Below, one piece after another: positions 1 through 42,269 of a DNA stretch of 42,269 nt. Source of the stretch: an uncultured Burkholderiales bacterium. GTDB lineage: Bacteria; Pseudomonadota; Gammaproteobacteria; Burkholderiales; Burkholderiaceae_C. A program made the translations under genes and the position numbers. Positions within the stretch are counted from its first letter, which is position 1; each line of letters begins with the position of its first letter. The notes below the pieces were generated by a model that saw only the letters and a program-made list of their open reading frames with translations, did no database searches and was not told the DNA's origin. The stretch covers positions 1-42,269 of the forward strand of contig CADEDE010000019.1 in the NCBI GenBank assembly GCA_902825995.1, written 5' to 3'.

Positions 1-33
1 ATAGCAGGATGAGTCATACTAAGTTAGCGCTTA

Positions 34-48
34 TGCCCCTTGGGGGCA
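34..48. terminator. GC-rich hairpin downstream of purN
   Basis: A perfect 6-bp stem (TGCCCC / GGGGCA) with a 3-nt loop lies about 20 bp past the purN stop codon. It is followed by more G-rich sequence but has no clear U tract on either strand. It resembles the intergenic GC hairpins seen elsewhere in this window (near 10951, 12079 and 14349), so it may be a repeat-derived terminator rather than a dedicated one. What lies further downstream is outside the window. Confidence 0.35.
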
Positions 49-69
49 GCGAGCGTGGGGGCGGACATC

Positions 70-693
70 TCAGAGCCATTGCGCCGCGCCGTCGGCGTGG
101 GTAACGATGCCATGCGCCAGTCGCAACCGGTCTTCGACGAACCAGCGCACCGCCAGCGGGTAGATCGCGTGCTCGCGCTCGAGCACGCGGGCAGCGAGCG
201 TTTCTTCATTGTCGCCGGGCAGCACGGTCACGGCGGCCTGTACAACAATCGGGCCGTGGTCGAGTTCGGCGGTCACGAAATGCACCGTAGCACCGGCCAG
301 TTTGCAGCCGGCCTCGATGGCCCGGCGGTGGGTGCGCAGGCCGGGGAAGGCCGGCAACAGTGACGGGTGGATATTGAGCATGCGGCCTTCGTAGTGGCGA
401 GCAAAGTCTGCGCCGAGGATGCGCATGAAGCCGGCCAGCACCACCAGGTCGGGCCGGTGCATATCGATCGCTGCGGCAAGCGCCGTATCGAAGGCGTCGC
501 GCGTCGCATAGGCCTTGTGATCGACCACGACAGTGACGATGCCGTGCTCGGCTGCAAAAGCTAAACCCGCCGCATCGGGCCGGTTCGCGATCACCGCCAC
601 CACCCGTGCCGGCCAGCCCTCGGCAACGCAGTGTTGAACGATCGCCCGCATGTTCGAGCCGCGACCGGAGATGAGGATGACGATGCGTTTCAC
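70..693 (-). CDS. purN: Phosphoribosylglycinamide formyltransferase (PurN)
   Basis: Transfers a formyl group from 10-formyl-tetrahydrofolate to glycinamide ribonucleotide, the third step of de novo purine synthesis, in the cytosol. The 207-residue protein has the usual PurN length. It shows the phosphate loop SGRGSNM near residue 9, the catalytic pair N107/H109 in NIHPSLLPAFPG, and the conserved D145 in LDHGPIV. The start is GTG at 691-693, chosen because the family begins with a short K-x-I-V-I-L-I-SGRG strand. It diverges from trpS across a 71-bp gap that contains a possible -10 hexamer TAGAAT at 731. Nothing in the sequence suggests purine-specific control. Assignment is secure. Confidence 0.95.
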   Translation of the reverse strand: MKRIVILISGRGSNMRAIVQHCVAEGWPARVVAVIANRPDAAGLAFAAEHGIVTVVVDHKAYATRDAFDTALAAAIDMHRPDLVVLAGFMRILGADFARHYEGRMLNIHPSLLPAFPGLRTHRRAIEAGCKLAGATVHFVTAELDHGPIVVQAAVTVLPGDNEETLAARVLEREHAIYPLAVRWFVEDRLRLAHGIVTHADGAAQWL

Positions 694-764
694 GAGCGGC
701 GACCGAGGCAGGCGCGCGAGTGTAGCCGCCTAGAATCGCGGCACTTTGCCGCCAAGCCTGCACG

Positions 765-2003
765 ATGAATTCTCGCGAAATCCAACCCAAGCCCACGCGG
801 CCGCGCGTGCTGTCCGGCATGCGCCCCACCGGCGCCATGCACCTCGGCCACTACCACGGCGCGCTGAAGAACTGGGTCCGCCTGCAAGAGGACTACGACA
901 GCTTCTTCTTCGTCGCCGACTGGCATGCGCTGACCACGCATTACGCAGATCGCGGCGTGATGGAGCGCTATGTCTATGACATGGTCACCGACTGGCTGGC
1001 CGCGGGCCTGGACCCCGAGCGCTGCACGATCTTCGTGCAAAGCCGCCTGCCCGAGCACGCCGAACTGTTCACCCTGCTGGCGATGGGAACGCCGCTGGGC
1101 TGGCTGGAACGCGTACCGACCTACAAGGACCAGATCGACAAGCTGAAGGACCGCGACCTGGCCACCTACGGCTTCCTCGGCTACCCGCTGCTGCAGGCCG
1201 CCGACATCCTGATCTACCGCGCAGCCTACGTGCCGGTAGGCGAAGACCAGAGCTCGCACGTCGAACTCACGCGCGAAGTCGCGCGCCGCTTCAACCACCT
1301 GTACGGCCGCCCGGGCGATTTCGAGGCCAAGGTGGCTGCTGCGATCGCCAAACTGCCCAAGGACGACGCGCGCTATTTCGAGAAGCAGCGCAAGGCCTAT
1401 GGCGAGAGTGGCCGCAGCGAAGCCCTGGTCAAAGGCGAAGGCATGGTCGCCAAGTCGGCGGTCAACATTTCCGGCTGGACCAGCGACGACAGCGAACTGC
1501 TGCTCGGCCACCTGAAGGGCAGCGGCAAGACCATCCTGGTCGAGCCGCAGGCACTGCACACCGAAGTGAAGAAGTTGCCCGGCCTCGACGGCGAAAAAAT
1601 GAGCAAGAGCTATGGCAACGCCATCGCCATGCGCGAAGAACCGGCCGTCGTCAGGCAAAAAATCCAGACCATGCGCACCGACCCCGCACGCGCTCGCCGC
1701 AGCGACCCCGGTAACCCCGAGCGCTGCCCGGTATGGCAGTTCCACCAGGTCTATTCGAGCCCCGAAATCAAAGACTGGGTGGTCAAGGGCTGCACCAGCG
1801 CGGGTATCGGCTGCCTCGAATGCAAACAGCCCGTCATCGACGCCATCATTGCCGAGCAACGGCCGTGGCGCGAGCGCGCCGAGCAATACCTGGCCAACCC
1901 CAAGCAGGTGCACTGGATCGTCGAGATGGGCACCGAGCGCGCGCGCACCGTGGCCAAGCAGACGATGCGCGATGTGCGCGATGCGATGGGCCTGACGTAT
2001 TGA
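765..2003 (+). CDS. trpS: Tryptophanyl-tRNA synthetase with a putative Fe-S cysteine motif
   Basis: Class I aminoacyl-tRNA synthetase that charges tRNA-Trp. The 412-residue protein belongs to the longer TrpRS form common in Betaproteobacteria; the short form is about 330 residues. The ATP-binding signatures are PTGAMHLGH (HLGH at residues 26-29) and KMSKS (residues 278-282). Four cysteines at 321, 343, 350 and 353 follow C-x21-C-x6-C-x2-C. This is one residue from the C-x22-C-x6-C-x2-C motif that holds a [4Fe-4S] cluster near the anticodon-binding region of Thermotoga maritima TrpRS (recalled). The ATG at 765 starts an N-terminal tail of about 12 residues before the first beta strand. It is followed 12 bp later by the esterase gene and may be co-transcribed with it. 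Confidence 0.95.
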   Translation: MNSREIQPKPTRPRVLSGMRPTGAMHLGHYHGALKNWVRLQEDYDSFFFVADWHALTTHYADRGVMERYVYDMVTDWLAAGLDPERCTIFVQSRLPEHAELFTLLAMGTPLGWLERVPTYKDQIDKLKDRDLATYGFLGYPLLQAADILIYRAAYVPVGEDQSSHVELTREVARRFNHLYGRPGDFEAKVAAAIAKLPKDDARYFEKQRKAYGESGRSEALVKGEGMVAKSAVNISGWTSDDSELLLGHLKGSGKTILVEPQALHTEVKKLPGLDGEKMSKSYGNAIAMREEPAVVRQKIQTMRTDPARARRSDPGNPERCPVWQFHQVYSSPEIKDWVVKGCTSAGIGCLECKQPVIDAIIAEQRPWRERAEQYLANPKQVHWIVEMGTERARTVAKQTMRDVRDAMGLTY

Positions 2004-2015
2004 ACCGGACAAGCC

Positions 2016-2696
2016 ATGGCCACCGCACTGCAAACCATCGAAGTCCACCCCGCCGGCGAGGCCGTCGCCAGCGTCATCGTGCTGCACGGCCTGGGCGCCG
2101 ACGGCACCGACTTCCTGCCCTTCGCCGACGAGATCGACCTCTGCGCCATCGGTCCCGTGCGCTGGCTGCTGCCGCGCGCGCCGGTGCGGCCGGTGACGGT
2201 GAACAACGGCTACCGCATGCGCGCCTGGTACGACATCTTCGAGTTCGGGGCGCAAACGAAGAACCAGCTCGAAGACGATACCGGCCTGCGTGAAAGCTTC
2301 GCCACCATACACGCGCTGATCGACCGCGAGGTCGCGCGCGGCGTGCCGGCGCATCGCATCGTCCTCGGCGGCTTCAGCCAGGGCTGTGCTGTCACGCTCG
2401 GCGCCGGCCTGCGTTACCGCGAGCGGCTGGCGGGCCTGGTCGGCATGTCGGGCTACCTGCCCTTGGCCGACACCACCGCTGCCGAGCGCCGTGACGCCAA
2501 CGCATTGACCCCCCTCTTCCTCGCCCACGGCCAACGCGACCCCGTCATCGCGCTGGACCGCGGCACCGCGACGCGCGATGCACTGAAAGCGCTGGGCATG
2601 GCCGTTGAGTGGCACGACTACCCGATGGAGCACTCGGTCAGCACCGAAGAAGTCGCCGACCTGCAGCGCTTCTTGCTGCGCGTATTGCAAGCGTGA
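2016..2696 (+). CDS. Alpha/beta-hydrolase, carboxylesterase/phospholipase family
   Basis: Predicted cytosolic serine esterase of the carboxylesterase II / acyl-protein-thioesterase-like family (abhydrolase_2), which hydrolyses short-chain carboxyl esters or thioesters. The 226 residues fit the family. The nucleophile elbow is GGFSQG with S121, the acid is D175 in HGQRDPVI, and the base is H206 in PMEHSVS. The oxyanion strand VIVLHGLGADG lies near residues 20-30. There is no signal peptide. The ATG follows trpS by 12 bp on the same strand. The physiological substrate cannot be told from sequence. Confidence 0.88.
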   Translation: MATALQTIEVHPAGEAVASVIVLHGLGADGTDFLPFADEIDLCAIGPVRWLLPRAPVRPVTVNNGYRMRAWYDIFEFGAQTKNQLEDDTGLRESFATIHALIDREVARGVPAHRIVLGGFSQGCAVTLGAGLRYRERLAGLVGMSGYLPLADTTAAERRDANALTPLFLAHGQRDPVIALDRGTATRDALKALGMAVEWHDYPMEHSVSTEEVADLQRFLLRVLQA

Positions 2697-2700
2697 AGAG

Positions 2701-2790
2701 CCCTCCCTTCGACAAGCTCAGGACGATCGGAAATACAGGCTCAGGGCGAACGGGGCTGCGCCCTCCCCGTTCGGGCTGAGCCTGTCGAAG
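2701..2790. repeat. REP-like inverted repeat pair
   Basis: Two arms in opposite orientation: CTTCGACAAGCTCAGGACGA near 2707-2726 and TTCGGGCTGAGCCTGTCGAA near 2770-2789. A partial third copy (CAGGCTCAGGGCGAACGGG) lies between them. The core CTTCGACAGGCTCAGCCCGAACGG is a widespread proteobacterial interspersed palindrome (recalled). The pair can fold into a long stem-loop after the esterase stop codon and ends only about 7 bp before the start codon chosen for the MFS gene. Confidence 0.75.
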
Positions 2791-2795
2791 CCCCT

Positions 2796-3992
2796 TTGGA
2801 CAACACCGCCCGCACCCTGATCGCCGGCCGCGCGCTGCGCGGTTTCGTCGATGGCTCGGTGGCCGTGCTGCTGCCGGCCTACCTGCTGGCGCTGGGCCAC
2901 GACAGTTTCGCCGTCGGCGTGCTCGGCACGGTCACCCTGCTCGGCTCGGCGCTGGCCACCCTGGCGGTCGGCACCTGGGGCCACCGCGCTGCACCGCGAA
3001 CCTTGCTGCTGGCGGCGGCATTGCTGATGGCCGCCACCGGCGCGGGCTTCGCCGGGTTTGGCGCCTTCGCGCCGCTGCTCGTCGTGGCCTTCATCGGCAC
3101 CCTCAACCCCGGCGCGGGCGATGTCAGCGTATTCCTGCCGCTCGAACATGCGCGCCTTGCGGGCTTGGCACACAGCAGCGCCGAGCGCACAACCTTGTTC
3201 GCGCGCTACAGCCTGGCGGGATCCTTGAGTGCCGCGTTCGGTGCGCTGGCCGTGGGCGTGCCGGCATGGCTGGCACCACGCATGGGCTGGGCGATGGTCG
3301 ATGCGCTGCGCACGATGTTCGTCTTCTACGCCGCGGTCGGCCTCCTGATCTGGGCGCTGTATCGCCGCCTGCCTTTGCCGAAGGTCGGCGCAACGCAAAC
3401 TGGAAAACCGGCGCCGCTCGGCCCTTCGCGCGCGGTGGTGGTCAAGCTCGCGGCGCTGTTCTCGGTCGATGCGTTCGCCGGTGGCCTGGTCTTGAACAGC
3501 CTCGTGTCGCTGTGGCTGATGCAGCGCTTTGGTCTCCCGCTCACCAGCGCCGGCGCCTTCTTCTTCTGGAGCGGCTTGCTCAGCGCTGCATCGCAACTGG
3601 CAGCGCCATGGCTGGCGCGGCGCATCGGCCTTTTGAACACCATGGTCTTCACGCACATTCCTGCCAACCTCTGCCTGGTCGCGGCCGCGCTGGCGCCGAC
3701 GCTGGCGCTGGCGCTGGCCTTGCTGCTGGTGCGCGCGCTGCTGTCGCAGATGGACGTGCCCACGCGCACCGCCTATGTAATGAGCGTCGTCACGCCGCCC
3801 GAACGCGCGGCCGCCGCCAGCTTCACAGCGGTGCCACGCAGCCTGGCCTCGGCCGCCAGCCCGGCCCTGGCCGGCGCCCTGTTTGCCGCCGGTTGGCTGG
3901 CCGCACCGTTGCTGCTTTGCGGCGTGCTGAAGATCGGCTACGACCTGGCACTGTGGCGCGCCTGCCGCGGCCATCCGCTGCAAGGCGACTGA
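2796..3992 (+). CDS. MFS transporter
   Basis: Predicted inner-membrane major facilitator superfamily protein of 398 residues with about 12 hydrophobic segments split by a basic central loop (near residues 185-205, after ALYRRLPLPK). A cytoplasmic loop with DVPTRTAYVMSVVTPPERAAA in the second half is typical of sugar- or drug-type MFS proteins annotated simply as MFS transporter. The start shown is TTG, directly after the REP-like repeat. No ATG lies close by, the frame runs open into the repeat, and there is no clear ribosome-binding site, so the start is uncertain. The substrate is unknown. Confidence 0.8.
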   Translation: MDNTARTLIAGRALRGFVDGSVAVLLPAYLLALGHDSFAVGVLGTVTLLGSALATLAVGTWGHRAAPRTLLLAAALLMAATGAGFAGFGAFAPLLVVAFIGTLNPGAGDVSVFLPLEHARLAGLAHSSAERTTLFARYSLAGSLSAAFGALAVGVPAWLAPRMGWAMVDALRTMFVFYAAVGLLIWALYRRLPLPKVGATQTGKPAPLGPSRAVVVKLAALFSVDAFAGGLVLNSLVSLWLMQRFGLPLTSAGAFFFWSGLLSAASQLAAPWLARRIGLLNTMVFTHIPANLCLVAAALAPTLALALALLLVRALLSQMDVPTRTAYVMSVVTPPERAAAASFTAVPRSLASAASPALAGALFAAGWLAAPLLLCGVLKIGYDLALWRACRGHPLQGD

Positions 3993-4004
3993 GCCAGGGC
4001 CGGT

Positions 4005-4796
4005 TCACCAGCCGTTGCGCAGTTCTCGCAGCTTGATGAACACGGTGCGCGGATCGGGCCGGTCGGGCAGGTCGGGAAATTGCTCGCGCAACTTCGCGAT
4101 CACCGTCGGGCTCGTCAGGCGAAAAAAAGTATTGACCTGCATCTCGACGTCAAGCGTGGACACGTAGGCCCGGCTCGGATCCTGGCCGGCGAGCTGGCCC
4201 AGCATCTGCTCTGCGCTTTTGTTGTCGGGTTCGCGGTTCAGCGTAAAGCGCAGGTTGTTCTCGATGTAGTCGTGCCCCGGATAGACCAGGGTCGCCGGCG
4301 GCAGCCTGGCGAGCTGCTGCGAAAAGGTCTTGAACAGCTCGCCCGGGTCACCGCCGTTGTGGCAGTTGCCGGCACCGGCATTGAACAGCGTGTCGCCGCT
4401 GAACAGCGCCGGCCGGTCGGTGTGCGATTTCAGGCACACGTGGCACATCGTGTGCCCCGGCGTGTCGAGCGCCTCGAGTTCCACCGTCTTGCCCACCTTC
4501 ACGGTATCGCCCGCACTCAGGCCGCGCGACATGCCGGCAATCTTGCCGCTGGCGTTCCTGTGCGCCAGGATCTTGGCCCCCGTCGCGCGCACGACCGCCT
4601 CGTTGCCGCCGGTGTGGTCGTGGTGCTCGTGCGTATTCAGGATCTGGGTGATGGTCCAGCCTTCGGCCTTGGCCGCCTGCAGGCACTTCACATGATCCAG
4701 CGGGTCGATCGCCAGCGCCTCGCCGGTTTCCTCGCAGGCGATCAGGTAGTTGAAATTGCGGTAGGCGTTGCCGGTCCAGATCTGCTTCACGCGCAT
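4005..4796 (-). CDS. gloB: Hydroxyacylglutathione hydrolase-type metallo-beta-lactamase-fold protein (glyoxalase II)
   Basis: Likely hydrolyses S-D-lactoylglutathione to D-lactate and glutathione in methylglyoxal detoxification. The 263-residue protein has the binuclear metal motif THEHHDH (H56, H58, D60, H61) plus H115 (TPGHT), D135 (SGDT) and H175 (PGHDY). The C-terminal part carries the glyoxalase II features ENNLRFTLNREPDN and a final DPRTVFIKLRELRN segment like the HAGH C-terminal domain, which separates it from general MBL hydrolases. It sits 15 bp downstream of the cysteine synthase gene on the same strand, so a two-gene thiol-related operon is plausible. Confidence 0.85.
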   Translation of the reverse strand: MRVKQIWTGNAYRNFNYLIACEETGEALAIDPLDHVKCLQAAKAEGWTITQILNTHEHHDHTGGNEAVVRATGAKILAHRNASGKIAGMSRGLSAGDTVKVGKTVELEALDTPGHTMCHVCLKSHTDRPALFSGDTLFNAGAGNCHNGGDPGELFKTFSQQLARLPPATLVYPGHDYIENNLRFTLNREPDNKSAEQMLGQLAGQDPSRAYVSTLDVEMQVNTFFRLTSPTVIAKLREQFPDLPDRPDPRTVFIKLRELRNGW

Positions 4797-4811
4797 GGGT
4801 CGGTCTTTCGC

Positions 4812-5864
4812 TCAAACTTTCGGGACCAGGTGGAAATTCGGCGTCGAGCGCATCAGCTGCAGTTCGTCGTCGGTCATGTCGGCCGGGACGTCGGCGAACA
4901 GCGGCGTGCTCAGGTAGCGCTCACCGGTATCGGGCAGCATGCACAACACCACCGAACCCTTGGGCGCGTCCTGGCACACCTGCAGCGCGGCGGCGAAGGT
5001 GCCGCCTGCGGTGATGCCGACGAAGATGCCCTCCTTCTGCGCCAGTTCGCGGCTGTAGCGCATCGCGTCGGCGCCGCTGACCTTGAGCACGCGGTCGATC
5101 ACGCCCGAGGCCACTGCATCGGCCGTCAGCTTGGGCACGAAGTCGGGGCTCCAGCCCTGCAGCGGGTGCGGCTTCCACGCGGGATGGCTCTTCACCGCCG
5201 AGCCGTCGGCGTAGCGCTCCTGCGGGCCGCCGTCGCTCAGCATCGCCGCATCGGCCGGCTCGCAGACCACGATCCTGGTGTCGGGGCGCTCCTTGGCCAG
5301 CACCCGCGATACGCCCTTCAGGGTGCCGCCGGTGCCGAAACCGGTGACCCAGTAGTCGAGCCGCTCGCCGGCAAAGTCGTTGACGATTTCGCGCGCGGTG
5401 GTGCGTGTGTGCATATCGGCATTCGATTCGTTCTCGAACTGCCGCGTCAGAAACCAGCCATGCGCCTGTGCCAGCTCAACGGCCTTCTTGACCATGCCGG
5501 TACCGCGCTCGGCGGCCGGCGTCAGCACCACCTTGGCACCCAGGAATCGCATCAGCTTGCGGCGTTCGACGCTGAAGGTCTCGACCATCGTCACCACCAG
5601 CGGATAGCCCTTTTGCGCGCAGACCATCGCCAGGCCGATCCCCGTGTTGCCGCTGGTGGCCTCGATCACCGTTTGCCCAGGCTTCAACTGGCCGCTACGC
5701 TCGGCGTCTTCGATCACACCGAGCGCGAGGCGGTCTTTCACCGACCCGAGCGGGTTGAAGGCTTCGATCTTCGCGTACAGATCGACGCCCGGCGGCGCGA
5801 GCTTGCCGATCTTCACCACGGGCGTATTGCCCACGGTGCCCAGGATATTGGCGAACTTGGTCAT
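4812..5864 (-). CDS. cysK: PLP-dependent cysteine synthase (O-acetylserine sulfhydrylase family)
   Basis: Forms L-cysteine from O-acetylserine and sulfide, with pyridoxal phosphate as cofactor. The 350-residue product shows the PLP lysine K43 in NPLGSVKDR, the substrate loop TSGNTG (70-75), and the phosphate-binding loop GFGTGGT (175-181). The serine loop near the end reads GITAGGT rather than the GISSGA usual in CysK, as in a somewhat longer subfamily found in many proteobacteria. The ATG at 5862-5864 is chosen because GAGGAG lies about 8 nt upstream; the open frame extends further 5' without family similarity. CysK versus CysM cannot be settled by eye. Confidence 0.85.
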   Translation of the reverse strand: MTKFANILGTVGNTPVVKIGKLAPPGVDLYAKIEAFNPLGSVKDRLALGVIEDAERSGQLKPGQTVIEATSGNTGIGLAMVCAQKGYPLVVTMVETFSVERRKLMRFLGAKVVLTPAAERGTGMVKKAVELAQAHGWFLTRQFENESNADMHTRTTAREIVNDFAGERLDYWVTGFGTGGTLKGVSRVLAKERPDTRIVVCEPADAAMLSDGGPQERYADGSAVKSHPAWKPHPLQGWSPDFVPKLTADAVASGVIDRVLKVSGADAMRYSRELAQKEGIFVGITAGGTFAAALQVCQDAPKGSVVLCMLPDTGERYLSTPLFADVPADMTDDELQLMRSTPNFHLVPKV

Positions 5865-6004
5865 GGCGCTGGCTCCTCGAGGCCGAGATGGGTGTGGTCT
5901 GCCTAGCATAGGCTCGAACCGCCACCCGCGCAGAGGCCAGGTTTCCAGGCGTGACGGCGCCGATGTACGCTTGCGCCCCATCCAAACACCACCTGACACC
6001 CTGC

Positions 6005-6697
6005 ATGTTCGGCCAATCCAAACCTGTCGTCTTCGAGCGCTACGGACGGCGCCGTTCGCGCTGGCGCCTGCCGCGATGGTTGCTGCTGTTGCTGGCCGGC
6101 ATCGCCACCGGCGCGGGCGGCGTCGTCTTCTTGCAGCAGCGCTACCTGCCGCCGCGCCTGTCGGCCGAGGCAACACGTGAGCTGCGCAGTGCGTTCGAGC
6201 AGGCCGATGCCGAACGGCAGCGCCTGAAAGCGCAGCTCGGCGCAACGAGCCAGCAGCTCGACACCGCGCTCGCCACCCAAAAACGCCAGGACGAAGAGCT
6301 CGCCGCGCCACGCGCTGCCGCCCAGCGCCTGCGCGACGACATGGCCGCCCTGATTGCCACGCTGCCGCCCGACCCGCGCGGCGGCACGGTCGAGGTGCGC
6401 GCGGGGCGCTTTGCCGCACAGGGCGGCATGCTGGCCTACGACGTGGTGCTCACCCGCGAGCGCGACGCCGCCAAACCGATGGCCGGTGTGATGCAGATCA
6501 GCGTCGCCGGCCTCTCCGCGCGCGGCACTGAGGCCACCGCGGCGCTGAAGCCGGTGGACTTGTCCATCGGCAGCCAAGCGCTCGTGCGCGGCCGCCTGCC
6601 CTTGCCGGCCGGCTTCAAACCGCGCCAGGCCAGCATCCAGGTGTTCGACCGAATCGGCGGCAAGCCGCTGGGCATGCGAGTGATGCTGGTCAAGTAG
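6005..6697 (+). CDS. Membrane-anchored coiled-coil protein of the DUF6776 type
   Basis: A 230-residue protein with a short basic N-terminus (YGRRRSRWRLPRW), one transmembrane helix at about residues 24-45, and a charged heptad-like coiled coil (about 55-115, rich in R/E/Q/A). A small beta-rich C-terminal domain contains the segment PVDLSIGSQALVRGRLPLP. The layout matches the DUF6776 family of Burkholderiales hypotheticals (recalled). Function is unknown; topology suggests an inner-membrane protein with a periplasmic domain. The ATG at 6005 is preferred because an upstream in-frame ATG at 5951 would add residues unlike a membrane-protein start. Confidence 0.65.
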   Translation: MFGQSKPVVFERYGRRRSRWRLPRWLLLLLAGIATGAGGVVFLQQRYLPPRLSAEATRELRSAFEQADAERQRLKAQLGATSQQLDTALATQKRQDEELAAPRAAAQRLRDDMAALIATLPPDPRGGTVEVRAGRFAAQGGMLAYDVVLTRERDAAKPMAGVMQISVAGLSARGTEATAALKPVDLSIGSQALVRGRLPLPAGFKPRQASIQVFDRIGGKPLGMRVMLVK

Positions 6698-6709
6698 CCG
6701 CGGCGCGGC

Positions 6710-6937
6710 TCAGCGCCTGGGCGCGGCCTTCGGCGGCGCGCCACGGGCGTTCTTGGTCCGCGCGGTCCAGGCCTTGAACGCATTCGGCGTCAGTTCGCGC
6801 CTCAACAACTGCACCACCTGGCCGTGCGACAGGCCGCATTCTCGCAACACTCGGTTAAAGGGCGGCCGGTCGTCCCAGGCGACCTCGATGGTGCCGGCAA
6901 TTTGCGCTGCGGTGAGGGGCGGAACGGTCTTGGCCAT
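6710..6937 (-). CDS. TIGR03643/DUF2805 family small protein
   Basis: A 75-residue basic protein with the features of the TIGR03643 (DUF2805) family: a central helix pair with WDDRPPFNRVLRECGLSHGQV and a conserved FKAWTARTK segment, ending in a lysine/alanine/proline-rich tail. Members are small, of unknown function, and often lie near photolyase/cryptochrome genes (recalled); no photolyase gene is visible here. It is convergent with the DUF6776-type gene (13-bp gap) and downstream of the decayed old-yellow-enzyme gene. The ATG at 6935-6937 gives the family's usual length; longer upstream reading runs into that pseudogene. Confidence 0.75.
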   Translation of the reverse strand: MAKTVPPLTAAQIAGTIEVAWDDRPPFNRVLRECGLSHGQVVQLLRRELTPNAFKAWTARTKNARGAPPKAAPRR

Positions 6938-6959
6938 GGCGCCGATTGTCCGCCACGCC

Positions 6960-7256
6960 GATGATCGCGACCTGATCAGGCCGACCCTGTCCTTCACGCG
7001 GTGCGCAAAGGGCGCCTGGCAGCCCGGCCCGAGCTTGATGGCCTGCTGCGCCGACACCCCATGCCGCTGGAGACATGGATCGCCGCGCAGCCGCGCTCCT
7101 TGAGCGCCTGCGACAGCGCCAAGTGACCCAGGTGGATCATGTGCCAGTCGCCCGCCGTGCCGTCGGTAGCCCCGAGTATTGGCACATCGGCGCGACGATG
7201 ATGCGGTTGTCGATTTCCAGGCTGCCAATGCGCAGCGGCTCGAAAAGTTAACGCAT
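6960..7256 (-). pseudogene. Decayed NADH:flavin oxidoreductase (old yellow enzyme, XenA/YqjM type)
   Basis: Three fragments on the minus strand match the family in order. The N-terminus is FEPLRIGSLEIDNRIIVAPM (about 7190-7247), then after a frameshift TDGTAGDWHMIHLGHLALS. The sequence then jumps to the C-terminal barrel segment ALKERGCAAIHVSS and, after another frameshift, GVSAQQAIKLGPG..APFAHRVKD. About 190 internal codons are missing. The ATG at 7254-7256 is followed by a TAA stop as codon 3 (7248-7250). The intact enzyme would be about 360 residues and reduce activated alkenes. Several independent lesions make this a dead gene. The 3' boundary is approximate. Confidence 0.8.
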
Positions 7257-7290
7257 GCCAGCACTGTCGCCGGGCACCGACAATGCAGCG

Positions 7291-7341
7291 ATGGACAGGC
7301 TCTTCTTCATCCTGGGCAGCCTCAGTGCAGGCCTCGCGGTG
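7291..7341 (+). pseudogene. 5' fragment of a DUF423-family membrane protein gene
   Basis: Seventeen codons starting at ATG 7291 read MDRLFFILGSLSAGLAV, which resembles the first transmembrane helix of DUF423 (YgdD-type) proteins. The next family motif (ALGAFGAHAL) is absent because the reading frame passes directly into an IS630-type transposase tail. It faces away from the decayed oxidoreductase gene. The match is short, so the family call is tentative, but the switch from membrane helix to transposase is clear. Confidence 0.45.
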
Positions 7342-7523
7342 GAGTTCCTCTGGGCTTGGCTCAAGCGCCATGCGCTGGCCAACTTCTGCCCGGCCAACCT
7401 CAACCAACTCAACACCACCGCTCGCGCCAAGCTCAAGAGCGCCCAGCGACGACCATCGATCATCGCTGCGTGCTGGGTTCAGGCTGGGCTGTGGTGATGT
7501 CACCATTTCGGGAAAGCTCAATA
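7342..7523 (+). mobile_element. 3' remnant of an IS630-family insertion sequence
   Basis: The frame from 7342 to the TGA at 7495-7497 encodes the C-terminus of an IS630-type DDE transposase: EFLWAWLKRHALANF, then a long helix with TTARAKLKSAQRRPSIIAACW. This is the part after the last catalytic acidic residue, which normally sits just before N-P-V-E-x-x-W. The roughly 25 bp after the stop (7498-7521) ending in TA at 7522-7523 are probably the right terminal repeat and the TA target. The left end, the catalytic core and the rest of the element are missing, so it cannot transpose. Confidence 0.75.
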
Positions 7524-8060
7524 AGCCTGCATCGGCGGCGCAGCATCCAGGCCGCGGGCTTCGAGGGTCCGCGGCACCAGGGCCATGCGGGCGACGACAT
7601 CGTGCTTGGTGCGCTCGACCATCGTCCACAGGCCGTCGTGGGCATCGAAGCCGCCGTAATCGACGCCGAGCGATTGGCGCAGATGCTCGCGCAGCAGCGT
7701 GAAGTGCAGGGCTTCCTCGGCGGCCATGCCGAGCCAATCGCGGTAGTAAGCGGGCGGCATCTCCGCAAAGCGCCAGATCGCATCCAGCGCCAGGTTGACG
7801 GCATTGAATTCGATATGCGCGACCGAATGCAGCAGCGCCGCGCGGCCCTCGCGTGTGAACGGCGAGCGGCGCGCCAGTTCGGTGTGCGGCACCAAGCGCG
7901 GCCGCGGCGGGCGCCCGGGCAGGGCGGGCGGCTCGTCGATGACGGCCGCTGCGTCGAGCGACAGCGAGGCGATCGCATCGAACAGGGTGCGCGTTGCCGC
8001 GGCCTTTTCGAGCGGGTCGTTCAGCAGCAGCAAGGCAAGGGCGCGGCGGCGCAAATCCAT
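7518..8060 (-). pseudogene. Truncated DUF455 (ferritin-like) gene
   Basis: About 180 residues match DUF455 proteins: PRPRLVPHTELARRSP, the ferritin-like helices AALLHSVAHIEFNAVNLALD and AAEEALHFTLLREHL, and ARMALVPRTLEARGLDAAPP. Normal members continue about 80 residues with a second metal-ligand helix (D-E-x-x-H-V). Here the frame stops at 7518 within the IS630 remnant, so the second half of the four-helix metal site is lost. The start is taken at ATG 8058-8060. The diiron or structural role of the family is not well known. A truncated folded product seems unlikely. Confidence 0.8.
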
Positions 8061-8095
8061 TCCTGCAATTGTGCGTTCAAGCCCGCCTCGACCCC

Positions 8096-8262
8096 ATGCC
8101 CCTGTACCGCCTCGGCGACGCCGTGCCGCAGAGTCACCCCAGCGCCTGGGGGCCGATAGCGCCACCCTGATCGGCCGCGTGAGCCTGGGCCCCGGCGCCA
8201 GCGTCTGGTACGGCGCCGTGCTTCGCGCCAAGCGCTATCGAAACGAGCGGATTCGCGTCGGC
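8096..8262 (+). pseudogene. 5' fragment of a gamma-carbonic-anhydrase-like gene
   Basis: Starts at ATG 8096 with MPLYRLGDAVPQSHPSAW. A one-base deletion at about 8149-8151 (TGGGGGCC where TGGGTGGCC is expected) then breaks the frame. In the next frame the left-handed beta-helix start resumes as DSATLIGRVSLGPGASVWYG, AVLRA and NERIRVG, with a small local insertion (AAGCGCTATCG, replacing a GAC codon) between the last two. The zinc-histidine portion is gone: after RVG the sequence joins directly to the start of hslO. Family members are about 175 residues; only about 55 codons remain. Confidence 0.8.
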
Positions 8263-8420
8263 ATGACCGACGAGCTGCATAAATTCATCTTCGAGGGCCT
8301 GCCGGTGCGCGGCATGTCGGTGCGGCGGGGGCCATCGTGGCCCGAAGCCATGCGCCGCCGCGAATTGCAGGGCACCTATCCGGCGTCGGTGCGTACCGTG
8401 CTCGGTGAAATGGCCGACGA
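8263..8420 (+). pseudogene. hslO: 5' fragment of hslO (Hsp33 redox chaperone)
   Basis: From ATG 8263 the translation (MTDELHKFIFEGLPVRGMSV, then about 20 codons on YPASVRTVLGEMA) is the N-terminus of Hsp33, the redox-activated chaperone. After about 52 codons the similarity ends. The remaining 230 or so residues, including the C-x-C/C-x2-C zinc site, are missing. The frame runs on from the truncated carbonic anhydrase gene. No function is expected. Confidence 0.8.
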
Positions 8421-8588
8421 CGCGCTCACGCGCTGCGCCTGCAGCAAGCCCGCGATCAGCCACCCCTGTCGCTGCGAGCGCAGCAGCAGCCAGGCGACCG
8501 CGGCGCCGACCGCCATGCCGAAGCCGTTGCTCCAGGCGGCACCGACCAGACCCCCCAAGATGACTGCAATCACCACCGGCATGTGCAT
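8376..8588 (-). pseudogene. Short N-terminal fragment of a membrane protein (possibly DUF2339-like)
   Basis: A 70-codon frame beginning at ATG 8586-8588 with GGGGAG a few bases upstream. It encodes two short hydrophobic stretches (VVIAVILGGLVGAAW and GMAVGAAVAWLLL) followed by a basic, glutamine-containing segment. DUF2339 membrane proteins begin this way but are several hundred residues longer. The frame's 3' end runs antisense through the hslO remnant, so this is probably another gene start left by a deletion. The family guess is weak. Confidence 0.35.
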
Positions 8589-8626
8589 TTCTCCCCGTCG
8601 GGAGCCATGGCCATCGCTGCTTCGGG

Positions 8627-10066
8627 TCATGGGTCGCCGGGCCACGGCGCCATCAGGGCCAGCCACAGCAGCTTGTCGAATTCGGGCGCAAAGCGCTCGA
8701 TGATGGTTTCGGGATCGGGGCACATCCTGGCATCGGTGATCAGGCCGAACTGGACGCCGCCGGCGTACGACAGGATCGAAACGCCGATGCCGATGTCGCC
8801 CGACTGCGGTACCCAGAACATCACCTGCTTGACCGTGCGGCCGCAGAAGCGGATCGGTTCTTTCGGGCCCGGCACATTGGTCATCACGGCCGTCGCCTTC
8901 TTGGCGAACAGGCCGGTGATGACCGATTGCACCGGCTTGACCATCAGGCCCGACAGCGCCAGCAGGCCCATGGTCAGCAGCGGCTGGTAGCTGCCCTTCA
9001 GCTCGGCCATGCGCGCGCGCACGGCGACCAGGCGCTCGATCGGATTGGCGATGCCGATCGGCAGCACCAGTGGCACCAGGCCGAAGCGGTTGCCGAGCTG
9101 GTAGGCCTGGTCCAGCGGACGCAGGTTCACCGGCACCATCGCGCGGATGTGCTGGCCGGCCGGGTCGTCGCCCTTGCCGCGCAGGTAATCGCCGATGGCG
9201 CCGGCCACGCAGGCCAGCAGCACATCGTTGATCGAAGCGCCGAGCACCTTGCCGACGGCCTTGACTTCATCCAGCGGCAGCGGCTCGCCCCAGGCCACGC
9301 GCTTGCCCGGCGTGGCGCGGCCCTTCAACCGCGTCGTTGAATCGTCGGCCATCAACGCCAGCGCGGCCACGTCGCTGACGACCTGCGCGCCCACGCGCGC
9401 GGCATCGAGCGAGCCGGCCAGCGGTGCGCCGGGCTGCAACAGCATGTCCAGGCCCTTGCCGACGCCCTGCCCGGTCAACCCGATGGCCTTGACGGCGAGT
9501 TCGGTGAAGGGCTTGATCACCACATCGGAAAGCCAATCGCCACCGTCTTCATCGGCGGCCTCGCGCGGCTTTCGCGTCGGTGGCGCCTTGCCGCCATCGG
9601 CGATCGACAGCATCACCGAAATCAGCGCGATGCCGTCGCCGATGCAATGGTGGATGCGCGAGACGAGCGCGCTGTGCTCGCCGTCCAGGTCTTCGATCAG
9701 GTGAAACTGCCACAGCGGACGCGAGGGGTCGAGCGGCGTGGCGGCGAGTTCGGCGACGCGGCGCTTCAGGGCATCGAGCGGCGCCTGGCCCTGGCGCGGG
9801 CGCAGGGTTTCGCGCTGGACATGGTGGCCGATATCGAAGGCGGTATCGGTCACCCAACTCGCGCCCGCGGCATCCTCCACCACCTTCTGGCCGAAGCGCC
9901 GGTAGGCCAGCAGCCGACCCTCGACGCGCGCCTGCAACTCGGCCAGCCCGAGCCGGGGCGCGAGCAGCCAGATGCCGACGATCATCATCAGGTTGGCATC
10001 GGTGTCCATGCGCAGCCACGCGGTATCGACGCGCGACATGCGTTCTGATTGGGTAGCAGCGCTCAT
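8627..10066 (-). CDS. Wax ester synthase / diacylglycerol acyltransferase (WS/DGAT) family O-acyltransferase
   Basis: Transfers acyl groups from acyl-CoA to fatty alcohol or diacylglycerol, making wax esters or triacylglycerol as storage lipid, at the cytoplasmic membrane. The 479-residue protein has the catalytic HHxxxDG motif as HHCIGDG (H139, H140, D144, G145). It also has the second conserved motif N280-D281 in ASINDVLLACVAGA and the C-terminal VMTNVPGPKEPIRFCG segment of the DUF1298/WES domain. The ATG at 10066 has no strong ribosome-binding site; a second ATG at 10039 is possible. It diverges from the acyl-CoA-binding protein gene across 93 bp, consistent with linked acyl-CoA handling. 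Confidence 0.9.
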   Translation of the reverse strand: MSAATQSERMSRVDTAWLRMDTDANLMMIVGIWLLAPRLGLAELQARVEGRLLAYRRFGQKVVEDAAGASWVTDTAFDIGHHVQRETLRPRQGQAPLDALKRRVAELAATPLDPSRPLWQFHLIEDLDGEHSALVSRIHHCIGDGIALISVMLSIADGGKAPPTRKPREAADEDGGDWLSDVVIKPFTELAVKAIGLTGQGVGKGLDMLLQPGAPLAGSLDAARVGAQVVSDVAALALMADDSTTRLKGRATPGKRVAWGEPLPLDEVKAVGKVLGASINDVLLACVAGAIGDYLRGKGDDPAGQHIRAMVPVNLRPLDQAYQLGNRFGLVPLVLPIGIANPIERLVAVRARMAELKGSYQPLLTMGLLALSGLMVKPVQSVITGLFAKKATAVMTNVPGPKEPIRFCGRTVKQVMFWVPQSGDIGIGVSILSYAGGVQFGLITDARMCPDPETIIERFAPEFDKLLWLALMAPWPGDP

Positions 10067-10090
10067 CGGGTTTTTCTTGCCATGCCTGCG

Positions 10091-10120
10091 TTGCGGGTGG
10101 CCGACCTTGCTCGCTAAGAT
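10091..10120 (+). promoter_or_regulatory. Candidate sigma70 promoter for the acyl-CoA-binding protein gene
   Basis: TTGCGG at 10091-10096 and TAAGAT at 10115-10120 are separated by 18 bp. The -10 element lies 39 bp before the ATG. The -35 match is moderate (TTGCGG versus TTGACA). Seen only by inspection. Confidence 0.35.
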
Positions 10121-10159
10121 GCACCTCGTCCATCGAATCTAACCCGAAAGGAACGCGCC

Positions 10160-10414
10160 ATGGCCGACCTCAAATCCAGCTTCGACACAGCCGTTGCCGA
10201 CAGCAAGAAACTGCCCGAGAAACCCGACAACGCCACCCTGCTGCAGCTCTACGCCCTGTACAAGCAGGCCAGCAACGGCGACGCCGACGGCAAACGCCCC
10301 GGCTTCACCGACATGGTCGGCCGCGCCAAGTGGGACGCCTGGAACGGCCTCAAGGGCAAGGACGCGAAGACGGCGATGCAGGAGTACGTGGACCTGATCG
10401 AATCGTTGAAATAG
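10160..10414 (+). CDS. Acyl-CoA-binding protein (ACBP)
   Basis: An 84-residue four-helix cytosolic protein that binds long-chain acyl-CoA esters. Family signatures are clear: LYALYKQASNGD (acyl-CoA contact tyrosine and lysine, about residues 28-39), KRPGF, and GRAKWDAWNGLKGKD. The start ATG has AAAGGA about 7 nt upstream. It is convergent with the PHA-granule protein gene (9-bp gap) and divergent from the WS/DGAT gene. The context suggests it buffers acyl-CoA for storage lipid or PHA metabolism; that role is inferred. Confidence 0.93.
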   Translation: MADLKSSFDTAVADSKKLPEKPDNATLLQLYALYKQASNGDADGKRPGFTDMVGRAKWDAWNGLKGKDAKTAMQEYVDLIESLK

Positions 10415-10423
10415 GCGCCGACG

Positions 10424-10750
10424 CTACTTCTTCGCCGCCTTTTTGGCCGCCGGCTTGGCGCTCTTGGCCAGCAGGGCGTCGAGTTCCTTCAGGATTTCGT
10501 TCTCGATGGTCTTGGCGAAGGCGCCGAGCAGGAAACCGAGCTTGGCTTGCAGGTCGAAATGATCGGCCGCGACGATGAGTTGGCCGTTGACGCCCGAGCG
10601 CGAGAACTCGACCGTATCGCTGCTCTCGCCTTCGAGCACGCCACATTCCATATCGAATTTTTTCTCGACTTCTTCGGCCCATTGCCAGGCCACCTTGCGC
10701 GCCTTGGCCAGGCCGAGTGAATGCTCGCGGTGGATCTTGATTTCGGCCAT
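10424..10750 (-). CDS. Polyhydroxyalkanoic acid system (PHA granule) family protein
   Basis: A 108-residue protein resembling the TIGR02610/PHA_gran_rgn family found near PHA metabolism genes: it opens AEIKIHREHSLGLAKARKVA, has the central VEFSRSGVNGQLIV strand pair and the LLGAFAKTIENEI helix, and ends in an Ala/Lys tail (KPAAKKAAKK) like some PHA- and DNA-binding granule proteins. The ATG at 10748-10750 has GGAG about 6 nt upstream. No phaC or phaZ is in the window. The exact role is unknown; association with PHA granules is family-level knowledge. Confidence 0.75.
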   Translation of the reverse strand: MAEIKIHREHSLGLAKARKVAWQWAEEVEKKFDMECGVLEGESSDTVEFSRSGVNGQLIVAADHFDLQAKLGFLLGAFAKTIENEILKELDALLAKSAKPAAKKAAKK

Positions 10751-10950
10751 CGGGGTCTCCAATTGATGTCAGGTGCCCACGGCGCAGCACACTGCCCGGG
10801 GCGCGCAAAACGCGAGGCCTATCCAAGCGACCGCCGCGGATCCGGCTCCGCCGGTCCGCCAGCGGGTCTTGCAGGCCGCATGGCCGCGAGACGCGGCCAC
10901 TCCTCGGCCCGTCCAAGCCGACGCAGGTCGGCCTGGAGCCGCGGGCCTCG

Positions 10951-10990
10951 GCCCCCTTGAGGGGGAGCGGCGAAGCCGCTTCGGGGGTGG
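10951..10990. repeat. GC-rich intergenic hairpin repeat
   Basis: GCCCCCTTGAGGGGGAGC forms a tight hairpin and is followed by GGCGAAGCCGCTTCGGGGG, which can form a second one. It lies just downstream (minus strand) of the aminopeptidase stop. The rest of the 240-bp gap (10751-10992) shows no gene; an open frame on the plus strand is low-complexity and has no family features. Similar C-run/G-run hairpins occur near 34, 12079 and 14349. Confidence 0.5.
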
Positions 10991-10992
10991 TC

Positions 10993-12075
10993 TCATTTCG
11001 CGCGCAGTGTGGCTTGGCGCTCGGCCTTGGGCAAGCCGGCCAGGCGTCGCACTTCGGCGTAGAAGCGTTTGAAGTCGCGGCCCTCGCGCTCGAACAGGCG
11101 CTCGAATTGCGGCACCAGTTCGTTGTAGGCCGCGAGCACACCGAGCGAAGCGTTGTTGGCGTGCTCGAACCAGGCATCGTAGCCGGCGAAGCCGGCCCAT
11201 TTGTCGGCCTTGAGGCCGGCATGTTCGGCCCGCAACTCGGCCATCAGCGCGGCCTTGCCGGCGCGCTTGTCGGCATCGCTCGCGCCGCTGCGGAACAGCG
11301 TATCGAGCCGATCGCGGTAGCGCGCGGTCAGTGCCCGAAAGTCATTGCGGCGGCCGTCTAAGGCGGCATATTGCGCGCGCGCCGCGTCGCTGGCGTACAA
11401 GGCCAGCCAGCGCGCGCCGCCGATGCGCTCGACCGCGGTGGCGAAGGATTCGTTGAACATCGTATCGTCGGACGCGTAGGCCACCTGGTGCGACAGTTCA
11501 TGAAAGATCAGCCGCGCCAACTCGGCTTCGGGCCAATGCACAAAGGTGTTGAGCAGCGGGTCGCCGCCGAGCCAGTCGAGCTTGCCGAGCGTGGAGTAGG
11601 CCGGCACGCCATAGACCGAAACTTCGAGGCCGCGCGCGCGCAAAGTCTGGGCCTGCGCGTCGGCGGCGGCGCGCTCGTAGTAGCCGCGGTAGCCGACGCA
11701 GCCGACGACCGGGAAGCACCAGGTCTCGAGCGCCAGCGACAACTCGGGCGCCGCCACCACGTTCCAGACGGCGGCGTTGCGCCCGAGATCGGCATAGCGG
11801 CGGTAGCTGCGGTTCTCGGGCAGGGCCAGCTCGGCCACCGCAAAGTCACGCATGCGTTGACTCAGCGCCAGGCGCTGGCCGAGTGCAGCGCTGGTGGCCG
11901 TGTCGGCGGTGACGTCGGCCACCGGCCTGGCGCGCGCGACGAGGTCAAGGTGCCCGCCGACCGATTGGACGTAATAGCCCAGGCTCGAACAGCCCGCCGT
12001 CAGGCAGGCCGTGGCGAGCAGCGCCACGAGGGTTGCCGCCGCGCCGATGCCTGCCACCAACAGCCAGCGCCTCAC
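10993..12075 (-). CDS. Putative zinc aminopeptidase (PF10023-type), membrane-associated
   Basis: Predicted cell-envelope zinc peptidase of the proteobacterial 'putative aminopeptidase' family. The 360-residue form begins with a basic residue pair and a hydrophobic segment ending LTAGCSS, a lipobox-like signal with candidate lipidated C29 (the -3 residue is not ideal). The gluzincin motif HELSHQ gives H192, E193 and H196, and the third ligand is probably E209 in MFNESFAT. The GTG at 12073-12075 is chosen over a GTG at 12111 because the latter lies within an intergenic GC repeat. It is 58 bp downstream of the molybdoenzyme gene on the same strand. Confidence 0.78.
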   Translation of the reverse strand: MRRWLLVAGIGAAATLVALLATACLTAGCSSLGYYVQSVGGHLDLVARARPVADVTADTATSAALGQRLALSQRMRDFAVAELALPENRSYRRYADLGRNAAVWNVVAAPELSLALETWCFPVVGCVGYRGYYERAAADAQAQTLRARGLEVSVYGVPAYSTLGKLDWLGGDPLLNTFVHWPEAELARLIFHELSHQVAYASDDTMFNESFATAVERIGGARWLALYASDAARAQYAALDGRRNDFRALTARYRDRLDTLFRSGASDADKRAGKAALMAELRAEHAGLKADKWAGFAGYDAWFEHANNASLGVLAAYNELVPQFERLFEREGRDFKRFYAEVRRLAGLPKAERQATLRAK

Positions 12076-12078
12076 AAG

Positions 12079-12133
12079 GCCGCGCCGGGCCGCCCCAAGC
12101 GGCCCGAGCACCCCCCGCGCAGCAAGCCGGGGG
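12079..12133. repeat. GC-rich intergenic repeat
   Basis: GGGCCGCCCCAAGCGGCCC at about 12087-12105 forms a hairpin and is followed by CACCCCCCGCGCAGCAAGCCGGGGGT, another C-run/G-run stem. It fills the gap between the aminopeptidase start and the molybdoenzyme stop and resembles the hairpins at 10951 and 14349. It may attenuate transcription between the two minus-strand genes. Confidence 0.45.
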
Positions 12134-14188
12134 TCAACATTTTATGGCTTCGACTTGCACCAGGCAGTCGTAGAACGCCGGGCCGCAGCCGATGTCGGTG
12201 AGCCGCTGGTGCGTCAGCTCATTGACATTGGTGCCGGCCACGCCGAACTTGCGCCACCAGATGCCCAGGCCGTTGACGACGCCCGGCCGCGCGCGCGCCG
12301 TGACTTCGGCCTTGCAGCGGTACTCGCCGCGGTCGTTGAAGACCCGCACCAGACAGCCGCTCTCGATACCGCGGCGCGCAGCGTCGCGCGCGTCGATTTC
12401 GAGCCGCGGCTCGCCTTCGATGCTGCGCAGGCTCTGCACATTGACGAAGCTCGAGTTCAGGAAGTTGCGGGCCGGCGGCGAGATCATCGCCAGCGGGTAG
12501 CGCACGGCCAGCGCCGGGCTGGAGCTGGCGCTTTCGTAGTTGGGCACATGCCCGGGCAGGCCCAGGCCGGGCACATCGATTTGCACGCGGCCGTTGGCGG
12601 TGGGAAAGCCGCCATTGGCGAAGGGCGCATCGGGCAGCGGCAAGGCGGTCCAGCCGCGCTCGCGCAGCGCATCGAACGAGGTGCCGAGCTGATCGTAGCG
12701 CATGGCGTCGCGCGCCAGCGACTCATCGTCGTCGCTGAAGCACGGCTCGGTGAAACCCATGCGCGCGGCCAGCTCGCGAAAGATCTGCGTGTTCGGCTTG
12801 GCCTCGCCGAGCGCTGCAATGGCCGGCTCGTTGAACATCACGTCGGTGTGGCCGTAGGCGGTGTGAACGTCGAGGTGTTCGAGCTGGGTGGTTGCCGGCA
12901 GCACATAGTCGGCATGCTCGGCGGTGTCGGTCATGAAGTGTTCGAGCACCACGGTGAACAGGTCTTCGCGGGCAAAGCCGGCCATCACCTTCCTCGATTC
13001 GGGCGCTACCGCCACCGGGTTGCTGTTATAGACGATCAGCGCTTCGATCTTCGGCCCGAATTCTGGCGCAGCCTGGCGCAGCAGGTCGTCGCCGATCGTG
13101 CTCATGTTGATGGTGCGCGGTGTGCGGCCGCCGAGCAGGTCGGGTCGCTCGAGCGCCGGATTCTTGTAGGGCTTGAACCAGCCCGAACTCGACAGCAGCA
13201 GGCCGCCGGCGCGATGGCGCCAAGCCCCCACCAGACACGGCAACAGCGCGACCAGGCGCGTGGCGTTGCCACCGCCACGCACGCGTTGCATGCCGTAGTT
13301 GAGGCGGATCGCGGCCGGCCGGGTCGTGGCCAGATCATGCGCCAGGCCGCGCACCTCGTCGGGGTCGATGCCGCACACCGCGGCGGCACGCTCCGCGGGC
13401 CACTGCAGGGCGCGCTCTTGCAGCGCGGCGAAGCCATCGACATGGCGTTCGACGTAGTCGCGATCGAGCCCATCCTTCGTGATCAACTCGTGCATCACGC
13501 CCAGCGCCAGCGCACCGTCGGTGCCCGGCAAGAGCGCGATGTGCTGGTGGCATTTGTCGGCCGTCTCGGTGCGCCGCGGGTCGATGCAAACCAGCTTGGC
13601 GCCGTCGCGCTTGGCCTGCTGCGCCAGGGTCCAGAAATGCAGATTGCTGGCGATCGAATTGCTGCCCCAGATGACGATCAATCGGCTCTCGCCGAAGAAG
13701 CGCATGTGCATGCCGACCTTGGCGCCATAGGTTGCAGCGAGTGCCTGGCCGCCGGCGGCGGCGCAGATCGTGCGGTCCAACAAGGCTGCGCCCAGCCGAT
13801 GGAAGAAGCGTGCCGCCATGCCCTCGCCCTGCAGCAGGCCCATCGTGCCGGCATAGCTGTAGGGCACGATCGCTTCAGGGTCGCGCGCCGCAATGGCTTT
13901 CAGGCGCGCCGCAATGTCGGCCAGGGCCGCGTCCCAGCTCACGCGCTCGAAGCGCCCGGCGCCTTTGGGCCCGACGCGCTTGAGCGGGTGCAACACGCGA
14001 TCGGCGTGGTAGCTGCGCTCGGCATAGCGCGAGACCTTGGTGCACAGCGCGCCCAGCGTGGTGGCGTGTTCGGGGTCGCCCTGAACGCGCACCACGCGCC
14101 CGCCCTCCACCGTGACGCGCATCGCGCAGGTGTCGGGGCAGTCGTGCGGGCAGGCCGCGTGAACGGTCCGGGAGTCGATCGAGGTCAT
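12134..14188 (-). CDS. Molybdopterin-dependent oxidoreductase (DMSO reductase superfamily)
   Basis: A 684-residue catalytic subunit that binds bis-MGD molybdenum and one [4Fe-4S] cluster. The cluster motif is C13-x3-C17-x3-C21-x27-C49 (CPHDCPDTC...GALC). The segment RTICAAAGGQAL offers C142 as a candidate Mo ligand. MGD-binding stretches include VIWGSNSIASN and YNSNPVAVAPE. The C-terminal MGD domain carries PPARNFLNSSFVN. No twin-arginine signal is present, so it is probably cytoplasmic. No electron-transfer or membrane subunit lies beside it. The ATG at 14188 is preferred to an upstream TTG at 14200. The substrate is unknown. Confidence 0.85.
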   Translation of the reverse strand: MTSIDSRTVHAACPHDCPDTCAMRVTVEGGRVVRVQGDPEHATTLGALCTKVSRYAERSYHADRVLHPLKRVGPKGAGRFERVSWDAALADIAARLKAIAARDPEAIVPYSYAGTMGLLQGEGMAARFFHRLGAALLDRTICAAAGGQALAATYGAKVGMHMRFFGESRLIVIWGSNSIASNLHFWTLAQQAKRDGAKLVCIDPRRTETADKCHQHIALLPGTDGALALGVMHELITKDGLDRDYVERHVDGFAALQERALQWPAERAAAVCGIDPDEVRGLAHDLATTRPAAIRLNYGMQRVRGGGNATRLVALLPCLVGAWRHRAGGLLLSSSGWFKPYKNPALERPDLLGGRTPRTINMSTIGDDLLRQAAPEFGPKIEALIVYNSNPVAVAPESRKVMAGFAREDLFTVVLEHFMTDTAEHADYVLPATTQLEHLDVHTAYGHTDVMFNEPAIAALGEAKPNTQIFRELAARMGFTEPCFSDDDESLARDAMRYDQLGTSFDALRERGWTALPLPDAPFANGGFPTANGRVQIDVPGLGLPGHVPNYESASSSPALAVRYPLAMISPPARNFLNSSFVNVQSLRSIEGEPRLEIDARDAARRGIESGCLVRVFNDRGEYRCKAEVTARARPGVVNGLGIWWRKFGVAGTNVNELTHQRLTDIGCGPAFYDCLVQVEAIKC

Positions 14189-14348
14189 GGACCAGGCCAA
14201 GGGAAGACAGCGTAGGCTAGCACCAGCGACATGGCAGCCAATGGGCCTTGCCGTGCGAATTTGTCCACGATGTTTCTGTAAGCCCTACTTGCCCCGGGCC
14301 ACAAGAACGCGAGAATCCAGCCGGGCAAATTCAGACCGGGCGGATAAC

Positions 14349-14420
14349 TGACCCCCAAGACGCCTGCGGCGTCGCCCCCCCGAGGGGGAGTCGCCCGCTG
14401 GGGACGGCCCGGCGCGGGCT
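14349..14420. repeat. GC-rich intergenic repeat
   Basis: GACGCCTGCGGCGTC (hairpin), then GCCCCCCCGAGGGGGAG (hairpin), then a CCCGCTGGGGACGGCCCGGCGCGGG tail, within the 294-bp gap between two divergent genes (14189-14482). This belongs to the same loose class as the hairpins near 10951 and 12079. Apart from it the gap shows no gene, and no convincing promoter was identified by eye. Confidence 0.5.
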
Positions 14421-14482
14421 AGCGGCGCGTGTCGGCATGCGGTCGACGCGTGCATTCGTCAATGGACTGTTCGGGGATTTCA

Positions 14483-15640
14483 ATGCACGAGAATTTGTCG
14501 GCGAATCGAGCGCGTCGCGCACTGTGCATCCTGGCGGCGGCGGCAGGCCTGTCGGGCATCGCCCAGGCCGCCGACCCGGGCGTCGGCGATACCGAGATCG
14601 TCATCGGCAACAGCCTGACCCTGCAAGGCGGCAAGAACCCCTACGGCGTGGCCGCACTCGGGGGCATGATGAACTATTTCGACGCGCTGAACGCTTCGGG
14701 CGGCATCTTCGGCCGCAAGATCGTCGTGCGCACGCTGGACGACGACGACAACAACGCCACCGCGGAGGCCAACGCCCGCAAGCTCGTGCAGGACGGTGTC
14801 TTTCTGCTGTTCGGCCCGGTCGAGGACGGGCCATCGACGGCAGTCATGAAGGCCGCCGTCGAGCTCAAGGTGCCGTTGTTCGGCCCGATCGCCGGCCCGT
14901 CGGCGCTGCGCCGGCCGTTCCAGCCGATGGTGTTCCCGGTCCAGGCCGAGCGCCGCGAGGAATTTCGTGCGCTGATGACCTGGGGCCGGCGTATCGGCCT
15001 GAAGACCATGGCCTTCTTTCACGCCGATTCCGAAGGCGGTCGGCATCACGTGGAAGACGTCAACTCGATCGCCAAGGAACTGGCCATGCAGCTGGTGCTG
15101 CCGCTGCCCGTGAAGGCCGACGCAACCGACGCCGACTTCGACCGGATGGTCAAGGCCATGCAAGCGGCCAAACCCGACATGATCTTCAACCACGGCGCAT
15201 CCGGCCCGTACCAAAAACTCGTCACCAAGGCCAAACAGGCCGGCCTCAAGACGACCTACATGGGCGTCAACTCGGGCTCGTCGCAGATCGTCCAGCGGGT
15301 GGGTCCGCTGGCCCAGGGCATGGTCTTCGCCCAAGTCGTCCCGAGCCCCTGGGAACGCAAGCGCGAGATCACCCGCGAGTACCAGGACGCCACCCTCAAG
15401 GCCAATCCGGACGTCGAGTTCAGCTACGCCGGCCTGGAAGGCTTCATGACGGCCAAGGCCCTGGCGATGGCGCTCAAGGCGACCGGGCGCAACCTGAGCC
15501 GCGCCAGCTTGATCAAGACACTCGAAAGCTCGACCTTCGACCTCGGTGGCGTCAAGATGCGCCACACGCCCGACGAGCATGAAGGATCGCGTTTCGTCGA
15601 TATATCCCTGGTTGCGCGCGACGGCCGCTTCATCCATTGA
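14483..15640 (+). CDS. ABC transporter periplasmic substrate-binding protein, branched-chain amino acid (LivJ) type
   Basis: A 385-residue type I periplasmic binding protein. The signal peptide has basic residues (NRARR) then a hydrophobic core and likely cleavage in GIAQA/ADPG near residue 30. The mature part has the family start TEIVIGNSLTLQGG, the hinge segment FGPVEDGPSTAVMKAAVELK, and PDMIFNHGASGP in the second lobe. The ATG at 14483 is chosen for its GGGGA ribosome-binding site 6 nt upstream and the clean signal peptide; in-frame ATGs at 14429 and 14462 would bury it. No permease or ATPase gene follows. The ligand is unknown but probably an amino acid, amide or aromatic acid. Confidence 0.85.
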   Translation: MHENLSANRARRALCILAAAAGLSGIAQAADPGVGDTEIVIGNSLTLQGGKNPYGVAALGGMMNYFDALNASGGIFGRKIVVRTLDDDDNNATAEANARKLVQDGVFLLFGPVEDGPSTAVMKAAVELKVPLFGPIAGPSALRRPFQPMVFPVQAERREEFRALMTWGRRIGLKTMAFFHADSEGGRHHVEDVNSIAKELAMQLVLPLPVKADATDADFDRMVKAMQAAKPDMIFNHGASGPYQKLVTKAKQAGLKTTYMGVNSGSSQIVQRVGPLAQGMVFAQVVPSPWERKREITREYQDATLKANPDVEFSYAGLEGFMTAKALAMALKATGRNLSRASLIKTLESSTFDLGGVKMRHTPDEHEGSRFVDISLVARDGRFIH

Positions 15641-15723
15641 CCCGCCGCCGGCGCGACAGCCTTGCATGACGGCCTGGCGCTGCCGACAAGTCAAGTGATT
15701 TCGCTTCGTTGAGGAGATTGCGA

Positions 15724-16881
15724 ATGAACGACAAACCGCCTTGCACCGATGCGCGCCGCCAGGCCCTGAAACAGCTTGCCGGTGTTGCCGCCGCCGCGCT
15801 CGGCACACCGGCGCTGGCGCAACGCGGCAACCGCAATATCGTGCTCGGCCAGTCGGCGGCGATGAGCGGCCCGGCGGCTCAGCTGGGCATCCAGTTTCGC
15901 CACGGCGCCCTGCTGGCCTTCGACCGCGCCAATGCGCGCGGCGGCGTCAATGGCCGCAGCGTCGAATTGCGTTCGATGGACGACGGTTACGAACCCGCCT
16001 GGTGCCAGGCCAATACCCAGGTGCTGCTGAACGACGATGTGCTGGCCCTCTTCGGCTACGTCGGCACCCCCACCAGCCTGGCCGCGCTGCCCATGGCGAC
16101 GACTGCCAAAACACCGTTCATCGCGCCCTTTACCGGGGCGCAGGCGCTGCGCGAGCCCTTCAACCGTTATGCATTTCACCTGCGCGCCTCGTATTTCGAC
16201 GAGTCGGCACGCATCGTCAACCAGGTGACCCAGGTCGGCATGAAGCGGGTGGCCGTATTCCACCAGAACGACAGCTATGGCCAAGCCGGCCTGGCCGGCG
16301 TCACCCGCGCCCTCAAGTTGCTCCAGCTCGAACCCGTGGCCACCGGCACGGTCGAGCGCAATTCGGTCGAGGTCGCCGCGGCCGTGGCACAACTGTTGCC
16401 GAGCCGCCCCGAAGCAATCGTTCAGGTCAGTGCCTACAAGAGTTGCGCCGCATTCGTGCGCGCGGCGCGCAGGGCCGGCTATGCCGGCCAGTTCTACAAC
16501 GTATCCTTCGTCGGCACCCAGGCTCTGGCCGACGAGCTCGGCCCCGATGCCCGGGGCGTGGTCGTGAGCCAGGTGATGCCCTATCCGTTCGCACCGCTGA
16601 TCCCGCTGACCAACGAGTTCCTGGGTGCGGCCAACGCGGCTCAGCCCAAGGTCCAGGCCAACTACAGCAGCATCGAGGGCTACGTCGCCGGCCGCGTCGT
16701 GCTCGAGGGCCTGCGCCGTGCGGGCGCAGGGCTCACGCGCGAAGGTTTGATTGCCGGCCTGGAGTCGATCCAGAACGTCGATTTCGGCGGCTTCTTCGTC
16801 GATTTCGGGCCGCGCAAGCACGTCGGTTCGTCCTTCGTCGATCTGACGATCCTCGACGGCAGCGGTCGCGTCCGGCGATAG
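15724..16881 (+). CDS. ABC transporter substrate-binding protein, LivJ type (paralogue)
   Basis: A 385-residue type I binding protein related to its neighbour. The N-terminus has a twin-arginine-like RRQALKQLAGVAAAALG and cleavage near PALAQ, suggesting Tat export. The mature start NIVLGQSAAMSGPAAQLG is typical of the family. Other features are the FGYVGTPTSLAALP hinge, VAVFHQNDSYGQAGLAGV in lobe 2, and the YSSIEGYVAGRVVLEGL tail. The ATG at 15724 has GAGGAG about 7 nt upstream. It follows the first binding protein by 83 bp and precedes the amidohydrolase by 55 bp, so a transcription unit is likely. Confidence 0.85.
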   Translation: MNDKPPCTDARRQALKQLAGVAAAALGTPALAQRGNRNIVLGQSAAMSGPAAQLGIQFRHGALLAFDRANARGGVNGRSVELRSMDDGYEPAWCQANTQVLLNDDVLALFGYVGTPTSLAALPMATTAKTPFIAPFTGAQALREPFNRYAFHLRASYFDESARIVNQVTQVGMKRVAVFHQNDSYGQAGLAGVTRALKLLQLEPVATGTVERNSVEVAAAVAQLLPSRPEAIVQVSAYKSCAAFVRAARRAGYAGQFYNVSFVGTQALADELGPDARGVVVSQVMPYPFAPLIPLTNEFLGAANAAQPKVQANYSSIEGYVAGRVVLEGLRRAGAGLTREGLIAGLESIQNVDFGGFFVDFGPRKHVGSSFVDLTILDGSGRVRR

Positions 16882-16936
16882 TGCGGCCACGCCCCGCGGC
16901 GTAAACTGGCTTGCTTCGCAGCCTGCGAGCCGAGCC

Positions 16937-18139
16937 ATGTTGTTGATCGAGTCCATCCTTGCCGATGCCGCCGCCATCGCCACGCTGCGGCGCGACATCC
17001 ACGCCCACCCCGAACTGTGCTTCGAAGAGCAGCGCACCAGCGAGTTGATCGCCAGGGCACTCAGCGAATGGGGCATCCCGGTGCAGCGTGGCCTGGGCAC
17101 CACGGGGGTTGTCGGCATCGTCAAGCATGGAACATCGAAGCGCGCCGTCGGCCTGCGCGCCGATATCGACGCCTTGCCGATGGCCGAGCGCAACCGCTTC
17201 GCCCACGCCAGCCGGCACCCCGGCAAGATGCACGCCTGCGGCCACGACGGCCACATTGCGATGCTGTTGGCGGCAGCCAAGCACTTGTCGCGGCAGCGCA
17301 ATTTCGACGGCACGGTGTATCTCATCTTCCAACCGGCCGAAGAAGGCGGTGGCGGCGCACGCGCGATGATCAAGGACGGCCTGTTCGACAAGTTCCCGAT
17401 GGAGGCGATCTTCGGCGCACACAACTGGCCCGGCATGGCCGTGGGCCAGTTCGCGGTCAAGGCCGGGCCCTGCTTCGCGTCGAGTAATGAATTCAAGATC
17501 ACAGTCCGCGGCAAGGGCGCGCACGGCGCAATGCCGCACCTGGGCCTGGACCCGGTGCCCGTGGCCTGCCAGATGGTGCAAGCCTTGCAGACCATCATCA
17601 CGCGCAACAAGCGGCCGATCGACGCCGGCCTGATTTCGGTGACCATGATCCATGCCGGCGAGGCCACCAACGTGATGCCCGAGAGCTGCGAGCTGCAAGG
17701 CACGGTGCGCACCTTCACGCTGGAGGTGCTCGACCTGATCGAAACACGCATGCAGGAGGTGGCCGAACACACCTGCGCGGCCTTCGGGGCGAGTTGCGAG
17801 TTCGAGTTCGCGCGCAACTACCCGCCGACGATCAACCATGTGGCCGAAACCGCGTTCTTCCAGCGCGTGGCTGCCGAGGTGGTCGGCGCCGGCAACGTGC
17901 ACGACTTCGAGCCGACGATGGGCGCCGAAGACTTCAGCTATTTCCTGCTCGAAAAACCCGGCTGCTATTTCCTGATCGGCAACGGCGACGGCAGCCACCG
18001 CAGCGGCGGCCACGGCATGGGCCCGTGCATGCTGCACAACCCGAGCTATGACTTCAACGACGAGCTGATTCCGCTCGGCGCAACGATGTGGGTGCGCTTG
18101 GCTGAAGCCTGGTTGGCCGAGCCACGGACCTGCCCGTGA
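16937..18139 (+). CDS. M20-family amidohydrolase (hippurate hydrolase / N-acyl amino acid deacylase type)
   Basis: Predicted cytosolic dinuclear metallohydrolase of the M20D group that cleaves N-acyl amino acids or N-carbamoyl compounds. In 400 residues it shows the ligands C101, H103 and H106 in HACGHDGH, the catalytic E135 followed by E136 in QPAEEGGGGA, a further histidine in GAHNWPG, and the C-terminal MGAEDFSYFL and CMLHNPSYDFND segments. The dimerisation domain includes ITVRGKGAHGAMPH. It overlaps the next gene by 4 bp (GTGA). With the substrate-binding proteins upstream, uptake followed by deacylation of an acylated amino acid is a reasonable inference. Confidence 0.88.
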   Translation: MLLIESILADAAAIATLRRDIHAHPELCFEEQRTSELIARALSEWGIPVQRGLGTTGVVGIVKHGTSKRAVGLRADIDALPMAERNRFAHASRHPGKMHACGHDGHIAMLLAAAKHLSRQRNFDGTVYLIFQPAEEGGGGARAMIKDGLFDKFPMEAIFGAHNWPGMAVGQFAVKAGPCFASSNEFKITVRGKGAHGAMPHLGLDPVPVACQMVQALQTIITRNKRPIDAGLISVTMIHAGEATNVMPESCELQGTVRTFTLEVLDLIETRMQEVAEHTCAAFGASCEFEFARNYPPTINHVAETAFFQRVAAEVVGAGNVHDFEPTMGAEDFSYFLLEKPGCYFLIGNGDGSHRSGGHGMGPCMLHNPSYDFNDELIPLGATMWVRLAEAWLAEPRTCP

Positions 18140-19230
18140 ACACCGGTGCCGCCTTCTCCAAAACCTACGCCGAAGCGCGCGGCAAATTCACCGCTGCGAC
18201 CGAAGCGGCCGGTCTCGACCTTAGCAGCCACACTCATCCCATGCTCGGCCGCCACGGCGAGTTGCTGGCGATGGACGTGGTGCGCGAGGGCCCGCGCAAC
18301 GCCACGTCGCTGCTGCTGGTAACCAGCGCCTGCCACGGCATCGAAGGCTTTTGCGGCTCGGGCGTGCAGGTGGCCCTGTTGCAAGATACAGCCTGGCATG
18401 CCTTGCTGCGCCAGCGTGGTGTGGCGGTGCTCTACATCCACGCGCTCAACCCGTACGGGTTTTCGTGGTCGCGCCGGGTCACGCACGAAGGCGTCGATCT
18501 GAACCGCAACTTCCAGGATTTTTCCGCGCCCCTGCCGGCCAACCCCGCATACGACACGCTGGCGCACCTGCTGGTGCCCGAACATTGGCCGCCGAACGCC
18601 GAGGTGCAGGCCGCGCTGCAACGCCATGTCGCCGCGCACGGGTTCGCCGCCACGCAGGCCGCCATCACCAGCGGCCAGTACAAGCACCCGCAGGGCCTGT
18701 TCTACGGCGGCGTCAACCCAACCTGGAGCAACGTCACGCTGCGCCATGTACTGCAAGAACATGGCCAGCACTGCCGCCGCCTGGCCTGGATCGACCTGCA
18801 CACGGGCCTGGGGCCCAGCGGCCGCAGCGAGCGCATCTTCGCCTGCCGCGACGAGGCCGCGGCGCTGGCGCGCGCCCGCACCTGGTGGGGCCCCGAGCTG
18901 AAATCGATCTACGCTGGCAGTTCGACCTCGGCGCCGCTCACCGGCCTGATGTGGCTGGCCGCGTACCAAGAATGCGCGCAGGCCGAATACACCGGCATCG
19001 CGCTCGAAGTCGGCACCGTGCCGATGATGGAGGTGATCGACGCGCTGCGCGCCGACCACTGGCTCGAATGCCACCCCGAGGCCGTGGCGGCGCAGGGCGC
19101 GGCGATCGAGCGGCGCATGCGCGATGCGTTCTACACCGACACCGACGCCTGGAAGCAGCGCGTGCTCGAACAGGCTTTCGAGGCGGCGCAACAGGCCGTG
19201 CGCGGGCTCGCGGACGGCCCCGGCGATTGA
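18136..19230 (+). CDS. M14-like metallopeptidase (DUF2817 family)
   Basis: A 364-residue zinc carboxypeptidase-like protein. Ligand motif H67-x-x-E70 (ACHGIEGFCGSG) is followed by DLNRNF, the third-ligand region WIDLHTGLGPSG, and ALEVGTVPMMEV, where the glutamate is the likely catalytic base. There is no signal peptide, so it is probably cytosolic. The GTG start overlaps the M20 stop codon (GTGA), implying translational coupling and a shared pathway. Related DUF2817 proteins are poorly characterised. It is convergent with the HAD gene, whose stop codon abuts its own. Confidence 0.82.
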   Translation: MNTGAAFSKTYAEARGKFTAATEAAGLDLSSHTHPMLGRHGELLAMDVVREGPRNATSLLLVTSACHGIEGFCGSGVQVALLQDTAWHALLRQRGVAVLYIHALNPYGFSWSRRVTHEGVDLNRNFQDFSAPLPANPAYDTLAHLLVPEHWPPNAEVQAALQRHVAAHGFAATQAAITSGQYKHPQGLFYGGVNPTWSNVTLRHVLQEHGQHCRRLAWIDLHTGLGPSGRSERIFACRDEAAALARARTWWGPELKSIYAGSSTSAPLTGLMWLAAYQECAQAEYTGIALEVGTVPMMEVIDALRADHWLECHPEAVAAQGAAIERRMRDAFYTDTDAWKQRVLEQAFEAAQQAVRGLADGPGD

Positions 19231-19860
19231 TCAAAGCCAGCCGCGTCGGCGCAATTCGCCTTCGCATTGCGCCGCATTCTGGAAATGCAGCGCCTGCCAG
19301 CCGCAGGCCTGCGCAGCTTCGATATTGACCGGGTGGTCGTCGATGAACAGCGCGTTGCCGAGATCGAGCGCGAGCACGTCGCGGGCATGCTCGAACATCG
19401 CGCGCTGGGGCTTGATCAGGCCGACACGGCTCGAGAATATGCGCGCTTCGAACCAGGCGAAGCAGGCATGCTGCGCCTCGAGGTGGTCGGCGTAGGGGCC
19501 GGGCATGTTCGACAGCAGCGCGAGCCGGTGGCCGGCCGCGCGCACGCGCTCGATCAGGGCCATGCTGGCAGGCATCGGTTGAATGTGCCCGGGAATCGCC
19601 GCGATCAATGCCCGCAAGCCTTGCACCGGGTAGCCGGTGCGCGCGGCGATGCGCGCGGCCAGTGCCTCCGGTTCGATGCGTCCGAGGTCGAACTCGGCCC
19701 AGTCGCCGCCAGCGGCGAAGGCCTGGAACACATTGGCCGCAACCGCCTGCGCGCTGGCGTCGTCATGCGCCAGTGTCGGCAGCACATCGCGTATCAGTTG
19801 CCGCGGTTGCCAATGCACGACCACGCCACCGATGTCGAAGACCAGCGTACGGCGCGTCAT
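19231..19860 (-). CDS. HAD-superfamily phosphatase (YihX-like)
   Basis: A 209-residue haloacid-dehalogenase-type phosphatase. Motif I is VFDIGGVV with nucleophile D9; the usual second Asp (D-x-D) is glycine, as in the FDxGG/FDLGN subclass that includes E. coli YihX, an alpha-D-glucose-1-phosphatase (recalled). Motif II is LLSNMP, motif III K in GLIKPQRAMF, and motif IV FIDDHPVNIEAA. Its ATG overlaps the pgi stop codon (ATGA), so it is translated from the tal-pgi transcript. A sugar-phosphate substrate fits the context but is not shown by sequence. Confidence 0.83.
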   Translation of the reverse strand: MTRRTLVFDIGGVVVHWQPRQLIRDVLPTLAHDDASAQAVAANVFQAFAAGGDWAEFDLGRIEPEALAARIAARTGYPVQGLRALIAAIPGHIQPMPASMALIERVRAAGHRLALLSNMPGPYADHLEAQHACFAWFEARIFSSRVGLIKPQRAMFEHARDVLALDLGNALFIDDHPVNIEAAQACGWQALHFQNAAQCEGELRRRGWL

Positions 19861-21452
19861 CGGCGCAGGCGACGCAGCAACTGCGCGGTCGAAGCGTCGA
19901 ACCCGGCGGTGTCGCCCGAGGCCAGGCGCGGCAGCAACTGGTGGGCGAGCGCTTTGCCCCACTCGACCCCCCACTGATCGAAGCTGTTGATCCCCCACAG
20001 TGCGCCACACACGAATACACGGTGTTCGTACAGTGCGATCAGCGCGCCGAGCGAGCGCGGCGTCAGCGCATCGAGCACGAGTGTCGTGCTCGGCCGGTTG
20101 CCGGGGCAACTGCGGTGCGCGGCCAGCGTTCTTGCATCGATGCGCTGGCTGGCGCTGGGCGCGGCTTCGGCCAGCGCCTCGTCGTACGTCTTGCCGAACA
20201 TCAGCGCCCGGCTCTGCGCCAGACAGTTGGCAAGCAGCTGGCTGTGCTGGCCGGCCAGCGCGTGGGCCGGGGTCTTGACGGCGATGAACTCGACCGGGAT
20301 CACATCGCTACCCTGGTGCAGCATCTGGAAGTAGGCGTGCTGGCCGTTGGTGCCCGGCCCACCCCAGACCACCGGACCGGTGGCAAAGGGCAGCGCCTGG
20401 CCCGCCAGGTCCACGCGCTTGCCGCTGCTCTCCATCTCGAGCTGCTGCAGGTAGGCCGGCAGGGACGCCAGCCCCTGGTGGTAGGGTACGACGGCACGGC
20501 TGGTGAAGCCGTGGAAGTTGCGGTACCAGACGTCGAGCAGGCCGAGCAGCACCGGCAGGTTGCGTTCGAGCGGCGCCGCCGCAAAGTGCCGATCCATGGC
20601 ATACGCGCCGGCCAGGAAAGCGCGAAAATTTTCGGCGCCGATGGCCAGTGCGACAGCCAGGCCGATGGCGCCCCACAGCGAGTAACGGCCGCTGACCCAA
20701 TCCCAGAAGCCGAAGATGGTGGCAATGCCAAAGCGCGCCGCAGCCTCGGCATTGGCGGTGGCGGCGACGAAATGGCGTGGTACGTCACGACCGCCCTGGG
20801 CGACGAACCAGTCGCGCGCGGCCTGCGCGTTGGCCAGGGTCTCCGGCGTCGTGAAGCTTTTCGAGGCAACGATGAACAGCGTTTCGGCCGGGTTCAGGCG
20901 GCGCAGTACGCGCGTCAGATCGTGGCCATCGCCGTTGCTGACGAAGTGCAGCGTCAAGCCGCGGTGACTGAAGGCGTCGAGCGCCGGCACGACCAGTTGC
21001 GGCCCGAGGTCGCAGCCGCCGATGCCGATATTGACGATGTGGTGAATGCCGCTGGCCACTGTATTGCGCACGCCTTCGGCGTAGGCCAGCATCGGTTCGA
21101 GAACGCCATGCACCTCGTCGCTGAACAGGCCCTGCCCGCGCGGCGCGCGCAGCGCCGTGTGCAGCACCGCCCGGCCTTCGGTGCCATTGATCGCCTGGCC
21201 AGACAGCATGGCATCGCGGTGCGCTTCGAGTCCGCAATCGCGCGCCAGGTCGAGCAGCAACTTCAAGGTCGCCGTGTCGATGCGATTCTTCGACAGATCG
21301 GCGAAGACCTCGGGCGCCTCGAACGACAGCGCGGCGGCGCGGCCGGCGTCGCGCGCAAAGGCCTCGCGCAGATAGAAATCACGCCCATGCGCTTCGTAGT
21401 GGCCTTGCAATGCAGCCCAGGCTGCGGTTTCATCGCAGCGAAGAAACTTCAC
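19857..21452 (-). CDS. pgi: Glucose-6-phosphate isomerase
   Basis: Interconverts glucose-6-phosphate and fructose-6-phosphate. The 531-residue protein has both family signatures: [15 protein letters not shown] (251-265) and [14 protein letters not shown] (487-500). Catalytic residues are in place: E341 in [10 protein letters not shown]372 in GTNGQHAYF and K500. The sugar-phosphate-binding [15 protein letters not shown] (88-102) is also present. The start is GTG at 21450-21452, overlapping the tal stop codon as GTGA, so translation is coupled. In contrast to the upstream transaldolase, nothing here suggests loss of activity. Confidence 0.95.
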
Positions 21453-22399
21453 TTCAAGCCCTCGACCTGCTTTTCGAGCTGGGCCGCGTCGGCAGCGAAG
21501 GCGCGAATGCCCTCGGCCAGCTTCTCGCTGGCCATCGCATCGTCGTTGAGTGCGTAGCGAAACGCCGGCTCGTTGAAGGTGGCGGCGTGGACCACGGCGC
21601 GGCGCGCCGATTCCGGGTCGAGCGCGCGCCGCAGCGGCGCCTGGCGCGACTGCAGTTGCGCCAGCAGTTCGGGGCCGATGCTCAGCAGGTCGCAGCCGGC
21701 CAGGGCCTCGATCTGGCCCAGATTGCGAAAACGCGCGGCCATGACTTCAGTATCGATGCCGTAGTGCTTGTAATAGGTGTAGATCTGCGCCACCGAGCGC
21801 ACTCCCGGATCGTTGGCGCCGGCCATCGCCGCTTCGTCCCAGGCGGCACCGGCAGCCTGCTTGTGCCAGTCGTGGATGTGGCCGACAAAAGGCGCGACCC
21901 GGGTCACGCCGGCCTCGCCGCAGGCCACCGCCTGACAAAACGCGAACAGCAGCGTCAGTTGGCAGTGGATGCCTTCGTGCTCGAGCGCCTTGGCCGCCTG
22001 AATGCCTTCCCAGGTGGCCGCCACGTCGATCAGCACCCGCTCGCGGCCCATGCCGGCACGCTCGTACAAATCGACCAGGCGGTGCGCACCGGCGATGCTG
22101 CCCGCGGTGTCGAAACTCAGGCGCACATCGACCGCAGTGCTGACGCGGCCGGGCACGATCTTCAGGATCTCCAGGCCAAAGCGCACCAGCACCTCATCGA
22201 CGATGCGATCCAGCGGCCGGCTCTTCCTGGCCGTGACCGCCGCGGCCAACAGCGGCGCGTACTCGGACTGCTGCACCGCCTTCAGGATCAGCGACGGATT
22301 GGTGCAGGCGTGACTCGGCGCAAAGGCGGCGAACTGCCTGAAATTGCCGGTATCGGCAACGATGGCGGTGTGCTGCCTGAGTTGGTCGAGCTGGTTCAT
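21449..22399 (-). CDS. tal: Transaldolase-like protein lacking the Schiff-base lysine (possible pseudoenzyme)
   Basis: A 316-residue TalB-type protein; E. coli TalB is 317. It aligns throughout by eye: VADTG (D16), TNPSLIL (N34), the LTLLFAFCQ core, FRN (phosphate-binding R), LAGCDLL. However, VLIKxASTW of active enzymes reads VLIDVAATW, so the catalytic lysine (TalB K132) is D125. Also changed, in TalB numbering: E96 to A89, N154 to Q147, S176 to A169 and R181 to H174. The frame is intact and coupled to pgi, so it is not a decaying gene. It is probably inactive as a transaldolase, or has a different chemistry or a regulatory role. It diverges from zwf, with a HexR-type site between them. Confidence 0.85.
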
Positions 22400-22507
22400 G
22401 GGCCGATGCCTGCGTTGTGCTGTCGTCAGCCTCGATTAGAACGCCAGCCCAGGGCGGCATGGCAACGCCGCATTGACCCGTCGAAGAAACTTGTGCATCA
22501 TTTACAA

Positions 22508-22522
22508 CGTAATTAAATTACA
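22508..22522. promoter_or_regulatory. HexR-type operator upstream of zwf
   Basis: CGTAATTAAATTACA matches the proteobacterial HexR consensus TGTARTWWWWYTACA at all but the first base and contains a 13-bp near-perfect palindrome (GTAATT-A-AATTAC). It ends 13 bp before the zwf ATG and lies within an A+T-rich patch in otherwise GC-rich DNA, between the divergent tal and zwf starts. A TTGTGC at 22491-22496 with TAAATT 17 bp later would place the operator over a -10 element. Repression of zwf by the HexR protein encoded next to it is the simplest reading. Confidence 0.75.
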
Positions 22523-22535
22523 TATTGATGGCTTC

Positions 22536-23993
22536 ATGTCTTTCGATCTTGTCTTCTTCGGCGGCACCGGGGATCTGGCCTGGCGCAAGCTGGTGCCGGC
22601 CCTGTTCCAGGCCTGGCGCCACGGCAAGTTACCCGAAGGCGGGCGCATCCTCGCGGTAGGCCGTCACGAACGCAGCGACGACGAATACCGCCGCTTCATC
22701 GAGGAACGCTTTTGCGACGTCGAGAGCAGCAAGCGCCCGAGCCGCGAAGAGTTTGCACGGTTTGCCGCGCTGTTGCACTACCGCCGCATGGACCTGTCCT
22801 TGCCCGAACATTACGCCGGGCTCAGGCAATGGGTCGATGCGCGCGGCGCCGACACGGTGGTGCTGTACCTGGCGACCGACCCGCACCTCTTCCCGCAGAT
22901 TTGCGCGCAGCTCGGCGCGGTCGGCCTGAACGGCGTCAACGTGCGCGTGGTGCTGGAAAAACCCCTCGGACACGACCTGGCCAGCGCGCAGGAAATCAAC
23001 CGGGTGGTCAGCGCCTCGTTTCGCGAAAGCCAGGCCCTGCGCATCGACCACTACCTGGGCAAGTCGGCAGTGCAGAACCTGACCGCGCTCCGCTTTGGCA
23101 ACGCCCTTTTCGAGCCACTGTGGCGCCGCGAGAGCATCGCCAATATCCAGATCACGATCGCCGAGTCGCTCGGCGTCGGTACGCGCGGCGACTTCTACGA
23201 CCGCACCGGCGCTTTGCGCGACATGGTGCAAAACCACGCCCTGCAACTGTTGACGATGATCGCGATGGAGCCGCCGGCCACGGGCGATGCCGATGCGATC
23301 CGCGACGAGAAGTTGAAGGTGCTGAAATCGCTGAAGCCCTTCACGCCCGAGAGCGTGGACCGCGACGCGGTACGGGGCCAGTACCGCGCCGGGACCATCG
23401 ACGGCCAGGCCGTGCCCTCCTATTTGGAAGAGCTGAAAGTGCCGCCGGGCAGCGCCTGCGAAACCTTTGTCGCGCTGCGCGCCGAAGTGCAGAACTGGCG
23501 CTGGGCTGGTGTGCCGTTCTACCTGCGCACCGGCAAGCGATTGGCGGCGCGCGACGCCCAGATCGTCGTCAACTTCCGCCCGGTGCCGCACCCGATCTTT
23601 GCCGGCGCCGCGCGCGCCAACCAGCTGGTCATCAAGCTGCAACCCGAAGACGGTCTCGAGCTGCACCTGCTGGCGGCCAAAGGCGGGCACACTGCCGCGA
23701 AAATGCCCGAGCAACTGGCGCCGGTGTCGCTCGACCTGGACTTCGACAAAGCCTTCCTCAGCGAGCGTGTCGGGGCCTACGAGCGCTTGCTGCTCGATGC
23801 CATCGGCGGCCGCTTGAACCTGTTCGTTCGCAGTGACGAGCAGGAGCAGGCCTGGCGCTGGGTCGAGCCGATTCTGCAACGCTGGCGCAACGACAGCGCC
23901 GGCCCGCGGCCTTATGCGGCGGGCAGCTGGGGGCCGCCGGCCGCCAGTGCATTGATGGCCCGCGATGGCTTTGCGTGGGCGGAAGAGGAATAG
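22536..23993 (+). CDS. zwf: Glucose-6-phosphate 1-dehydrogenase
   Basis: Oxidises glucose-6-phosphate to 6-phosphogluconolactone with NAD(P)+, the entry step to the pentose phosphate and Entner-Doudoroff routes. The 485-residue protein has the dinucleotide loop FFGGTGDLAWRKL (G9-G12, D13), EKPLG (141-145), and the substrate/catalytic motif RIDHYLGK (D171, H172, K176). DMVQNHALQLL supplies a further catalytic histidine. The ATG at 22536 is chosen because the Rossmann strand starts right after it; upstream codons contain the HexR site. It is followed by hexR 13 bp later. Confidence 0.93.
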   Translation: MSFDLVFFGGTGDLAWRKLVPALFQAWRHGKLPEGGRILAVGRHERSDDEYRRFIEERFCDVESSKRPSREEFARFAALLHYRRMDLSLPEHYAGLRQWVDARGADTVVLYLATDPHLFPQICAQLGAVGLNGVNVRVVLEKPLGHDLASAQEINRVVSASFRESQALRIDHYLGKSAVQNLTALRFGNALFEPLWRRESIANIQITIAESLGVGTRGDFYDRTGALRDMVQNHALQLLTMIAMEPPATGDADAIRDEKLKVLKSLKPFTPESVDRDAVRGQYRAGTIDGQAVPSYLEELKVPPGSACETFVALRAEVQNWRWAGVPFYLRTGKRLAARDAQIVVNFRPVPHPIFAGAARANQLVIKLQPEDGLELHLLAAKGGHTAAKMPEQLAPVSLDLDFDKAFLSERVGAYERLLLDAIGGRLNLFVRSDEQEQAWRWVEPILQRWRNDSAGPRPYAAGSWGPPAASALMARDGFAWAEEE

Positions 23994-24006
23994 CGCCAAC
24001 CGCGCC

Positions 24007-24870
24007 ATGTCGATGTTGGACCGCGTTCTCGCTGCCCTGCCCGCCCTGCCGCCTGCCGAGCGGCGTGTGGCCAAGCTGGTGCTGGCCGACGCCCGCAGCT
24101 TTGCCAGCCTGCCGATCGGCGAGCTGGCCGAGCGCTCGCAGGTGAGCAAGCCGACGGTGGTGCGCTTTTGTCGCAGCGTCGGCTACGACGGGCTGGCCGA
24201 CTTCAAATTGAAGCTGGCCGGCGTGGTCAACGAAGGCGTGCCCTTCATGCACCGCGCGGTCGATGAAAACGACAAGGCCGGCGACATCATCGTCAAGGTC
24301 ATCGACAACGCGGTCAGCGCGCTGCTGAAGTACCGCAACGATGCCGCGGGGCACGCCTTCGGGCGCGCCATCGAGGCGCTGGCATCGGCCTGCCGCAAAG
24401 GCCGGCGCATCGAGTTCTACGGCGTCGGCAACTCGGGCATCGTGGCGCAGGACGCGCAGCACAAATTCTTTCGCCTCGGCGTCGCCGCCAGTGCCGTCAG
24501 CGACGGCCATGTGCAGCTGATGAGCGCAACCATGCTGCAGCCGGGCGATTGCGCGGTGATCGTCTCCAACTCGGGGCGCAGTCGCGACCTGCTCGACGCC
24601 GCCGAGATCGCGCGGTGCAAGGGCGCGACCACCATCGTCATCACCGCCAGCGGCTCGCCACTGGCCCATGCCTCGAACGGTGTGCAGCACGTGCTGCTGG
24701 CGGCCGACCACCCGGAAGACCACGACCGCTACAGCCCGATGGTGTCGCGGCTGTTGCACCTGGTGATCATCGACATCCTGACCACCGGCGTGGCCCTGCT
24801 CCTGGGTGCCGAGCTGCGGCCGATGCTGGCCGAAATCAAGCGCAACCTGCGCTCGAAGCGCTACGCCTGA
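24007..24870 (+). CDS. hexR: RpiR-family transcriptional regulator HexR
   Basis: A 287-residue DNA-binding regulator. The N-terminal RpiR helix-turn-helix spans about residues 1-76, with the recognition region IGELAERSQVSKPTVVRFCR (38-57). A SIS sugar-phosphate-binding domain follows, with FYGVGNSGIVAQDAQ and VSNSGRSRDLL. HexR proteins repress glucose catabolism genes and are released by KDPG (recalled for Pseudomonas). The linkage to zwf and the HexR-type operator at 22508 support orthology. The ATG at 24007 follows the zwf stop by 13 bp. It is convergent with mlaB and overlaps its end by 10 bp. Confidence 0.9.
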   Translation: MSMLDRVLAALPALPPAERRVAKLVLADARSFASLPIGELAERSQVSKPTVVRFCRSVGYDGLADFKLKLAGVVNEGVPFMHRAVDENDKAGDIIVKVIDNAVSALLKYRNDAAGHAFGRAIEALASACRKGRRIEFYGVGNSGIVAQDAQHKFFRLGVAASAVSDGHVQLMSATMLQPGDCAVIVSNSGRSRDLLDAAEIARCKGATTIVITASGSPLAHASNGVQHVLLAADHPEDHDRYSPMVSRLLHLVIIDILTTGVALLLGAELRPMLAEIKRNLRSKRYA

Positions 24871-25169
24871 ATCGAGTGCGCCGGCGCCGCGGCCGGCTCG
24901 AAACCGAGCAGCCCATCGACCCCGTACAAGCCCGACAATTCGACCATCTCGGGCGGTGCGCAGCGGACCTGAAGTGCATGCCCGGCGGCCTGCGCCAGGC
25001 GCCGCGCGTCGAGCAGCACGGCGATGGCTGCGGTGTCGAAGTTGCGCAACGCGGCCGCGTCGATCACCAACGCGCCCTTCTCGACACAGCCCTGCCCAAG
25101 TGCGTCCTCGATCGACTGCACAGTGGCCCGGGCCTCTGCCAAGGTCAGCGTTTCGGGCAGGGCGTACAT
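24861..25169 (-). CDS. mlaB: STAS-domain protein of the Mla system (MlaB)
   Basis: A 102-residue STAS-domain protein, the cytoplasmic accessory subunit that stabilises the MlaFEDB ABC transporter. The STAS core is ALVIDAAALRNFDTAAIAVLL (about 33-53); the position usually occupied by Ser/Thr in the D-S/T-A loop is T46. It is the last gene of the mlaFEDACB operon, 4 bp after mlaC. Its 3' end overlaps hexR tail to tail. Members are divergent, so the call relies partly on position. Confidence 0.82.
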   Translation of the reverse strand: MYALPETLTLAEARATVQSIEDALGQGCVEKGALVIDAAALRNFDTAAIAVLLDARRLAQAAGHALQVRCAPPEMVELSGLYGVDGLLGFEPAAAPAHSIQA

Positions 25170-25173
25170 GGCC

Positions 25174-25785
25174 TCAGGATTTCGATGCCGCCTTGTTGCG
25201 CTCGGCCAGCTTGGCGATCAGGCCGTCGATGCCGGCCGCACCGATCTCCTGCGCGAAGCTGGACTTGTACTGCTCCACCAGCCACACGCCGAGCACATTC
25301 ACGTCGTAGATCTTCCACGCCGCATTGGTTTTCTCGAGGCGGTAGTCGAGCTGGATCGGCTCGCCCTTGCCCCTGACTTCGGTGCGCACGACGACTTCGC
25401 TGTCTTCGGCCGCGGCGCGCAGCGGCTTCAACTGCACCGTCTGGTCCTTCACCTGGGTCAGCGCACCGGCGTAGGTGCGCACGATCAGGATCTTGAACTC
25501 GTCTTGCAGGCGCTTTTGCTGCTCGGGTGTGGCAATGCGCCAGTGGCGGCCGATGGCCGACGCCGTCATGCGCTGGAAATTTACATGCGGCATGACCTTG
25601 GCATCGACCAGGCTGATGATTTTTCCGACGTCGCCGGCCTGGATTGCCTTGTCGCCCTTGACCGTGTCGATGACTTCGATCGAGACCTGCCTGATCAGCG
25701 CGTCGGGCGCCGCAGCGCCCTGCGCCTGGGCCATGCCGAGCGCCAGGGTCAGCGACAGAATGGTGATGGCTTGCTTGAACAACAT
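25174..25785 (-). CDS. mlaC: Periplasmic phospholipid carrier MlaC
   Basis: A 203-residue Tol_Tol_Ttg2-family protein that shuttles phospholipids between the outer-membrane MlaA complex and inner-membrane MlaFEDB. The signal peptide MLFKQAITILSLTLALGMAQA is followed by the family segments VMPHVNFQRMTASAIGRHWR and FKILIVRTYAGAL. The strands LDYRLEKTNAAWKIYDVNVLGV and EQYKSSFAQEI come next. The ATG at 25783-25785 has AAAGGA about 5 nt upstream; the open frame continues 5' without similarity. It lies 67 bp after mlaA. Confidence 0.9.
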   Translation of the reverse strand: MLFKQAITILSLTLALGMAQAQGAAAPDALIRQVSIEVIDTVKGDKAIQAGDVGKIISLVDAKVMPHVNFQRMTASAIGRHWRIATPEQQKRLQDEFKILIVRTYAGALTQVKDQTVQLKPLRAAAEDSEVVVRTEVRGKGEPIQLDYRLEKTNAAWKIYDVNVLGVWLVEQYKSSFAQEIGAAGIDGLIAKLAERNKAASKS

Positions 25786-25852
25786 GCAGATCCTTTCAGA
25801 AGCGCCGAGGATATCGGCACTGTGAGCTACAACGCGCCCAGCGCAGCAGGGT

Positions 25853-26590
25853 TTACTTGGGGGCGGCGGGCACCTCGCTTGCGGCGTCATCGGGTTCGGG
25901 AAGGTCGGGCGGGTCGCCGTCATAAACCAGGCTGCGCCGGCGCGCCAGATAAGCGTCGCGAACGAATATATATTTATCCAGCGCGATATCGTCAACGATG
26001 CGGCTGGCGTCGAGCAGGCCGGCGCGCACATCGATCAGTTGCAAGGTCGAGAGGCCCACGCGCGTGGCGCTGTCGTGGCTCAGCACGGCCGGCCGCCACG
26101 ACAGGTCGAGCGGCATCGCCGCAGCGTCGCGCAACGACGAGGGCCCGAGCAGCGGCGTGACCAGATAGAGCCCGGCCGGCAGCCCCCAGCGACCGAGGGT
26201 CTGGCCGAAATCCTCCTGCTGGCGCTCGATGCCGAGATCGCTGGCCACATCGAACAGGCCAGCGATGCCGAACAGGGTATTGGTGGCCACGCGCAGGCCC
26301 ATCTGCGCGGCGGCCACCGGCTTGCCTTGCAGCAGTTGGTTGAACGCCGACCAGATATCGCTGAAGTTGCCAAAGACATTGCCGACGCCGCTGCGCACGA
26401 GTTCGGGCACCACGGCCTTGTAGCCGCTGGCCACCGGCTTGAGCACGGCCGCGTCGAGGCTTTCGTTGAAACCGAAGACGGCGCGGTTCCAGCTTTCGAG
26501 CGGATCCCGGGCGCTTTGCGCCTGAGCCGTGCCCGCAGCGGCCAGCAGCCAGGCTGCCACAACCAGGCCCGAGTGACGTCGATGGTTCAT
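25853..26590 (-). CDS. mlaA: VacJ/MlaA family outer-membrane phospholipid protein, non-lipoprotein form
   Basis: A 245-residue MlaA homologue that removes mislocalised phospholipids from the outer leaflet of the outer membrane. Family features are ARDPLESWNRAVFGFNESLD, NTLFGIAGLFDVASDLG, the motif EDFGQTLGRWGLPAGLYLV and PLLGPSSLRDAAAM. A Pro/Asp/Glu tail (PPDLPEPDD) ends the protein. E. coli MlaA is a lipoprotein, but here the signal sequence ends GTAQAQSARD with no cysteine, so it appears to use signal peptidase I and lack a lipid anchor. The ATG overlaps the mlaD stop codon (ATGA). Confidence 0.9.
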   Translation of the reverse strand: MNHRRHSGLVVAAWLLAAAGTAQAQSARDPLESWNRAVFGFNESLDAAVLKPVASGYKAVVPELVRSGVGNVFGNFSDIWSAFNQLLQGKPVAAAQMGLRVATNTLFGIAGLFDVASDLGIERQQEDFGQTLGRWGLPAGLYLVTPLLGPSSLRDAAAMPLDLSWRPAVLSHDSATRVGLSTLQLIDVRAGLLDASRIVDDIALDKYIFVRDAYLARRRSLVYDGDPPDLPEPDDAASEVPAAPK

Positions 26591-27072
26591 TTCTTGTTCG
26601 ATGCGTTGCCGTCGCCGGCATCCGCCGCCTTGTTGAAAATCATCTGCCCGATCAGATTTTCCAGCACCACGGCCGATTGGGTTTGTCGGATCGCATCGCC
26701 GGCCGCCAGTTCCTTTTCTTCGGCGCCGGGCTCCAAGCCGACATACTGGTCGCCGAGCAAGCCCGAGGTGAGGATCTTGGCCGAAGAGTCCTTCGGAAAA
26801 CGCACGCCGTCGTCGATTTCCATGGTCACCAGGCCCTGGTAGGTTTTGGGGTCGAGCGCAATGCGCTTGACCCGACCGATGGTCACACCCGCGCTGCGCA
26901 CAGGCGCCCTGGGCTTGAGGCCGCCGATATTGTCGAACTTGGCGCTCACGGTGTAGCCCTTGCGCTCGCCGAAGCTGGCCAGGTTGGCCGCCTTGAGCGA
27001 CAGAAACAATGCACCGGCCAGGCCGAGCAGCACAAACAGCCCGACCAGCGTTTCGATACCCTTCTTGCTCAT
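26587..27072 (-). CDS. mlaD: MCE-domain substrate-binding subunit MlaD
   Basis: A 161-residue inner-membrane protein with one N-terminal helix (about 7-27, LVGLFVLLGLAGALFLSLKA) and an MCE domain at about 37-117. Its markers are FDNIGGLKPRAPVRSAGVTIGRVKRI and LTSGLLGDQYVGLEPG, which form the hexameric ring of the Mla transporter. The ATG at 27072 has GGAGG 7 nt upstream. It lies 20 bp after mlaE and overlaps mlaA. Confidence 0.93.
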   Translation of the reverse strand: MSKKGIETLVGLFVLLGLAGALFLSLKAANLASFGERKGYTVSAKFDNIGGLKPRAPVRSAGVTIGRVKRIALDPKTYQGLVTMEIDDGVRFPKDSSAKILTSGLLGDQYVGLEPGAEEKELAAGDAIRQTQSAVVLENLIGQMIFNKAADAGDGNASNKK

Positions 27073-27092
27073 TTGTTTTCCTCCGCAGACGC

Positions 27093-27881
27093 TCAGGGCG
27101 TCGAAAACATCAACGCCGTGAGCATGAAATCGATGCCGAGCACCGACAGCGACGACACCACCACGGTGCGCGTGGTCGCGTAGGCCACGCCCTCTGGCGT
27201 GGCCTCGGTCTCATGGCCCTGGTACAACGCCACCGCAGTGCAGACGACGCCGAAGGCAAAACTCTTGACGACGCCATTGCCGACATCGCGCCAGACATCG
27301 ACACGGGACTGCATCAGCGACCAGAAGTTACCCGAATCGACGCCGATCAAGAGCACGGCGACGACCCAGGCGCCCAGGATGCCGACCGCCGAAAACAGGA
27401 TCGCCAGCAGCGGCATCGAAATCACACCGCCGATAAAACGCGGCGCCAGCACCCGGCTGCGCGGGTCAACGGCCATCATCTCCATGGCCGCCAACTGCTC
27501 GCCGGCTTTCATCAGGCCGATCTCGGCGGTCAGCGAGGTGCCGGCGCGGCCGGCGAACAGCAGCGCCGTGACCACCGGCCCGAGTTCACGCACCAGCGAC
27601 AGGTTGACGATCAGGCCCAGCGATTCAGTGGCGCCGTAGGTGACCAGCGCGTAGTACATCTGCAGCGCGAGCACGAAGCCGACCGCCAGCCCGGACGACA
27701 GGATGATCACCAACGACAGGTTGCCGATGGCGTGGATCTGGCGCACGACCAGGCCGAAGCGGCGCAGCGCGGCCGGGACATGAAGGACGAGGTCGGCAAA
27801 GAACAGCCCGGCACGCCCGAACGAGCCCACCGCACGAATCGTGCGCGCACCGAGTGCGGCCAGGCCATCGGCGAGAGTCAT
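27093..27881 (-). CDS. mlaE: ABC transporter permease MlaE
   Basis: A 262-residue MlaE/YrbE permease with five to six hydrophobic segments and the family motifs GLAVGFVLALQMYYALVTYG and LVRELGPVVTALLFAGRAGT. The cytoplasmic coupling stretch EQLAAMEMMAVDPRSRVLAP is also clear. It forms the membrane channel of the phospholipid transporter with MlaF, MlaD and MlaB. Its ATG overlaps the mlaF stop (ATGA). Confidence 0.94.
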   Translation of the reverse strand: MTLADGLAALGARTIRAVGSFGRAGLFFADLVLHVPAALRRFGLVVRQIHAIGNLSLVIILSSGLAVGFVLALQMYYALVTYGATESLGLIVNLSLVRELGPVVTALLFAGRAGTSLTAEIGLMKAGEQLAAMEMMAVDPRSRVLAPRFIGGVISMPLLAILFSAVGILGAWVVAVLLIGVDSGNFWSLMQSRVDVWRDVGNGVVKSFAFGVVCTAVALYQGHETEATPEGVAYATTRTVVVSSLSVLGIDFMLTALMFSTP

Positions 27882-28693
27882 GCCGCCGCCCCGACGCCGA
27901 AGTCTTCGGCCAGCGACCGCGACGGGTAATGAAATTTGACCGGCCCGTCGGGCTCGCCGCGCACGAACTGGCGCGTCTCGGGGTCACTCGACGCCATCAA
28001 CTCGGCCGGCCTGCCCTGGGCCACGATGCGCCCGCCGTTGGCCAGCAGGATCACATGGTCGCTGATGGCCATGCACTCGGCCACATCGTGCGAGACGACC
28101 AGCGAGGTCGCGCCGGTGGCGTCGCCCAGCTTGCGGATCAGCTTGGCGGCCACCCCCATCGAAATCAGGTCCAGGCCGGCGAAAGGCTCGTCGTACATGA
28201 TGAGTTCGGGATCGAGCGCAATCGCCCGCGCCAGTGCGACGCGCCGCGCCATGCCGCCCGAGACTTCGGCGATGCGCAGCCCGGCCGCGCCGCGCAGGCC
28301 CACCGCGTTGAGCTTCATCAGCACGATGTCGTGGATCATCGATTCCGACAGGCCCGAATGCTCGCGCAGCGGAAAGGCCACGTTGTCGAAGACCGTGAGG
28401 TCGGTAAACAGCGCGCCGAACTGGAACAGCATGCCCATGCGCCGGCGCTGGCGCAGCAAGCGGTCGCGGTCGCGGGCATCGATGAGCTCGCCGTCGAATA
28501 CGACTTTGCCGCGATTGGCCGCGGCCATGCCGCCGATCAGGCGCAGCAGCGTGGTCTTGCCGCAGCCCGAGCCGCCGAGAATGGCCGTGACCTTGCCGCG
28601 CGCAAACGAGAGGCTGATGTCGTCGAGGATCGTTCGGCTCGAGTCATAGCCGAAGGTGACGTGGTCGATCTCGATGAGGGTGTCGTTGTTCAA
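27878..28693 (-). CDS. mlaF: ABC transporter ATP-binding protein MlaF
   Basis: A 271-residue ABC ATPase powering phospholipid transport. It has Walker A GGSGCGKTT (K47), a Q-loop in MGMLFQFGALFTDL, the signature VSGGMARRVALARA (S145-G147) and Walker B LIMYDEPFAGLD (D168, E169). VVSHDVAE carries the switch histidine. The start is TTG at 28691-28693, because no ATG or GTG lies near the first family strand and no good ribosome-binding site is visible; translation may be weak or the true start different. First gene of mlaFEDACB. The 138-bp upstream gap (28694-28831) shows no gene. Confidence 0.92.
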   Translation of the reverse strand: MNNDTLIEIDHVTFGYDSSRTILDDISLSFARGKVTAILGGSGCGKTTLLRLIGGMAAANRGKVVFDGELIDARDRDRLLRQRRRMGMLFQFGALFTDLTVFDNVAFPLREHSGLSESMIHDIVLMKLNAVGLRGAAGLRIAEVSGGMARRVALARAIALDPELIMYDEPFAGLDLISMGVAAKLIRKLGDATGATSLVVSHDVAECMAISDHVILLANGGRIVAQGRPAELMASSDPETRQFVRGEPDGPVKFHYPSRSLAEDFGVGAAA

Positions 28694-28831
28694 GCGGCGT
28701 GGCCGGTGGAAGCCCGGGCGCGAGGCGTTTTTGTGCCGCAGATTGTCTCATGTCAGGTCAAAAAATGCGGGTTGACCCTAGGCGCCGACGCTGCGGGCAA
28801 ACAAACGCGCCAGAGCGGCGCGGCGTTGCCG

Positions 28832-29515
28832 CTAGGCGTTGCCGGTACGACTGTCGAAGACGACTTCGATCCGGATCTGCGACTTGACGGCGCGCCCGTT
28901 GAGCTCGCCCGAGCGAAACCTGGCGTTGACGAAGGCATTGCGCGCGGCCATTTCAAGCTCGAACGGCAGCTCGGCGCCATCGACCCGCACCCGCGCCACG
29001 CGCCCGGTCTCGTCGATAAACAGGGTCAGTTCGCTGCTGTGATGGCCGGGGTCGCGGTCGATCGCAGGGTAGTCGATCAAGACCGGTTCGATCGGGCTCG
29101 GCGCCAGCGTCAGCAGTGCGCGCGGGAAATAGTCGTCGTCGCTGTCGATGCCCGGCACGACGAGGCTAAAGAATGGCATCGGCGGCATGAGCGCCGCGGC
29201 CGGCTCCTGTGCAGGCGGCTCTGCCTGTGCCTCAGGCACCGGCGGCTTGGATTCAGCCGCGGGCTGCTGCGCAGGCAGCGTGACCCGTTCGCTCGCCTGA
29301 GGTATCGCGATCGCGGCAAGCGCCTGCCTCGCCTTGGGCGTTGCGACCGCAGCCAGCGCGAGCGTGCGCGCCTGGAGCGGGCGGCTGGTCGCGGCGCTGG
29401 CGTGCGTGCGCGCTGAACGCACCGGCGTGGCCAACAAGACGGCGTGCAGGCCGAGCACCAGGACAACCACCGGAACCATCCGGCGCGAAACAGGGATCAG
29501 CGCGTTAACGTTCAT
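28832..29515 (-). CDS. TonB-like protein (energy transducer TonB C-terminal type)
   Basis: A 227-residue protein with TonB layout: a short basic N-terminus, one transmembrane helix (about 13-30, VPVVVLVLGLHAVLLATP), and a Pro/Ala/Glu-rich periplasmic linker (about 80-110). The C-terminal domain has TGRVARVRVDGAELPFELEMAA and NARFRSGELNGRAVKSQIRIEVVFD, like the TonB/TolA-type fold. No exbB or exbD is nearby. It starts 51 bp after the pilY1 stop on the same strand, so it may be transcribed with the pilus cluster. Function is uncertain; it may not be a true TonB. Confidence 0.65.
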   Translation of the reverse strand: MNVNALIPVSRRMVPVVVLVLGLHAVLLATPVRSARTHASAATSRPLQARTLALAAVATPKARQALAAIAIPQASERVTLPAQQPAAESKPPVPEAQAEPPAQEPAAALMPPMPFFSLVVPGIDSDDDYFPRALLTLAPSPIEPVLIDYPAIDRDPGHHSSELTLFIDETGRVARVRVDGAELPFELEMAARNAFVNARFRSGELNGRAVKSQIRIEVVFDSRTGNA

Positions 29516-29566
29516 GCCGAAACGAGGCCCAGCGCTTGCGCGCCCGACCCCTCTTGCGCACTCGAC

Positions 29567-32500
29567 TCATTGGACCAACTCGCGCCATGAAGTCCTGCGC
29601 CCTGTGGCCGTCGGAGGCGATGGTGGCGGCACATCGTCGGTGCGCGGCACGCCGCGGTTGTCCACCGTGATCGTGATCGTGCGGCCCGTGCCCGCCCCAC
29701 TGCCGGGCAGCTGCAAGGTGACCCAGCTGATACCGACGACCATCGAACCGCCCAGCCAGCGGCCGACGATATTGCCGCCGAGCGTCGAGGGAATCGAACC
29801 GTTGCCGATGTCGAACTGATACAGGTAAGAGCTGCCGCCGGCATCGCAGGCATCGTTGCTCGGGATGTTGCTCGCCACCGTCAGCGTGTTGTGCAGCAGT
29901 TGCATGTCCACGTTGACACGCTCGCCCAGGATCGGCAGGGTCGGCGTGATCAGATCGACGCGCCAGCCGTTACCGGTGGCCCAGTTCACGCCGTAGCGGG
30001 TGACGTCACGCGGCGCATGGGCGTCGGTCGCGTCGGCAGGCAGCGACAAGGTCTGCGCCACTACCGACGCATCGGCATGGACATCGCCCAGCGGCGTATT
30101 GGTCAGCGAATCCTTGATCGCATAGACCGACTGCGTCGCCGTCGAAGCCAGGTCGGTGCTGCCGAGGTATTTGCCGGTGCCGACATAGACCACGGGGTAG
30201 GGACTGCCGCTGTATTTGACCTCGGCCAGCGAGGGCTGCGTGGTGATCGGCTGCTCCACGCCGCCGGCGCTGAAATAGGCCAGGCGCAACGCGGCGCTGT
30301 TCGGCGCCACCAGGTTGTCGGTATCGAAGCGCCACAGGTTGCCCAGCAGATCGCCGCCGTAGAAGCGCTTGGCGGTATTGTCGATTTCAGAATCCACCCA
30401 GGCGTTGATCTTGCCCAGGCCGCTGGGCGTCGTGCTGGTGCCGGCCGGCGTTGTGCCGCTGGTGAAAGTCGGGATATCGAGCACGCGTTCACCGGTGTTG
30501 GCATTGACCATGAACAGGTGGCCGTTGCCATCGCCCGGCGTGATGTTGTTGTAGCCCGAGGTGAATACCACCACCCAGCGGCCGTCGGCACGCTTGGTGA
30601 TGACCGGATTGCCGAAGCTCAGGCCGAGATTGCTGTCGCCGCCGAGGCTGTCGTTGGTGAACTCCCACAGCGGGATCGGGTTGTCGGGGTTGGTGATATC
30701 GAGGGCGTAGTAACCGCGCCCGCCGGCACCCAAGCCGCCGACGAGAATGGTCTTCCAGGCGCCCGGGCTGCCGGGCACATAGATATCGCCGATGACCGGC
30801 GCGCCATTGACGAAATACTCGTGCCGGTAGGCATAGTCCTTGTCGGCCAGGCGGTACATGCGGTCCATCACCATCGACGGCACATAGGCCCACATTTCGT
30901 TGCCCGTGGCACCATTGAAGGCGTGCAACATGCCGTCGTTGGACGCCGTATAGGCGACGCCGGTCCGGCCCGCGCCCGCATTGGTGGCCTTGACGGCGGC
31001 CACGAAGCTGGCATAGCCGTTCTCGGTGTACTTGAACGACGGCTGGCCGGCATAGACCGGCGCCCCGCCGATGATGTCGCCCAGGATGCCGCCGGCGATA
31101 TCGGTATCGGTCGTCACACGCGTGCGGAAAACCGGGTTCGACCCACCGCGCAGGTAGCTCACCATGTCGATGCCCGAGTTGGCGGAGTCCTGTGCAGCGG
31201 CCGCTGCGGCCTTGGCCGCCGCCGTGGCGGTTGTCGGGGCTGCGAGATCGGCGGCATCCGCCGCCGCCTTGTTGGCCGCCAGCGTCGCACACTGCGTCAA
31301 GTTGATGGTCTTGCTGCAAGCGTCGTCGAAGTGGCCGTTCAGGCCGTCCGCACTCAGATTTGCGTGGGTGAAGTCGCGCCGCACGGTCGTGTTGAGGCCT
31401 GCGTTGCGCGTGGCGTAGTAGATATTTCGCGGCGTGCCCGCGTTGACACTGGCCTGCAGCTGCGTCGCCGCGCTCCACACCGGGCCCGAGATGACCCCGG
31501 TCGCCGGATCGATGGTGCGCGCCACCAGGTCGCCGATCCAGAAACCGGACTTGTACTTGGCGATGAAGAGTTTGTTGTCGCCGGCCACCGGTTGCAAGGT
31601 GCTGGCTGCCGCGCCCGAACCCGATCCGGTGGTGGCAATAATCGCCGCCAGCGCGGACGACAGGCTGTCGGCCAGCGAAGTCGGGTCGTTGGCGCTGAAG
31701 TAGCGTCCGCGGCCATTGACGGCGGCGTGCCACAGATCGTCGATTCTTGCGGCCCCCGCCGACGTGATCGCATCCGGCCAGTCTTTGCTGCCCTGCGTGA
31801 TATCGCGGAAGTCGCCGGCCGGCAGCAAGGGGTAGTTCGCCTGGTAGTTCAGCGTGCCGTTGACGCCCATGCCGAGGGTGAAGGTCGTCATGTGCTGGTG
31901 CAGCGCAGTGTCCAGACCGGAGGGGCCGACGTTGTTGAGGCAAACATCGGTCGCGATCCCGGTCGGCGTGCCGTCGAGCGTCGAGGCACAGTTGCCGAGT
32001 GCGGTCGTGCGCAGGTCGGTCTCGTAGTAGTACATCGCCACGTCGGCCAGGCTGTTGGAGTTGCCGCCGCTGCTGGTGGACTGGCATTCCCTGGCCGTAT
32101 CGACGGTATAGCTCGGCGCGACCGACTGCGCGACCGCCGTACACGATGGAACCAGCGACAACGCGGTCCAGGCGGTATAGCGGCATTCGTTGATGGCCGA
32201 TACGGCGCAGGTCGCTGTGTTCGTCCATGTGCCGTATGCGGGAGGCAAGGCGGTGCACTGCGTTGCGGTGCCGACGGTATAACTGGGTCCAGTCGATTGC
32301 GCGACAGGCGTGCAGGAAGTCGTTGTCGTGTTGACCGGCGCTGTGTACCGGCACTCCTCAGTCGCGGAGGCCGTGCAGGTTGCCGTATCCGCCCATGCGC
32401 TGTAGGTCGGCGAAACGCACTGCGTCGCCGTGGCGACGGTGTGGGGCGACGTGGTGTCTTGCGCCTGTGCCGTGCAAGACGGGGTGTCGGCAAAGGCCGA

Positions 32501-34162
32501 CCATGACGTGTACTGGCAGGCGATACCGTTGCCAGTCCAGGTGGTGCCATTCGAAGTGCCCGTGCTGTTGTTTACCGTACACGTGGCAGCGTTCGTCCAG
32601 GCACTCCAGGTCGCGCTGTACCGGCACCGCCGACGGCTGCTGCCGTTGTTGTCCCAGGTGCATGACGCAACGGGCGTCCAGCCGGTCCATGTGGAGCCAG
32701 AGTTGCTCGAGGTGCTGGCCTCCAAATTCCTTGATCTCGACTGCAGCGAGCTGGTGCTCGTCTGCCAGGAGCCCGTGACGGTACGGCCCTGCAAGGTGGT
32801 CGTACCCGTCGTCCATTGGGGAGTGACGGACCGCTGTTGCAGCGTGCTCGTGCGCTCCTTTACGGTGGTGACCGTGTTGTCCTTCATCGGCCGCGGCGTT
32901 CCGCCGCCGTCGCGCTGCCCGACATCGTTGCGGGCAAGATCGTCGGGTCCGTAGCTGCTGCTGCCGTTGCCGCTGACCTCGGTGTCGGTATTCCAGTAGC
33001 CGTCGGTGGTGAGAATGGTGTAGTTGCGCTGACAGGAATACTGCACCGGGTCATAGCTCTGCGCGCTGCCGTCGGCCTGGGTGGCCTTTTTGGCGAAATA
33101 GCGGCCGGCCTTGGACAAGGCGCCGCGCAGCGGCGTGTAGCTGTCGGGGTCGGCGGCGAACAGCTCGGTATAGAACTTGTCCTTCTGGCCGCCCGCGCCC
33201 GAAGTGAATGCGGCCACGTCGAGAAATTTGCTGCCGCTCACGCGCTCGGAGCTGATCGTACTGAAACCCACGCGGTAGCCGTCGCCGATCGGGGCGAAGG
33301 CCCGGCTCGCGGCGGTGCGCATCGTCAGGCTGCGGGTGCGGTTGTAGGTGTACCAATTGCGGTAGTTCTGGAGGTCGCCGCTGGTCGGCTTCATCACCAC
33401 CTTGGTGAACTTGCCGAAGCCAGGCGTGCTGCCGACGCTGCTGTTGCATTCCTGGTAGAAAGCGGTCGAGGTAATGAGGCCGCTGCTGTTGTAGGTGTAG
33501 CCCAGGCGCGGCTGGGTGCTCGAATAGGTGTAGTAGAAGGGCCGGTTGTCGCCGTTGGCCAACCGTGCATTGGTCATCGTGCCGCTGCCGGCGGTCTCGG
33601 TGACGTTGACGGTGACGGTGCGGGAGCCGCTGTTCCAGGTGCTCACCGTGCCGACCATCAAGATGCTGTCATCGTCGTTGCTGTACAAAGTGACGATATC
33701 GCCAGCCGCGTAACTGTTGGAGCCGCTCACGACAATGCCCACGGTCAGACCTGTCGCAATCGTCAGGCTCGTCGGCGTCGTCGTGCGAATCGAGCTGAGG
33801 GCGGTTGGCGAGGGAAATGTGAAGCTGCCGAGCGGGTAGGTCGTACCGTCGTAATAGACCGGCAAGGCATAGGTGGTCGCGGGGTTGTAGGCCAGGCCGT
33901 TGCACTGCGAGGCGTAGAAGCCGTACTTGCCGCTGCCGAAGTTGGCGTCATCTGGCATGTAGGCCCGATCCATGCTGCCCGAATCGTCGAGCACGAACAT
34001 CAGATTGGGCTTGACCAGCGTGGCCGACGACGTGACCAGCGGCACCTGGGCAATATCGGTAGGCGCGGCCAGGGCGTTGGCGCCAAGTCCGAGCGCGGCC
34101 ACCAGCAGCAACGCCGCCCGTGCCGGATACCAAGCCTGGGTGTCGAATCGATTCTGGTTCAT
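29567..34162 (-). CDS. pilY1: Type IV pilus tip/biogenesis protein PilY1 with a Cys-rich repeat insert
   Basis: A 1531-residue secreted protein of type IV pilus assembly and adhesion. Signal peptide to about residue 33 (GANALA/AP). A von Willebrand A-like start has the MIDAS motif D59-x-S61-x-S63 (VLDDSGSMD). The C-terminal PilY1 beta-propeller lies after about residue 1000 (GNEMWAYVPSMVMDRM, GGLGAGGRGYYALDITNPDN, VVFTSGYNN). Between them, about residues 430-485 hold three 16-residue tandem repeats and about 487-695 a Cys/Trp module array. P. aeruginosa PilY1 is about 1160 residues, so this one is enlarged. The ATG at 34160-34162 has GGGGAGA upstream. It lies 25 bp after pilX. Confidence 0.92.
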   Translation of the reverse strand: MNQNRFDTQAWYPARAALLLVAALGLGANALAAPTDIAQVPLVTSSATLVKPNLMFVLDDSGSMDRAYMPDDANFGSGKYGFYASQCNGLAYNPATTYALPVYYDGTTYPLGSFTFPSPTALSSIRTTTPTSLTIATGLTVGIVVSGSNSYAAGDIVTLYSNDDDSILMVGTVSTWNSGSRTVTVNVTETAGSGTMTNARLANGDNRPFYYTYSSTQPRLGYTYNSSGLITSTAFYQECNSSVGSTPGFGKFTKVVMKPTSGDLQNYRNWYTYNRTRSLTMRTAASRAFAPIGDGYRVGFSTISSERVSGSKFLDVAAFTSGAGGQKDKFYTELFAADPDSYTPLRGALSKAGRYFAKKATQADGSAQSYDPVQYSCQRNYTILTTDGYWNTDTEVSGNGSSSYGPDDLARNDVGQRDGGGTPRPMKDNTVTTVKERTSTLQQRSVTPQWTTGTTTLQGRTVTGSWQTSTSSLQSRSRNLEASTSSNSGSTWTGWTPVASCTWDNNGSSRRRCRYSATWSAWTNAATCTVNNSTGTSNGTTWTGNGIACQYTSWSAFADTPSCTAQAQDTTSPHTVATATQCVSPTYSAWADTATCTASATEECRYTAPVNTTTTSCTPVAQSTGPSYTVGTATQCTALPPAYGTWTNTATCAVSAINECRYTAWTALSLVPSCTAVAQSVAPSYTVDTARECQSTSSGGNSNSLADVAMYYYETDLRTTALGNCASTLDGTPTGIATDVCLNNVGPSGLDTALHQHMTTFTLGMGVNGTLNYQANYPLLPAGDFRDITQGSKDWPDAITSAGAARIDDLWHAAVNGRGRYFSANDPTSLADSLSSALAAIIATTGSGSGAAASTLQPVAGDNKLFIAKYKSGFWIGDLVARTIDPATGVISGPVWSAATQLQASVNAGTPRNIYYATRNAGLNTTVRRDFTHANLSADGLNGHFDDACSKTINLTQCATLAANKAAADAADLAAPTTATAAAKAAAAAAQDSANSGIDMVSYLRGGSNPVFRTRVTTDTDIAGGILGDIIGGAPVYAGQPSFKYTENGYASFVAAVKATNAGAGRTGVAYTASNDGMLHAFNGATGNEMWAYVPSMVMDRMYRLADKDYAYRHEYFVNGAPVIGDIYVPGSPGAWKTILVGGLGAGGRGYYALDITNPDNPIPLWEFTNDSLGGDSNLGLSFGNPVITKRADGRWVVVFTSGYNNITPGDGNGHLFMVNANTGERVLDIPTFTSGTTPAGTSTTPSGLGKINAWVDSEIDNTAKRFYGGDLLGNLWRFDTDNLVAPNSAALRLAYFSAGGVEQPITTQPSLAEVKYSGSPYPVVYVGTGKYLGSTDLASTATQSVYAIKDSLTNTPLGDVHADASVVAQTLSLPADATDAHAPRDVTRYGVNWATGNGWRVDLITPTLPILGERVNVDMQLLHNTLTVASNIPSNDACDAGGSSYLYQFDIGNGSIPSTLGGNIVGRWLGGSMVVGISWVTLQLPGSGAGTGRTITITVDNRGVPRTDDVPPPSPPTATGRRTSWRELVQ
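32075..32700 (-). repeat. Cys/Trp module array inside PilY1
   Basis: Encodes about seven degenerate modules, each with two cysteines. The opening is like W-x2-W/F-x4-C (TWTGWTPVASC, TWSAWTNAATC, SWSAFADTPSC, YSAWADTATC). Closings alternate between a short C-x-x-S-A-x-x-E-C-R-Y-T form and a longer C-T-x-x-A-Q-S-x-x-P-S-Y-T-V-x-T-A-x-x-C form. The W-x2-W followed by paired cysteines is reminiscent of thrombospondin type 1 repeats, but the match is by eye only. Confidence 0.7.
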
Positions 34163-34187
34163 GTTGTATCTCCCCCTCATGCGACGT

Positions 34188-34865
34188 TCAATGCAGGATC
34201 GTCTCGGTAAAACTCACCGTGCCACGGCCCGCGACCGTGCGCACGATGATTCGGTAGTAGGGCGTGGTCGATGCCTCGGTCGGCCGCGATTCGGCGCCGA
34301 GCCGGATTTCCCCCCGCGACGCGGCCTGGCTGATTGCTACGCCCGCCGGCTTGGCACAAACATTCGTCGCGCTGACGGCGCCGGCCGACGGACACAGCCG
34401 CGTGATCAGGTAGCGCGCCGTCGCGCGGCCGCCATTCACCGGCGTCGCTGGCGATGGCAGCAGCGAACAGGAGGAGCAGGTCGCGGGAAAGCAGGTGCAA
34501 CTGTCGGCGTCGCCCCAGTTGATCACGGCCAATTTGTTGCCCGCCGAGGTGACGCGGCCGGTCGGGTCGAGGTTGTCCAGCGCGGTGGCGTAGTAGCCGA
34601 TGCTGGGCTGATCCACATTCAGGTCGAGTCCGGGCGCAAGAATAGCTGCTCGCGCCAGCTCTGCCGCCGAATCGCTGGCGCCGGTGGCTTCCTGTTTGAA
34701 GCCCAGGTTGCCCAGCACCACGGCCCCTGAATCGACGGAGCGCACGAGTGCCACCGCAGCCAGCATCATCGCCGCCAGCGCCAGCAGCGCGAACAGCAGC
34801 GACATGCCGCGCTGCGATCGCCGCCGCGGACTGCGCAACTCGGCCGGGGCACGGCCCGTGGTCAT
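34188..34865 (-). CDS. pilX: Minor pilin assembly protein PilX
   Basis: A 225-residue type IV pilus minor pilin of the PilX type. The prepilin-like N-terminus is RRRSQRG followed by MSLLFALLALAAMMLAAVAL; it has no Glu at position +5, as is usual for PilX. The body ends with ASTTPYYRIIVRTVAGRGTVSFTE and contains a dense Cys patch (DSCTCFPATCSSCS). The ATG at 34863-34865 is chosen because the longer frame overlaps pilW with no family similarity. It lies 16 bp after pilW and is co-directional with pilY1, with which PilX is thought to form the pilus tip/priming complex. Confidence 0.82.
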   Translation of the reverse strand: MTTGRAPAELRSPRRRSQRGMSLLFALLALAAMMLAAVALVRSVDSGAVVLGNLGFKQEATGASDSAAELARAAILAPGLDLNVDQPSIGYYATALDNLDPTGRVTSAGNKLAVINWGDADSCTCFPATCSSCSLLPSPATPVNGGRATARYLITRLCPSAGAVSATNVCAKPAGVAISQAASRGEIRLGAESRPTEASTTPYYRIIVRTVAGRGTVSFTETILH

Positions 34866-34881
34866 GTGGGGATCTTTCACG

Positions 34882-36039
34882 TCAGGATCTCCACAGCATG
34901 TTGCGCAGCGGGACGATGGTCTCGAAAATCTTGTAGCGGTAGTGCTTGGCCTCAACGTCGCCGGCCACGCCGGCGCCGACGTCGATCGTCACGCACTGGC
35001 TGCCGCCGCAGCCCGCGGCCCCGGTGGTGGCGGGCGTGGCGCCGACATCCCAGCTCGGGTTGGCGCTGGTCACGATTTCCTTCTCGTACTGGCCGCTGCG
35101 CGAGACGACGAGCAGACGCACCGAGAGCACGCGCAGCCAGCCGGCGTTGGTGGTCGGCGTCGTGGTGTCATAGACATCGACGACACCATCGGCCGTGGCG
35201 CTGGTATCGCGGCCGTAATAGGCGCGCAGGTTGACGATATCGGACTGGATATCGCGCGTGATGCGCGCTCCCGGGTTGCCGGCGTCGAAGCTCGACACCT
35301 GCAGCACCCTCACGTTGTTGACGAGGTTGATCTCGTAGCGGTTGTCCACCAAGCTGCCGAGATTGACCAGCACGCTGCCGTCGCCATAGGCCTGCGTGGG
35401 CGTGCCGGCGGTATTCCAGCCTGCGCCGTCGTTGGCGCGCGGAACGTCCATCGCCGCGGGCGCCGCCGTGATCTGGAAGACCCAGCAAGGCTGCACGCCA
35501 TCGGCGGCCAGCAGCGCCAGGTCGCCCTGGGCGAAGCCGAGTGAGGCCGTGACAGGCACCGACAGGCCGTTGACGGCGATGCCCGGCGGAATCACCCGGG
35601 TCGGCACCGAATACGAAGTCTTCGAGCTGGCCAGCATGCGGATCGAATCGCCGATGCCGACGGGGAGGGCCGGGTTGGCGAGGATGCGTGCCGCCTCGCT
35701 CGTGATGAACACCGGCGCCAGCGCGCCCGCAAAGCCCGCCGGCGCCGCGCCACCGAACTGCGCATTGATCGGGCAGCCGACGATGTCCGGGCTGCTGGTG
35801 AGGCCATACCCGGCGGTTTGAATGTCGCGCTGGATCGCATACAGGGACAAGGCGCCGTTGACCTGCGAGTCGGACCCGGCCGCGGTCGTGCGCTTCTGGC
35901 CCTCGGAAACCAGCAGAACCTGGCTGATGACGAGGATGGCCAGCAGGCCGATCAGCATGCCGATCATCAACTCGACCAGGGTGACACCGCGCTGGCCGGC
36001 GGCGCGACGCGGGCGCCGGGAACGCACGACGCGGTTCAT
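34882..36039 (-). CDS. pilW: Minor pilin PilW
   Basis: A 385-residue PilW-type minor pilin. The class III prepilin signal has a basic leader ending QRG followed by VTLVELMIGMLIGLLAILVISQVLL, with E at mature position 5. Its length and the motif LYAIQRDIQTAGYGL are typical of PilW. A late Cys pair occurs in AAGCGGSQC. The ATG overlaps the pilV stop codon (ATGA), indicating coupling. Confidence 0.88.
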   Translation of the reverse strand: MNRVVRSRRPRRAAGQRGVTLVELMIGMLIGLLAILVISQVLLVSEGQKRTTAAGSDSQVNGALSLYAIQRDIQTAGYGLTSSPDIVGCPINAQFGGAAPAGFAGALAPVFITSEAARILANPALPVGIGDSIRMLASSKTSYSVPTRVIPPGIAVNGLSVPVTASLGFAQGDLALLAADGVQPCWVFQITAAPAAMDVPRANDGAGWNTAGTPTQAYGDGSVLVNLGSLVDNRYEINLVNNVRVLQVSSFDAGNPGARITRDIQSDIVNLRAYYGRDTSATADGVVDVYDTTTPTTNAGWLRVLSVRLLVVSRSGQYEKEIVTSANPSWDVGATPATTGAAGCGGSQCVTIDVGAGVAGDVEAKHYRYKIFETIVPLRNMLWRS

Positions 36040-36515
36040 GGCGTATTCACGGCGACGGCCGCCGTGGTGGTGTAGTTGTGCTGCTGCTCGTTGGGCGGTG
36101 TCCAGGTGATGGTGATCGTGACGTCGGCGGCAACGACCTTGCCGGTCGCCGCGACGATTCCGCCGGGCAACGCGGCAACCGCAATGTTCGTAGCCCCACC
36201 GGGCAGCGCGGCGCCCACTTGCGTAGCCCACTCGTTGCACCGGGGGTGGGCCGCGCAGCCGGCCGACGCGTAGTTGACCAGGGTGTCCTGGTCCGACCAC
36301 ATGGTGCCGATCAGCCGCTGGGCCAGCAATGCGGCATCGGCGCGAAACCGCGACTGGGTCTGGGCCTTGGTCATCGAAGCCTGCAAGCCGACGATGCCGA
36401 GCACGCCGAAGGCGAAGATCAGCAGCGCGACCAGGGCCTCGATCAGCATGAAGCCACGATCAGAGCGCCCCGTCCTGACGCCGCGGCGTCGCGCGTTTGG
36501 ATGCTTATGTTTCAT
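36036..36515 (-). CDS. pilV: Minor pilin PilV
   Basis: A 159-residue minor pilin with prepilin signal SDRG followed by FMLIEALVALLIFAFGVLGIVGLQA, E at +5, and a small C-terminal beta domain with the Cys pair in AGCAAHPRC. The ATG at 36513-36515 overlaps the fimT stop (ATGA); the longer frame 5' of it is in fimT. PilV-type proteins help initiate pilus assembly. Confidence 0.86.
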   Translation of the reverse strand: MKHKHPNARRRGVRTGRSDRGFMLIEALVALLIFAFGVLGIVGLQASMTKAQTQSRFRADAALLAQRLIGTMWSDQDTLVNYASAGCAAHPRCNEWATQVGAALPGGATNIAVAALPGGIVAATGKVVAADVTITITWTPPNEQQHNYTTTAAVAVNTP

Positions 36516-37207
36516 GGGTAAAGGACCGTCGTGGGGCAGTAGCGCGGATCGGTCCCTGCAGCGATGCCGCGGTCGCACGTGCGAACCGTGCCGCCATTGC
36601 CGATCTCAATACGCAAGCGCCGGTAGTCGTTGCCGGCAACGTCGTTGCTGACGTTGATAAAGCCGATCGGGGTCGCGTCGGCGACGCGGCCGAAGGCATT
36701 GAAGGTGACGGTATTGGCGGCGGCGCTGTTGTCGGCGGTCCTGGCCGCCACCACCACATTCTTGCCGCCGACGCCGCCGGCATTGGCTTCGACGATCAGC
36801 GGGTTGCTGGCATCGGCCACGGCAGCGAGGTAAGCCGCGACGAGACCGGCATCGGCCGACGTGCCGGGCAGCGTGACGGGCGCGAACTGGCAGTTCGCCG
36901 ACGGATCGCGCACGCTGATGACCCAGGACACGCCGGCACCCGACAGCGCGCAACTGCTGCCCATCACGGATGAATCGGCCAGCGATACCAGGGAAAAGCG
37001 AATCGGCGCGTTGCGCCGCATGGCTTCGTTGCGCGCGTGGTTCAGGCCGGCCTGGATCGACGATGCCGTATTGCGCACCTGGGTGTTGCGCATCCACGCG
37101 CCGATACTGGGGCCGGCGCCGACCAGCAGCATAGCCAGGATGACCATCGTGACCGCGAGTTCGATCATCGTCATGCCGCGCGCGCGGCGGGCGCGAGGCA
37201 CTAGCAT
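36512..37207 (-). CDS. fimT: GspH/FimT-family pseudopilin
   Basis: A 231-residue minor pilin of the GspH/FimT family. A short basic leader (about 11 residues ending RARG) precedes MTMIELAVTMVILAMLLVGAG (E at +5). NTASSIQAGLNHARNEAMRRN follows, the hallmark helix of GspH/FimT. The C-terminus has TFNAFGRV and a Cys pair (TCDRG...RYCP). The ATG overlaps the pilE stop by 7 bp. FimU versus FimT naming is not resolved. Confidence 0.88.
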   Translation of the reverse strand: MLVPRARRARGMTMIELAVTMVILAMLLVGAGPSIGAWMRNTQVRNTASSIQAGLNHARNEAMRRNAPIRFSLVSLADSSVMGSSCALSGAGVSWVISVRDPSANCQFAPVTLPGTSADAGLVAAYLAAVADASNPLIVEANAGGVGGKNVVVAARTADNSAAANTVTFNAFGRVADATPIGFINVSNDVAGNDYRRLRIEIGNGGTVRTCDRGIAAGTDPRYCPTTVLYP

Positions 37208-37671
37208 TCGCTCCCCTTGACGAGCCAGCAGGGCCTGTTGATCGCGCCGCCGGCCTTGAATTGGATCGTGGCGCGGGCATTGGCGTGATTGATCGTGTAG
37301 TCATGCCCGATCGCGCGGCCGCTGCTGCCGGCGGCCGTGACTGTGTAGCCTTGACCGCCACCGCTGAGCACACAGCTATACGTGAAGAACTGTGCCGCAC
37401 CGTAGGTGAGCACGCCGGTGCCGGCAGACCAGCTCGGCGGCCCGGCGTCGGCGCAGTTCGCAGCACCGTAGTTGCGGTTGTCCTGGTAGTACTGCTCCAT
37501 CTTCACGCGAAAGTCGGACAGCGCGGCCTGCGCCTCGGGCAGTTGGCCGCGGCGCACATAGTCGAAATAGCTCGGCAGCGCCACGCTGGCCAGGATGGCG
37601 ACGATGGCGACCACGATCATCACCTCGATCAGGGTGAATCCGCGCGCTGGTTTCGTATTGAGTTCGATCAC
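37201..37671 (-). CDS. pilE: Type IV pilin PilE
   Basis: A 156-residue type IVa pilin of the PilE class. The leader IELNTKPARG is followed by FTLIEVMIVVAIVAILASVALPSYFDYVRRG, with E at +5. QLPEAQAALSDFRVKMEQYYQDNRNYG is the typical PilE alpha-helix. Cysteines near the C-terminus (TYSC and NRPCW...SEC) suggest a D-region disulfide. The GTG at 37669-37671 gives the usual short leader; an ATG at 37713 would give a 24-residue leader with two cysteines, which is atypical. First gene of the cluster. The upstream region (37672-37916) shows no other gene. Confidence 0.82.
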   Translation of the reverse strand: MIELNTKPARGFTLIEVMIVVAIVAILASVALPSYFDYVRRGQLPEAQAALSDFRVKMEQYYQDNRNYGAANCADAGPPSWSAGTGVLTYGAAQFFTYSCVLSGGGQGYTVTAAGSSGRAIGHDYTINHANARATIQFKAGGAINRPCWLVKGSEC

Positions 37672-37916
37672 GTTGGCTGCCTGGTTGGCGCCGCGCGTGC
37701 ACTGGCAATGCATGCGCGGCTGGGGCTTTGGCGCGATTGTCTGGAGATGCCTTCACAACGCGCGTGACAAAGCGCACGCATCGCCGGCAGGCTTCGATGA
37801 GCGGCGCGCGCGGCTCGACAGGCGGTGCATTGCGAACGCCTCGGCGGCGGCGTTCGGGTGGTTTCGCGCCTCCCGGCGCACGCGCTGTGTAAAAGGGTTT
37901 CGGAGGGTTACCGAAA

Positions 37917-38015
37917 CTAGCGTGGCAGGTCGCTGCTTCCCCGCAGGTATTCATCCACCGCGCGCGCGGCCTGGCGGCCTTCGCGGATGGCCCAGACCAC
38001 CAGGCTCTGGCCGCG
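37917..38015 (-). pseudogene. 3' fragment of a second gltD copy
   Basis: About 32 codons plus a TAG stop match the very end of glt[21 protein letters not shown] then [12 protein letters not shown]. The intact gltD 1.5 kb away ends [20 protein letters not shown] then [12 protein letters not shown]. About 60 bp are nearly identical at DNA level (37950-38013 versus 39480-39543), and similarity ends abruptly at CTGGCCGCGG. The 5' part of this copy is absent; the ATPase gene lies just upstream. Confidence 0.85.
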
Positions 38016-38103
38016 GCTCAGCAGTACGATGGCCACCGCAGTGGCCCAATCGCCCGTAGCCGGCGCAAGGCTCGTGGTTCGGAGCCGATGACGGCGATGC
38101 GGG

Positions 38104-39246
38104 TCACCGCAGCAGCGCGCGCAGCGGCACCGCTTCCATGCCCTTGGCCAGCGGGTAGCGGTGCTGCCCCGGATAGACCACATACAGGGCATCGAGCTGC
38201 AAGTCGTTGGCGGCGATGTGCATGCTGGGGGTGGCTTTGGGTGCGTCTGCCCGTTTGAACTCCACGCCGATGCGTCGCTGGTCCTTGTGCATCAGCAGAT
38301 CGAGCTCCGCGCCCTGGTGCGTGGCCCAGAAGTAGGCCTCGTCGGGTTGGGCGATGCGCAACACCTGCTCCAGCGCAAAGCCCTCCCAACTGGCGCCGCT
38401 CAACGGATGGGTCAGCAGGCCGGGCATGGAATTCACGCCCATGAGCGCGTGCAGCAGCCCGGTGTCGCGAAAATAGATCTTGGGGGACTTGACCTGCCGC
38501 TTGGCCAGGTTTTGATGCCAGGGCTGGAGTTGCCGAACCATGAAGGTCTGGGTCAGATGGTCCAGATACCGGCGCACGGTGGTCTCGGCAATGCCCAGCG
38601 ATCTTGCAGGCTCCGCCGCATTCCAGATTTGCCCATGGTAGTGAGCCAGCAATTGCCAGAAGCGCATCATCATCGGCGTGGGTACGTTCATGCCGAGTTG
38701 CGGCAGGTCGCCGCTCAGGTAGCGGTGGATCGCGTCCTTGCGCCAGATGGCGCTGACCGCATCGTCCTGCGGCAGGAGGGAGCCCGGAAAACCGCCGCGC
38801 AACCAGAGCCGGCTGACGGCCTGATGGCTCGCCCCCACCTCGCCGATGTCGAACCCCGAGACCTCCAGCGTCACAGCGCGTCCAAGCAAGGATTCGCTCT
38901 TGTGCATGACGCTTGGCGTGGCGCTGCCCAGCAGCAGATATTGCCCGTTGCGGTGCATGTGATCGGGCCGGTCGATCAGCACGCGCAGCGCCTCGAACAG
39001 CCGCGGCTGGTGCTGCACCTCATCGATCACCACCAATCCCTGCAGGTCGGACAGCGTCGCGACCGGGTTGTCCAGCCGCTGGCGCGCGGCCGGATCCTCC
39101 AGATCGAAGTAGTTGGGTGAATCGGGGGCGATGAATTCGCGAGCCAGCGTGGTCTTGCCCACCTGGCGGGGCCCCACAAGCTCGACCGCCCTGAACGAGG
39201 CCAACAACTGCCTCAGGCGAGATTTAAGGGCGATTCGTTCGATCAT
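38104..39246 (-). CDS. AAA-type ATPase with DUF4143 C-terminal domain
   Basis: A 380-residue AAA_14/DUF4143 protein. Walker A is GPRQVGKTT (K31), Walker B VVIDEVQ (D75, E76), and sensor-like [11 protein letters not shown] follows. A winged-helix-like segment ([17 protein letters not shown]-type, about 215-232) precedes DUF4143, which ends with a PD-(D/E)xK-like arrangement D316...E329-x-K331 ([15 protein letters not shown]). Members are widespread and often horizontally moved; their function is unknown. The ATG at 39246 is preferred to a GTG at 39255. It is flanked by gltD and by a duplicate gltD 3' end, so it probably arrived by rearrangement. The 196-bp gap to gltD (39247-39442) shows no gene. 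Confidence 0.85.
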
Positions 39247-39442
39247 CTGCGACACCGATCAGGCCGCGCATGATATCAAACACCATGAAATTCCAATACA
39301 CCGTGCTGGCTTTTCATGTCATTGTCGATCCACCCCTTGGCGACCGCAAGCAGGGGCGCCAGGGCAAATGGCGCATCGGGCAGGTACGGCGAATGCCGGC
39401 CGATCGCGCGAACGCGTCAGCCCCGGCCTATCGCAAGCACTG

Positions 39443-40909
<1,467 letters not shown>

Positions 40910-40928
40910 GGTGTTCTCTTCGTCGTTC

Positions 40929-42269
<1,341 letters not shown>

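Follow-up and report, generated by a model that had tools for sequence, protein, structure and literature searches.

The locus described here raises the question of whether a full-length homologue of transaldolase, a textbook class I aldolase, can still be a transaldolase when its Schiff-base lysine is replaced by aspartate, and what has kept its gene open if it cannot. The gene lies in a window (the whole stretch of DNA analyzed, 42,269 nucleotides) from an uncultured Burkholderiales bacterium, whose own genome (G000, a draft of 2.82 Mb in 140 contigs with a listed completeness of 100%) was searched alongside those of its relatives. The features of the locus are collected in Table 1.

Table 1. 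Features of the tal locus, in window coordinates
Feature	Position	Strand	Basis
tal homologue of 316 aa with a lost active site	21449..22399	-	frame and alignment
GAC (Asp) as codon 125, where TalB has its Schiff-base lysine (K132)	22025..22027	-	
pgi, whose GTG start codon overlaps the stop of tal	19857..21452	-	frame, profile, alignments
zwf (glucose-6-phosphate dehydrogenase)	22536..23993	+	profile, codon model
hexR-like RpiR-family regulator	24007..24870	+	start estimated, ORF from 23965
HexR-like palindrome TGTAATTTAATTAC in the zwf–tal intergenic region	22509..22522	.	sequence motif
Intergenic block ATGATGCA..GTTTCTT..GGTCAA	22473..22501	-	

Active-site residues of the Tal homologue

The 316-codon tal frame contains no stop, and the genome copy is identical to the window copy. 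A second tal carrying the lysine was sought in the same genome by profile search, and this gene was the single match to PF00923. The protein aligns with PF00923 over profile positions 1–284 of 285 (253.6 bits), indicating full-length homology to the TAL_FSA domain. It falls below the NCBI equivalog cut-off for talAB (TIGR00874; 392.2 versus 396.2 bits), which was passed by all seven relatives scored (of 30) with 427.9–474.3 bits.

We aligned the window protein with 30 relatives, to which it is 49–77% identical, and with the E. coli TalB sequence. The relatives are the best-scoring Tal matches for which loci were available, drawn from 53 other genomes that matched; the tal of G012 was joined to them later, and among the weaker matches of other genomes only a broken copy in G007 was read. 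In TalB numbering, T33C, E96A, K132D, N154Q, S176A, R181H, and S226R are unique to the window protein, all seven residues being intact in 30/30 relatives (the best 30 of 53), and G224 is changed as well (G224A). D17, N35, T156, F178, and R228 are retained. The alignment thus agrees with the original prediction, which had listed E96, K132, N154, S176, and R181 as changed and D17, N35, T156, and R228 as kept; that list was right but incomplete, having missed T33C, S226R, and G224A. Neither D125 nor A89 (window numbering) is shared by any of the 30 relatives.

When the protein was aligned with PDB chains without that E. coli TalB sequence, a lysine stood opposite D125 in 5/5 chains shown, one of which bears the name transaldolase B. 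The segment around D125, VLIDVAATW, has no lysine among the neighboring residues that could serve as an alternative. Codon 125 is AAG in 13/13 relatives of the codon alignment, so GAC is two base changes away, matching the predicted minimum of two for Lys to Asp. At K125D, T32C, and N147Q (window numbering), the codon differs by two bases from the closest one observed in a relative. A sequencing, assembly, or binning artefact might be suspected in a draft of 140 contigs, but is very improbable with 12 conserved codons changed, three of them by at least two bases, in an open frame with an ω of 0.22, and with adjoining hexR and zwf genes that are most like those of the same genus.

We take E96 and N154 to be catalytic in TalB, and S176 and R181 to belong to its phosphate site. 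Judged from its sequence, in which the lysine and these four residues are all replaced, the window protein has very likely lost classical transaldolase activity, as originally proposed. The replacements could also be read as a new active site, in which D125, H174, C32, D17, N35, T156, Q147, and R223 would support a perhaps lysine-independent or metal-dependent reaction. Several of them are indeed polar or charged (Lys to Asp, Arg to His, Ser to Arg, Thr to Cys, and Asn to Gln), and for three of them two bases have to change. However, E96A and S176A are plain losses, and a single-sequence structure prediction of the protein (pLDDT 39.8) lends no structural support, so that we consider new catalysis improbable.

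Selection on tal and its neighbors

The dN/dS estimate proposed with the original prediction was run with codon models of 13–16 genomes per gene, which were fitted without G012 and without broken or partial genes (G007 for tal, G021 and G025 for zwf). The tal branch of G000 has the highest ω of 14 terminal branches (0.219). For this branch ω = 1 is rejected (2ΔlnL 37.9), and its ω exceeds the background weakly (2ΔlnL 4.0, uncorrected over 14 branches). At conserved columns the ω of G000 is 0.145 versus 0.009–0.033 on six other branches, and at variable columns it is 0.302 for a background of 0.254. With a branch ω of 0.22, tal is not an old pseudogene.

Of the 88 tal columns invariant in the 30 relatives and TalB, 12 are changed in the window protein; the next highest counts are 4, for a relative (L003), and 8, for TalB. 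The positions of the changes were compared with sets of presumed active-site residues, in a test that is partly post hoc. A 13-residue active-site set that we assembled holds 7/12 changed versus 6/76 unchanged columns (p = 1.5e-4), and the nine residues of the original prediction hold 5/12 versus 4/76 (p = 0.0019). Within three residues of the 13-residue set, 11/40 columns are changed, whereas farther away it is 1/48 (p = 5.7e-4); at margins of two and four residues, p is 0.001 and 0.0017. For the nine-residue set, p lies between 0.0008 and 0.011 across margins (far columns changed 4/59 and 3/53 at margins of two and three, with p = 0.011 and 0.0094). These results suggest that constraint was lifted more at the active site than at fold positions.

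A pseudogene is marked by whole-sequence relaxation, stops, and frameshifts; tal has an ω of 0.219 and no stop. What it does show is the mark of a pseudoenzyme, in that catalytic residues are lost while the rest of the fold, judged here from sequence conservation, is maintained. Plain neutral decay would mean that tal has been unconstrained in the recent part of the branch and is open by chance. Under equal neutral drift ∼1.3 stops are expected in the frame, with a probability of 0.28 for none, and, if indels arise at a rate of 0.05 per substitution, 2.3 of these, with a probability of 0.10 for none; the intact frame is thus weak evidence of selection. Decay would also fit with Tal being missing or broken elsewhere in the clade and with the Entner–Doudoroff (ED) genes not found in G000 (see below). 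Against it stands the position of 11 of the 12 changes within three or four residues of the 13-residue set, an argument that weakens with the nine-residue set. We therefore regard neutral decay of the gene as unlikely, although a brief recent neutral phase could have occurred.

The GTGA overlap that had been predicted between tal and pgi is real. Like tal, pgi has changed at conserved sites, with 15/214 conserved columns changed in G000 versus 1–8 in the others and a conserved-column ω of 0.051 versus 0.004–0.016 on seven other branches (the G025 branch, of runaway length, was not used). S147C, V174G, G254S, S261G, N343S, and L498W fall at positions identical in all 15 relatives, and the replacement occurs in none of the five PDB PGIs shown. 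The pgi changes show no clustering at the active site (p = 0.1–0.37), and R256, E341, H372, and K500, which we take to be catalytic, are retained. With 718.7 bits the protein is well above the NCBI isomerase cut-off (492 bits), and Pgi is probably still an isomerase by these measures. E365G (WGE to WGG) was considered as a lost catalytic glutamate and rejected, as WGG is present in 2/5 PDB PGIs; the catalytic glutamate, which precedes the GQH histidine by 31 residues, is E341 and is kept.

Part of the tal excess reflects branch length, because zwf is also highest in G000 when departures within the genus are counted (28/395 versus 4–16) and the four sisters group apart from G000 in the tree (support 79). 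The corresponding counts are 25/212 versus 5–18 for tal, 37/353 versus 12–20 for pgi, and 18/402 versus 7–22 for tkt, where G000 is not the highest. Genome-wide relaxation in G000 is not supported by the four genes compared: the conserved-column ω values of zwf and hexR lie inside the range of other branches, and the numbers of conserved columns changed in tkt (5/287 versus 2–24 in other genomes) and in the phosphofructokinase (PFK) gene (3/140 versus 0–2 in the genus) are ordinary.

Upstream of tal, the palindrome and the adjoining conserved block are retained. The block recurs, in varied form, upstream of tal in the relatives printed, and the four sisters have a similar, less symmetric TGTAAT..GTTAC element. 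The HexR site of the original prediction exists as a palindrome, which we assume to be a HexR site from its motif; the hexR-like gene scores below the NCBI HexR cut-off (234.8 versus 296).

If the protein were a pseudoenzyme under selection for a non-catalytic role, such as that of a sugar-phosphate sensor or partner of Pgi, this would account for the fold positions held (1/48 far columns changed), for the retention of D17, N35, T156, F178, and R228, for the frame, pgi coupling, and upstream blocks kept, and for the fast change of pgi at conserved sites. However, with S176 and R181 replaced, and given the roles assumed above, poor binding of the old ligand is to be expected, and the state is seen in one species among those searched, which gives little ground for assuming long-term retention. 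Such a selected role, which is a sub-case of the explanation favored below and shares its probability in part, seems rather doubtful. Somewhat less doubtful, and still tentative, is the broader reading that the sole tal copy is kept folded for a non-catalytic or new role, with the coupled Pgi changing alongside. The pseudoenzyme of the original prediction fits the pattern insofar as the changes cluster at the active site, fold positions are kept, and ω is well below 1; the sensor or scaffold role, or new aldol chemistry, that it suggested is a possible but speculative reading.

Metabolic setting of the probable loss of activity

G000 has no match to KDPG aldolase (Eda) and none to the PF02685 type of glucokinase, and both have a match in 4/4 same-genus genomes. 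Its one PF00920 (Edd/IlvD) gene is IlvD by rank, whereas the three sisters searched have 4–5, one of which lies within ∼2 kb of eda in each; Edd was accordingly not found in G000 by the PF00920 search. As the genome is a draft of 140 contigs, Eda, Edd, and glucokinase genes could sit in assembly gaps. KDPG is the ligand of HexR and, without Edd, could not be made. The claim that tal is still embedded in the normal regulon therefore stands only in part, given that Eda, a PF02685 glucokinase, and a second PF00920 gene were not found in this genome.

In addition to zwf, G000 has gnd, rpe, and one full transketolase match. Among four genomes searched, gnd was present in G000 and G003 and not found in G001 and G002. 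The PFK of G000 has motifs that we take to be of the PPi type and matches the diphosphate-PFK profile with 420.4 versus 273. With this set of enzymes transaldolase looks dispensable, since the oxidative pentose phosphate route and transketolase could supply ribose 5-phosphate and erythrose 4-phosphate, and the PPi-type PFK makes a sedoheptulose bisphosphate bypass possible. In clostridia, PPi-PFK acts on sedoheptulose 7-phosphate, as reported in PMC7029132. The Tal-free pentose phosphate pathway outlined there resembles the present case in its PPi-type PFK and differs in that G000 still has a tal gene and that gnd gives it an oxidative route. Replacement of Tal by Calvin-cycle enzymes is not supported, as RuBisCO has no match in G000; it has none in G001 either and was found in G002, G004, and partly in G003.

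We think it more likely than not that a TalA/B-type transaldolase lost catalysis in one species after its central carbon metabolism was remodeled. In this sequence of events, the glucose/ED arm (Eda, Edd, and PF02685 glucokinase) would have been lost first. Ribose 5-phosphate would then come from Zwf and Gnd and erythrose 4-phosphate from transketolase, and PPi-PFK with aldolase could turn over sedoheptulose phosphate. Transaldolase would thereby have become redundant and the constraint on its active site lifted. The fold stays constrained, which may be due either to a non-catalytic job, as in a young pseudoenzyme, or to the need for a protein that is still produced to avoid misfolding while the gene decays; the data fit both. 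The most likely cause of the lost catalysis is that transaldolase became redundant once the glucose/ED arm had gone, and the genes not found offer a plainer reason than those of the original prediction. Neither gnd nor PFK forces the loss of tal, since gnd (G003) and PFK (G001–G003; PPi motifs read in G001) occur together with an intact tal.

Tal is also absent elsewhere, as 6/60 genomes lack a PF00923 match. In G009 (L053), zwf and pgi are separated by ∼250 bases that hold no tal, and weak PF00923 matches are found on another contig. In the one-contig genome of G007 (L055, 2976–3913), tal is split into two overlapping frames by a frameshift or an error. G021 (L044) has two zwf pieces of ∼50 residues beside an intact tal-pgi pair and a divergent hexR.

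Rarity and relation to known systems

We scanned the genome_contigs collection (84,980 genomes, from which the window's own genome records were possibly left out) for TalB-type motifs without the lysine. The pattern was exact and required a codon not starting with A, and so misses Asn, Thr, Ser(AGY), Arg(AGR), Ile, and Met; with AAR at the lysine codon it matches 29/30 relatives, a sensitivity that applies to this order. One non-lysine locus besides the window was found. It is a fragmentary Tal from a Lysobacteraceae MAG, located where a contig ends (L032, 6151–6193), with Lys changed to Gln and the visible active site otherwise intact; this fragment is doubtful and could be an error. Viral contigs as carriers of tal relatives are not supported, because the motif scan of them was empty and none of 13 stretches matching the peptide pattern was confirmed as a relative. 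In the literature, no inactive or pseudo-transaldolase was described among the best matches.

The window protein shares full-length homology with TalA/TalB (TIGR00874 and PF00923; E. coli TalB and human TALDO1), as well as the operon place with pgi and zwf and the retained D17, N35, T156, and R228. In contrast to these enzymes, it lacks the Schiff-base lysine and has E96, N154, S176, R181, T33, and S226 replaced. The E96A mutant of transaldolase B (PDB code 1i2o) has the same alanine at E96 and is matched above 1onr (297.5 versus 295.2 bits), but keeps K132, whereas the window protein has several natural active-site losses. Pseudoenzymes in general, as characterized in the reviews PMC5106787 and PMC10211241, have lost a catalytic motif in a fold homologous to that of an enzyme; the motif of the window protein is likewise lost, and here in the sole copy of the genome.

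A single-copy, intact tal without its lysine may represent an enzyme on its way from being used to being lost. The case lets one ask whether the retirement of a pathway can lead to a moonlighting protein or only to slow death. Annotation by PF00923 score alone would credit this species with a reaction that it probably lacks.

Elsewhere, the window encodes a 1537-amino acid PilY1-like protein (29567–34180, minus strand) that is divergent even within the genus and a wax ester synthase/diacylglycerol acyltransferase homologue (8627–10066, minus strand).
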